Assembly: GCF_000189635.1 (NCBI RefSeq)
Contig: NW_002476204.1
Span: forward strand, 186,001 to 250,000
Reading direction: 5' to 3'
Length of the DNA stretch: 64,000 nt
Origin: Tetrahymena thermophila SB210
Taxonomy: Eukaryota > Ciliophora > Oligohymenophorea > Hymenostomatida > Tetrahymenidae
Part shown: in pieces, positions 1 through 64,000 of the stretch
Position numbering within the stretch: position 1 is the first letter of the stretch
Layout of the letters: each line of letters begins with the position of its first letter
Translations under genes and position numbers: made by a program
Notes under the pieces: model-generated
What the model saw: the letters and a program-made list of their open reading frames with translations, nothing else
The model's database searches: none
Told to the model about the DNA's origin: nothing

Positions 1-3000
1 AACAAGAGTCTTGTTATTTTCCCATTGAAGATTATTGTTGCTAGTTATTTTACTGTGCCTCTTTCATTTTTTTCATCATCTCTTTAATCTTTTCTTGTGA
101 TTCGTTAGTAAGTTTAGTATTTTATTAAAGGTTTAGTATTTTCATATCATAGTATTCTTTATCATCATTCTCGTTTTAATTTTTATTGAAATCTATTGAG
201 TCATTTAACTTTAGGTCGTTCCTTTTGTATTTATTGTCACTATATTAATTTAATGATTTTTCTCTTTAGGATAACTAAGATGATTGCTTTCTTAGGATAA
301 CTTCTGATTATAATTAACAGTCAGATTCTATAATTTCCTTTTGTGTAGTTTATTAATTACAGTTGTTGAATTTCTGCTCTGAGCAAACTATTTCATGGTC
401 AAATTATTATTCTTTTTGTTGGCTTAAATTAAAATCTGATTCAAATATATCCTGATTGCTCTGCTTTATTTATTCAATTAAAAATTTATTTCTCTAGTAA
501 ATAGTACTTTCTCTGAGATTATTATTTTCATTTCCTTCTATATTTTAAAATGTATTTTAAAAATTTGACGATTCTGTTTTTAAGCACCCAGTATTATGTT
601 GTGTTTAGCTGGTTTTATGGCCATATTATAAGCTATCTCTTTGTTTAAAGTCGTTATTAGTGAAGTTATCAGTATTTTCTTTTAAATTTTGGATACTTAT
701 TTCATGTTTTTCTCCCATTTTTTTGTTTTAGATGATTTATTTTTATTGCTTTAAAAGTATTTGTTATTATTCTTCTTCTTGAATCAACTGGTTGATAGTT
801 ACGCTATTTTAATTATTCAGCTACATTTTAGAGTTGTTTAAAGAAACTTACTAATCTGATTCGTTGTTTATTTAAAAATTTTAATCACTCTAATTAGTTA
901 TAAAAGAGTTATTGTTAGATGATGATCTAAATTTCTTAATTCCTGTTATAGTTTTTCTAACTTCATGATTATTAGTCAAGCCACTAGCTCTGCATTCAGT
1001 TGAGCTGCTTCTATTTACTGGAGGAGCTTAGTTTACTAAAAGAGAGTTATCATTGCTTGGTTATTGTCTATCTCCAAACAGACACAATGCTGCATTTCTA
1101 GATAAGCATGACTAATTTGGAGTATTTATATTATTCTCAGACTGATCGTTTTATAATATATTTACTGATATTTATTTACTAGGAGAATAAATATAGCTAG
1201 CGTTAATTGAAGATAAAGCTCCTTATTACTGTTTTTTAGATGTGTATTGAATATGACTTTCATTTAAAACCTTTTAATTGATTACTTTACTGCTATTTTC
1301 TCTTTTAAGGAGAGCTTTACTACTAAACGAAGGAGGAAGACATTCAGTTTTACCTGCACCTGATTACTATATATTTGAGTGACTAAAATTTTTAGTTAGG
1401 CTTTAAGCATTCTAAGATAGTCTTATCAAAGAACTCATTGATTATATTTCTTCTTATTCATTTTCTTTATTTTATTGTTGCAATGCTGAGCGGGAGACAA
1501 ACCTAGAGCTGCTTGATTCAATAATGCCTTTGCTTATTGGCGTGTTGGAAATACTTTACACATTTTTGCAAAAATATTTATTAAATTCATAATCCTAATT
1601 TAACTTTAATTCTTCATCATTTTAAACATTACTATTAAAATAAGTATTATTCTTACGCATGTTTTAGTTGATGCAACTGATATTTTTTATTTCAGGCTTT
1701 TATTAGCTATTCATTGTTTATTAGCTCTTTAGATCTGAGTAAATGCAGCTATCTTTTTCTGCTTCTGAGCATATTATTTTACTTTATCTTTCTTACTAGC
1801 TAACTAAACTCTAACGTGTAAACTAAGTTTGTATTTGCTAGTTCTATTGCTACTACATTTACACAGAATACATCGAAGGATAGTTAGAATTCTCAGTTTA
1901 TTCCTAAATAGTCATAAATCTCATTTTATTACTACTATTGAAGCTAATAATTTAATTTTATTTATTTCTATTAGAATGAGATTCATAGTTTTCTTTGCAA
2001 TTTAGAGCTTTGAATCCACTACTCTTTTATGAACAAACAGATTCATAAGCCCCTGGTTAAATAATCTGTCTTTAATTTTTAAGATTAATGCTTGCTTCTT
2101 AAGTGTTTTATTTTTAATTTATTTCTTCTGCAGGATGAGTTGTTAAATGAACTTAATTAATTTAAAAGCTACTATTTGTGTTCATTTAAACTTGTGTATT
2201 AATAGTAGGAATAGCATTCAACAATGACTAGTATTACTATTATGAATCCTCATTGATTTAGTTATTGCTACTTTATACTTGATATGATTGAATATTGTTA
2301 GAGCTATTTACAAAGCTATTTCTGTTATTATCTTAGTGTGAAACACTCCTTAGCTTTCTGAATTTTTTTTCAAAGCTTTAGTTTACATTTTGACAATCTC
2401 CATAACTAGAATTCAAAGCGCAATTAAAGCTATTATTCATCGAATTATTATAATTTAAAAAATAGTTGCTCTGTTCTTTACCACTTTTATTAGATAAAGG
2501 ATTAAACTAATTAGGAATATTGTTCTGGCTGCTTTAATTTTTTGTGCTCTGCAATTAAGAGCTGAGGATATTAAGCTGATTAAATTTAATTTAGCTAGTA
2601 GGTTTAATAGTATTTTATTGATCATTTATTTAAGTGAATGTCTAAAAAACATTAGCCTTTTGCATATTTGAATTTTTAAAAGTATCTTAGCTATTATTTA
2701 AAAACACATTATTATTATTATTGTTACTACTCTATTCGTTAAGATTATTAGGATTAATACTATCCTACAATAATTAATTTTAGGATTACTAATTTGATCT
2801 AGAGTTAGAAGAGAAACTCCTAATCTTTTTAATAGGATTTTTAACGTTTTCATTATTAACTGAACTGCAAATTTTATATTGTATGCCCTATAAATTTATA
2901 GAGTTATTTAAACTTTACTATAGATTAGAACCAGTTATCTGTCCATTTGTATATATGTTATTTATATTTTAAAAGTCAGAATTTTATTGTTTATCATCGT

Positions 3001-5301
3001 TGACCTGATAAAAGCTGCTTGTGCTTCTGTTGTTTAACTAATTGTTTCCGAAAGTATTTTAACTAATACTTCTTTTCTTTTATTCTATTGACTTAAAAGA
3101 ATTGTTAGTCCTGTACGAATATCCTTCTATGTAGCATTATGAAATGTTATCACAGCTTTCTAACTACTCTGTATAGACTATTGGGCCTTTCAAACTGCTA
3201 GCATCATTAATTCTGTTTGAAAAAGACTCTTTAGGGTAGTCACTTCTAACATTTTAATCCATTTATATGTTTGGTTTTTATTTAATGCAAATATTTTCGT
3301 TGGTTGCAGAAATATTTTATAATTTATTACTATTCTAAGCTTATCTTAACATACTATTTTAAGTGTTATTTTGATCTTGTACAAAGGAGGGGTTTTGAAA
3401 TTTATTCTGTCTCATTTATGAGTTTTAAACATTTTATTTGAAATTGTTAAAAGTGCTACTGTTACTTTTAGGATCAAGCTATTCATAATTTTCATAAATA
3501 TTTAGGTGGTCATTCTAACTTTATATATTTTCTCCTTACTCCACTTAATCCATGTAATTTTGAGCATTTTCATTTGCTTCACTTTCAAATGCTTGTTGTA
3601 ATTATTTTACAACATTAAAAGAAGTTTATTGCTACTCTTCTAAATTATTTAAATTTTCCTAGCCCTGTCTGCAAGTTAATTTTATTTTAGATTGAGGCTG
3701 GTTTTGCATTTCGCGAGAGGTATTTTGCTAACTCTATAAAGTTTTATGGATGGTTTTTAATATATGATCTTCTTTAATTAATTCACGGAGAATCTCTAGC
3801 TGTCTTGGATTCAAATCTGCTTAGTTATTTGACATTTAACTTTCGTTTAAGGCTATGAAATTTCTAACCAACTCAACATTTAGAGGAGATTAAGCGCAAA
3901 TACTTTCTTAAGCATTAGCTGAAAGTAAGCCATCTGAAATTTGTTTAGAGTTTTTCCTGCTTCTAATTAACTATTCAAGGCTTACGTATTTTTTTGGCAC
4001 TTCTGCTGCCTAACCCTCGTTAATTCCTGCTTAATACTAGTAAATAGAGGAATTATTAGGGACTATGGAGTTATAATTTTAACTTAAATTTTCAACATGT
4101 AGCTGTTGAGTGTTATTAGACTCATAATTATTTTATTCATTATCAAACTAAACACTTAACTAATAGTTTTACTATCTACTGTTATTGCTATTGCAAATAT
4201 TAAAATTATTATGTTTCTCTTACTAATTTTACAGGCCACCATTTTTATTTTGAAACTCTATCCTATTTTCAGAGTTTTAAAAATTAATCTCAGGAATAAT
4301 GACATCAATATCTTAATAGTTTGAATAATCTTTCTCAACACTGTCTTCTGTTTCTTTTATATTTGTCAAAATTTAATTTCCACTTTATTAAAATCCATGT
4401 CTTCTTGAAGTTTGACCATTAGATAAATTATTATTAATGACATTATTTCTAGCTGATAATTCTTCGCAATTGAATTGCATAATTGAATCAGATTAATTAC
4501 TCCTTTGAGATAAGTTTCGTGAAAATCCATTTTTAAAAATACCAGTTGGCCCAAAGCTAATTGAGCCATTTTTTGAATCGTTTTTAATGTTAAAAATCCT
4601 ATTCATATGCTAAGAACTTGCTTTTGAATTAATTTATTGGCTATACTTTGTCCCTTCTTAAACACTCGATTGCTAAATACTTTCTTCGTTAATATTTTCT
4701 CCTTATTTTTACATGTGCTAAATAAATTGTTAATTCTTCATTGGTCCTAAGCTTTTTATATAACCAGATTCTATTTGCATATGTTTGAGTGTCATTTCAT
4801 TTTCAGAACCTATATTTGCACAAGATCCCTCAAACGGAGCGAGATGATTTATATTTTAAATATATTTTTCGTCTTATTCTAATTCTTGAGAAATATTTTC
4901 CCAGCCGTTTTCAAATGCTTTTTACATAATCACTCTTTGAGCATTCTTATTTGATAATAAATCTCTTATTTCCTCTGGATGCACTTCAGTTCCATTAAGT
5001 TTTAACTTTCCTATATCAATAAAATGAAAACATGATAAACTAACTCTACTTAAAAAATCATTAAGAAGATAATAGATTTTTATTGAAGTAGATTAAATAA
5101 AAAAAGTAATATTTACCATTAATTTAATTAAATTAATAGCGATTCAGTAATGAATTCTATGTTTCTTCTAACTATGTTTAATTTAATGAGCTAATTGTTC
5201 CCTTTTTTAATATTTCAAAATTATTTGAGTGTGTTTAGAAAATAATCAACAAAGCAAAAATTGAGTAAATTATTTACTGAAGCTGATGGCTGATTTCCCA
5301 T
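1..5301 (-). CDS. Giant Gln/Asn-rich protein, N-terminal part (runs off left edge)
   Basis: Three exons are inferred: 5278-5301, 5117-5190 and 1-5048, with GT..AG introns at 5191-5277 and 5049-5116. The start MGNQPSAS follows an open start context, and Gly2 could be myristoylated. The first ~130 residues are ordinary, mixed and helix-like (for example FHFIDIGKLKLNGTEVHP and NAQRVIMQKAFENGWENI). The remaining ~1580 residues are dominated by Gln, Asn, Ser, Lys and Glu with poly-N and poly-Q runs. The codon phase at 4858, deep inside exon 3, is the same as at position 109, so the frame stays open to the edge, which strongly supports coding. I recognise no domain. The C-terminus lies outside the window. 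The function is unknown; such proteins are common in ciliates, often as disordered regulators or scaffolds, but that is inference. Confidence 0.8.
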
Positions 5302-6324
5302 TTTTAAAAAATTATTATTATTAAAATTGACTTTAAGATGAAGTAGAAATAAATATGATTTTTTTGTTGAATAAATCTAGGCTAGCTAGTATTGATAACT
5401 TTACTTTTGTAGATAGTTTCTTTTTTCTATCTATTAAATCTCCTATTCGTTGAAACTATCTATTTAATATATCTTTTATTTTCAAATTTAATTGATTTTG
5501 ACAAACATAATTAAACAAACAAACAAACAAACCTATTGGATTCTATTTAATTAAGAGAATCCTATCTATCATTCTCCCAATTATTAATTCACTTTTTTTA
5601 ATTTCAAATTTCAATAGCTGCAGCTACTTTATCATTCAATCATTTAAAAATTCTATCTATCGTAACTTTGTTTAATAAATAGATATATAAATAGAGGTAG
5701 CTGTCAATGAAATAATTATTTCATTTCAGTTAAGTAAATCCTATTTAAATTTGTATAAATATTTTACACAAAATAAATAAAATTTGATTTAATATTAGTA
5801 TTTTTATTATTTCTTTTCTATAAAATTAACTTACAAATAAATCAAAAATTTAATTTTTCAAATATAAAATGTTTTTATTCAATTAATTAAATTTAGTAAC
5901 AAATTTTTGTACTATCTTTAAATTTAAAAGTCAATTTTAATTTTTTATCTTTAATTTCTGATTGGAGTGTTTTGTTATATTTGTGCAAAACAAACAGCAA
6001 TATTTGCATTAAGTTTTATGTCAAGATAAATAAATAAAGATAGCTGTTCAATCAAATAATTATTTAATCTCAATTAAGTAAATTCTATTTAAATTTGTAA
6101 ATATATTTTACATAAAAAATACAGTTTGATTTTTTTTTAAATATTATTATTTATTATTTTTGAATAAAATTAGCTTATAAATAATTAATTAATTTTTTAA
6201 AAAATAAAATAAAATATTTTTTATTAAATTAATATAAAATTAATTACTAATTTTTTATTAAATTAGCATAAAATTAATTACAAATTTTTTATTTTTTATT
6301 TTAAAAATAAACTTTAACTTTATT
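5302..6324. other. Spacer with hairpin and duplicated 3' gene end
   Basis: No gene is seen. It holds an 11-bp inverted repeat (5410-5420 with 5452-5462), a short ACAA/CAAA run near 5515-5530, and two tandem diverged copies of the flank and 3' end of the nucleoside hydrolase gene (see the repeat entry). Confidence 0.7.
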
Positions 6325-6385
6325 TCATTAATTATTGATTGGAGTGTTTTTGTTGCATTTGTGTAAAGCAGAAAGCATTTCTTCC
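5680..6385. repeat. Tandem duplication covering the 3' end of the nucleoside hydrolase gene
   Basis: The outer copy is about 5680-6014 and the inner copy about 6024-6385, the latter running into the last codons of the gene. Shared landmarks occur in the same order: TAGCTGT, AATAATTATTT, TTAAGTAAAT.CTATTTAAATTTGTA, CAGTTTGATT/AAATTTGATT, then TGATTGGAGTGTTT, ATTTGTG.AAA and AAGCATTT/ATTTGCATT. The copies are diverged by point changes and small indels, so the event is not recent. The outer copy has no usable open frame and is a relic of the gene end. Confidence 0.75.
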
Positions 6386-7406
6386 CAAAAAGCATTTAAA
6401 TCTAACCCAACAGCAACGTTTGTATTAGGTTTTCTACCGGTTGTTTTATATTCATCAACTACAGTTCTACCATCACAATATTCACTATTTGTTTCAATAA
6501 CTACATTAAGGAATTTTACTGTAAATGCATCTGGATTTATGACATAATAAACAGCGCATGGATCATGAAGAGGAACTAAATCTAATCCAAATACAGTCTT
6601 ATAAGTGTGTTTAAAGAAGGTCATTAATCCTACTATATTTTCGCCAAAATGAGTTTTCATTGCCTTTAATTTATCAAAAATATCTTCTGTAATTGAGACT
6701 TAATGTGTTAACTCTATAGGCACCATAGTTAATGGCAATCCAGAAGTGAATATGATTTTTGAAGCTTCGGGGTCAATACCTAGTAATATTTTTAGATTTT
6801 ATTAATACAATTTGCGTAATATACAGACTATATTATTTACCTATATTAAATTCAGAACATGGGAACCAGTTTCCAATTCCAATAGCTCCTCCCATTAAAG
6901 AAATTTATTCAATGTAATCCTTAAAATCAGGGAAAGTTGATAAAAGTAAAGCAAGATTTGTTAAACAACCAGTTGCTACGAAGTGTATTTTCTTTGGTAA
7001 ACTTTTTATCTTGAGATAAATTTAATGAAGTACATCTTCTGTAATTGCTTTTTAATCAGTATCAGGAAGGACACAACCATCAAGCCCACTATCTCCATGG
7101 ATGCTTTCAGCAGTAGTCACCTTTCTAGTCAATGGTTTAGCCATACCCTTATAAACTGGAATTCCATATATACCTCCCATTCTTAATATTTTTAATGCAT
7201 TGTTAGTAACCTTTTCTAATGTGTTATTTCCATAAACAGTAGAAATTCCTTTATAATTTTGTAATTAAAATTTTTTATCTTGAACAAAATTATTTACCAA
7301 TAAGCTCAACTTTTTCAGAGTAAGCAGCCATATAAATAGCCATAGCATCATCATGACCTGGATCACAATCAAGCCAAAGTAATTTTTTTTCTGTTTAATT
7401 TGACAT
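6325..7406 (-). CDS. Inosine/uridine-preferring nucleoside hydrolase
   Basis: Three exons (7298-7406, 6841-7248, 6325-6779) with GT..AG introns of 49 and 61 nt encode 323 residues, the normal family size. The enzyme hydrolyses the N-glycosidic bond of nucleosides to ribose and free base, the first step of purine/pyrimidine salvage, usually in the cytosol. The N-terminal calcium-binding signature is complete (LDCDPGHDDAMA, Asp13, Asp15, Asp19 and Asp20). ATGCLTNLALLL, SLMGGA and SEFNIGIDPEAS follow in family order, as does PLHDPCAVYY with the late metal-binding Asp and the catalytic His region. The stop TGA comes right after a TAA read as Gln. Substrate preference cannot be set from sequence. 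The 3' end has a diverged tandem copy downstream. Confidence 0.93.
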
Positions 7407-8051
7407 TTTAATATTAATTTATCACTATCACCTAAAATCAAATAACTAAATTTAATTATTTTATTGAATCTCAATACTCTTTAATATAAATAATATAAAA
7501 ACTTAAAAGTATCTTTTTAGAAATCATATAAGAAATGCTGATTGTCAAAGTTAATATTCTTGGATATTCATTCTTTTTTGATATTATTAATTAGAATTAG
7601 ATTTCATTTTTTTTGATACTTGAATGGAATGTCCTGTAAAATTAGATTATTACATTACATAAATAATTTGTTATTGAATTTAAAAACCTTTTAGAAATCC
7701 AAAAAAAACAAAACAAAATAAGTTTACTTACTTTGTTAACATAAATAACTATTTCTTTAACAATTCATTAAATACTATAAATATAAAAATTAATTTTTGT
7801 ATTTCTAATTTATTTATTTATTAAAAATTATTCTAAAAAATTTTTTTGAAAAAGCATTCGCTCTAACTTTTAAAATCTTTGTGTGTTGGTATATCTTTAG
7901 TTAATGAAAAATTGATTGAAATTTGATAAATATTGAAATACTAAAATTCAGATGTTCTGATTATAAATATCTATCTATATATTACTAAAGAAATATGTTT
8001 CGTTTTAAATATTTTTATAAATTAATTTTTTATTGTAATTTACAACTTTTT
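7407..8051. other. AT-rich spacer
   Basis: Nothing beyond homopolymer-rich AT sequence is seen between the 5' end of the nucleoside hydrolase and the 3' end of VPS8. Confidence 0.6.
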
Positions 8052-11000
8052 TCAAGAAGTGTATTTTTATTTTTTAACAACAGGGTCTTTTTCAAATAAA
8101 GAATATTTTTATTCAATCATTTTATCAAAATTTTTTAATTTTTTAATTCTTCTTAATTTGTTGAACTTTTAAATTTCTTTTGTTTCTTCTTCCACAACGC
8201 TTTTAACAGTTTCAAAGTAGCTATTGTTCCTGCTCAAACTTAAATCTGAAGATCTTCTATTCGATTCTAATCTTTCTTATAATAATTCTAGTTATTTTCT
8301 AATGAATAAATTAAGTTTGTTAATGTCAATATCCTATCTTGATATAATCAAAAAGTATAGCTAATTCTTAGCTCTTATGCATTCCAAGCAAATTCTCAAA
8401 TTTTTCTATCTAAAGTAGCATTCTTTATGATATGAGTGTCCACAATTAAAAATAATTATCTAGCCAGAATCCTCATCTTCTTCATTATTTTGAATAAAAG
8501 ATGAATCATCAACTGAAGTAGATAAGCTTGAATTAGCAGAACTGGATGTTTGAAGCTCGCTTTTTTAAATAATTTATTTCCTTATTTTTCTTTTAACTTT
8601 ATCCATTGAGTTGAGTTAATCAAAACAAGTTGAGCAGTGGCTAAACGAGAAAGTTCCTTTTAAAAACTTTTCTGATCCAGATTACATCTAATTTGTTAAA
8701 TCCTATTAAATGTAAATCAGACAATTATAAAGGACTTAATAAGAATCAATGCTATTTTATAATAGCTATCTAAAAGTATCCTTTAGATCTGTTATGCTGA
8801 TATCAGAATAGCTGCTTCTCAGCTTATCTAAAAACCTATCCATATCTACATTATCTGCAATTTGCATTATAGTACTTCCTATAGATTGAGAAAATATTTT
8901 ACGTAGATTTATCAGAGAGTCCTTTGTATCTATATCAGGGAATTTTTTACAACTTTAAACTAACAAATCTAACAGCAAAAACCAAGAATCAGAATTATCT
9001 GTTTATTTATGTAGAGTGCATATATCAAACATTTTTTGCATTCTACAATTAATTTATTTTGTAAATTGCTATATTTTTTCGTTTGAAGCATTAGCATTCA
9101 TTTGCATTTAATTTACGTCTGAAATATTGTAAGATTAGTTAAAAGTTTATGATTCCGTTCTTTAAATAGAAATGCTTACTCCAGTCTAGCGAATTTCTCC
9201 TTCTTCGTTATTTTCTATATTATCAAAATGAGTAGATTGATTTCTACCACCCATTAAATCGCTCATGAATACATTCAATGGATTGTTAATGAATGTATTT
9301 GTTGGCATATTCTACATCCTTTGATAGAAATCTTCTAAGTATTTTTTATACTAATAGAGAGAGTTATCTAACATTTTTATTTGTGACTTTAAAGCCTATT
9401 CTTATAGACCCATTCTCAAATATATAAAGGTGCACACTTCAAGATATTACTTCTCGAGACAAATTTTTAGAATATCCTACATTTTTTAAATAAATTTTAA
9501 ATAAATAAACTCAAAAAATAATTTTGTTTGCTTACTTCGAATGGATAAAAATCTAAGCTAGTAATTTCATTTAGTACATCATCTTCGGGCTTATTCAATT
9601 AGCACATAAGCTTAATGTTTAGAATCAAAATACCCTTATCAACTTTTAGTGATTCAATTAGTTAAGGATTAGACTTAAGTTTCAATTTGTATTGCTTAAT
9701 CACATTCTAAATGTAAAGAAGTTGTAAATTAGGATTGTTCTCAAGTTAAGAAATGATATCGTGCTCTGCATCATTCAAAAACTTTTGAAAGAGCTGGTGA
9801 GTCCTTTCAGAATCAATTTTAATAAAATCGGGTAACTTTACTCTCATTATATCTTTAAGCATTTCATATTTTTTAGGATCTTCGCTTCTACTTTCTGTCA
9901 AATTTTACCACATCCAGTCAAAAATTAAACGACTCATAGTTTTATTAGATGATTATATGTATGAGTCTATAGCTCTGTGATAGTGTCCTCTTAAAAATAA
10001 AATATGACTTCTGGCTGTAGCAAATTCAGTTAGGTCAAGGAGTTAAGATAAAAGCTACATCTAACCATTATCTTTTCCAATCACATCTAAAATATATTTA
10101 ATTAAACTAAGTAAAAATTCACTTCTCAATAGCTATGAAAGCTCTCTAAAATCAACTTTATCATCTCTACCTTCAGAATATATTTTAGCTTACTTTTGTA
10201 ACTCTTCTTAAGGAAATTCCAATCTATCTAAGGTTTTAGGGTACTAAGACAAATAGAAAACTATATCAACAACTTTTTCTTTTTTGAATTTAAATAAACC
10301 AACAAGATAATTTGAGCTGTAGCTGCATTAAGATTGGTAAATCATATTTGCTAAAAATAAATAAAAACTTGACAAAAGATTAGACCTACGTAAATTTAGT
10401 CTTCCATCAAACTCTGAGGGATGAGCTTTCTCCACCAAAAGTTAGTACGCTGTTAGATCTTATTCATCAGATCCATCTATATCAGTATTGATAGATTTTT
10501 AAATGTAAGTAACATCTTCATAAGTGTTACGTGGGAGTGTAGACCTCGTTACAAAATTGAATTGTGAATCTATTTCAAGAGTAATTGCAATGATTTATCG
10601 GAGAAGTACTTCTGAATAAAATACTTTTTTATTTGTACAGAATTCAGCAGTTTGTTCCCATAAATTTTGGACATTTAAGTCCCTTAGGATTTATTTGAGT
10701 TTTGTTTAATCTTCATCAATAATTTTCAAAGGTTTTTCAGAAAAGAAAACAGCTAATACTTAGAAAAACACCTGAGGCCATCTTTATAGACAAACTTTAA
10801 TATTTTGAGGAAAAGAAATCCAAGACTCAAAAGTTAAGACTACTTATTTATAATCATTGTCATTTATATATTCTCCATCAATAAGTTTCTATTGAATGCA
10901 TAAGCGGAAATACCACAAAGCTCTAAGACCAAAATATTCACACTTGATTTTCAGAGGGTCTTAAAGAAGACTCAATATCAGCTATTCTTTTAGAAAATCG

Positions 11001-14000
11001 TTTTCTTCTGGATCTATTTCTCTAATTAATGAGCTTGAAGGATCATAAATGGCTGCAGCTTTCTCTTCAGGATTTAGTAGAGAGGGGTCCATAATAAAGC
11101 TTTTTTATTTACCTTTATTCTTTTCTTCCCATTTACGCAAGGAAGCAACAAATTAATTCCAAAATATCATCAATGGTGATATGAAATCAGGATTTGTAGA
11201 CCTAGTACTTAAATAAATCAGTGCTGTAATTAATTACTTCTCCATGCTTAGCTATACTAAAGGTTTGATATCTAAATTTTCAAGATCAAGACTAGTCAGT
11301 ATCTACTAAATAATCCTTAAATTTCCTCTTGATTAATAGTAATCTATAATATCAGTTATCACATCATTATGTATATTTGTTATCTATTTATATTAAGTTT
11401 TTTAAATAGAAATTATTTATTTATTCATTCATTCATTTATTTTTTAGTTAGAATTTAAATTTTCATCCAAAATTTTTCATCAAAAAATAAATTCATTTTC
11501 TTTATGGTAAAATTTTTTTTTTAATCGAATTTTGTATATAAATTATAATAGGATTTATATCAAAATTAAAAAATAATTAATAAGGAAGCACAAAAAAGAA
11601 AGAAGAATTTCGATTAGTAAAATAAAATAATTTTTAATTGCAGCCAATAAAAGAATTAATTGATTTATTTTTTATTTTTAATAAATTAATTTGTTTGGAA
11701 TAAATAAAATTTACTTTTCCTTCAAGAATAAATGGCTCAAGACACTCTATAAAAAAATCCATATTTCCTAATATTTTTCCACAACTTTAACGTATATCGT
11801 AGAAGATAGTTTCTTATAGTTGGCAGTTTACTAAAAATTCCATGGCAAATATCAATCTGTCATGCTCAGGAAGGAAATGGATATCACAAAAAGCAGATTA
11901 GTTTGATTGATTAGAAACCATTTAAATTGATGCAAAAGAGGAATGAGACGACTATGCTTTTTCTTCTTTTACAGAGAAAGCACTTTATCCAAAATTTTAA
12001 GAAACTTATTCTTCCCTTAACTACTTTAGCAGCTTATCTGTATAATTTAAAGCTGTTCTTTCTATTTATGGGACCAACAAATCTTTTATATCAAATTTTT
12101 ATAAACCATTATGAGCAAATTTATGATAGCCTGAATATATAATATGTAAGAAAGACATAGCATTTAGGTATTCTCCTTATTTTAAAAGTTCTTCCAAAGT
12201 TGCTCTCCAAGAAACTAAATTAATGCAAGCAAATTGGGAACGTTTTGAGTCAGATTTATTATTTTCTAATAAAATATAGCACTTTTATAATAGAATTGAA
12301 AAGCTAACACTGTTTGAATATATTATTTATGTTTTAGACTCATTGATAATAACTTCAGATTAAGAATTTTTAAGTGACTATGATTTAATTAACTAATCTT
12401 AATCTTTAATGGCAGTTTATTTTATGCTAAGTTCTTATTATTATTTTACTGTTTTTTAAGCTTTCAGTTAATAAGAATCTAAATCATAAACTGTAGGTTT
12501 GATTTCTAACTATGGCAATTTCATTTTAAACGAACTGATTGAGACAAGACTTATGAATTTAAGAAAACTCGATCTAAAATCAGTTGTATTTATTAAGAAT
12601 AATTAATCGTTAAAGTCACAGATCAAAACAATATTTTTGTATAATGCTCCAATAAATTTGATACTAGTGTAATGTCTTATTCTCCTTTTTAGTTCAAATG
12701 AATATTTATTCCTTATTTTCATTTTGCCTAATTTTTAGGAAATAATTTAAATTTAACAAATAAAACTAATTTGAGAAAGAATTTATATATTTTACCATAG
12801 TCTTTAATTGACTCTTCTTAGTGCTTAGACAATATCCCAACGTATAAGAAGTTGGTAAATGAAACTAAAAACATAAGCTAGTTTTCTTTGCCTACCTTAA
12901 TTTCACTCCACAGAAAACTATTTTTTACCTTTTTAATGATTGTATCCATCTTTTCGACATACTTAAACATAGGTTTAGCTTTCATTTTTTACAATCTAAT
13001 TCTAATAATAAATAACTTTTCTGGACTTGAAAGTCCAACTATAAAATCGTCTTCTCTATCATAATCGTATTAAAAGTATTTTTATTGCATAAGTTTACTG
13101 AGAACATTAATTGAAGTTATAGGAAACAACTATTTTTGCATCAAAAAAACAACTTATTATTCAAAAGACAAAAAACCCTTAAAAATTTTAATAAGAGCAC
13201 TGTCTCCTCTTGCATTAATAGCAATTATATAAACTTCATCTTTCGCTGAGATCTAAGCAATTACTTTAAAGTCAATAATTAGCAGGTTGCTTTAGTTCAT
13301 CTCTTCGATTTCGTTAGAGCTGTACTTGAAGAGGTTTTTAATATAGTAAACCATTTTATTATACTTAAAATCATACATACTAATAGCTCCAGTTCTATGA
13401 CAAGCCATAATATGTCTAAAATCAGGAGTAAACTAAAGACAAACTATATCTTGAGCTTTAGCATGCTTATTATTGAGACAATAGTTTGCAAAGCAACTCA
13501 CCTCGTAAATCTTTTAAGAAACAATATCCTTAACTATAATTATGCCATTAGAAAGAGCAAAGCCAAACATTTAATCATTATGCTATGTAAAACATAAAAT
13601 TTATTATTTAAAATTTGATATTTCTTCATCTATTTCAAGACATTAATCTTCAATTATTAGTTAATTGAGATCGTTCTCTTTAAAAGTAGGTATATAATTT
13701 TCAAATGGGAAGACTCTCTTTTACTAAGTCGCAGCAACACTGTTGAAGGCTAAATTAATAGACTAGCTAAAACTTAATGAACTATTTTATTCATTTCCTT
13801 AAAGTAAACAAAGTTCCTTTTTCTCTAATCTATCTAAAATATTTTTTTGCTGTTAAAACTCTATGTAATTTTCTATCTCTGTAAAGTCCTCAAAATTATT
13901 ATCATATGTTTCCTTTTAATGTTAAGATATTTAGCTATATTTATTTATCATTTAATTATTTCTTGGCCTTTAAACCTAAGCATTTCTTAAGTATTCAATC

Positions 14001-14278
14001 TGAAGCTGTTCTTATCTGTCTCTTTCTAATTTTTTTCTTAGCATATTTATAAACTACAAGCAATCGAATACAACATCCTATCTTCTTTCTTAAATATTTG
14101 CATATTTGATTAATCTCTACTTTTTTATAAGTCTCTTTTTATCACTTTCTCTCATTTTTTTCTAACCTATCTCTAGGAATCTACCTTATTAAAAATCTTG
14201 GCGCAGTTTTTCCCAAAGAAGTTTCACCCTAGATGGCTTTTCTTAAACAATCTCCTACTACATTTTCTAGTCTTCCAT
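8052..14278 (-). CDS. VPS8: VPS8, CORVET tethering complex subunit
   Basis: Four exons (12796-14278, 11715-12727, 9536-11383, 8052-9476) with introns of 68, 331 and 59 nt give 1922 residues. VPS8 is the Rab5-binding subunit of the CORVET tether on early endosomes; Tetrahymena has several VPS8 paralogues, one linked to mucocyst biogenesis. The N-terminus (~1-130) is basic and charged, followed by a beta-propeller-like part (ACHRTGAISMYDFKYNKMV) and then a long alpha-solenoid. The solenoid holds recognisable VPS8 stretches, such as RATLEELLKQGEYLNAMSF, ITDIIDYYQSRGNLRIIQQI, LITALIYLSTRS and HILFLRGHYHRAIDSYI. A C-terminal RING lies at ~1726-1815: CSTC, a ~60-residue Ser/Asp/Glu insertion, CGHSYHKEC, then CLEC. 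The start is the first ATG of the frame. Which VPS8 paralogue it is remains open. Confidence 0.9.
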
Positions 14279-15365
14279 TTTGATCTTTTAAATCTTGTAA
14301 TATTTAGAAAGAAAAGTTTATAGTTTTGAGATAATTAATTAATTAATAATCCTTTTTATCTTTTGGTATAATTATTAAATTAAAAATATTAATCACAAAT
14401 TTAATAAGTATATTACTTTGGTAAAAAATTGTAATCTATTTTTCTGTATCAATCAATAATAAAATAAAATATCTATATTCTCACAATTAATTTCAGATTA
14501 GGTTTTGTTTGTTTGAATAATTTTTTGATGGTATAATCTATTTAAAATCTAAAGTTGATTAATCATTTGAACAAATTAGTAAATAAAGTTGAGATATAAA
14601 CATTTTATTTGTATTTAAAAATAAAAATTAAACTTCAATTTTAAAAATACTTTTTTTATTTTAAATAAAAACATATATTTTCAAATGTAATTTTTAGATA
14701 ATACCGTTTAATTAATAATAGTAAAAGTACTTTTTTTGAAGAATATTACAAATATTTTCAAATCTGAAGTTTTGAGTAATTACTAATAAAAATAAATAAA
14801 TTCTATATTAGAATAATGAAATAAAATGTAATCACTAATACTGAAATGTCAAATAAATCCTTTTAAAAAAGTTTAGTGTTTACTAAAAATAAGAGTGTTT
14901 GTTTATCAAAATTAAAACTCTTTTGAATGGTTTTTAATTTTTTAATAATGCAAAGTATAAATTTAATTTATAAATTCATCTGAATCACATTTTAAAAAGC
15001 TTAACTTTTGTCAATTTATGGTAAATTTTTAATATTATATTTTCATTTTATTTATTGACGACCTTATTAGCTAAGTTTTATTTAATATTAGTTGGTCTTA
15101 ATTATTTCTAAAGTGAATTTTTCTATTTATTGTGCAATAATTTTTATTTTTAAAAAGAAAATTCAAAATAATTTTAAAATGCTTTTACCTACTTAAAAAC
15201 AAACATATTTAATAATCAAAATTTAAAAAAATATTTATTAAAATAAATTTGATTTAATTTTTTGTAAAATAATTTTATTTCAAATTTATAAAAATATTTT
15301 TTTTAATTAATGAATAATGTTTATTTAATTTGCTATAAAAATTAATGTTTTAAAAAATTTATCAT
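14279..15365. other. AT-rich spacer upstream of VPS8
   Basis: No coding frame or RNA gene is recognised; presumably it carries the VPS8 promoter and the 3' flank of the histidine-phosphatase gene. Confidence 0.6.
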
Positions 15366-16121
15366 TCATAGTAAGTGCTTTATATGATCATTAGTTCCTT
15401 TAATTAGTATTTCCTATTAATCAAAATTCTATTCAGATGCTTTTGGATACAAGACCTATAAAACAGCACAAAAATCACAATTTTCAGCAACCTCTTTTGT
15501 TCCATAAGTTAGCATGCTACTCTAAAGCGTATATTAATGAGTTATATAAATGACTACATATTTTTTGGGATCAAACTCTTAAAAATACTTTTCTTTCATC
15601 AATTCCATACCTAATGCTATCCTTTCATCAGCACGAGCTGGAATTTCTGGAAAGCGTGGGCGTTTTTTAGGTTAAAAAAAATTCCATTTAATTTCAAAGA
15701 GACTTTCATCTATATATTTATTCATTTCAGTTTGTCTTGAGCGATACAATATTGTATCTAAAGGGAAATTTTAATAATCGTGTACAGAAAGCCATTCACA
15801 AACATCTTCTTGCAAAAAAACTGTATTTTAATAAACTTTTTTTAAGTGTTTTGCAATTGCAAATGAAGTCTAAATTGTCCTAAGAAATGGGGATGAAATT
15901 ATGATCGCTTGAATAGCTTCCTAATCTTTCATTTCTTCTATTCCATGCTAACTTTTTGCATATTTATCTATTTTAAACTATATAAATTTTCCTGTCTCCT
16001 CTGCTTATTTAACGCCTTTTTAACTCAAATGAGGATCATATAAAATCTAAATGGATTTTCGCTCTGGGTTTTTCTTTGGTAACCTGTCAGCTCTTTCACC
16101 GTGTCTAACCCCAAATATCAT
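15366..16121 (-). CDS. Histidine phosphatase (phosphoglycerate-mutase-like) family protein
   Basis: A single exon of 251 residues. The phosphohistidine motif is at the N-terminus (VRHGER, His7, flanking Arg6 and Glu9). A second Arg sits in SSPFLRTIQT (Arg81), the acid region is VCEWL (Glu109), and the second catalytic His is in YITHQ (His195). Together these form the full His-phosphatase pocket. The longer insert and the PxFPEIPAR segment resemble the UBASH3/STS and eukaryotic PGM-like phosphatase branch more than glycolytic mutases. The substrate is unknown. No signal peptide is seen, so it is probably cytosolic. The gene is divergent from TBCB across a 435-bp spacer. Confidence 0.88.
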
Positions 16122-16556
16122 AATTAATTGATCTAGTAGAATTTATTATATAATTTAGAGAAATTAAATACGAACAATTCGGACAGAAACAAGTTTATAA
16201 TCCTTTTTGCTCTTTTCTATATAATGAAACCTTTCAGAATTAGATAATTTTTTACATAATATATTATAATATATGCTTGTTAAATAAATAAAGAATCTTG
16301 AAACTATAGAAAATTGCATTAATAAAAGTATTAAAAGAAATCAGAATTTATTAATCAAATAATTTGTATATTTTTGAAAATTTAATAATTTTAAAATTTG
16401 ATGTAATTTTTGTTAATAAATAAGAATAAATGCAAACAGATAATTGATATAAATCCTATACTGATTATTATTTTTGTAATTATTTAATTTCAAAATTAAA
16501 AAGAAAAGTTAATATCATATTTAAACATTAGGTATTTGACCCTTCATAAAAATAAA
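16122..16556. promoter_or_regulatory. Divergent promoter region between histidine phosphatase and TBCB
   Basis: A 435-bp AT-rich spacer separates two genes transcribed away from each other, so both promoters must lie here. No specific element can be named. Confidence 0.5.
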
Positions 16557-17309
16557 ATGCACTCAGTTTAAGCCCTTCCTGGATAAACTCCAAGCGTTAT
16601 CCTTCATCTCACTCATAATTTAACTATCAATAGAATTCCAGAAATAAGATTCGATCTTAGTATTACCATTAAATAGCTTAAGGAATAGATTGAAAAGAGA
16701 TATGGTTCATCTTCAGATTAGATGGAGCTCATTTTGTAAGACACAAATGGTAATAATGTTAGTAACTTATCAGACGACACCAAGTAATTAGGGTTCTATT
16801 ACCCCTAAGATAACTACATCATTCACGTTATCGATAATAATCCCAACTCTATTTTGAAAGATATCGATGATGTTTCTAAAGTTAATAAATACACTATGTC
16901 AGAAGAAGATTATGATAAATTACAAGATAATTTCAGAAAGTTCAAAAAGCAATTACTTGAAAACAATCCCGAATTAGCTGCAAAGTAGAATAATCCAGTC
17001 ATTATCACTGAAGAAGATTATTTAAAGGAAGAAGCAGAATAAATGAAAAAAGGAGATAGATGCTAATTAAAAGAAAAAAAACACAGAGGTACAGTAGAAT
17101 ATGTAGGAAAAATACCAAATCTTGGCTAAGGTTACTACATCGGCATTAAATTAGATGAACCCTATGGAAAACATAATGGATCTGTTGGTCCTGTCTAATA
17201 TTTTGAATGCCCTGATAAATATGGTATTTTTGTAAGACCTGATAAAGTGGAAGTTGGTGATTTCCCTGAATATGATTTAGATGATTTAGTTGAAGATGAT
17301 GAAGTTTGA
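16557..17309 (+). CDS. TBCB: Tubulin-folding cofactor B
   Basis: A single exon of 250 residues, matching the family length (~245). An N-terminal ubiquitin-like domain (~10-95) is followed by a short coiled linker. A C-terminal CAP-Gly domain (~163-235) carries [21 protein letters not shown] and the signature GKHNGSV (204-210), one residue off the canonical GKNDG type. The protein ends in an acidic tail, [12 protein letters not shown], like other TBCB proteins. With TBCE and TBCA-D it handles alpha-tubulin during folding and dimer assembly, in the cytosol. This is a housekeeping role in a cell rich in microtubules. No intron is seen. Confidence 0.93.
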
Positions 17310-18173
17310 AAACAGCATAATTTATTTATCCAACACATATTAATTATCAAATCTTAAAAATTATTAAAAATATTTTATTTATAATTAATAAAGGTTTATT
17401 TATATTTTTAGCTTCTTTCTTATTAAATAATCTAATTCTAATATTTTTAAAATTAAAAAATAAGTAATTAATTAATTAATTAATTAATTATTTCTTCTCT
17501 TAATATCTTTAATTTTGTCAAGTAAACAAAATAACTTTAAATTTTAATACTATCAAAATTTTTTATAAATTAATATTATTAATTCAAAAAATAATATTTT
17601 TTATTTGTTTAACATAAAATGCATTTAAATTTTATTAAAAATTAATTTTTAAAAGAATTAAATCATTAATTATTTAAATATTTAAATTAATTAATTTAAC
17701 TAATTTTTCTTTAAAAACATTGTGAACTTATAAATTAATATTGTTAATGATTTTGCTTATTTTTTAAATATTATTTTATTTAATAATTTTTTAACTTTTA
17801 AGATTAATTTTATTAAAATTTAAAGTAAATTAATCGTAAGAGTTTACTCATTTAAAATTAACAAGGACTAAATTAATAACAAATTAATTAAAAAATATTT
17901 TATTTTTTTTAAATTTTTAAGTTTTAAAAAGAATCTAATTGTAAATTAAAGATTTCAACAATTTTATTAAGTTTGCAGTAAAATATTTTTAAAATGTTTA
18001 AATCATTAAAATATAAATTTATTAGTTTATGTTTTAAATAAAATTCATAACAAAGTTTTATTAAAAAATATATTATTTCGATAAAAAGTTAATTGAATTT
18101 TATTCATTTATGTTAAGAAAGAAGAATTTTTTTAATAGAAGTTTTAAAATTATTTTTTTAGCTTTATAAGCAG
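17310..18173. other. Convergent AT-rich spacer
   Basis: This lies between the converging ends of TBCB and the lipase gene. It contains an (TTAA)n-type run near 17465-17490 and long A/T tracts. No gene is seen. Confidence 0.6.
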
Positions 18174-19145
18174 TCAAGACACTTATTTTTCTAGTTGTTG
18201 GTATATTCTATTTAAATATTTTTGCAACTCCTCATTTTAATGCTCTTAGAACTCTTTTTAATACTATTCTTTATTGCATCCTGTATAAATACCAAAGTAG
18301 CTAATATGATTTTAAACTGAAAAATTAAGCAGCGAAACTTAAGATGAACATTATTCATCTTCATGTTAACACACTTTAAATTAATTTATACTATTTGGGT
18401 TTGTCATCCAAATTTCATATCCATGATGTCTAAAGTCTAATATTTGCTTAAATGGTAAATGAGGAACCGCGTCATAATAATTGACAATTCTATACGAATT
18501 AGGAATGATTTGATTTAGGTATTCTACAAAATTTTAATTACCGATTTTAGGAGCACCAAAAGTATATAAACTAATTTAATTTTTAGGTTATAAATATTTT
18601 AAAACCTCAACCGAGATCAAAGTTGCTATTGCTCCTCCTAAAGAATGACCAGTTATAATGACATTAGCATCAACATATTTTTCCAAAATATTTTTTACAC
18701 ATTAATTTATGTGGTTTTATATAGATTAAGCATGATCTCTAAATCCCATATGTATTTAACACCCATCACAGTCAGGAAAGTCTACTGGAAAAGCTTTTAA
18801 ATTAGTGATCCAGTTATTCAAGTTAGCAGTTCCTCTAATAGCTATAATAATTTAGTGCTTAATTGGATTGTATCCACAAAATCCTTGTGAATTTTTTTCT
18901 TTGTTTTCAAAAACATTGATATACTGCATGTGAGGATTATGAAGACATTCATCTCCACATTTCCAATTTTACAGCGTTTCAAAACTGCAATAACTTGCTT
19001 TTGAATAGTAAAAAACATCCTTTATTAATTTGATATTTATTTTTTCTTGACGAAACTTTTTTTCTATAAAAGTTTGAAGATAGATATTTGAACAAAATGA
19101 TTATGAAATAATTATTGATAAAAACAAAATTATTTTGTTAACCAT
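18174..19145 (-). CDS. Secreted class 3 lipase
   Basis: A single exon of 323 residues. It starts with a hydrophobic signal peptide (NKIILFLSIIISQSF). The alpha/beta-hydrolase core shows IAIRGT (oxyanion region), the nucleophile elbow TGHSLGGA (Ser168), FGAPKIGN, the catalytic Asp in NYYDAVPHL (Asp225) and the His in NHISYFG (His280), so the triad is intact. Multiple cysteines suit a secreted enzyme. It should hydrolyse acylglycerols or related esters in a food vacuole or outside the cell. The C-terminal ~35 residues are Gln/Glu-rich and beyond the catalytic domain. The next gene upstream on the same strand is a secreted protease. Confidence 0.92.
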
Positions 19146-20488
19146 TTTTGCTCTTTAATAAATTTTCTTTTTAATTATTTTTTTTACAATTTTTTATAAG
19201 TGAATCTGAAGAAATTTTTTAAGTACTTAATAATAAAGTTTTTCTAAAACGATACTGTAAAAGTAAATATTTGCTAGCTAAACTTATTATTATAGTAATT
19301 ATTTATTACATTTTATGTAATATGACTTAAGTTAATATATACTAGAATATATTTTTATAAAAAAGAAACAATCATAGGATTATTCCATTGAGAGTATAGT
19401 TAATAAATTCGTTTTTACAACTTCTTTCATCATTTGTTTATCTAATTTTAAGAGTATTGGAATTTGAAAAAATCAATTCTATATCCTAAATAAATGCCCA
19501 CCTTATAAACAAACAATAAGAAAAATAATTACTATCAGGTTTTTACTATATTTATTCAATTTTCTTAACTATAAATTTCACAACCGAATACCATTTTAAA
19601 TTTTGTCACTAATCAATTTATCAATAGATTTACCTTAAAAGATTTCAAAAAATTGATTATTTTTATAAACTAATCTGATCTCTTAATATTTTATAATATA
19701 TTTTCAAATATAAATTAAAAGTTTAATGTAAAGTATCAGGTAATTGAAATATAAGATACATCTACTTTATTTTAAAGAATAACAATAGATATTCAACCAA
19801 TTATATTAAAATCTATTTAAAATATAATAATTAACCTTAATAATTTAAAAATATTTGAAATTAATATAATCTTCTTAGAATAGAAAATAAAATAAAATAA
19901 TATATAAATTAATTATTGATTATGTGAAAGATATATGACAAAACTGAATATTATTCTTAGACTCTTGAATTTTTCTTATTTAAAATAAATTTAAAAATGA
20001 GATAATTGATAAACTTTTTACAATAAAAATATAAAAAGAGGTAAAACATTTTTGTGGTATTAAAATTTAATTTAATATTTTTAAAGAATTCATAATACTA
20101 TTAAATACACTCTAAATAATTTATAAATAATTAATATGTATGATATTTAATACACAAATAGCAAACTAACTAAGTCAATTATAAAATATTTTTGACATAA
20201 TTGAATAAATAAATATTTTATAATAAAGATATAAAAATATTCTATTAAATATTATCAAATAATTCAAAATAAATTTATATTAACAAATGCAACATCAAAC
20301 AAAAAATTTATATTTCTAAGGTACTCTCTTTGATTTATCTTATTATAAAAAATGGTGGTTTAAATTTTGTTTAAATAATAAAAATATTTAAAAATGTATC
20401 TAAATATTATAAAAATGATACAAAACTATAAAAAAATATGTTATACTTGATATTTATTTAAAGTATTATAAAATAATGTAAAAATTTT
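19146..20488. other. AT-rich spacer
   Basis: 1.3 kb with no supported gene; only short chance frames and A/T tracts are seen. Confidence 0.6.
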
Positions 20489-21499
20489 TCAACGAACTGC
20501 AATAAGAGGGCTTAAGAGAATACCGCAAGTATTACCAGGAGCAAGCTTCATGTGTCCGTCCATACCCCAGGAAGTACTCCAAGAGTTTCTGATAATCCAA
20601 TTTCCTTATTCATCATAACCAATAGCAACTACAGCATGGTTTAAGTTGTAAGTTTATGTATTTCCACATCCATTATAAACACCAGAAGAATAAGAACCCC
20701 AAGTGGAAGCATCGACTAAAACTGAAACAGGAATTCTGGCAACAGTGTTTTTTAAAGCATCTGCAGTCTTGTCAATAAAATAGAAAGATTAAACCTTAAA
20801 ACCATCAGAAGTAGGTGAAGAAACTTTGCACTTAGAATCAACAGCTAAATAAGGATACTATTCTTCTTTGAGAATACCAAACTTAGCAACATACTTCAAG
20901 GCTTCTTCAGGCCAGCCACCAGAACAACCGTATGAATTAAAACCATTAGAATTAGTAGCACAATCAACTAATTGTTGTTCAGAGAAGCTAATTTTTTAAC
21001 GATTTTCCATAAAGTAAAGAGCTTCGAGGATACCAGTGGTAGAGAAAGCCCAGCATGAACCACACTAACCTTAATCCTTAACATCAGATAAAATACCATA
21101 ATCTCTCCAATCGAAAGAAGCAGGTAATTAGACATCTTAAGCAGTATGCTATTAAGTTGTAGAGTTATTATTTTAGGCTTAGACAGCGTTTCTAGGGATT
21201 AATTATGAGCTTTTCATAAGTACTCTACTAGCAAATTCTTCTTGGGGCATGTCAGAGAACTAGTTATGGGCAAGCTTGTAAGTGGCTTCTGGGTTACTGT
21301 TATGGTTTTAGATTCTTTCGTGAGTTTCGAAAAAGATTTGTTATCTGAATTGTTATTCTTCAAGGGAGAAATAGGTACGTTTATTAGCATATCTCCACTT
21401 ATTGTAGGCAAAAAGAGCACTGACAGAGAAGTTGTTAGTACTATCAGCAATTATAGGTGAAACAACCAATAAAAGAGTTATTAAAGCAATAATTCTCAT
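20489..21499 (-). CDS. Papain-family cysteine protease (cathepsin L-like), preproenzyme
   Basis: A single exon of 336 residues. The signal peptide is at 1-18 (MRIIALITLLLVVSPIIA). It is followed by an inhibitor I29 propeptide (~28-90; NKWRYANKRTY, HNQFSDM) and a short Asn/Gln/Thr linker. The mature domain starts around LPASFDWRDYG. The catalytic residues are intact: Gln143 in KDQGQCGSCW, Cys149, His288 in LNHAVVAIGY and Asn305 in IRNSWS. GCSGGWPEEA matches the conserved disulfide and glycine motif. It is probably a lysosomal, phagosomal or secreted digestive protease; Tetrahymena secretes many of these. Codon bias favours CTT/CTC/GCT more than its neighbours, which fits high expression. Confidence 0.95.
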
Positions 21500-24400
21500 G
21501 TTTTTATTTATTTATTTTATTTTTTTATTTATTTAATTTTTTATTATATTTTATGTATTCTATTTGTAGTATTTAAATTTTATCCAAACAAGTGAAACAG
21601 TTGAAAATTTTGTGTTTACAGATAAATGATTTTTTAAATTGCCTATATTTTTATTTTTATTTGTAAGCTGGATGCTAATTGTAATTAATAAATTCAATGG
21701 CTGTGAAATAAAATAGATAAATATTATCAGGAGATTTTATTTAATGATCAATTTAGCATCTAGGAAAAGACGTAAGAATACTTAGACTAATCAAATTAAC
21801 AAAGTTGTTTACATTCAGAAATCATCAATATTAAATTTTGAACTCAAAGAAAATCAGTACGTACTAAATTATATTCAAATTTTTTTCAATCAATATTAAA
21901 ATAAAAATTTTAATCAAAAACATAAAATGATTTTCAAATCTCCAAAATTTAATTTTAAAATCATTCTTGACTTTATTAAACATTAATTATTATATTTTTG
22001 AAAAATATTAAAATTGATTTTTTTAATGAAAGATTACTTAGAATTTTAGTAGTTACTTTGCAAATAGATTAATTTATCTATTGCGTAACATGAAAAATTA
22101 AGAAATATTGGTGTATCTTTATTTGATAGATATTTTTGTGGTTAATTTAAAATAAATAAAATTTATGAGATAGAACTTTGTCATTAAACAAGTATGAAAG
22201 ATTGATTTATAGCAATATATCTGTTATCATAATATTTTACTTATTAGTAAAAATAGATTTAATTCTAAAAAAAATAAATTTTATTTTATTTTTCATTTAA
22301 GAAAGAAATCTTTCTATCAATTTTAGCAAAAAAATAATACACTTACTGAGTATGATTTATTTTAATGGTTAAATTTAAATAGATTAATTTATCAGGCAAT
22401 TTGTAGAAACATTTTAAGCTTTGTGAATATTTTCAAGTTAGATATATTTATTATGAAGGGTATGGTAAAAAATTATGTTTCCATAAATATTAACATTACT
22501 ATAAACTTTAATGAAATTTAACTTTTAATAACCACATTTTTTTAATTTATATTTTTCTTAAATTAATTCAAAAATACTATTTAAATCCATCCTTAAACTT
22601 CTTGATTTGATTGAGTTAGAAATAGATATTTTTAGCATATTATCTTTGCTTTTAAAAATTGAAATACTAAATCTCTTTAAAAAAGTAAAAATCTTTAATT
22701 GTTATTAATAAATAAATATAACAATTTAAAATATTTTCATTTAATTGGGATGTTTTTATTTATATATTAAATAAATTTTATTATGCTAATTATGTTTGTG
22801 GTTAAAATTACTTTTTTTACAAATTGAATGGTTATTTAATAATTGCTTAGATATTTCAACCATTTAATTTGTCTATAAACTGTAAATACATTTTCATTGG
22901 ATAAAAATTAAGTAAATAAAATTTAATTAACAAATTGACTTTGAAATAATATTCTATATCCAAAATTCATTTAATTAGCATTTAATTACAACAATTATTA
23001 AGTATTGATTCACTAGAAATAGTTAACGTTGCAAATAAATTTTGTAAGAAATACTTAATAAAGCATAAATATATTCTTTGTTGTTGGTGTTTTCATAAAA
23101 TAATTTGTTTGTTAATGTTTTTTTAAAATTATATTACATAGAATTTTTTACTAAAAATTTTCCTATTTTTTATGGATAGAAAGCATTTAAATAATTTGAC
23201 AATTTTAAAATCCATATCTTTTTGTAATAATTATTGCTTACTTATTTTACACAAATTATTTATGTTATTCTGAGGTGTGCGCCAGAATCGAAATATAAGG
23301 TTAGAATTAAAAAAGTATAATTTTCATAAATTATGAAATTCATATTGTGTTTGATTTCTATTTGGATAAATAATAAAATAAATTTATTGTATTTAAAAAC
23401 GACCATGAATTTTCAATTTTAATATTCATTTTAAAAACTTTATTATTATATTTATTTCAAAGATTACTCCTTTACTAAGTATTTTTACTCTAATTCAAAA
23501 GGTTTTTATTGCTAAATATAATTTATTTTTCCTCGTTCAAACTAAATAGATTTTTATAATTTGGATTGTAAAAAATTCAATATAAAAAAATGTAAAGATT
23601 TAAACATAAATGCTAATTGATACTTTAAATAGGTATTACATATAAAATTAATTGAAATATTATTCAAATTTATAAGAATTTTTTCTTAAATTTAATTTGA
23701 ATATAAAACACTATATTTCACTTTCATATGATAATTGTGTATTAAAATTATTTTTCTTTGATTGAAGTACATCCACTTTTATTAAATAAAATAATTAAAA
23801 TTTTAATTTACTGATATTTATTAAAATTTACAACACTCAATACCTAACGACTTTTCGAGATTTTTTAATAAATAATGATATTTAAATTTTCAAAATTATT
23901 TATCTCCCTCCGTCCCTTATTTATATTTCATTTTTACTAGCTGTACAAATACATTATTTGAATAAAAAACACTAATTTTTTTAATAATTTAATATAATGT
24001 ATGCGTAATTTCCTTGAAATAAAAGTAATAATAAAGAATTAATATTTAACCACGGCGAAGGAAAATATATTAAGTATTATTTATAATCTAAATATATATT
24101 CTTTTATATATAATTATTTTTTCTTATCTAAAATATTTTTATTTTTAAAAAAGTTAATTATTAATCTAAATATGCATGCATACAACCATTTGTTATGCAA
24201 ACATAATTAATTTTTTTTAAATTTTATAATAATAAACTAATATAAATAAAACACTTTTATTAAATTTCATTTTAAATTAAGCAACCATTAGATTTTATCA
24301 AAAAAAAATTTAAATTTTAAATTGTCTATTTTATAAATACCTAATAAAAGAATAGTTTATCTATAGTATCATCCTTTTTTTAGAATCTTTTTTTATAATC

Positions 24401-24718
24401 ACATTATTTTCAAAAAGAAAAAAATTAGTATGTAAAATTAATTCACTTAATTGATTCATCAAAGTTAGAAAATCTTTTTGTGAAATTTTGATCAAGCATT
24501 AATAAATACTATTATAATTATCAATTACTTTTTCTTAGTTTTTTTTGTTTATAAACATGTTCAAAAATATTTTTTTAGTTTGATCTAAACAGCTTTTGAT
24601 AATAACGTAAAAATAGTATTCATATTATTTTATTACTTTAGAGAAATTCAACATAATGTATATAGATATGGTAATAATGTAAAATATTAAATGTATCTAT
24701 CTGGTATATTAAGTAAGG

Positions 24719-25330
24719 AATAAAATAAATTAATATTCTTTTTTACCAAATGATTATTGAAGATTTTCTGGTATAAATAAAATACTTTTTTTTATGAAAC
24801 ACACACATCATTTTTAAATTAATTAATTAAAAATTTAAATCTTATTAGCTGACTTATTTTTTTTGATTTTTAGAATTTAGAATAATAGTTCATATTATAG
24901 TTAATGACTTATTTTTTTGATTTTTAGAATTTAGAATAATAGTTCATATTATAGTTAATAAGTAATAAAATACTTTGTTTTTTTACAAAACACATAAATT
25001 TGAAGAATAAAATAAATTAATATTCTTTTTTACCAAATAATTATTTCAGAATTTTCTAGGGTTTTTTAGAACTTTGAATAAAAATTCTGATTATATAAAT
25101 TGTCAATTTTAAGAAATAAAATACTTTTTTTTATGAAACATATCAATTTAATTTATTAGTTTATAGATTAAATCTTATTAGCTGGCATATTATATAAAAA
25201 TTAAAATAAATTAATCTTCTTTTTTACTTAATAATTTTTTTGATTTTTTAGAATTTATTTGGAATAAACCTTTATTATTAATAGTTAGTAATTAATTAAT
25301 AAATAAAATACTTTTTTTGCGAAACACATA
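24719..25330. repeat. Diverged direct-repeat cluster
   Basis: A block of the type ATAAAATACTTTTTT..GAAACA recurs four times (near 24775, 24964, 25114 and 25301). A second block, AAAATAAATTAAT.TTCTTTTTTAC, recurs near 24721, 25009 and 25203. AATCTTATTAGCTG occurs near 24838 and 25168. The spacings of 150-190 bp point to repeated duplication of a composite unit that then diverged. No terminal inverted repeats or coding capacity are seen. Confidence 0.65.
24851..24959. repeat. 55/54-bp near-perfect tandem duplication
   Basis: Copy 1 is 24851-24905 and copy 2 is 24906-24959. They differ only by one T in the first T-run (GACTTATTTT...GTTAAT). It sits within the larger repeat cluster and is the youngest event there. 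Confidence 0.85.
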
Positions 25331-25386
25331 ATTTTTAAATATATATATATATATACTTGTATTAAAAGTGGATATTAGTTTTTAAG

Positions 25387-25800
25387 TCATGATGAAGAAT
25401 CATTAAATTGTATGATTATTATATTTAAATCTTTATCAGTACTTTTAAATATAGATAGTTCTTCTATTTAGTGAGGAACATAATATAGCTTTATAAATTC
25501 AGCATCAACTATATCTTTAAAAATCATAATTGACTTATTTTTTACTCTTTTAATATCTACTATCCCTTCGTAGATTTTACTTAAAACAGAATCCTGTACA
25601 TTTATAGGTCCATATTCCTAAAATATATTATTAATTTTTATTTAGACTTTCTCATATGTAGATGAGAAGTATTTAATTTGTTTTTACTATGATCTTAACT
25701 CAAATCCAATATACAAAGGAACTTATGTTTCCATTATATATTTGACTGTTTATTTAATATTTTGAATATTGAGATTTTATTTCTAAAAAGTAGTGCTCAT
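25387..25800 (-). CDS. Small protein of unknown function
   Basis: A single exon of 137 residues, MSTTFQKQNLNIQNIKQTV..., ending QFNDSSS then TGA. The middle looks like a real alpha/beta fold (YIGFELRSQQKQIKYFS, INVQDSVLSKIYEGIVDI, SIMIFKDIVDAEFIKLYYV), with no signal peptide or membrane segment. Composition is richer in Ser, Val, Asp and Glu than the surrounding spacer, which supports coding. I do not recognise a family. It lies 0.5 kb downstream of the 26288-29009 gene on the same strand. Confidence 0.6.
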
Positions 25801-26287
25801 TTTTTTATTTTGTATTATTTAATGAATTTAAATCTTATAAAAATTCATTGGGTTTCTTGCATAATTTAAGTAATTAAAAGTATTTTATTTTACGTCTTTA
25901 AAAAATAAAGTTGAGAACATATATATAGGTTATTTAAAATAGATTGATATATATTAAAAAATGAAATGAGTAGCTTAAATTACTTTTATATTGTTAATAC
26001 TTTTATTATTATATATATTATTCATTTATATTTAAAGCTTTTTTCATTAAGAACAAAATGCATAATAGGAAAAAACATTTTAACCATTTTTTAGCAGTTT
26101 TATTTAAATTACATAGAAAGAAAGAATACTATAAAAATATTTTATTGAAATTAAAATTGAGGATAATTTATTTACATATATATATAAGAGATTTAAGATA
26201 GATTGATATATATTAAAAATACTTTTATATTTTTTAGCGCGTTAATATTTTTATTATTTGTTATTAATTTATATTTAGAACTTTTTT
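25801..26287. other. Spacer carrying a copy of the neighbouring gene's 3' end
   Basis: Most of this spacer is the outer copy of the duplication described in the next entry. No gene of its own is seen. Confidence 0.6.
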
Positions 26288-26365
26288 TCACTAAGAAGAA
26301 CAAAATAAATAGTAGGGTAAAGTTTTTTTCTTTACTTTTAACCATTTTTTAGTAGTTGAAGTTGA
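25917..26365. repeat. Tandem duplication covering the 3' end of the 26288-29009 gene
   Basis: The outer copy is about 25917-26107 and the inner copy about 26172-26365. Shared landmarks in the same order are ACATATATATA, AGATTGATATATATTAAAAA, ACTTTTATATT, GTTAATA.TTTTTATTAT, TTATATTTA.A.CTTTTTTCA.TAAGAA, ACAAAAT, and TTTTAACCATTTTTTAG.AGTT. The inner copy contains the last codons and stop of the neighbouring gene, while the outer copy has lost the stop context. The copies are moderately diverged. Confidence 0.75.
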
Positions 26366-29009
26366 AATCGCTTATGATTTTACAACTTGTATTGTGGGAC
26401 TGTTTTCTATTAAATTATTTATAGCTGTGGTATAAAAACCATCTTTAGTATTAGAATGTTGCTAATCATAACCTAAATTATTTCTGAAATTAAAAATATT
26501 TTGTTTATTCTAAAATATTTAAAGTATCTATTTATTTACCTTTTATTAGAAGCTGAAAAAATTCTTCTATGAGGAGGATTTGTTCTATTCATTATTGAAA
26601 ATGTTTATCTCATTGTAAAAGAAGTGTTCAAAGAATTTAGCTCTGTAAATCCTTTTTATTTGCTAGGAGAAAGATACACCTTGCTAAACATTTGAGAATT
26701 GTTTATTTAGTTTTTTTCTCTTAATGTCATATTTTTTTCACCTAAAATTTCTTATTATAACACTTTAATGGGGGCATCTGTCTTCAATAGATCAGAAAGT
26801 TTGAATTTTATTTCTGGGTATATCTTTGAAAATACTTCATCAGATATATCAACTTCCTCTCTTGTTTTTTTTTATTATAAAATTCCTAGCTTCTTTTTTT
26901 TAGCTTCGTAGTTTTTCATCATATCATCTGATAATTTTTATATGGCCTCTTTTCTGTAGTCTTTATATTTCTCTTCAAGGCCCTCTTTTAGCCTTAATTT
27001 CTTTTCTGCTTTTTCTTCAATTCTTTTATAGTACATTTCAGTCGTAATATAAGTGCGTCCTTAAGATATATAAGATATGTTCTTACAATTAATTAAATAC
27101 AACGCACCTGTATCATCTTAAAGCCACTCAGTTTCTAGCGTTTCCAAAGTCACACTATGAAATGTCTGAAGGAAGTGAAATATTTTACATGTAATATACT
27201 TTTAATATTCTACTATCTGATCATACATCAATTTTGTTTCGAATTCCTCTTCTACATCAATTGGAACAAATTCTGAGCTGACGCTACTAATTTCTCCATT
27301 TAATATTTATATATCCTTGAATGCTCTGTAAAATAGTTCATCATCCTTAACTTCTTCTTAGATAAAAAAGTAATGCTGATACTAAAATTTATTCTTTTTC
27401 ACCTTAATGATATTTTGTATGTAATGAACATTAGACCAAATAGGGTCAATCTATTTTATATTTAAAGGTTTTTATTAAATTGTGTAATCTGTAATTAATT
27501 TAGTCTTTAATAAAATATTATTTGTTACAAATATACACATTAATTATATCTAATCAAATTCTCAATATTTGTTATTTTTGATTGTTCGTTCTTATAATAA
27601 AAACAAGAAAAATTTCTTTTAAGTGTTATTCACTCTTTAAATTAGATAATAATTTAACAAAAACTTACTTTTCTTTTCATCATCAAAGTAAGAAAGTCTG
27701 ACTCATTTATGACTGTTGTGTGATCTTGATCGTACTTTGAAAAGGAATCAAGTTTGTATATTATGGCATCTTTATTTTCTATAGTCTAAAAAGACTAGTT
27801 GTTAGTGCTATTTGATCCTCCTAGCTATAGCTCTGATGGTCTATTTGTAATTGACTTAGATCTTTTCGCATCATTTTTTACTTATGAGTCATTCATCCCC
27901 ATCGAAGCTTAATTTTATTTAACTGAATATGGTGAAGCAGAGTTTTTAGAGGAATCCCCAGAAGTTGGAGGTGCTAATTTAGATTTTTTAACATGACTAA
28001 ATTTCGTTTAATCTTTTTAATTTGTTCCTGTATTATCATTTTTATTAGTTGGTGTAGAGTTAGAAGTGTCAAATAGTTTAATTTCTTAAGGTCTTTTAAT
28101 AAAACGAGCTTCATTTGGACCAAAGATTCTCATTTCTTCCAGCTTTTACTCAACTAGTTATCTATATTTAGTTCTCCTTTCATTAAAAAATTTACGAATT
28201 TCATTTAACTATAATTTTTCTTTTTGCTTTATAAACTTTAACTGATTGTCTTTGTAATTTGTATGAACTAGCAACTTGGCTTCACCATTCCAAAATAATA
28301 CTGTTTCGGGTATAAATACCCTCAGAGTTCTTTAAACTCTTTAAGGAGGTACCAATCTTTTTAAAATAAAATTTAAATCTGTATCGTGGTTTTTAGACGG
28401 AGAGCTGTCAGTGTAGTTGTTATTAATACCAACATCAGCTCCTGTTTCATTCTGCTTTCCAAACTATTCTAAATTTAAATTTGCTTCGCCTGTATTAAAA
28501 CCATTACTTGCTTATAAATTCTACTAATGAAAACTCTAATGAGTGTATCTAAAAGGAGATGCTTAACTTGTATAAAATGATTTAGTCGTCTTATTAGGTG
28601 AGCTTTCTCTATTGTTATAAATAAAAAATATTATTGATTAAACTCTTATTGATTTTATATATGAATGCCATAAATGCTTTCCACTTTAATTTTAATCATA
28701 ATAAGATATTTAATGAATTACTATAAATTAGGGTTTTTTTTCAAGCATATCTAGCAAAAGCATTTATATTAATCTCTTGCATGATTTTAAAATTATGAGT
28801 TTAAAGCCTAATCTTTTTCTTCAGCAAACAAAGAATCTAAATATTTTGAAGTTTAATCGAAAGGCATTCGTTCAAGTCTAGCATCCTTATCTTAGTTTTA
28901 ATAATGAATTTATATTACGATTTTAGCTCAAATATTTCAAAATTATAAACCTACTTCTATTATATTTATATAAAGGAGATGAAGCTGGCGATAGAGTTTT
29001 ATGCGCCAT
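26288..29009 (-). CDS. Unknown 701-residue protein with conserved core and coiled coil
   Basis: Four exons (28951-29009, 27669-28608, 26540-27450, 26288-26483) with introns of 342, 218 and 56 nt give 701 residues. The first ~260 residues are Ser/Asn/Lys-rich, apart from a basic amphipathic stretch (NYKDNQLKFIKQKEKLQLNE, NERRTKYRQLVEQKLEEMR). A compact globular-looking core follows (~330-450), including IDPIWSNVHYIQNIIKVKKN, YQHYFFIQEEV and TEWLQDDTGALYLINCKNI. Next is a Lys/Glu coiled coil (YYKRIEEKAEKKLRLKEGLEEKYKDY is typical; only part is quoted per motif) and a Ser/Arg-rich tail. I do not recognise the core; it does not look like a kinase, EF-hand or motor. The cellular role is unknown. 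The 3' end is duplicated downstream. Confidence 0.75.
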
Positions 29010-30201
29010 TTATATTGAGTTGCTATAGAGCTATAAAAACTACTTTAGTCTGTAAAAACCTAAAATTAATTCCTAATATATTGAAAATGAATATGATTTA
29101 TTATGTTATATTTATTATTATATTTTGAGTATATTTTACAAAAATTGATGATTTGGATTTATCTTCATAAATAAAGTACCAAAGTAATCAAGTAATAATA
29201 ATGATTGGATGATTTTGAGATATTAAAAAATATTCAATATCTAAAATTTACATTTAATAAAATTTAACAAGCATCATTTTGATATCAAATTATTGATCAT
29301 TAGACCATGAAGGTAAATTAAAAACCAAATCATAGCCATATTTTTTATATTGAAACCAATTAATAATTTTTTCAATAAGAATCTAAAAATTTTTTACTAA
29401 ATATTAAAATCAATTAAATTCAAAACTATTTTATAAAAGAAAACAAACAAATAAATATTATTCTTATACATAATTAAGTTATAAAACTATTAATTTAATT
29501 ATTACAAATGATTATTTGAATGATAAAATAATTTTTTAGCAAAATATTATATATATGCTTTAATTATTCAGATAAAAATAATTTTTTTTTAAATTAAAAA
29601 ATAATAAATAGGTAAATAAAAAAATAAATAGATAATATTTTTCATAATTAATTTTAATTTATAAATTAATTTTTGAAAATAATTTAATATTTTAATTCCT
29701 TATTTAATAAAATACGTTATCAGAAAAATATTATATGGTCCATTCTAAATTAAATCCAAAATATTTACTTTTAAAGTTTGAAAGTTATATAATACTAAAT
29801 GAAATAAATAATTTTCTTAATTATTTCGAGTTTAAAGTTTTATTACCTAATTATTTTTATTTCTTTAATGATAATTAAGTCTTTTAGAATAACTTTAACC
29901 CCAAAAAATTTAGTTTATGATAGTTTCGTAAATTAAAAAATTTATTGCAAGATATAAAATTTAATAAAGATTTTTTTTGAGTTTGTAATATCCATTCAAA
30001 GTTTTATTACAAATTAATGCTTCTTATTTCAAAATATACATTAGCATTAGCAGATATTTTATAAATAATTATTGTTTTATCTATATGAATTTTATTTCTT
30101 GTAAATGAATATTTTTAGCTAAATTTTATAAAATACACTATAAATTAGAGAAAAAAATAATTAATTACTATCTAAACATTGATTTAGATATATATATATA
30201 T
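29010..30201. other. AT-rich spacer
   Basis: 1.2 kb with no supported gene or RNA; a (TA)n run is near 30190-30201. Confidence 0.6.
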
Positions 30202-33200
30202 TCATTTGTGTACTTTATTACTCCTTATTATATCGTAAAATTTATTTAATTCTTCTTCTTATGATTTTTTATGCTCTCTTGAGATCTATTATTATTTAAA
30301 TAATCCATTAAAATTATTCATTTTATTTTTAATTTATTACCAAGCTCTGTGTATTTATACAATTTAATACTTATTCTTCAAACTCTTCGATAGCAGTTCT
30401 CATCCAGTGCATATCATCAGAAGTAGGTTTTATTCCCTAAGTATTATTTTCGTATGTATAATCTGAAGTTAAAGATTTGCAAAACGTAAATTTTACTTCT
30501 TCTTCCAATTCGAATTAGATATCTGACCATATCTCTCCCATTTTAAAGTGAGGGTACATTTAAATTACTTCTATTTTTTACTTCTCATCAGGAAGAAGCT
30601 CATTTTTATCAAATCCTGTTCTATATAAAATAGCAAATATAATTGCTCTTAAGTCATATTATTCAACTTTTTCTTTTATTTTTCTTACTAAATAAGCTTC
30701 AGTACCAGCTTCTGACTCACTGTCAGCTGCAAGAAGGGCTTCTTTAAGTCTTGCAAACCCTTTTGCACTTTACCCTCTCTTACTAGTTTAATTATTTCCT
30801 TGAGTTCCATTTTCGAACTCATTTACTACTTTTTTCTCTTCCATTAATAGTTAAAATTCATCTTGTTTTTTTTTAGGAGCTGTCATTGGATTTAAAGGTC
30901 TGTTTTTGTTCACAATAATACCATCATCATATTTAACCTAGATTATTATAAAACATGTTTGTTTATTTAATAAAATTTATTTAATTACTTAAAATCTATT
31001 GTCTTCTTTATTGTATATTTTTATAAGCAATTAAGTTGCATTTATCATAGTTTTCCCTGAGTTCCAATCACAAAAGTAGGGAGTTGCTTTTGGATTTTCA
31101 ATTAAATAAGAAAGACAACTGAGGGCCATTTTTTTATGCATGTCATCACATACTTCTAAGAACTCAAGAAGTACAAATAAGCCTTCATTATCTAAGAAAA
31201 CACTTTCACTTTTTCTGTTTCCTAAAATTGAGTTCCATAAACAGTCAAGAATGGAAACTGCATATAAAGCATAACGAGCTGAAATACCCAGATTGGGATC
31301 TTTCAAGGCATTGACAATCATATCAACACCTCCCTTTTATCTGAATAGTTTTTTATTTTTGTTGCAATTTATGCATAAATTAGAAATAATAGAAAAACAA
31401 AGTTCTTTTATATCCAAAGGGTTATCATTTTCATTTTGTAAGAATTCAATCAAATTATCCATAACTCCTTCATCTGTTATTTTAAGCTTATAAGGCTCAT
31501 CAAATAAGGAAGCATTGTTGAATACTCTTAAGCATTTTTCTCTTTTTTCAGGATCATCTTGATTTGTTAAGAATTTTGTCAAGTAGAATAATCCGTTTTT
31601 TTCAGCAAAACTTGAATTCATTAAAAAATTTAAGTAAATTTCCACTATAAAAATTTTTAATTTTACTCTTCTTTCATATAAATGATAACACTTGATAATA
31701 TAGTTAAGCAATGAAGTTGAATTTCTTTTAGCTAAGGATTCGACCAGCGATTAACTGCATAACTGTCGTTTAAAGGATCAATGTAAAGTAATAATGAGTA
31801 AATAAAAGCACTCTAATATAATAATTATTAATTATTGATCATTTTATTTAAATTTTCTAAAAAAATAATCTATTTGGTTATATTTTTTAAAATAAAAAAA
31901 TTACATCTTTAATGGTTTCCAATATTGATTAATTTCCTGATTAAATAGCTGTTAACAATCCACTCCATATGAGCTTTTTGAATTCTAAATCTTCACTTGT
32001 TGTTGAATAGAAGGCACGATGATTATTGGTAAGGATCTTATCATTGTAAAACTCTATTTCGTCAACAGTTGCATAAACTAAAAGAGTATCTATAAATGTA
32101 GTTGGAGAGCTTACGTTAGGCATAGTGCTACGCTCATCAAAATATTAAAGAGCCTTTTCATCACTAAGTAAGTAGTTAATTAAGATTAAAAGCTCATTAC
32201 GAAGACACTTATCTTCTAATTTATAGCCGTTACGCATCAAATCTTCGAAAACACGTTTCAACTATGTAATTATATCCTCAGCTGCAAACAACTAAATAGA
32301 GCTGATTCCAACAGCCTCAATTGCATTCCATATAATTTCGAAGCAGCTTTTTACAATGTAAGAACGGAAATCATCACAGTCAAAAATGACATATATTATA
32401 TCTTTTAATATTCCGAAATTACAAAACTTTTAAGCTAAATCTTTAAACATAATACAATTAGAAATTAAATCTAATAAAGGTAAAAGATATTCGTAATTTT
32501 TCTAGTAATATTGCATAGTGAATATAATATCTTCAATAACATCTGATTTATTGATAGCTCTCAAATTTTTAGAGCCTTCATTCAGAAGCTTTTAGAGTGG
32601 ACTTGGCTCATATCCTTGCATCTTGGCCTTTTCAAAATTTTCTTTAAATTAAAATAAACATGAATTATTTTAATATTATATAATAAATATCTTTTTTTGT
32701 TGGTTATATTTATTTGATTTTTAATGATTTCAAAATGAAAATGCTTAAATTAGACTTTCTATTAATTGATTATGGGTTATTTGTATTGCTTCGATTAAAT
32801 CATAATAACTTCAGAAAATGCAACTTACTTTCAGCTTAGAGTATGGTATCTATTCCTTCATCTGAAAAGTTCCTTAAGAAAATAATAGCACTGTATCTCA
32901 AACTTTCAGTAACTTCTTCGTTCAGTATTATTTTCTCTTCAGCGTGAGTGTTATAAAGCAAAGGTCTATTAATTAATTACAATTTGAATTTATTATAATG
33001 AGCTTTTAGTTCTAAATAAAATATATATTTATTGCTTTTAAATCAACGAGGTTTAGTTGATAGGCTTTTTTCATACTAAAAGTATGACTCCCAATTTAAA
33101 TAAACAAACTGCATTCATTAACGTATTTTCAAATCTAATAATTTATCATAATTTAATTAAAATGCTTGCCTGAATGTATTTAAAAACTATGGTAAAATAG

Positions 33201-33516
33201 GAACATATTTAAGTTCATCACTGGCTTTTGTTTTTTTGAAGGGGTTACTTGATGTTTCGCATAACTTTTAAATGGCTGCAGTCATTTCAACAACTCCTTT
33301 TTTTAAATCTGCAATGGCATACTCTACCATTTTGCAAAGAGCTTCAATTTCTTAATAATAAAATCCATCTGATCTTTCTTTGCAAAATCTAATGATTGAA
33401 CTTGCTTTCCTATCGCCAAGTTGCTCGGTATACTCAGATTCAAACATCTGCAAAACTTTGTTTGCAGCTTCAAAATCAACGACTGCATTTCCTTGAGTAT
33501 TTCCTAGAGTACTCAT
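30202..33516 (-). CDS. CFAP69: CFAP69, cilia- and flagella-associated ARM-repeat protein
   Basis: Seven exons are inferred: 33170-33516, 32829-32965, 31905-32641, 31667-31812, 30989-31610, 30371-30937 and 30202-30285, coding for 879 residues. Stretches line up in order with animal CFAP69: KKTKASDELKY, SEDLEFKKLIW, LHCLTILSSV, GVDMIVNALKDP, ILDCLWNSILGNRKSESVF, DNEGLFVLLEFL, ENPKATPYFCDW, LLIKIYNKED and HFKMGEIWSDI. The protein is an armadillo/HEAT-like helical solenoid of the ciliary central apparatus, needed for motility in other organisms. The first intron (32966-33169) fits only with a GC donor (AG/GCAAGC); all others are GT..AG. The C-terminus is shorter than in vertebrates. Confidence 0.88.
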
Positions 33517-34374
33517 TACAAAATTTTGTTAAGTCCTTTTATTAGTTAATTAATTATTGAAACTATATAATTTGATAATTAATTTTCCTTTAAAATATTT
33601 AACTTATTCGAAACAACATTTCAATTATAATTTTTATTCATTTCCAATAATTAATGTTAATAAAGTAAATTATATTTTTATGCATTCATGCAAGCATAGC
33701 TATCATTTGCATATATTAGAGCTAGAATAAATATATAAAATAAAATAAGTTACAATAATATCTTTAAAAAAATTAAAATAAATGTATTATAAAAAAAAAA
33801 TGATTTATTAATTTAAATGATTTCTAAAAATGCTTAATTAATTTAACCAAATCAAAGTTTATTTTGAATGATTTAAATTTATTTTTCTCAGATTTTCAAA
33901 TAAGTTATTATGAAATTGATAAGTTGTTTTTAAATGATTTTTAATCTTCAATAAAATGCTAATTAAATATAAAATAATATTTTAAATATTTGAATGAGTT
34001 AAAATGCTTAATTTTTTTTATTTAAAAAAGATTAATTTAATTAATTAATTCTTAATCATTGATACAAAAATTTTAAATATAAATTTCAATAAACTAAAAT
34101 TTTGTTGTGAATATTTTGTTTTAAAAAATGTTTATGTATCTTTAATACCTGTTCCTACTCTCTATTGGCAAAAAATTCAATGTTGAGACCATTCATACAT
34201 ATATTGTTAAGGTGATATTTTTTTTATTAGAATATTTTTTACTTGTATATATAGGAGAAAATAGATAGTATTTATTTCAATAGAGAGATTATTAAAAAAA
34301 AAATAGATCAAAACAAATTTTAAATAAAAAATAAGATATTTCTATTATTTTTGATATAAAACAAAAAAGTTAAA
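33517..34374. promoter_or_regulatory. Divergent spacer between CFAP69 and a membrane-protein gene
   Basis: An 858-bp AT-rich region that must hold both promoters. No element can be named and no gene is seen. Confidence 0.5.
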
Positions 34375-35604
34375 ATGTTTCAATATAATAGAACTATTCG
34401 TTCATTTTATAGCAATAAGCCTAGCTATATTTTAACGATATGGATGTGTATTATAGGATTTGCTAAAGTTCCTTTTTTAATTTATGTTACTAGCTAAAAT
34501 CTAATAAATAACTACAATGTCATTTTTTAATATAGTGATGACATGTTTATGGATTCTACAGTATAATTATTAATAGGAATTAGCGCAAGCATACTATTTT
34601 TAATGATATTTAGTTATAAAGTGAGCAGAAGATTAGTTATTTTTCTAGCAGAGGGATCTTTCATTGCATCATTAGTAATTTATATGCAAAAATATAATTA
34701 TTAGTGTTACGCATTAGGATTTACTTTACCTATTTCCACTATTATATACCCTTTGTACTTGGATGAAATATCATATGACCGCGAATACTTTAACTTAACA
34801 AATTATTTGTAACTCTCTTATGTTATTTCCTAATTTTATCTAAGCTCTTCGTTTGAAAATAAAACATTTATCATTATTGGAATCTGCCTAGCAGGATTCA
34901 ATATAGTTATTAGTCTTTCAAGCAGTATAAAAGAAACAACACTTTATTGGTATATGAATCATGAATCATAAAATGGAAAGGATATTATAGATTTGATGCA
35001 TACTCAAGGATAAAATTCTATTTAGCTTAAGTTTTAAGAATACAGAAATAGAAAGAATAATTATTTTACAAGTTAAATTCTATAAAGAATGTAGGTAAAG
35101 AAGGATTTAAAGGTTTTGCTATTATCATTTTTAATTCCTTAAACTTAAGTATTTAATTATTTTAAGATATTTAACCCAGATATTTATAATGAATCTTACT
35201 ACAAAATTAGCATTATTTTAGTAGCTTCAGTTGTTGCTCTCTTGCTTTTGTAATTCATCAGTCATCAATTTCTATAAAAAATTGGGTTTATGGTTTCTAT
35301 ATATCTAAATGTGATAGTAATTATTGAATACTAAATTAATGAAACTTAAGACGATACAACATTGCAATATGCTTTGTTTTTTATTTTGAACTTCTTTGTA
35401 GTATCTGTTTGGCTAATATAGAGTTTTTAGTAAATTCGTATCAGATTGATTTGGTTGCAGCAATTAGTATTTTGGTTTTCTATATATCTGAGTTGTTATT
35501 CTTAAGCAAATAATGGGTATATTTAAAGTAGCAGCTATCAACTCTAAATAGGATAATTAATTCTGTCATGCTTTATTGGATTTTTAATAGTATGTGATGA
35601 TTGA
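34375..35604 (+). CDS. Multi-pass membrane protein, transporter-like
   Basis: A single exon of 409 residues with about ten to twelve hydrophobic segments, for example YILTIWMCIIGFAKVPFLIY, LLIGISASILFLMIF, FIIIGICLAGFNIVI, ISIILVASVVALLLLQF, ALFFILNFFVVSVWL and LILSCFIGFLIV. A central cytosolic-type loop rich in Gln, Asn and Lys (~205-250) splits it into two halves, as in major-facilitator transporters. I could not find a diagnostic MFS signature, so the family is inference from topology only. The substrate is unknown. It starts at the first ATG after a long AT leader. Confidence 0.75.
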
Positions 35605-36164
35605 AAATAAATAAATAAGTAATGTATTTTATATTTTATTTCAGATTTAGTTAAGTAAAAATTATTATTTTTTAATAATCAAAATAACAAAAAAATTATA
35701 AAAACTATTAATAAAAATAATTAATTGAGTGAGTTATTTTCATAAATATGTTTGAACAAAATTTTTTACTTTGAATTGATGTAAGCTTACATTCCTTTGA
35801 TTTATAAAATAAATTATTGATTATTAAATTTTGTCCATAAAAATTTCTTTATTAAAAAATTTGATCAATAATGAATCATGTAATGAAAATAAAATATTTA
35901 TGTGTACAAATATTCTTTATAATTAATTCTTTGAGAATTTTTCTAATAATTTTTATTTATTAGAACTTCATCGCCCCTTTTTCTGTTAAAATAAACGATC
36001 GATAAAGAAATTGATAGAAAAATTGTGATATTATTAATTGAAGATTAAATGTATTTTAGATTTTACTTATTTACGCCCTTAATTAAAAATATAAACGATC
36101 AAAAAAATAAAAATATTAATTTTGTTTGATTGTATTTTCTTTTAGCAATTTTTAAAGCGATAAA
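35605..36164. other. AT-rich spacer
   Basis: 560 bp between two plus-strand genes; no feature is recognised. Confidence 0.6.
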
Positions 36165-38111
36165 ATGAATTTATAATAAGAAAACTTCTTTTTAAAGAAA
36201 TTCCCTTAAGTAGGTGAAGGATCTAGCGAGTGGATTTAACTAGAATATGATCTCTAACTTGGATTAGGATCTATTTCTGCTGTTATTAAAGATATTAAAG
36301 CTATCAACAATCAATCTTTATAGTTTTAATTTTAGAAGCATAACTAAGTAAGTATATTTAATAATTAGTTCCCTTCTCTTTCAAAACTTCATAAATGGGT
36401 TTCCTAAAAAATATTTTATTAATTATTTTAAGAATAGACTTATCCTTGAATCATGGATAGATTACGAAGAATTGGAATAATCGCAAAAAATTGATGAAAT
36501 GTGCTACAAGGGTTTTGAATTTAAAGATCCCTAAAAAGGTCATGTTTTCCCAACAGGATATATTGAGTTGAGAGATAATAGCGAATCTAAAAAATAGCAT
36601 ACTGTGATTATGTTTAAAATTGCAGTTGGTAGATCCTAATGTATACCTTATCGCAAAGAGGAAATATAAAGTAGAGATTACTTAAAAGACAAAAACAGCA
36701 ATTTTGATAGTTTATATCTTTATGATGAAGCCAATGATTAATAAGGAAGTGTTTTCTTGCATAGATATGTCCTTTTTGATAAAGAATAAGTTCTGCCAAT
36801 GTATCAGATAAAATTTGAATTCGATGATAGCAAGGAAAAGGACTTGCAGGTAAAATTTAAGATGGATAATATAATATTAATTTTAGTTATTCAAGAAAAT
36901 TTATTTTAATACAAACTTTTTTGAAATAAAAGCCACTAACTTGCGACAACTAATGCTCAAACAAAGCTAAATTCTACTGTAAAAATGACGATGCTTACTT
37001 TTGTCATGACTGCAATTTTGATATTCACAATAATAATTAGCAAACATTTAATTAAAAGCATCATACAATTGAGATATCAAAAAAAGAAAAAAGTTTTGGT
37101 AATTGTAAGGTTAGTGATCATCAAGGTACTAAATTAGAACTGTATTGTATGATTTGTCATGAGGCTTTATGTGTTTATTGTAAAATTCAAGGCTCTCATA
37201 GTCAAGGTGAACCTGCTGCACACTAGCTTTTAAGAATATCAGATGCTTATAAAAAGGCACTACACGAATCAAAAGTTTTAGATCCTTAATTAGAAAAGCG
37301 CAAAAACGAACTCACTGACCATTTAACTAATATAGATCAAAAAATAAAGTAAAATATTTTTATTTAAGTCAATATAAAGTGCAACAAATGATAAAAAGAT
37401 ATAAACCGTTGCATTATTATATTTACTTTTATTTAATTTAACTTTATATATTACTTCTTAGGGATGTAAGCTCTAAATCAAAAAATATAGAAGATAGAAT
37501 ATACAAACTTTTAGAAGATGGCCTAAAGTTATTGCAATAAAAGACAAAAGAAAAAATGTGTATTTTAATAGGTGACTAGCTTGAATTAAAAAGATAATAT
37601 GATCAAATTTAATGGATTGAATCATTTTTAAAATATTAATAAAATGTTCTTAACCCAGCTGAGTACCTAAAAGCATGGTCAAGACATAGTTAGCTGAGAA
37701 ATAAAATTATAAGTGCTGATAAATACTAAATAGAAGAGATAAGCTCTGATATTCATATGGATGCTTAACCTATTAAAATTACAAGTGAAAATAATGTACA
37801 AAGTAGCTAGAATAAATAAAATCAGCAAGATCCAAATGAAAATTAAAGTAATGTATTAAGGGGGTAAATAAAATATTTCATATCAAAATCTTATTTAAAA
37901 ACTCATTTCTTTAAAATTTAGTAACCCAAGTTCATAATTTAGAAGTTAGATCTTAGGTAATAATAAGAATTCTAGTGCAAAAGACAAGAATGTTTCAATG
38001 TCAAATTTCGTAGTTAATAACAATACATCTAGAAATTAGATTAAAGGTCAATCAACTTTACAAACTATTGGTATTATGAATAATGGTGCTACATCATCGG
38101 AAGGAGCTTGA
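36165..38111 (+). CDS. Degenerate PARP-like (ART) domain fused to two B-box zinc fingers
   Basis: Five exons (36165-36347, 36433-36849, 36933-37348, 37462-37863, 37922-38111) with GT..AG introns of 85, 83, 113 and 58 nt give 535 residues. Residues ~20-200 follow the C-terminal pattern of PARP12/13-type ADP-ribosyltransferases: YKGFEF, GYIELRD, VIMFKIAVG, FDSLYLYDEAN and LHRYVLFDKEQVLPMYQIKF. The catalytic His is replaced (LILESW where LL.HG is expected) and the NAD-site Tyr is displaced (GYIEL), so it is probably inactive. Two B-boxes follow (CDNQC...YFCHDC...HH, then C..H...YCMIC...CVYC...H..). After them come a coiled coil (~280-370) and a Ser/Asn/Gln tail. The layout resembles TRIM proteins without a RING. 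The role is unknown. Confidence 0.8.
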
Positions 38112-39693
38112 TACTGCTTAGTGACTTAATTCACTTAGATCAATTTTAATTTTAAAATAAAATTGTCCTGTCTTTAAAGCGCATTAAATATATAAAAAAA
38201 TAAATAATTCATAAAAGAGAACTTTGTAAAAATTAAAAAAAATATTTAAAAATATTCAATAAAAATAATTTGTATGTAGATAAAGTTTTTATATAAATAA
38301 AATGCTTTTTGTTGTTTCTAAAAATTTTTCTTCTTTTAGTTATTCAATTAACAATTTAATTTTAATAAATTTTACTTTCAATGTTCTTATTAATTTTAAT
38401 CTTAAATTATTTGGAATATGTATGCTCTTTAAGTTTCGACAGTCTTTATTTATCAAGCAATCTTTTGATATGATGAATATTAAATAGAGAAAGTCAACTT
38501 CATAATTAATTTTATTTATACACCAAATTATTAAATTTGTGTGGCTTTTAATTGATTTGTTAAACTTTAATTTAGAAGTTAATTTTTTATCTTATTTTTA
38601 TTAATAAACCCCTTTTTTTATTCTTACCTCACCTTTTTAAATCTTACAAAATATTCGTTTGCAAAAAATTTTCATCTAATTTTTTAAATATTTAAGCATG
38701 TGCGTGCGATCTATCTAATCATTATTTAAATTTAAATATAATTAATTAAATAAATAAAAAATCTAACAGTCTTTTCATTTATTTTCCATCAAATTAATAC
38801 TGATCGTAGGTGTGTGTATATATCTAATTTTTTTAATCAAAATTTTATTTGAAAATAAGAAAATTAAATAAAGCCTTAATTTTGTATCAACTATTACAAA
38901 GCAAAAAAAAGGATATTAAAATAAATTATCTAAAAGCTAAAAAATCTTAGCTATGAAATTAATTAAACATTTACCAACAAAATTGATTGCTTAAAAGCTG
39001 AATGTACTTCTAATTAAATAAGATTACCCTTAACTCACTAGAAGGGAATTAAAAAATATTAAGTCTATCTTCAAAGTAGAAAAAAATTAAATAGATTTTA
39101 GCACATTTTTTAGTAAATTTGTAATACATAAACAGAAAAACAAAAAAACAAAGAAAAAATAAGAAGCTTGTTTATTTTTTAATTTTAAAATCGTTTATAG
39201 GATAAATTATAAAGATATGTAACATAAATAGTTTCTAAATATTTGATAATTAATTTAATAACAAAATTTTTGCAGTTAGCTGTAGTATATTATATAAATA
39301 ATTGAATATTTGATAGAATAAGTAGAAAGAGTTGTTTTTTTTGTTTGTTTATTTTTCTGTCTGTCTGTACTTTTAGAAAGAGTAATTATTCTTATATTGT
39401 TTTTTTAGGTTTAGTTTTAGTCGTTTTAGTAATGTGATTTATTATGAAGGATTGATATTTATTTTTTATAAACCACTTACTATTATTATTGAAAATCAGA
39501 TAAAAAATGCTGATTTACCAGTAAGCGGTTGAGTTAAATTATTCTTGTTTGTTTGTTTGTTTGTTTTTTTGATTGATTGTTGTGGTAAATTAAGGTACTT
39601 TAAAAATAATATTTAATTTTAATAATTTTTATTTCTTGTGTCTGATTCTTTATGAATAGATAGATAGATATATTTTATATTTTTAAGATTTTT
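38112..39693. other. Convergent AT-rich spacer with a hairpin
   Basis: 1.6 kb between converging gene ends, with no coding frame of worth. A long imperfect hairpin lies at 39471-39530 and (TTTG)n runs occur near 39345 and 39545. Confidence 0.6.
39471..39530. repeat. Imperfect inverted repeat / hairpin
   Basis: Outer arms AACCACTTACT (39471-39481) and AGTAAGCGGTT (39520-39530) pair 11 of 11 if one G-T wobble is allowed. Inner arms AAATCAG (39493-39499) and CTGATTT (39510-39516) pair fully, with an asymmetric internal loop. This is the most stable-looking structure in the spacer; it could be part of a small RNA or just a chance palindrome. Confidence 0.5.
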
Positions 39694-41637
39694 TCAATTA
39701 AAACCAGCAAATTATTCACCAGAACCTTACTTACTGTTCATTGGCGAAATTTATGAATCTTCTATGTTTGTGGCTGAGCGATATTTCAAGCAACGAACTT
39801 TTGCTAAAGCCTTTGAATCTTTTAATGAAAGAAGATAATGATTTAAAGCTTCTTCATGAGAGAGCTTATCCTTGATCTTTGAACTGTATATCCACTCTTG
39901 GGCTTTTTCTTTTAAGAAATAGCTAAAAAGTACATTAAATTCTTAATTCTATATCAATTCAACCATTAAAGTATTATTGTAATTCTTTTTTGAGATAAAT
40001 TTCTCAAAATTCTTCCTAATACTGTTCAGTTCTGACATTATTTAAGAGGATTCAGATATTGCTTCTTTCAGAACAACCAATACTTCAGGCTCATCTGAAG
40101 GATTATTGATGAATCCTCTGAAAGCCTTTATAAAGTTCTTAACTAAATTTTTTCTGTCGCGCTTGTAGTTAAGATTTGTTAGGCTTGGAGAAGATGCTAA
40201 TTTTATTGAATTTAAGTAGGAAGATTTACGAGGCTTAGCGCTATTGTTATTAGATGTGCTTTGCAAATTGGATGAAGATATATTGCATAAAGATTTATCA
40301 ATGTTATTAGAGGATTTCGCTATTGCTTTCTTCACAATATTTCTTTTACGGTTAATCAGCTAGTTGTAGATTTTATCTGTTTCAATCGAGAAGTTAGATG
40401 AATCTTCATTTTAACTACAACTGCTGTTTTAGAGCATTTCGTTGTTAGAATCATGACCATTGTTGAGTTGCATCATGATAGCTGTTTCTAAGCTCTATGA
40501 AGCATTACGGAGTGGGGAAGCTTAACCATTCAAAGGATTATTGTTTAATTAAATAATTTAATGTTTATTTGTGTCATCTTCTCCTATTGCTTTAATTGGA
40601 CTGCTATTTCCTGGAATTGTGATGAAATAATTATTTTTAACATTATTAAGAGGAACCTTAGCATCTTTATCGGGAATTGCTGAGCAAGAGATCTAGTCTT
40701 CAATCAGCATATCGCCGCTGTTCTTAGTGGAGGAACCGCAATTTGAGTTCATTAGACTTTCCTCAGCTTCAAAGCTCTACCTTGTTGTTTCATTCTAAGA
40801 GTCGTCTGTGAGTATTGAAGTTTTTTTTACTCTCTTCTTTTTGTCTTAATCTTCTATGATGTTATCGCATGAAAATGCAGGTACCATTTAATTTATTAAA
40901 CTTTTATTAGCTTTTGAAATAGAGTAGTTGCTTTCTGAGTTATTAGTTGTGCTTCTTGTTGAGAAAGCAGAAACTTCTGAATTGAATTTTTTGGGAGATT
41001 TTGTTTTATTGTTGGCATTATCTATCCTGCTTTCTGGTTTATTTTCATTTACGTTTATAGGTATTTTTTTTATGAAGGAATAAAGAAGCTAATCACTTGA
41101 TGTTATTTGTTATTGTGGGGAGCTTTCTTCTTCTACATTGTGGGCTTCTTCCTCTTAGTAGTCATCATCTGCCTCAGGATCATATTAATTATTTTCATCA
41201 ATTATTTCATCATCTTCCGCATCTTCCTCTTCAATTTCTTCTTCTCCGCTACCAAACTCTGTACTCTTAGGACTTTCTGCCAAGGAAGATTGCCTGTTAT
41301 TTGAAGATATTTTAGTTTACTTAGGATTGTTTAATTATTATTATGAAGTAGAAGAGGTAGCAGTTTGTGTTTAAGTAGCTGCTATGGGATTCTAAGGTTT
41401 AAATACTGAAACTGTTTGAACAAGCCATCCATTTAGAACGACATTATGGTATATTTCCATTTTATCTTAATTAATGCAATTGATTGAAGATGATATTTCT
41501 AAATTTGTAGTTGCATTGTTCAAAGAGATTCCTTTAGTAGGGGTAGCAAGTTTTTGTTTTGTGGTAGTAGTTTCTACTAACAACCATTGGTTGTTAAAGC
41601 TGACGATTGATGATTTAAAACTGTCTACGGTGGTCAT
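39694..41637 (-). CDS. Acidic Ser/Asn-rich protein with helical C-terminal domain, unknown
   Basis: A single exon of 647 residues. The N-terminus is MTTVDSFKSSIVSF, chosen as the first ATG after an in-frame TGA. Residues ~100-160 form a strongly acidic stretch (EEEIEEEDAEDDEIIDE). The middle is Ser/Thr/Asn-rich with several phosphorylation-like SP and KSPKK sites. The last ~150 residues look folded and helical (NLVKNFIKAFRGFINNP, EVLVVLKEAISESSQIM, FSYFLKEKAQEWIYSSKI, SHEEALNHYLLSLKDSKALA). Acidic plus Ser-rich composition would suit a nuclear or regulatory protein, but no domain is recognised. Confidence 0.75.
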
Positions 41638-44600
41638 TGAGTTAATGTTTATAAGTATATTACTGTTTTATAAGATTAATTTCACGATTACCCTTGTTTT
41701 ATTTCCTTGTTGCGAAGTAGGATTTCTTTTATTTATATCTCTTTTTAATTATCAAGAATTTCGTTGATTTCTTGTATTTGAAAGTTGAAAATGATAGATA
41801 AAATAGGTGCTTTGCGTAAGTAAAATGAATGAAAAGGATAACTAAAAAAATGAAAATCTTTGTTTGTTTCTATATGTATAATCTATGAAATGACGAGCAA
41901 AACTTGTGTGTGATCTTATATGAAAGAGCTGATTGTTTTCGTTAAGTAGAAAAATGATTGTAGCTCTGTAGATCAATAATTTTTTCAAATAATAGGTTTC
42001 TAGTTTTTAATATTTCTTCTGCTTTCCTCTCTTTTTTTGATTTTTTTCTTTGTTTCTTATTAAATTTTTTGTTAGAAATTAACTAAATTCTCCCATCAAT
42101 TTTAATATGATTTGATTCAGCTCTTCTTTCACAAGAAGATAATGTCCACTCACCAATCTTTTTTGTTTTTGAATTAACTATCTATCAGACCTATTATTTT
42201 TTGCTTGATGAAGCTCTCCCCCAGAAAAAAAGATAAATAGATAGATAGATAAATAGATAAATAGATATTGATCTCCTACTTACAATCAAAATTAAATTTG
42301 ATAATTTTTTAGATTTTTTAATGCACAATCAATCAATTAATCTTATCATTGGAGTCATAATAAATATATTTCTAAAATTAATAAACTCATCATCTTTCCT
42401 TCACACAAAAATTAAAAATAGCATATATAAGTCTTCTCTTCTAGCTAATAATTACACCTAATTAAATCATAATAATTTCATGTAAATATATCGCTTTTTA
42501 ATCTCCCTTATCGTATGTCTCAGAAATTATTTTATTTTTGTTTAGATTAGAACTCCATAAACTAACTCTTTTGGATTATTTTCGAAAGATAAATGGTAAA
42601 ATTATTTTCTAAAATTCAAAAAAATTAATATATCAAACTCTTCAATATAATCTTAACCATCAGCAAGTTAATAATTATTAACTAGTTTCTTTCTATTTGT
42701 CTTAACTTCTCCCTGAGAGCTTTATTGTTATAAATCAAGGATAGAATTTCGTATTTATTTAGATATATTTATTTTTATTTTTTAGAAACCCTTTTAAATG
42801 TATAGAAGAAACAGTATTTAAATTTGAAGTTGCTTCCATAAAAACTCAACAAAGGCTAAACTGTCATTTTATTTATTTCATTTTAACAAAAAATAAAAAA
42901 GGTTTTTTTACTAATAGTGAAAGTAGGAATTTATAATTTTAAAAAAAGATCTTGTGAAAGTATTATTTTGTAGGATAAAGTAATTAAAAATATTGGAAAT
43001 TATTGCACCTTTAACTCAGTGCCAAATCTATCTTATGCCTTATCGATTTATCTATATCAGAAGATAAGTTTTGAATAGAATTTACTCACTTTTAAAATAT
43101 TATTACATTATCAAATGGTAAAAATATTTCATTTTCTAATTAGAGTTTAATGATAAATTTACAAATACTAAATGAAAATCTGTTGAAAAATTATCAGAAT
43201 AAAAATAAATAAATAAAAAAATAAATCTTAGAAATTTTCATCACTTTTGTTTAAATAAATAATGAAAGAAAAGAAAATAATCAGATTAAAAGGATAAAAG
43301 CATTATTAAAATTGTATAAGCAGAATTAGATTGCTTATTTCCTTATAAATGCAAATGTGAGTCTACAATTTCTGATACCAGTTTAATTGCAAATAATTAC
43401 ACTATTTTATCAAATAAATACGATTTTCTACTTCGATTAACAAATTTATTATTTTGTCGTTTAATCTTTTTTAATTTTTATTTTTCTCATTATTAGCTTC
43501 AGTCAAATTTGCTCTTCATCCTTCACACTGATTCCACTATATTTATAATATTTTTTGGTATAATTGATAGAAAAATTCATCAAAAACAGTGTGTTTGTCT
43601 CATGAGTGCTTTTATTTATTTGCAAAGATTCTTTTCTTCATTATTTCTTTTTTTATGTCTTTATTGCTTTTTCATTTGCATCTCTATTGAGATGCTGAAT
43701 TTTTATCTTTTTTATCTCTTTTTCATTTTCTTCTTTTACATACTCTTTTTACGCGTCATATGTCAGTAATAAACATAGATTCTATTTTTCTAAAATTCTT
43801 TCATTTATTTATTTACTTATTTAGCTTTTGCTTTCAAATCTTTTATTATAATTCCTCCCACGAGTGATTGGTATCTAAAAGTAATTTAATTCAATTTATT
43901 TAGCTTTAGATACGCATTTATAGCTTATGCATGTCTCAAAAGGACCCCCACTCTACTTTTAAAAATCCTATAATTATTTATTCTCTCTCATTCTTTTGCA
44001 TTTATATAATAAATAAAATTAACTATCCAAGCAATAGAAATATCACATTTAAGTTCAAAATTTTTTATAATGAAAGTTGACTCGGTGTAGAATGATATAT
44101 CAATACTCTAGCATTCAAAGTAGTAAAATTGTTAAGTATTAGATATTATGCGTAAGATCAACAATACGTGTCTAGAATAGTTGTGCATTTAAATTTTAAA
44201 AAGAATTTTTGGAACAAAGACTTAAAACAAGATTTTATATTAATCTAACTTAAAAGTTGAATTAGAATATCAATTACAGTTTATTAATCGATAAAAGCTC
44301 ATATTTAAAATCTTGCTTTGACACTTTACTTAATCATTACTTAAACACGTAGAAATAAAAAAATCTGTTATAAAGACATCCAATCTAAAGAAAAAAAAGT
44401 AAATATCAGTTAGAATAATTATCAAATAATTCTACCAACTAAGAATCATTCTAAATACTTAAAAAAATAAAATTAAATAAAGGGAAAAGTGTAATTTTAA
44501 TCAATTTTTTATTTTTAAATGTATATTTTACTTTTGAAACTCCAGTAAATAATATAAATAAATAAATAAATAAATAAGTGAAATGTTCAATCAAATAATC

Positions 44601-44732
44601 AAATGATCATTTAAAATAGACTTAAAAAATATCTAATTAATTTTATATTATTAATTAATATTTAGATTAACAAAAGTGTATTAAATTTAATTAAAATAAA
44701 TTCTCATTTTTTTTTGTAGACATTTAAAATAA
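41638..44732. other. Long gene-poor AT-rich spacer
   Basis: 3.1 kb with no supported gene. A GATA/AAATA microsatellite lies at 42230-42268 and an (AAAT)n run near 44553-44578. Chance frames in the T-rich strand, such as the one around 43509-43769, are hydrophobic-biased poly-T translations. Confidence 0.6.
42230..42268. repeat. GATA/AAATA microsatellite
   Basis: Mixed GATA and GATAAATA units in tandem over about 39 bp. Confidence 0.8.
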
Positions 44733-47646
44733 TCAAAGTGATGGTTTCATTTTATTTTGTTCTTCTTAAATAAACTTGTTGTGTGCCTTGATCTTTCTTT
44801 ATATATCATCTATAGCCACTTTAAGTTTTTTGATTAGCAAAAATCCATACTCTTATTACTATTTTGTTTGCTTTTAGTTTTTTTCTACTTTCTCAAGTAG
44901 AACTCTAAGTCTATCGCATATATAGCTTATATTATCATCCCTTGGAAATAATTAGTCAAAGAAAAGGGAAGCATATTCCTTCGTTTATTTTTAAAACACT
45001 TTTTCAATTGAATTAAACCATTCATCAGTAAATTTAGGATACTGGTTTTGTAAATTAAATGCAGACATGGCAGCTTCTTGCACTTTAAGCGATTTAACTT
45101 GAGGATATTAAATAAATGTTTCCCATAAATACTAGCACTCCTACAAAGTAAAATCCTATATCAAGCACCTTTGAGAAATGGTTTGGTTGAAAATGTTGTT
45201 ATTAGATAAAAGGTAATTCTCATAGAATTTTCTTTTTTATTCTCTAGAATGAAAATTGGAAGAGTGTATTAAAGAAACAACATTAGAAGTTCTCAGACCA
45301 GCTTTAGCTAATGCGTTTAATCCCTTATGAGATTTTTAAATTTTTATTTGTTAGAGATACGAGGATTCAACTAAATCGATAGAATCCTTAATTTTAACAA
45401 AGCTAGTAATTATTTGTCTCAAAGCAATTATTTTATTCTTTGAATATAGATTTTCTCTCATGTATTCCTAAATAAAATTAAACATATCTTCTGAGTATTT
45501 AACTAGATATTAAGGAGGAGTGTAACTGAATAGTACTGCTTTCATGTACATAAATTGGTTTATCACTATTGAGTCTGTCCTTTCATTCACAATATTCTTT
45601 TTGAATATGTCCAGATACTCGTCAGAACTAATTCGTGCATCTCTAACCTTTTTTTTAAATGAAAAGATGTCTATTTTTTTAAATTGGCTGTTTATATATA
45701 AGTTACCATCTCAAATATAGATCTCCAAATTAGTGTTCTTGTTAGGTCATCATGAATATAATGAAGATTTTTCTTGAAAAAGCTCAAACTCTCTTTGTCT
45801 AAAACAACTTTTACAAAAGCGTGGTCTTCGAAGTTGAGAAGGACGGCTCTGATTCTGAAAGGATACTTGTATTTAATAATTGTATCAATCTGGGGTAAAA
45901 CATAAATAGTTTAGTCATGCATGGTAGCATTATCATCGAAGAAACATATTTTCATTTTGTGTCTTCTTAAATTGAGATGACTCTACAAAGCACAAGACTA
46001 AACAATAGTTAGTGTGGTTTGAGAAGTTTCAGGATCAAAGTAAGGCTCAACAATATTCAGACCAGCTGTCTAAATGTGCATTTTCTGCCAACTTCTAAAA
46101 TCAAAATCCATCTTCTTTACTTTTGAATATGTCATACTTAAAGACTACATAAAATCTTCTAAAGTCGCATTACTAAAAGCATTTTTTCCAAAGTAAGTAG
46201 CTAAACTCTAACTAAATATCTCTTCTCCAATAACAAACAGAAGTTATTTTATTGTGCTTGCTCCCTTTGAATATGTTATTCCATCAAATATTGTTCTTGC
46301 CACATCAGTATTAGGAACTTTACCTGCTATCGGATGAGTAGTAGGCAACTAATCCTCACGATATCCCCATGATTTTCTAAAGTTAAACTACAGCCAAATA
46401 TTTTCTCGAATACTCTCAAATTTTTTAATGTTTATCTTGGATAGGCAAAAATGTGATATGAAATCTGCAAAACTTTCATTAAGCCACAAATCGTTCCACC
46501 ACTTCATCGTTACTAAATTTCCAAACCACATATGAGCAAGTTCATGGATAATTGTATTTGCAAAACTGCTAAGTTTTTATATGTCGACTTCTTCCTAAAA
46601 TAAATAGTTATCATTAAATGTTACTGCTCCTACATTTTCTAAAATATTTTATAAATATAAAACTTTTAAAACTAAAACTTTTTAAAATTTAATCATATAT
46701 ATACCCATAGCTCCAGAATTAAATTCTGGGCAAAATATTTAGTCGTATTTGGTAAACGGATATTTATATTGAAAGAATTTCTCAAAGAAGTTGATTCCAT
46801 TGCAAGTAACATCAAATATAAAATCTTTTTATTTTTATAAGCTTTGTTTTCTTGATTATGTGCAGTAAAGACTCATAGGAATATCCTAGTAAAAGTAAAT
46901 AAATAAATAACATGTAAATGAATGAAGATATCTTAAAAAAAGCTTTAACATACACAATTGAGATGGTTCATATTATTATCTTCAAGGTCAAAATCTATTT
47001 GGTAAAATGGACCTGCTATAAAAGCATATAAATAAGTTGATATGTATGCTGTAGGATTGAATTCGATTTTCTTGTATTCATTTGTCTCAATAGAAGATTT
47101 TGCAGATTCATTTGCTATAAACTTCCAATGTTTAGGAATGGTTACAGTGAGTAATAATCTTGCTTTAATATCGGGTTAGTCAAAATTAGGGAAAATCATG
47201 TTGCAGTAATAGGCCTCGCATTAAGAATAGAGATATTAATTCTAATCCTTTGGATCTATATAAGAATGTAAGCCACAACCATTATTAGAATAATCATTCT
47301 TAAATTGAATTTCTACCATATTAACTCCATTATCAATCAAATAATTATATTTTAATTTCAAAAATTTTCCGTTCCATTCAACGATCTTTATAGGGTGTCT
47401 ATTAATCTTTAATCCTACTATTTTGTCACCTGAATAGTCTATATAAATGTCTTTTTTATAAAGTTTTGTCACTTCAAATGTGACTTACACCTTTCCTTCA
47501 TACTTAGAACCTTCTTTTAAAGTTAGAACAAGATCATAGCTGACTGTTTTGCTAACTATTTAATTAGCTCTTTATTTTGCAAACGCTTAAGTAAGAGACT
47601 TCATGTCTTAACAATCTATCTCCTTTTTCTTAAAAAAGTTTAACAT
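44733..47646 (-). CDS. M1-family zinc aminopeptidase
   Basis: Four exons (46954-47646, 46705-46885, 45707-46638, 44733-45647) with introns of 68, 66 and 59 nt give 906 residues. The enzyme removes N-terminal amino acids from peptides. The N-terminal beta-saddle domain carries FPNFDQPDIKARL. The exopeptidase motif GAMEN is at 289-293, split across an intron, and the zinc site is HELAHMW (His323, His327) with Glu346 in WLNESFAD at the canonical 18-residue spacing. Glu324 is the general base. The ERAP-like C-terminal helical domain follows. NESFA replaces the commoner NEGFA. There is no signal peptide or membrane anchor, so it resembles the cytosolic puromycin-sensitive group. Confidence 0.94.
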
Positions 47647-48616
47647 AACTCAGAATGGTTTGGTGTGTTTTCCTATTATGCTATATCAAAAAATATTAAA
47701 AACTTCTTAAATTCTAAATATTAATATTCCTTATATTTTAAAATCAAATAGAAATTGATATCAAATATTACGTCAATTACTTTTTATTTAGATATTATTA
47801 ATAATTTTATAATACGATATTCATTCCTTTGATTTGCTTTTATCAATATTTTATTTTTAATTAATATTGTTTATATATTAGAAATAATCAATAAAATTTT
47901 GCTGTAATTAAAATATCAAATCAACAAATTACAACTTTAATATGGTTATTCCCATTTAAAAATAAAATAAAATTATTGATATTTTTGATATTTATAAATT
48001 AATTTATTAAAACTTAGCTAATCAAAACGCGAAAATTATTTAAATTAGAACCGATTTAATTTAAAATAAAATTTTAAATAATGTAAATACTTAAAATTAA
48101 ATTTCATTATTTAACTTAGAGAAAAAATATATTAAAAGTAATATTTTAAATTCAGTTCAGTTTGATGTTATTTTGTTAAAAATGAAAAAATTAATCTTAA
48201 CTTAGTAGAATAAGTAATTTGTTAAAATATCTATGTAGGAGTTGTAATGAATTTTATAATAAAACATGTTGATATCTCTTCTTTTGCGGTGTTTTTTATA
48301 ATTTATTTTGTTGATTTTTGGTAAGGAGAAGTATTTTACAAAAAAGGATTTTGAAACAAAATTAAATTTTTTTGAAATTTGTATTATAGCATTAGGTGAA
48401 AGGATGAGGATGATGATAAGCTTTGCAAAGTATATAGCTAAATATATAGTAAAAGAAAGTATTATTTAGGCGAATATAAATTTTAATTTGTGAAGAAAAT
48501 ATAAGAATACCAAAGAATCTAAAAAAATATCAAATATTTATAGATATCTTTTGATTTAACAATTACAAGTATTAAAAAAAGTTTTAGAAATATTAAATAT
48601 AAGTAGACAAAGGTTA
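47647..48616. promoter_or_regulatory. Divergent spacer between M1 aminopeptidase and Twinkle genes
   Basis: 970 bp, AT-rich, between two genes reading outward, so both promoters lie here. No element can be named. Confidence 0.5.
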
Positions 48617-51600
48617 ATGCAAAAAGTGCTTAAACAGGGTCTTCTTGCTACATGTAAGAATACTCGCTCTATCTATAAATATGGCATGAAAAACACCATC
48701 AAATCCTTATGCTAAAAAAATATAAATTAAAAAACTCAGCTATAAAATTAGTTTATTTCATTCAAATATTCTACAGATCCTAACAATAGCGGTAATCAAA
48801 AGAGCTAAAATGATAATAATAATTTTACTAGAAATGACAAAGATTAGAGCAAGAATACACAATAGCAGTAAAATCCTCAAAGTGGAAGATTTTTTTATTC
48901 CCATACAAAGATGAGTAGTCATTATATCCTGAAAGAGGATGAAGTTTATGATTTATTAAATAAATTTGACATATAATATAAATAGTCTTTAAATAACTCG
49001 TAAATATAAATTGAATGGTGTCCTTTTTGCTTAAAACCTCACAATAATGATATTTCAAATGCATATACACTTGGAATCAAAAAGTAGTCTGGATAATTCA
49101 ATTGTTTTAGATGTGGTATTCATGGTTCTTGGTGGGATTTTAAGAATCTTCTTTATAAAAATATATCTATAAATGATTTTAGAAATTACAGTTAAAATTA
49201 TTAATAGTAATAAGAAGAGCGTATGGATGATTCAGAATATTATCTCTATCATAATTAATTGTTCGATAAGGAAGTGTATAAAGAAGAGCTAAATTATATA
49301 TGTGGAAAAGAAAACTCGACTTAAAGACATATTAATTTTGAAACATTAGTCAAATACAAAATAGGAATAGGCAAAGAGGATTTTATAAATAAAGAAGGAG
49401 ATGTTATTAAAGTACCTGTTGTATACTTTCCTATGTTTAAATTTGAAAAAGTTGAAGCTGAATCCAGTGACGAAGACAAGGCCAGAGATGTCTTTTAAGA
49501 TGAAACAAATGGTAACTCACAGAGAATAACTATTAGTACAAATTCATGTAAGTTAATTAAATGTAAAATTAGAGGAATAGGATCTGAAAATAAAAAATAC
49601 ATGAGAGTAAAACCATCTGGATCAAAGAGGTAAATAAACATCAAGCTGTTTTATATTGTTTTTATCGTTTTGTCTTTTATCAAAAATGTTAATTCGTTTG
49701 AATATCTAGAAATTTCTGAAGTTTTACAATTTTGAATTAATCAATAAGTAGAATAAATAAAAAACTATTTAAATTTCATTTATTAAAATATCAGTTATAA
49801 CCAAAAATATCTATTAATCGATATTGGTTTCTATTACACTTTAGAGCTTTTATGCTTCTCTATTTTCTATTTAAGTTAATTTACTCTTTAGATACATCAG
49901 TTTTATTATTTTAATATTAAATTTTAAATTTTAATTATTTTAGCGGTATATTTGGTTTGAATACAGTACCATAAAATGCTAAAGAATTAGTTATTACTGA
50001 AGGAGAATATGATGCTATGGCGGTTAATTAGGCAACTGGCTTACCTGCTGTTTCTTTGCCTAATGGTGCCTCGAATCTCCCTCTTGAAGTTATTGAATGT
50101 TTAGAAAAAATTGAAAAAATTTATTTGTGGTTGGATAATGATGAAGTAGGTAGAAACAATAGATAAAAATTAGCAGAAAAGTTAGGAGTTCACAGGACCT
50201 ATATTGTGAATACATTAGGAGAAAAAGATGCAAATGATATTTTACGTTAAGATCCTTCTAGAATTATTAAATATATTTAAGAATCAGCCACTATTCCAGA
50301 TTAAAATATTCTTATGTTTAGTGACTTGAAGGATTTAGTTCTACATAGACTGCTTAAATTTGAGCATAGTTAAGGATATCGTTCAAGAAGATTTGAGTTC
50401 TTCAACGAAACAATTAAGGGATTAAGAAGAGGTGAAATGACTGTTTTGACTGGTCCTACTGGTTCTGGTAAAACAACCTTTTTATCTCAGCTTTCATTAG
50501 ATTTTTGTACTCAAGTAAGTTTTTAAATTAAATTTTTCTTGAACATTCTAAAAAATACTTCATTCATTCTAATAAAAGATTTATTTATTTATTTTAATTT
50601 TTTTGTAAATTTTCAATAAATTAATTATGTTTCTTTTATATTAAAAATTTAATTTAAAAAATAGTAAGTCCCAACACTCTGGGGTTCTTTTGAAATCAAA
50701 AATGAAGTATTAGCTACCAACATGATTATGCAAATGAGTGGGTAAGATTTATTCAAAAACCATAATAAATTTCCTTATTGGGCTTAGAGATTTGATATGA
50801 TACCTATGTACTTCATGAACTTTTATGGTTCTACAAATTTAGATTAAATTATCTCTACTATTGAGTATTCGATTTACAAATACGACATATAACATGTTGT
50901 TATTGATAATCTATAGTTCTTGTTGGGTACATAAGCTAAAGGTTTTTCTAAATTTGATTTGTAAGAAAGGGCAATTGAAGCATTTAGATAATTAGCCACT
51001 AAGAAAGACATACATTTAACCCTTGTTATCCATCCAAAAAAAGTAGATGAAAATGAAGATTTGAATATCTCTTCAGTCTTCGGTTCTGCAAAGGCAACTT
51101 AAGAAGCTGATAATGTTATTATAATGCAAAATAGAGATAAATATAGAGTTATTGATATCAAAAAAAATCGTTTTAATGGTGACATTGGCAAGAAGGCTAT
51201 TATTTTTGATAAATCTAATAAAAATTTCTACGAAATGAGTTTAGGAGAAGTATCAGAAATACTTTCTAGCAAAAAAACTATTTCTGATATAGTTAAATTC
51301 AAGAGAGAAAAAATTTTGGAAAAAATTGAGGAAGAGGACTAAGTTAATCCAGTGGTAGATATCAAAAGAAATAAAAGTGGAAATCCTAATAATAATAAAA
51401 ATAATGATGGCGATGATAATGGTGGAAGCAATACTCCTCCATCTTCAAGTAGTAATCCTCCTTCTTCAAACACTCCTCCATCTTCAGGCACTCCTCCACC
51501 TCCTTCCTCTTCAAGCGCTTCAGCAGCTTCAAGTAATCAAATTGAAGATGTCTAAAATGCTGATAAATAAAGTTTATTCTCTGCTTAAAAATAACAATCT

Positions 51601-52347
51601 TAATTGTGGGAATAAAATAATTAAAAATAAGATAAAAAAAGTGAAGATAAAAGTAAAATTTAAAAGAGTAAAAAATAAAATGAAAATATAGAAATTATTG
51701 ATAAAGAAGACACTATCTTAAATGTAATGGATACCCAAGCTTAATAAGAATCTATAGATTAATAAAAAGATGAAGTATAGTTAAACTTGGAAGAAAGTTT
51801 AGAATAAATAGAAATAATACATAAAAATAATGAAGCAGTTGATTAGATAGAATCTAATCTATCATTGAATTATAATTATGAAGATGAAATGTAAGAAGCT
51901 ATAAACGAAGAGTTAATTGAATAAGAAATATAAGGCTAGAAACAATAATAATAAATTAAATAAAAAAATAAAAATATTTACAAAAAAGAAGAATATGACA
52001 CTGACTCCCTTGAGCCAATGAATTTCGATCTTTATCAATAAGAAAAAGAGGTTAAAACAACAGTTAATTTTTTCAAGAACTATTCTCCAGTCCCTCCTGA
52101 AGAAAGAGAAGATTTAATAAATGGATCATTTAAAAAGAGCAACCCTTATAATAAATATACAAACGAAAATAAAGTATTCTAGTTCACAGAAGAATTTATG
52201 GAATAAATATTTTCTGAAAAATATGAAGCTAATTCTGATATTTCTAATAAGATTCTGTCAAAATAGCATAAAAGTGAAGATGATTTATCAAGCCAAATTA
52301 TAGAAAAAAAATTTTAAGAAAAAAGGAATAAATAAAACAAAATTTGA
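48617..52347 (+). CDS. TWNK: Mitochondrial Twinkle-type DNA primase-helicase with long C-terminal extension
   Basis: Three exons (48617-49629, 49944-50514, 50665-52347) with introns of 314 and 150 nt encode 1088 residues. This is a T7 gp4-like ring helicase of mitochondrial DNA replication. The N-terminus is a basic presequence with a likely cleavage region at FKYSTD (~57-62). A complete zinc ribbon follows (Cys135/138 in CPFC, Cys163/166 in CFRC). The TOPRIM primase core has EGEYDAMA (357-364) and WLDNDEVG. The DnaB/RecA helicase has GPTGSGKT (508-515, Walker A) and HVVIDNLQFLL (Walker B). Unlike animal Twinkle, zinc ribbon and TOPRIM acid residues are kept, so primase activity is likely. 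Beyond ~750 is a ~340-residue disordered Pro/Ser then Gln/Glu-rich tail. Confidence 0.93.
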
Positions 52348-53466
52348 GATGATAGCAAAAATGAAATTTTCATTAATTTATTTCAAATTGACTAACATAC
52401 CATACCATATCATACCATACTATTTTAATTTTAATTAAAAATTAATTATCCAAATAATCAAAAGAATTATATTTAAATTTTATACTATTAAAGTTATTAT
52501 ATATTTACTTGTCTAAATTCTCATTTTCCTTTTTTAAAAAACTCAGTGTTAATTAACTAAATACCAATAGAATCTATTTGCATTTACCAAACATTTCTGT
52601 ACAAATTTTAAATATTATATTGTTTTATATTTAAAAGGATTATATATTTTAAATTTTACTAATTAAAAATTTTTAAATTCTCATCATTTTTTTTAAAAAG
52701 TTTAGTGTTAACTAAACATTGATAAAGTTTATTTATTTTTTTTATAAATCTATACATATTCTGGATATTTAATTTTTCCATATTTAAAACAATAATTTTA
52801 AAAATTTTTAATGATTAAACTTATTTAAATTCTCGCTTTTTAAAATGTTCAGTGTTAATTAAACATTAATAGAGTCTATTTTTATATTTTCAATCTCTTC
52901 ATATTTAAGATATTTAAATTTTTCTTATTTAAAAGAATTATTTTTAAAAAATTAAACTTTTTTAAATTCTCATTTTACTTTTTAAAAATTTCAGTGTGTG
53001 TTATCTAATCTCTTTATTTATTTGTGTGTTCACTCTGGATATTAATATTTTATCATATTTAAAAGGATTTATTATTTTTAGAATTTTATGTTAATAAAGT
53101 TATTACAAGACCTGAAAATTTGTTTTAGTAAAAGTTTATCAATATTTTACTAAATAATAATATATTTCATGCTTTAAGTTAAGGATTTTATTTATAATTT
53201 AATTAATGAATCAAAGTTATTTTTATGTGTTTTTGTTGAGTTATGTTTTTAATTTTAGAATTGGTATTTTTCATGAAAATTGTTGTAATATGAAAGATTA
53301 ATTAATATTAAGATAAAATATATGTACACAAAATAAATAATTAGTCTTACAAAGATAATACACTTCTATTTTTAGTAAAAATTTCTTATAATCTTATAAT
53401 TTTAGTTTGAGATAAAATAAATTAGTTGATTAAAATTTGTTAAGATTTAAAATCGAAAGAATTTTT
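52348..53466. other. Convergent spacer filled by a repeat array
   Basis: No gene is seen. A short ACCATACCATA-type microsatellite (~52397-52425) is followed by four diverged ~150-bp repeats (52507-53100). Confidence 0.65.
52507..53100. repeat. Four diverged tandem copies of a ~135-165-bp unit
   Basis: Each copy starts with AAATTCTC followed by a T/A-rich run and AGTGT. Start points are near 52514, 52675, 52828 and 52964. Shared cores are TTTTTAAAAA..TCAGTGTTAATTAA, ACATTAATAGAGTCTATTT-like, and a later CATATTTAAAAGGATT-like block. Copy lengths shrink from ~161 to ~136 bp. No open frame or terminal inverted repeats are seen. It lies between the converging Twinkle and NRAMP genes. Confidence 0.75.
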
Positions 53467-54927
53467 TCATTATTTAACATGATATTATTCATCATCTTAA
53501 ATTAAAGATTGCTTATGATTTGATAGCATACTTTATTTGACGTCCTTAGTATCTTTAATTTTAGTGAAAAGCACGATTCCTAAAAAGATAAAGTATAAAA
53601 CCATAACTACGAGAATGATATAGATCCAAGCTTCAGACCAGTTTACTTCATCAGGTACTGATGCGTAATAGTTTACTCCTACAATAGCAGCGGAAAGGAC
53701 ACTCAATAAAGTTAATTGAACTTTACCAATAGTAAATTCACCCATGAGTTCTCTATCCATTGAAAGCTTAAGAAGTGGAATAACGGCAAAGGGAAGTTGT
53801 ATTGCTTGAAGAATATTTAAATAGTTATTAAAGTCTTCATCATCAGCAATAAAAGCTATAACAATAGCAGGAACGATTGCAATAGCACGAGTAATAAAAG
53901 CTCTTTTGAACTTGCTTACTCTCATTTTAACAAATCCAGACATGACAAATTAACCAGCAAGAGTACCAGTTAAAGTTGATGATTAACCAGCAGCCAATAA
54001 ACCGATACCCCAAATGTACTTGGCAGCTGCACCAAAGTTTTCTTCAAGGACTGTGGCAGCAGAGCTTAAATCAATATCTGTTCCACTATTGTACCAATTA
54101 GCAAAAGTACCAATGACTGCCATGTTTATGAAGAAAGAAATTAGGAGAGAGATACCTGTTTCAATTTTGAAATAAAAAATGGATTTATGGAGAAGAGGTC
54201 TGTCATTTCTGGAAATCTTCTTTTCATAAACAAGAGATGAATGAAGATATAGATTGTGAGGCATGAGGACAGCACCTATTAAACCAACCATGGAAGTGAG
54301 TGCAGATGATGGGATGTAAGGGACAAACATTCCTTCCATTAATTCACCGAAATTAGGAGCAATGTAACCAAGATCAATAAAGAAGCAAATAGCCATAGTT
54401 CCTATAAGAATACCAAAGATTAATTCTAAAAAGCGCATACCAACATATTTTATTAATAAAATAAGAATAGTAGAAGAAATAGTTAAGATAACTCCGATCC
54501 ATAATTTGAGTCCAAAAAGAATTTATAATGCAATAGCAGATCCTAATACTTCTTGAATATCACTGCCTATAATAGCGATTTCAGCCATAATCCATAACAA
54601 GATAGACATTTTTTTAGGATAATAGTAGCGACATAATTTAGCCATATCTTTTCCAGTAACCAAACCAATCATCATAGCACGGTTTTAAAAGAAGAAACCT
54701 AAGAGTGTTGATAAGAAAAGTACCCATAACAAGTGATATTTACCATTTAAACCTGCATCCATATCACCAGCCAAATTACCAGGATCGATGTAAGCGATAG
54801 CTACGAGTAAGCCTGGTCCAAAATATTAGAAAAATTCCCTTAATGAAAACTTTACATTAATTTTCTCTTAATGATCATTGCTGTTAACAGTTCCAGAATT
54901 GATATTGTTCTATCCTACTTCAGCCAT
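53467..54927 (-). CDS. NRAMP-family divalent metal transporter
   Basis: A single exon of 486 residues with about eleven membrane helices. It imports Mn2+/Fe2+ and similar ions with protons, across the plasma or phagosomal membrane. The metal-site motif of helix 1 is intact (AYIDPGNLAGD, 48-51 DPGN), as is that of helix 6 (LMPHNLYLHSS, from Met222). Other family stretches are QNRAMMIGLVTGKDMAKLC, IIGSDIQEVLG and AAGQSSTLTGTLAGQFVM. Read with TAA as Gln, the C-terminus continues 18 residues past KDVK to the TGA, ending in a polar tail. Codon use (GTC, CTC, AAG) is richer than the surroundings, consistent with good expression. Confidence 0.95.
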
Positions 54928-57209
54928 TGTGAATGATTATTTATTTAATGAATATTGTATTTGTTTAAAATAAAAATTATAATATTGATAGATCTTTGTT
55001 TAGATGCTTATTATTTTATTAATTTACAATCTATTTGTATATTTATTTATATTAAATCATAATAAGATATGCATCTCATCAAGTTTTAAGATTTAAAGTC
55101 TTTCAAAAATTAATTTTTTGACTCATAAGCTAAAATTTATTTCAATATTTTTATGGTTTTTGTCCCCTAAAATTTCTTTTTTAATTAAATAATCTGATGA
55201 TTTACAAGTGATTGCACTTAGAAATTTATCAAATTTTAATTAAGATCTTAGTTTTTTTACTATTGTTTTGCTTATTGTTAATTATTTTTGCGAGTCACTT
55301 GTAACGAGTCAGGTTTTATCATGTCTTTCAAAAAGTAATATCTCTTGATTGTAATTTGCCAGAATTTGTCAGGAACTGAATTATTTAATGAAAATACCCT
55401 TCATTTTCGTATTTTATATTCTTACTCTGCTATCTAAAATTAGATAGATTAAAGGCTAGCCTAAATTAATAATAAATATATAATGGCTAGATAGATTAAT
55501 TTTGGTATACTATAACTTAATTTTGTCTATTTTTAGTTTTTGTTTGTGTTTCATATCTAAAAAGGAAATTATTAAAATAATAGGAACTAAATTATAAATT
55601 CACGCACTCACTTGCAAACAACTTTGCTATTGCTTACAAATTTAATTATAATAACCTTCTAATCTATAAACAATCATGAGCATTAAATATACATAAATTA
55701 TTTTAAATTTAAATAAATTTTTATTTTATTTTCAATAAAAATAAACTTTTCTTGATACAATAAGACAGTGCATTAATATTTAAATGTAACAAACATATAG
55801 TTTTTAAAGCATAATTTATAAAAGATTTAAATTAATAATAAATCGAGACAATTTGATCTAATAAATTTATCAAGAGATGGAAAAATAAGCTTTAAACATA
55901 TTTCTAATCTTGTTATAATAAATGCTTTAGATTGTTTTGGTGTTAGTGAAAGTGTCTGTGAAATTTTAGTATTTTATTTATTGTAGTACAATTTTATTTG
56001 CTTCACAAATTAGTTATTGCTTAAATTTATTCTTTAAATATTAAAGTTTAAAACAGAAAGTGTTTCTAATATTTTGCTAATTATTTATCTTTAAGAAATA
56101 TACTTAGTTATAGTTGGATATATTTTAAAGGGTCTTTGAATATTAATTTCTATTAAAAAATAATTATTAATTTATTTTTAAATTTTATTCATATAAAAAT
56201 ATTTAATTATATATAATTGAGTACTAAATGTAAAATACTAAGAGATATTTAAGCACACTATTTATTAAGAATATTTTGTAGAAATTTATTTATTATAAAG
56301 TTTAAATTTAAATTTAGTTATTAAAAGAACTAAATTATTATTGTTTTATTTGCTTATTTTTTATTTATATTTTTTTAAGATAATCTTTCAGTTTATTTTT
56401 AAGTATGAATTAAAGCTAAATAAATAAAAGCATAATTAGATATTTTGATAGATAATTTATTTTTTTACTTTTAAAAATATAAATATATTTTCTTATGATA
56501 ATAAATTATAATTTTGGTTTTACACTCAATATTAATTTTAGTTATATTAATACATATTTCTAAATATTTTTGTCTACTTTTACTTATATTATTATTAATT
56601 TTAATTAATCTAATTTTTATGAATGTTAACTATTTGAATAAATACTTTAATAAAGAATAAAATAATAGTGTTAAATTATTATATTTTTTTTCTGAAAACA
56701 CTTTATATTATTTAACACCTAAAATATCAGAATTTTCAAAAAAAGTGATTTTATTAGGATTAAGGTGAGATATTATGAAAGAGATTGCTAATAATTTTTG
56801 AGGATTTACAGAAACTTGTTTAGAATAATTTTATAATGTAATCAAATTTAAATTTGATTAATTAATAAGTAAATGTTTTAACTGTTTTAATAAATATCTC
56901 TATTAATTATTATTGAAATTAAATACTTTGATTTAGATGAATAAAAATTTATTAGTTTATTCATAAATTTAAATTTATTGTTTTTTTTTTTTAGAGAACT
57001 TATTTTAAAAATTTAATATATAATTTAGATTTATAAATAATAACATAAATGATATTTGCATCATAAATATAAATGAGGGATGATTAATTTTAAGATATGT
57101 TTATTTATAATTATAATTTTTAGTTTTATATTTTTTAATAATTTATTTATTTAATTGTTTGTTTTTTTGTTGCAATTCTTAATTATATTTTATTGAAATT
57201 TTATTTTTA
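54928..57209. other. AT-rich spacer
   Basis: 2.3 kb with no supported gene or RNA. Slightly GC-richer text near 55280-55380 shows no fold or frame that I can identify. Confidence 0.6.
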
Positions 57210-60200
57210 TCAGAGTAATTTTAATAGTTTGTTTTGAGAATAATGAGCTTTGATTTCCTTGCCCTCTTAATTTACAAAGATACCTATACCTTCTACCATA
57301 TCATTTAAGAAACCTCCAATAAATCTGTTTCCGTTTGACAAGTATAAAATACCTTATCCTTGCTTTTAGTCATCAAGAAATCCTCCTTCATATTAAATCC
57401 AATGTTCACCCATTTTGTCAAAGTCTGTAAAGTCAAAAGATTGATTTTCACCTAATTCTTCAGGTGTATCATTGTAAACAACTCCTTAACCTGTAAATTT
57501 GTCTCTTTTCCATTCTCCTTCATAGGCTAATTTTCCGGAGGGATAATATAGTTTTCCATACCCTTCCATGCATCCATCAAACCATGATCCTTCATATAGA
57601 CCTCCATCTGCATACAAGAATTTTCCATTACCATGCCTCTTTCCTTTAAATTTCTCCCCACTATACACTGATCCATCTTCATATGTTTCTTCTATGACTA
57701 TATATAACAAAGATTAAATGATATAAAAAATATATAATTATTGTAAATATTTATAAATTACCTTCAATTACTTATGAATTTGATCTCTATTAAATATAAA
57801 TAGACTATGCTTCAATAAAGGAAGTTTGATAGTGACTATTATTATAGAATGACTATTGCTAATTGTTTGTTTGGTATGGAACTACTGAGGATTTTGTGTT
57901 GATGAAATTTGTTGTATTTGAGTTTTAATTTCCATTTCCCTCAAATTTAATTTCACTGATGTTAAAGAATTTTTTGTTAAGAGAATTTAAATTGTTAGTT
58001 TAATTCTAGTTATTTTATTATTTTGTTGTAGTGCTTTATGGATCAATAGCACTTATCATATCACCATCTGCAGTAACAGATATTTAGAGTTATGGGCTAC
58101 TTTTTTGGTATTTTTCATTTTTGTCTTCATCAATAGGATTTAAATTATTTCCAAATAAATTGTAAGGTGAATCATAAGATTTGTTTTTAATGTTACTTTA
58201 TATTTGTCTTTTTGGTGTATTATCATTAGTAGTTTGCTATATTGGTGTATTTTACTGATTTTGATTATTTAAATTATTTTCAGTTAAATATACACTTTCG
58301 TGAGAAGTATTTTAGTTCTAAGCTTAGGCATCTTAAGTATTTTCTATATTACTTTCATCTTTTAAACACTTTAATATTTCAGCATTAGAAGAATTAAAAT
58401 TTTCTTTGTCTTCACCTGCTTAATCTATTCTCATGCTCTATAATAGGCTATTTTGCATTTAGGATATTGATTTATTCTTTGCATTAAGCTTTTAAGTGTT
58501 ATTTAATATACTTTTATCGTTTTAGCTCCTCATGTTTGAATAAAAATTTTATAATTAGCCTTAAAGTTTAGTATTTTTTTTGAATTCATTCACATTTTTA
58601 TCATTTTCCTTTAATCCATCTTGCTTATTTACATTAAGTGTATTTTAATTATAGTTTTCAAAATTTTCTTGATGCACAAAGCTAATCGAGTGTCTTGGAG
58701 TTATTGCTTAGTCAGATCTTAAATTATTTTATTATTTATTTTATTTATTTTCACTAATATTATTCTGTTATTAAAATTTATTCTTATTCAGAGGTGTTTA
58801 TTTATCTCTTAAATTTTAATGGCTATCTAAATTCTAGATGAAAGGAATAAAGCTTTCTGCATTTGAAACAAATGAGTTGTTAGTAGGTAAGTTTTTATGA
58901 TCAACGTTTAGGCTCCCAATTTTTTAAAGCTAAAATGTTTGATAGTTAATCTTGCAAAAATAGTTTTTTTCTTTTGTATTTTGCGAGCGATCAGTATTAA
59001 CTGTTTCTTTTGATGAATCTAATTAATTTAAAATTTAAAATTAATCAGTAATATTTCGTCAACCAAAAAAAAAGATTGAAAAAATTTAATAAAATCCTCT
59101 AAAAATAAAAATATTAAAAAAAACACTCTTTTTTAATTAAGAAAGAAATACTTTTGTTTAACAGATCAAATTATCTCAATGGTCTAATTTGTTTTTGTGA
59201 AGCAGACTTTTTGTTTTAATCTAAATGAGAAATTTGGCTGATTGACTGATCTCCATTTATCTTCAACTACGATTAAGAAGTTGGAAATTTACTTGTCGAG
59301 CTATAGCCTTGTAAAAATTAACTTGATTACATTGGCTTGTCTAACTTAGTGTTTAAATTATACTTTGTTTCTAACTAAATAAAATCAAGTCTTTGCTTTT
59401 CATTAAAATTGGTCATTTCTTTTATCATAGAACTAATTTCTTCTCCATATGTATCTTCAATTTACTGGATATTCTTTTTATAATTTTCAAGATTAATTGT
59501 TCCTTCTCTAAAATCAAAGCATTCATCTTGTTCATTCAATAAGCACGCTTCCATTAACACGAAACCTTATAATTATTTAGTTAATTTAACAATAAATTTA
59601 TAAATTTAGTGTCATTCAAAAAGATAAATATAGTATAGTGATAAGGAGTGTTTTTAAATAATTAATTATCAGTCAGTCATGTATTATAAAGAATCAAAAT
59701 TTACCTAAAGAAAATGATTCTGATTTGTGAGTTGTTAATTTGTGTGGAATATTCTTTTGTTTTGCAAATTTTAAATAATTTGGTGCTAAGTAAGTGCCCT
59801 TTTTAGGCTTGGAAGTTTGCAATACTTAAATAAGAAGAGGAGGATTAGGTTCAAATACAGGATCTAAGATTTTAACCTCTAAACTATTTGTTAAGAGGAT
59901 GTTTTAAGCTCGCAAATCATTAAAGTAAATACCATCTCTTTACAAATTAGCGAAAGCTGAAATGCTAGCAAATGCAATTTATTAGATTTCACTAACATCG
60001 AAAGGAATTTGTTGCAACTTACGCTAACGTATTTCTACTGTAAGGTCTTTTTTAATATACTCCATTGTCCATATCAATCTAGAAATAGAAGTACAAAAAT
60101 TATCTTCACTCATCACAAAATACTCTAAAACCTATATAAAATTAGGATGAGTGTTGTCTCTTCTCTTTCTAATTTGCCCTAACTATTCCCTCAATTTCTC

Positions 60201-60362
60201 AAGGTTTTAAAATTTTCTATCTTTCATAGCTATAATCTATTTTTTATCTTTCGATTCCATTATATCGATATCTCCATAATGAATGTCTTTAACGCTTTCT
60301 ATTTTCCTATACAGAAGGAGATACTCTTCATAATTTCTGTCTTTACTTAAAGATTTTCCCAT
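57210..60362 (-). CDS. Pseudokinase with C-terminal MORN repeats
   Basis: Four exons (59705-60362, 59152-59565, 57762-59018, 57210-57697) with introns of 139, 133 and 64 nt give 938 residues. The N-terminus MGKSLSK is a potential myristoylation site. A kinase-like domain (~20-300) keeps the ATP-lysine (IIAMK, Lys47) and a catalytic-loop Asp/Asn (FNDLRAQNILL, Asp149, Asn154). HRD has become FND and DFG has become LDP (166-168), so the Mg-binding DFG Asp is not in place. A ~480-residue Asn/Gln-rich linker follows. The last ~160 residues carry five or six MORN repeats (YSGEKFKGKRHGNGKF, YEGSWFDGCMEGYGKL, YEGEWKRDKFTGQG), which often bind membranes. Likely a membrane- or cytoskeleton-associated scaffold; this is inference. 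Confidence 0.85.
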
Positions 60363-61982
60363 AACTTATAATTAAATTCTATAGTTTATTCAAGTTATTA
60401 ATTTTCAAATGACTGGCTGACTGACTGACTCTATGTATCTAATAGCTTTTTACCTTTGAGTACAAAAAACCACTAAAATCTTTCAAAAATATCAATTTAA
60501 AAGTTATTATATGATAATTTAGTATGTAAACTATTTATAATTTACAACCTTTAAAAGAGAAATTCAAATATAAGAAATTTCATTTAATTAAAAATAATAA
60601 ATAGTGTTAATAATCTCATTTATAATTATACAAAAAAATTAATTTTTATGTCAAATAAACTCTGTGCTATTCATTCATTTACTATAATGCTAAAATTTTA
60701 ACAACTAAAGTAGAAAATCTAATTTTAGTTTAATCTAATATTTATTAATGGGTAGAAAAATTTATAATTTTAAAATATTTAATCTAAAATTAGCAACAAA
60801 AAGAAAAGTTAATTTTTAAATTAAATATAACCTTTTATAATAAAATAAAATAATTTATATTAAAAATATTTGTTTATGTATAAATTTAGAATAAATAATC
60901 TAGTCTGATAAATAAAACAAAAAATTATATAAATCTCTTTTAGAAATTAAAAGATAGTAGTAGTAATAGTATAACTATAATTAGTGTTTTTTATATTAAA
61001 TTAAAATTTATAGTAAAATACAAATCGTTTTGCCTTAAATTGAGTTTAAGTTATAAAACTTTGAAGATTGATAATTCTCCTAAGTATAAAAAAATGTTCC
61101 AAATATTGAATCATTAATTGCATATCCTTGAATAGTTAGTTTGAGAGTTTAGATCTTAGTACACTAAGCTAATTAATTATAGATAAATCATAAAAATATA
61201 TGAAGTATTAATCTAAATAATCAGTGAAACCCTGATTATTATTTATATTTAGGAAAGTTCACTTTTATTTAATTATCTATTTATTTACTGATTATTAATC
61301 TGCTGTCACTTTAAACGCTCAAAATATAAATCTATGCATATTTTCAAATTTTATGTTATTAATAGTTAAATACATTTTAGGTTTATTTATTTTGAGGTTT
61401 AAATCCAAAAATGAAATCATCTATTGAGATATTTTCAAAGTTTAGGTTAATTATTTCAAGGTTAATAAATGTTTTCATATTTTAAATTAATTAAAAATTA
61501 TTTTTATAATTTAAATAAATTCTTAATAGAGATATACCATAAAAACTTTTATGAAGCTTTGAATATTTTATAATGGCTATTAATAGGTTAATGTTAATAA
61601 ATAATATAGATTATTGCTTGTTTAAAAATATTTTAGCAAATAATACAACTAATCAACACATAAAATTTAAACTTATGTCATTAATATGTATATTAATTCT
61701 TTTATATATCCTTTAATAACTAATTATTGCATCAAATTATAGATCAAACTTTAACAAAATAAATAGCTTTATTAATTATTTATGGGATTATTAAATTAGA
61801 TATTTAGATTGATAAAACGGAAAATTAAAGTAAAAGACAAATAAATACATATTTTTATGAAGAACATTCATTATAAGTTGTTTATTTTTAAATTAAATTT
61901 ATATAATAATTTTATTTTTTTAAATTAAATTTGTTATAATTTTTAGTTTGTAATAGGATCTAAGCTAGTATAATGTTTATGG
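60363..61982. other. AT-rich spacer
   Basis: 1.6 kb; a GACTGACTGACT run lies near 60413-60430 just upstream of the pseudokinase start. Nothing else is recognised. Confidence 0.6.
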
Positions 61983-62555
61983 TCATTTCTTAAAGTTTCT
62001 TTTTACTACAGGATTTCTTTATTTATTCATAATTTCGCTTTCAGTATAAGCTCTATTGCTTCTTATGGATTATGAAGACATATCTAAATAGCTATTATGA
62101 CCTAAAGTGCCTGTAAATATATAGGAGCCTTTAGATTTTTTTTTATTTTTCTACTGAGTATTTGTTAATTTGCTTGAATGAATTTTTGCTTAACTTGAAT
62201 CAAGAATCTCTTTGTCTATTTTATTGTTTAATGGAGAAATGTCTCTAATACTTTAATCTTTATTTCTATGATGACTTATTGTTTGTTGACTATCATCCAT
62301 CGAATTTTGGTTTTAATTTTATTTCATGCTATCTTAAAAGTCATCATCTTCGGTATCGTGATCTTCACTTAATTTTTATTTCAATGTTATTTTAATGTCT
62401 CTAGATATATATTAATTATTTGGATCTTCAGTAAATGACTAATTAGAAGACTTTGAGATACTTTATTTGCTATAATTCAGCTTTGATATAGAATTTTGAT
62501 TATTTGGATTATTATTTCCATGCTCGCTGTCATGCTTAAAGCACAATTACCCCAT
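61983..62555 (-). CDS. Small Ser/Asn/Gln-rich protein, probably N-terminally acylated
   Basis: A single exon of 190 residues. It starts MGQLCFKHDSEHGNNN: Gly2 followed by Cys5 is the pattern of dual myristoyl/palmitoyl anchoring. The body is polar and likely disordered (ISKSSNQSF, EDHDTEDDDFQDSM, ISHHRNKDQSIRDISPL). A basic C-terminus ends RNPVVKRNFKK, with one less disordered motif, GSYIFTGTLGHNSYLDMS. No family is recognised. It may be a membrane-tethered adaptor; that is inference. The coding bias (few TGA-like breaks, balanced Asp/Glu/His) supports a real gene. Confidence 0.65.
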
Positions 62556-63818
62556 TATAAGTTTCGTTATTATAAATTAAGAGTCCAGTGAATAACTAGT
62601 TTACCTATTTACTTTTTCTTGTTAATTAAGTATTAATCTGAATATTTTTTAAATATAGATTACTTTAATTATTTTGTTAAAAATTTACAATAAACAAACC
62701 TTTGCACTTTTATAAAAATCCTAAATTGATTGATTATGATTGATATGACGCTTTTCTTACATAAATATGTTTATAAATTTTAATTTGATTAAATGTAATA
62801 CTGGTAACAAAAATCCTCTTTATTATAGTAAATATTTTAATTTATTTTTAACCTAAAAAGACATTTCAATTAATATTTTCATTTCATTATATTTTTGTTA
62901 TTTTGTCTGTAAGTATTTTCTAGTTAATTTCTAGATTATTTCTCGAAATATTATTTGAAAATTAATAGTACTTAACCAAATATTTTTAAGTAAACAAAAT
63001 AAATATTACATAAAATGTAAAATGGTTAATTTATAAAATATAATTTTAAATTTTTTATTTTATTTTTTTTATAATATTTGAATAAATAAATTTTTTGTAT
63101 GCATTTATAAAATAAATAAAATTCTAAATATTGTTTTTACAAATTATTTCATTAAATATTGTTTTTACAAATTATTTCATTAAATATTTTATTTAAAAAT
63201 TAAATTATTTTATTCAAATTTTTTAACATTAAGTATGTCTTAATTCCTTTTATTTATTAGAAATTTGTTTTAATTTAAAACACTTAAAATAAATAATTTA
63301 GGATTCTCTTAATAAAATTAAATATTTTTGGTTATTTAATATCTATTTTTATTTCATATATCAATAGGTAACATAAAAGTTTTTAGACTAATGAAATAGT
63401 CAATTGATTCATAAAAAAGAAATTTAAAATTATTTAATTAAATTAACAAAAAAACTTAGTAGCCATATTAACATTTAGTTTTTCATATAATATTATAGAA
63501 AATTTTACTTTTCTATGCTTATAAAATCAGAATTTATAAGCAGTAATAATTAATAAATCATAATTAATAACTAAAATAAAAAATATAATCATATAAAAAA
63601 AAAAGTTAAATTAACAAGTTATGTAAAGATAGTAAAGAAAGAAATTATTGATTTCAAACAATATATAGCTAAATAACTAAAATGAGTTGAATTGTTCAAA
63701 AATAGAACTTAACTTTTTGCTCAGAAGAATAAATACTTACTTATAAATGAAATTTACTTAAAAATATTTAAAAGATATTCTAGAATATATTTAGATTGTC
63801 AATTAAAATAATAAAAAA
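62556..63818. other. Divergent AT-rich spacer
   Basis: 1.3 kb between the small acylated-protein gene and the right-edge gene. It contains a perfect 28-bp tandem repeat (63126-63181); no gene is seen. Confidence 0.6.
63126..63181. repeat. Perfect 28-bp tandem duplication
   Basis: Two identical copies of a 28-bp unit beginning AAATATTGTTTTTACAAATT (63126-63153 and 63154-63181), followed by a partial third start (AAATATT). Confidence 0.9.
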
Positions 63819-64000
63819 ATGATTAATGACTGTTTAGTTGATGACGAAAAAAAGGCTTAAAGCATTCATTTTACCAAACTAATATTAGATTTAAATTTTT
63901 CTCTTATAAGTAAAAATATAAAAATGAGTTGTAGTTGTGATGAATTAAATAGTGAATACTGTGTTAGGTGCTAAGTTTCTAAAAAAAAACATTTTTAGTT
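63819..64000 (+). CDS. Start of a gene of unknown function (partial, right edge)
   Basis: An open frame runs from ATG 63819 to the window end, 60 residues visible: MINDCLVDDEKKAQS... A second possible start lies at 63924 (MSCSCDELNSEYCVRCQ). The CxC and CxxC pairs could begin a zinc-binding region. The shift from pure A/T spacer to codon-like text supports a gene start, but the piece is too short to assign. Confidence 0.45.

What the first reader, a model, noticed from the sequence alone, without database searches (positions are those of the whole stretch)
36165..38111. ADP-ribosyltransferase-like domain, probably dead, fused to tandem B-boxes
The first ~200 residues follow the PARP12/13-type C-terminal pattern (YKGFEF, GYIELRD, FKIAVG, FDSLYLYDEAN, YVLFDKEQVLPMYQIKF). 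The catalytic His position reads LILESW and the Tyr is displaced. The order is reversed from usual: the ART fold is N-terminal and followed by two B-boxes and a coiled coil, like a TRIM protein whose RING is replaced by a pseudo-ART. This could be a binding module for ADP-ribose signals or a ciliate-specific scaffold.
Basis: partly seen in the sequence, partly recalled or inferred. Interest (0 to 1): 0.7.

Follow-up and report, generated by a model that had tools for sequence, protein, structure and literature searches.

The report
Ciliate relative of apicomplexan ring protein
A Tetrahymena gene encodes a close relative of a protein that forms the core of the ring at the tip of Toxoplasma, suggesting that part of this parasite invasion structure is older than the parasites and can be studied in a harmless laboratory ciliate.

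Summary
The gene is real: five exons, ciliate code, window 36165-38111, 535 aa. The interpretation changes. It is not a ciliate-specific fusion. Its closest relatives among 177,635 distinct PDB sequences are Toxoplasma PCR4 (E=2.2e-45) and PCR5 (E=9.8e-24), core subunits of the preconoidal P2 ring. The N-terminal domain alone finds PCR4 (E=2.1e-7), as does the helical segment (z=35, 0/500 shuffles). Searching the genome with PCR4 or PCR5 pieces returns only this locus; no paralogue was found. The genome is almost certainly Tetrahymena thermophila. ART ancestry has moderate support: hhalign score 36.7 against a best of 22.3 in 300 shuffles. Pfam's PARP model does not match, and the catalytic His and Glu are absent. 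Most likely it is a non-enzymatic cortical scaffold inherited from the alveolate ancestor; its location and partners in ciliates are unknown. CLU-domain paralogues resembling PCR10 and CGP are a weak further lead. I found no such report in the open-access papers searched, but key papers and tables were not available.

The parts
36165..36347 (+). exon 1 (residues 1-61): N-terminal part of the ART-like domain
   Evidence: residues 17-105 (exons 1-2) align with PCR4 20-106
36433..36849 (+). exon 2 (residues 62-200): most of the ART-like (pseudo-PARP) domain
   Evidence: the single-sequence PCR5 alignment begins at residue 62
36222..36825 (+). ART-like domain, residues about 20-192 (interrupted by intron 36348-36432)
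   Evidence: hhalign and shuffle tests; PCR4/PCR5 profile
36933..37348 (+). exon 3 (residues 201-338 plus 2 nt): both B-boxes and start of helical segment
36942..37070 (+). B-box 1, residues 204-246 (C204, C208, C216, D219, C224, C227, H232, H243)
   Evidence: all of these but C208 invariant with PCR4 and PCR5
37104..37229 (+). B-box 2, residues 258-299 (C258, H263, C272, C275, C280, C283, H289)
   Evidence: best stretch 258-299; these columns invariant with PCR4 and PCR5
37239..37708 (+). coiled-coil-like helical segment with the W..ESF...L.PAE.L motif, residues about 303-421 (interrupted by intron 37349-37461)
   Evidence: residues 301-421: z=35 against PCR4 and 11 against PCR5, 0/500 shuffles each; helical nature inferred from sequence and homology, not computed
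37462..37863 (+). exon 4
37922..38111 (+). exon 5: polar low-complexity tail, stop TGA 38109-38111
   Evidence: outside the part that matches PCR4
36348..36432 (+). intron 1 (85 nt)
36850..36932 (+). intron 2 (83 nt)
37349..37461 (+). intron 3 (113 nt)
37864..37921 (+). intron 4 (58 nt)

Best explanation
This is the ciliate (Tetrahymena) orthologue of the apicomplexan preconoidal-ring proteins PCR4/PCR5: a non-enzymatic structural protein with a degenerate ART domain, two zinc-binding B-boxes and a dimerising helical segment. Shown here: the gene, its homology to PCR4/PCR5 over all three parts, best hits in both directions within the sets searched, no second copy found, and absence of the His and Glu of the ART catalytic triad. 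Inferred: it dimerises through the helical segment, as a homodimer because no PCR5-like partner was found, and packs into a ring-like or repeating scaffold at a cortical or apical site. [quoted passage not shown] The location in ciliates is unknown; I favour a cortical aperture or docking site (exocytosis, oral or conjugation-junction region).
For: phmmer of the full protein: PCR4 E=2.2e-45, PCR5 E=9.8e-24; the next hits are plant CONSTANS B-boxes (from E=1.4e-4), then Midline-1 and TRIM63 (from 2.5e-3). N-terminal 200 aa alone: PCR4 E=2.1e-7 (PCR5 not listed there). Residues 166-421: 88/248 identical to PCR4 and 60/238 to PCR5; PCR4 against PCR5 81/236. Helical segment alone z=35 (PCR4) and 11 (PCR5), 0/500 shuffles each. 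Genome searches with PCR4 264-525 and PCR5 88-440 return only this locus at E<=10. Self searches find no paralogue. Structural role of PCR4/5 at the P2 core: passages of PMC12819142, its section 16, and passages of PMC12663574. PCR4, PCR5 and TGME49_206430 are the three of eight apical-ring components with Plasmodium orthologues (passage of PMC11005440).
Against: No localisation, expression or interaction data for the ciliate protein. Filamin repeats, present in the P2 subunits FLM1 and FLM2, give no match in the genome at E<=0.001. PCR10/CGP-like partners are only weakly supported. Ciliates have no described conoid (recalled), so the protein may work in an unrelated structure. The genome search is exon by exon and scores only best candidates, so a diverged PCR5 could be missed.
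Confidence: 0.6

Rival explanations
1. A reader of ADP-ribose: the ART domain has lost catalysis but still binds NAD or ADP-ribose, and the B-box/coiled-coil part oligomerises it, in TRIM or PARP13 fashion.
For: ART resemblance to PARP12/13; the genome encodes true PARPs (14 PF00644 matches, some of them exons of one gene).
Against: In PCR4 and PCR5 the ART signature is weaker still (z below 2 against PARP12 and PARP13), as expected if no ligand is bound; the relatives have a structural role.
Confidence: 0.12
2. An orthologue of PCR4/5 by descent that does a different job in ciliates (for example as a B-box ubiquitin or trafficking adaptor), the ring role having arisen only in Myzozoa.
For: No filamin match and no PCR5-like second gene found; another Tetrahymena B-box protein, Zfr1p, works at the conjugation junction (PMC3519685, abstract and passages).
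Against: The helical segment with its W..ESF motif is the best conserved part (z=35 against PCR4), as expected if the assembly role is kept.
Confidence: 0.25
3. A generic TRIM-like B-box protein whose match to PCR4/5 reflects only zinc-finger cysteines.
For: B-boxes are common here: 26 matches (a lower bound), 2 of them in this locus.
Against: The N-terminal part and the helical segment each match PCR4 without the B-boxes; the best non-PCR hit is 40 orders of magnitude weaker.
Confidence: 0.02

Closest known systems
Toxoplasma gondii PCR4 (TGME49_201220, PDB 9ya0 chain AB), preconoidal P2 ring
   Same: Same order: N-terminal domain, two B-boxes, helical segment ending in W.ESFL.Y...L.PA..L.AW.RH; 32% identity over the aligned pieces, 35.5% over residues 166-421.
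   Different: PCR4 has longer insertions in the N-terminal domain (about 107-157 and 213-261 did not align); the first B-box spacing differs by one residue; the ciliate protein has a polar tail outside the match; no conoid is described in ciliates (recalled).
Toxoplasma gondii PCR5 (TGME49_242320, 9ya0 chain AA)
   Same: Same three parts; E=9.8e-24.
   Different: 24-25% identity; [quoted passage not shown]
PARP12 / PARP13 (ZAP) ART domains
   Same: Similarity of the N-terminal domain, in register in hhalign from residue 81 on, best at HTVIMFKIAVG and YVLFDKEQVLPMYQIKF.
   Different: No Pfam PARP match; no His at the H strand in either register considered, and Arg172 at the Glu position; domain at the N-terminus and followed by B-boxes.
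TRIM proteins (Midline-1, TRIM63)
   Same: B-box(es) followed by a helical coiled-coil-like segment (TRIM layout recalled).
   Different: No RING; hits are limited to the B-boxes.
Tetrahymena Zfr1p (TTHERM_01285910)
   Same: A B-box protein of the same organism, at the conjugation junction.
   Different: 448 aa, one N-terminal B-box within residues 1-40 and a hydrophobic C-terminus (passages): another protein.

Membership tests
PCR4/PCR5 preconoidal ring family | N-terminal domain homologous to PCR4/5 | tested here: met
   PCR4 E=2.1e-7 with residues 1-200 only; z=18.9 (PCR4, pieces joined) and 10.6 (PCR5), 0/500 shuffles each
PCR4/PCR5 preconoidal ring family | tandem B-boxes with the same ligand columns | tested here: met
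   13 Cys/His columns and D219 invariant in the three sequences; C208 is shifted by one
PCR4/PCR5 preconoidal ring family | C-terminal helical segment with W..E.F...L.PA..L | tested here: met
   z=35 and 11; alignment
PCR4/PCR5 preconoidal ring family | reciprocal best hit | tested here: met
   within the PDB set and this one genome only
PCR4/PCR5 preconoidal ring family | location in an apical ring, contact with CGP/PCR10 | not testable with these tools
   needs tagging and proteomics
PCR5 specifically | C-terminal GTPase-activating domain | tested here: not met
   no such Pfam family at E<=10 in 535 aa
PARP / diphtheria-toxin-type ART | statistically supported sequence relation | tested here: inconclusive
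   for: (window protein); against: no Pfam match, PCR4/PCR5 above z=2 in 1 of 6 comparisons; structure prediction switched off
PARP / diphtheria-toxin-type ART | H-Y-E catalytic triad | tested here: not met
   0 His between residues 62 and 97; Arg172 at the Glu position; the Tyr falls on I105 (hhalign) or V99 (global alignment), with Y104 next to the former
TRIM family | RING domain before the B-box | tested here: not met
   no RING in Pfam at E<=10

The most novel reading that the evidence does not exclude
The core of the preconoidal P2 ring is older than Myzozoa. The alveolate ancestor already built a cortical ring from a pseudo-PARP/B-box dimer plus CLU-domain partners, and Tetrahymena still builds it. 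Apicomplexans later duplicated the dimer (PCR4/PCR5) and added filamin-domain, SEC23/24 and actin-nucleating parts. The ring scaffold itself descends from a dead PARP12/13-like enzyme.
Probability: 0.3. Interest if true: 0.9.

Novelty: new member of a known kind. Interest (0 to 1): 0.7.

Why it matters
[quoted passage not shown] A PCR4/5 orthologue in a free-living ciliate gives that question a handle. Tetrahymena is easily tagged and knocked out (recalled), so one can ask where the protein sits, whether it makes rings, and which partners are shared. The degenerate ART domain, if confirmed on the solved PCR4 structure, would also explain where this scaffold fold came from.

Tried and rejected
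Rejected: (1) an active PARP (His and Glu missing; no Pfam match). (2) A TRIM protein with a replaced RING. (3) Identity with Tetrahymena Zfr1p (448 aa, one N-terminal B-box). (4) A tandem or dispersed family in this genome (only the locus itself). (5) The alternative 21-nt intron 36348-36368: it keeps a frame that ends at a TGA (36447-36449) before the rest of the domain. (6) Relatives in prokaryote or virus contigs: 78 and 113 pattern matches, 0 confirmed.

CLU-domain partners: 6 eIF3_p135 matches in the genome; that L013 is the canonical CLU gene is my inference from its top Pfam score. I sent pieces of 2 of these 6 genes to the PDB search; both hit PCR10 weakly (L017 E=0.0013, L015 E=0.0015) and L015 hit CGP at 0.18. 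A 71-aa PCR10 piece finds 4 of the 5 other loci (E 1.5e-5 to 6.4e-4) ahead of L013 (0.012), but the fifth (C442) ranks below it (0.107). The CGP piece finds 2 loci (0.014, 0.33), neither of them L013. Pairwise shuffles: PCR10 prefers 4 of 5 over L013, CGP 5 of 5, yet all 12 comparisons including L013 exceed 500 of 500 shuffles, so this is CLU-family similarity with a trend. Filamin: 0 matches. Dos Santos Pacheco 2022 is not held; Koreny 2021 Fig 6 and S3 Table were not seen.

Full report
The gene. The window is AT-rich (GC 0.17-0.31 in 2-kb steps) and is read with the ciliate code. The finding's coordinates are a complete gene: ATG at 36165, five exons, TGA at 38109-38111. The four introns are GT..AG, 58-113 nt, GC 0.13-0.20. 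The spliced 535-aa frame has 0 internal TGA, against 6 and 31 in the other frames; 37 of its Gln codons are TAA/TAG and 16 are CAA/CAG. No transcript was available, so the splice sites are inferred from frame and homology.

The organism. The window's genome has 101,022,631 bases in 445 contigs. A telomerase RNA-binding-domain segment from it is identical at 101 of 102 aligned residues to a solved telomerase reverse transcriptase chain (2r4g); the one mismatch is the first residue. That this chain is from Tetrahymena thermophila is recalled, not shown by the call. The genome is therefore almost certainly T. thermophila.

What it is related to. Pfam gives two B-boxes (E=2.6e-11) and nothing for residues 1-200. 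Against all PDB chain sequences the full protein finds Toxoplasma PCR4 (E=2.2e-45) and PCR5 (E=9.8e-24). After these come plant CONSTANS B-boxes (from E=1.4e-4) and B-boxes of Midline and TRIM63/54 (from 2.5e-3); 11 sequences in all at E<=0.1. The match is not just zinc fingers. The N-terminal 200 residues alone find PCR4 at 2.1e-7, and global shuffles of that part give z=18.9 (PCR4) and 10.6 (PCR5). The helical segment alone gives z=35 and 11, with 0/500 shuffles reaching the score. Thirteen Cys/His columns and D219 of the B-boxes are invariant across the three proteins. Searching the genome with PCR4 264-525 returns two exons of this gene and nothing else at E<=10, and PCR5 88-440 returns one exon. 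Self searches by protein (first 438 aa) and by DNA find only the locus. These genome searches score only best candidates, exon by exon. Over residues 166-421 the ciliate protein is as close to PCR4 (88/248) as PCR5 is to PCR4 (81/236), and less close to PCR5 (60/238). PCR4 thus looks like the conserved copy and PCR5 the derived one; this was not tested with a tree.

Is residues 1-200 an ART domain? A profile of the ciliate, PCR4 and PCR5 N-termini reaches only four PDB sequences at E<=10: PCR4, PCR5 and two PARP13/ZAP ART domains (0.18 and 2.9). The long PARP13 stretch is out of register; only the C-terminal strand (YVLFDKEQVLPMYQIKF against FVIFQKDQVYPQYVIEY) is in register. One of three members of that alignment touches Pfam PARP at E=0.094. 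It is not the ciliate protein; a longer PCR5 piece alone gives nothing, so it is probably PCR4, which was not tested alone. Direct tests on the ciliate domain are better: PARP12 z=7.4 (0/500), PARP13 z=4.9 (1/500), a PARP of the same genome z=3.4 (3/500); without the C-terminal strand PARP12 4.2 (1/500) and PARP13 1.06 (63/500). PCR4 against the same three gives 0.22, 1.15 and 4.27, and PCR5 -0.90, 1.86 and -0.66; none of their four tests without the strand is above z=0.2. hhalign of the ciliate domain against a four-PARP profile scores 36.7 (probability 67.5%, 112 columns, residues 81-192), beyond 300 shuffles (maximum 22.3) and all 234 pieces of other window frames (maximum 19.8). Against PARP12/13 only, the same domain scores 24.8 over 17 columns. 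The three-member profile scores 32.5, beyond 200 column shuffles (maximum 22.4). I read this as a degenerate ART domain with moderate confidence (about 0.75).

Catalytic residues. There is no His between residues 62 and 97. By strand pattern and the PCR4/5 alignment I place the His at E67, where PCR4, PCR5 and PARP13 have Tyr; the automatic alignment instead puts PARP12's LFHGT opposite LEQSQ, its His at Q77, and that also places it downstream of LILESW. Neither register gives a His. Arg172 lies where the catalytic Glu would be.

How it most likely works. In Toxoplasma, two PCR4/5 heterodimers form the core of each repeat of the P2 preconoidal ring and contact CGP and PCR10, two CLU-plus-TPR proteins. 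Loss of PCR4 or PCR5 leaves no rings and no start of gliding (passages of PMC12819142, and of PMC12663574). The ciliate protein keeps every part of that scaffold, best of all the helical segment, and lacks the catalytic residues. I therefore propose a non-enzymatic dimeric scaffold at a cortical site. That it is a homodimer follows only from not finding a PCR5.

Partners. The genome has 6 CLU-central matches. Pieces of 2 of these genes were sent to the PDB search, and both hit PCR10 weakly (E about 1e-3). A PCR10 piece prefers 4 of the 5 other CLU loci over the presumed canonical one, while the fifth scores below it. Pairwise shuffles give the same trend, with a splice guessed for one locus. 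This is a lead, not a demonstration of a ciliate P2 core. Filamin domains, present in FLM1/2, were not found.

What is known. Koreny 2021 (passages) reports that some of 54 conoid proteins have ciliate homologues, but the text holds neither the names PCR4/5 nor their gene numbers, and its Fig 6 and S3 Table were not seen. PMC11005440 (passage) says PCR4, PCR5 and TGME49_206430 are the three of eight ring components with Plasmodium orthologues. Three papers seen by passage (PMC12819142, PMC12663574, PMC12918799) have 0 occurrences of 'ciliate' or 'Tetrahymena', and the first two 0 of 'PARP' or 'B-box'. In library searches I saw no report of a ciliate PCR4/5 or of an ART domain in them; I saw listings, and opened 8 papers in all (the above, PMC10063558, PMC3519685 and PMC2636879 among them). 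The library holds open-licence papers only; Dos Santos Pacheco 2022 is missing and Extended Data Fig. 8 of PMC12819142, a domain chart, was not visible. So 'not in print' is not established.

Verdict.

Noticed in passing
G000 loci L014-L018 (C442, C214, C204, C99, C114): Five CLU-central-domain genes besides a presumed canonical CLU gene (L013); four of the five are closer to Toxoplasma PCR10 than L013 is, in a 71-aa piece.
   Followed up: partly
window 30029-31621, - strand: ARM-type exon matching the central-apparatus protein FAP69/CFAP69 (E=1.9e-17).
   Followed up: partly
window 49852-52347, + strand: Toprim plus AAA_25 protein, Twinkle-like primase-helicase (the Twinkle name is my reading).
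   Followed up: no
window 34375-35604, + strand: Upstream neighbour: hydrophobic, apparently multi-membrane protein of 409 aa with no Pfam match at E<=1e-4.
   Followed up: no
window 39694-41637, - strand: Downstream neighbour with DUF4441 (E=4.8e-26) and a long acidic, Ser/Asn-rich region.
   Followed up: no
G000 C420:260241-266500: Two neighbouring PARP genes (E 8.8e-69 and 1.8e-66) that still have the HG and NE[FY]IVY motifs of active PARPs (motif meaning recalled).
   Followed up: no
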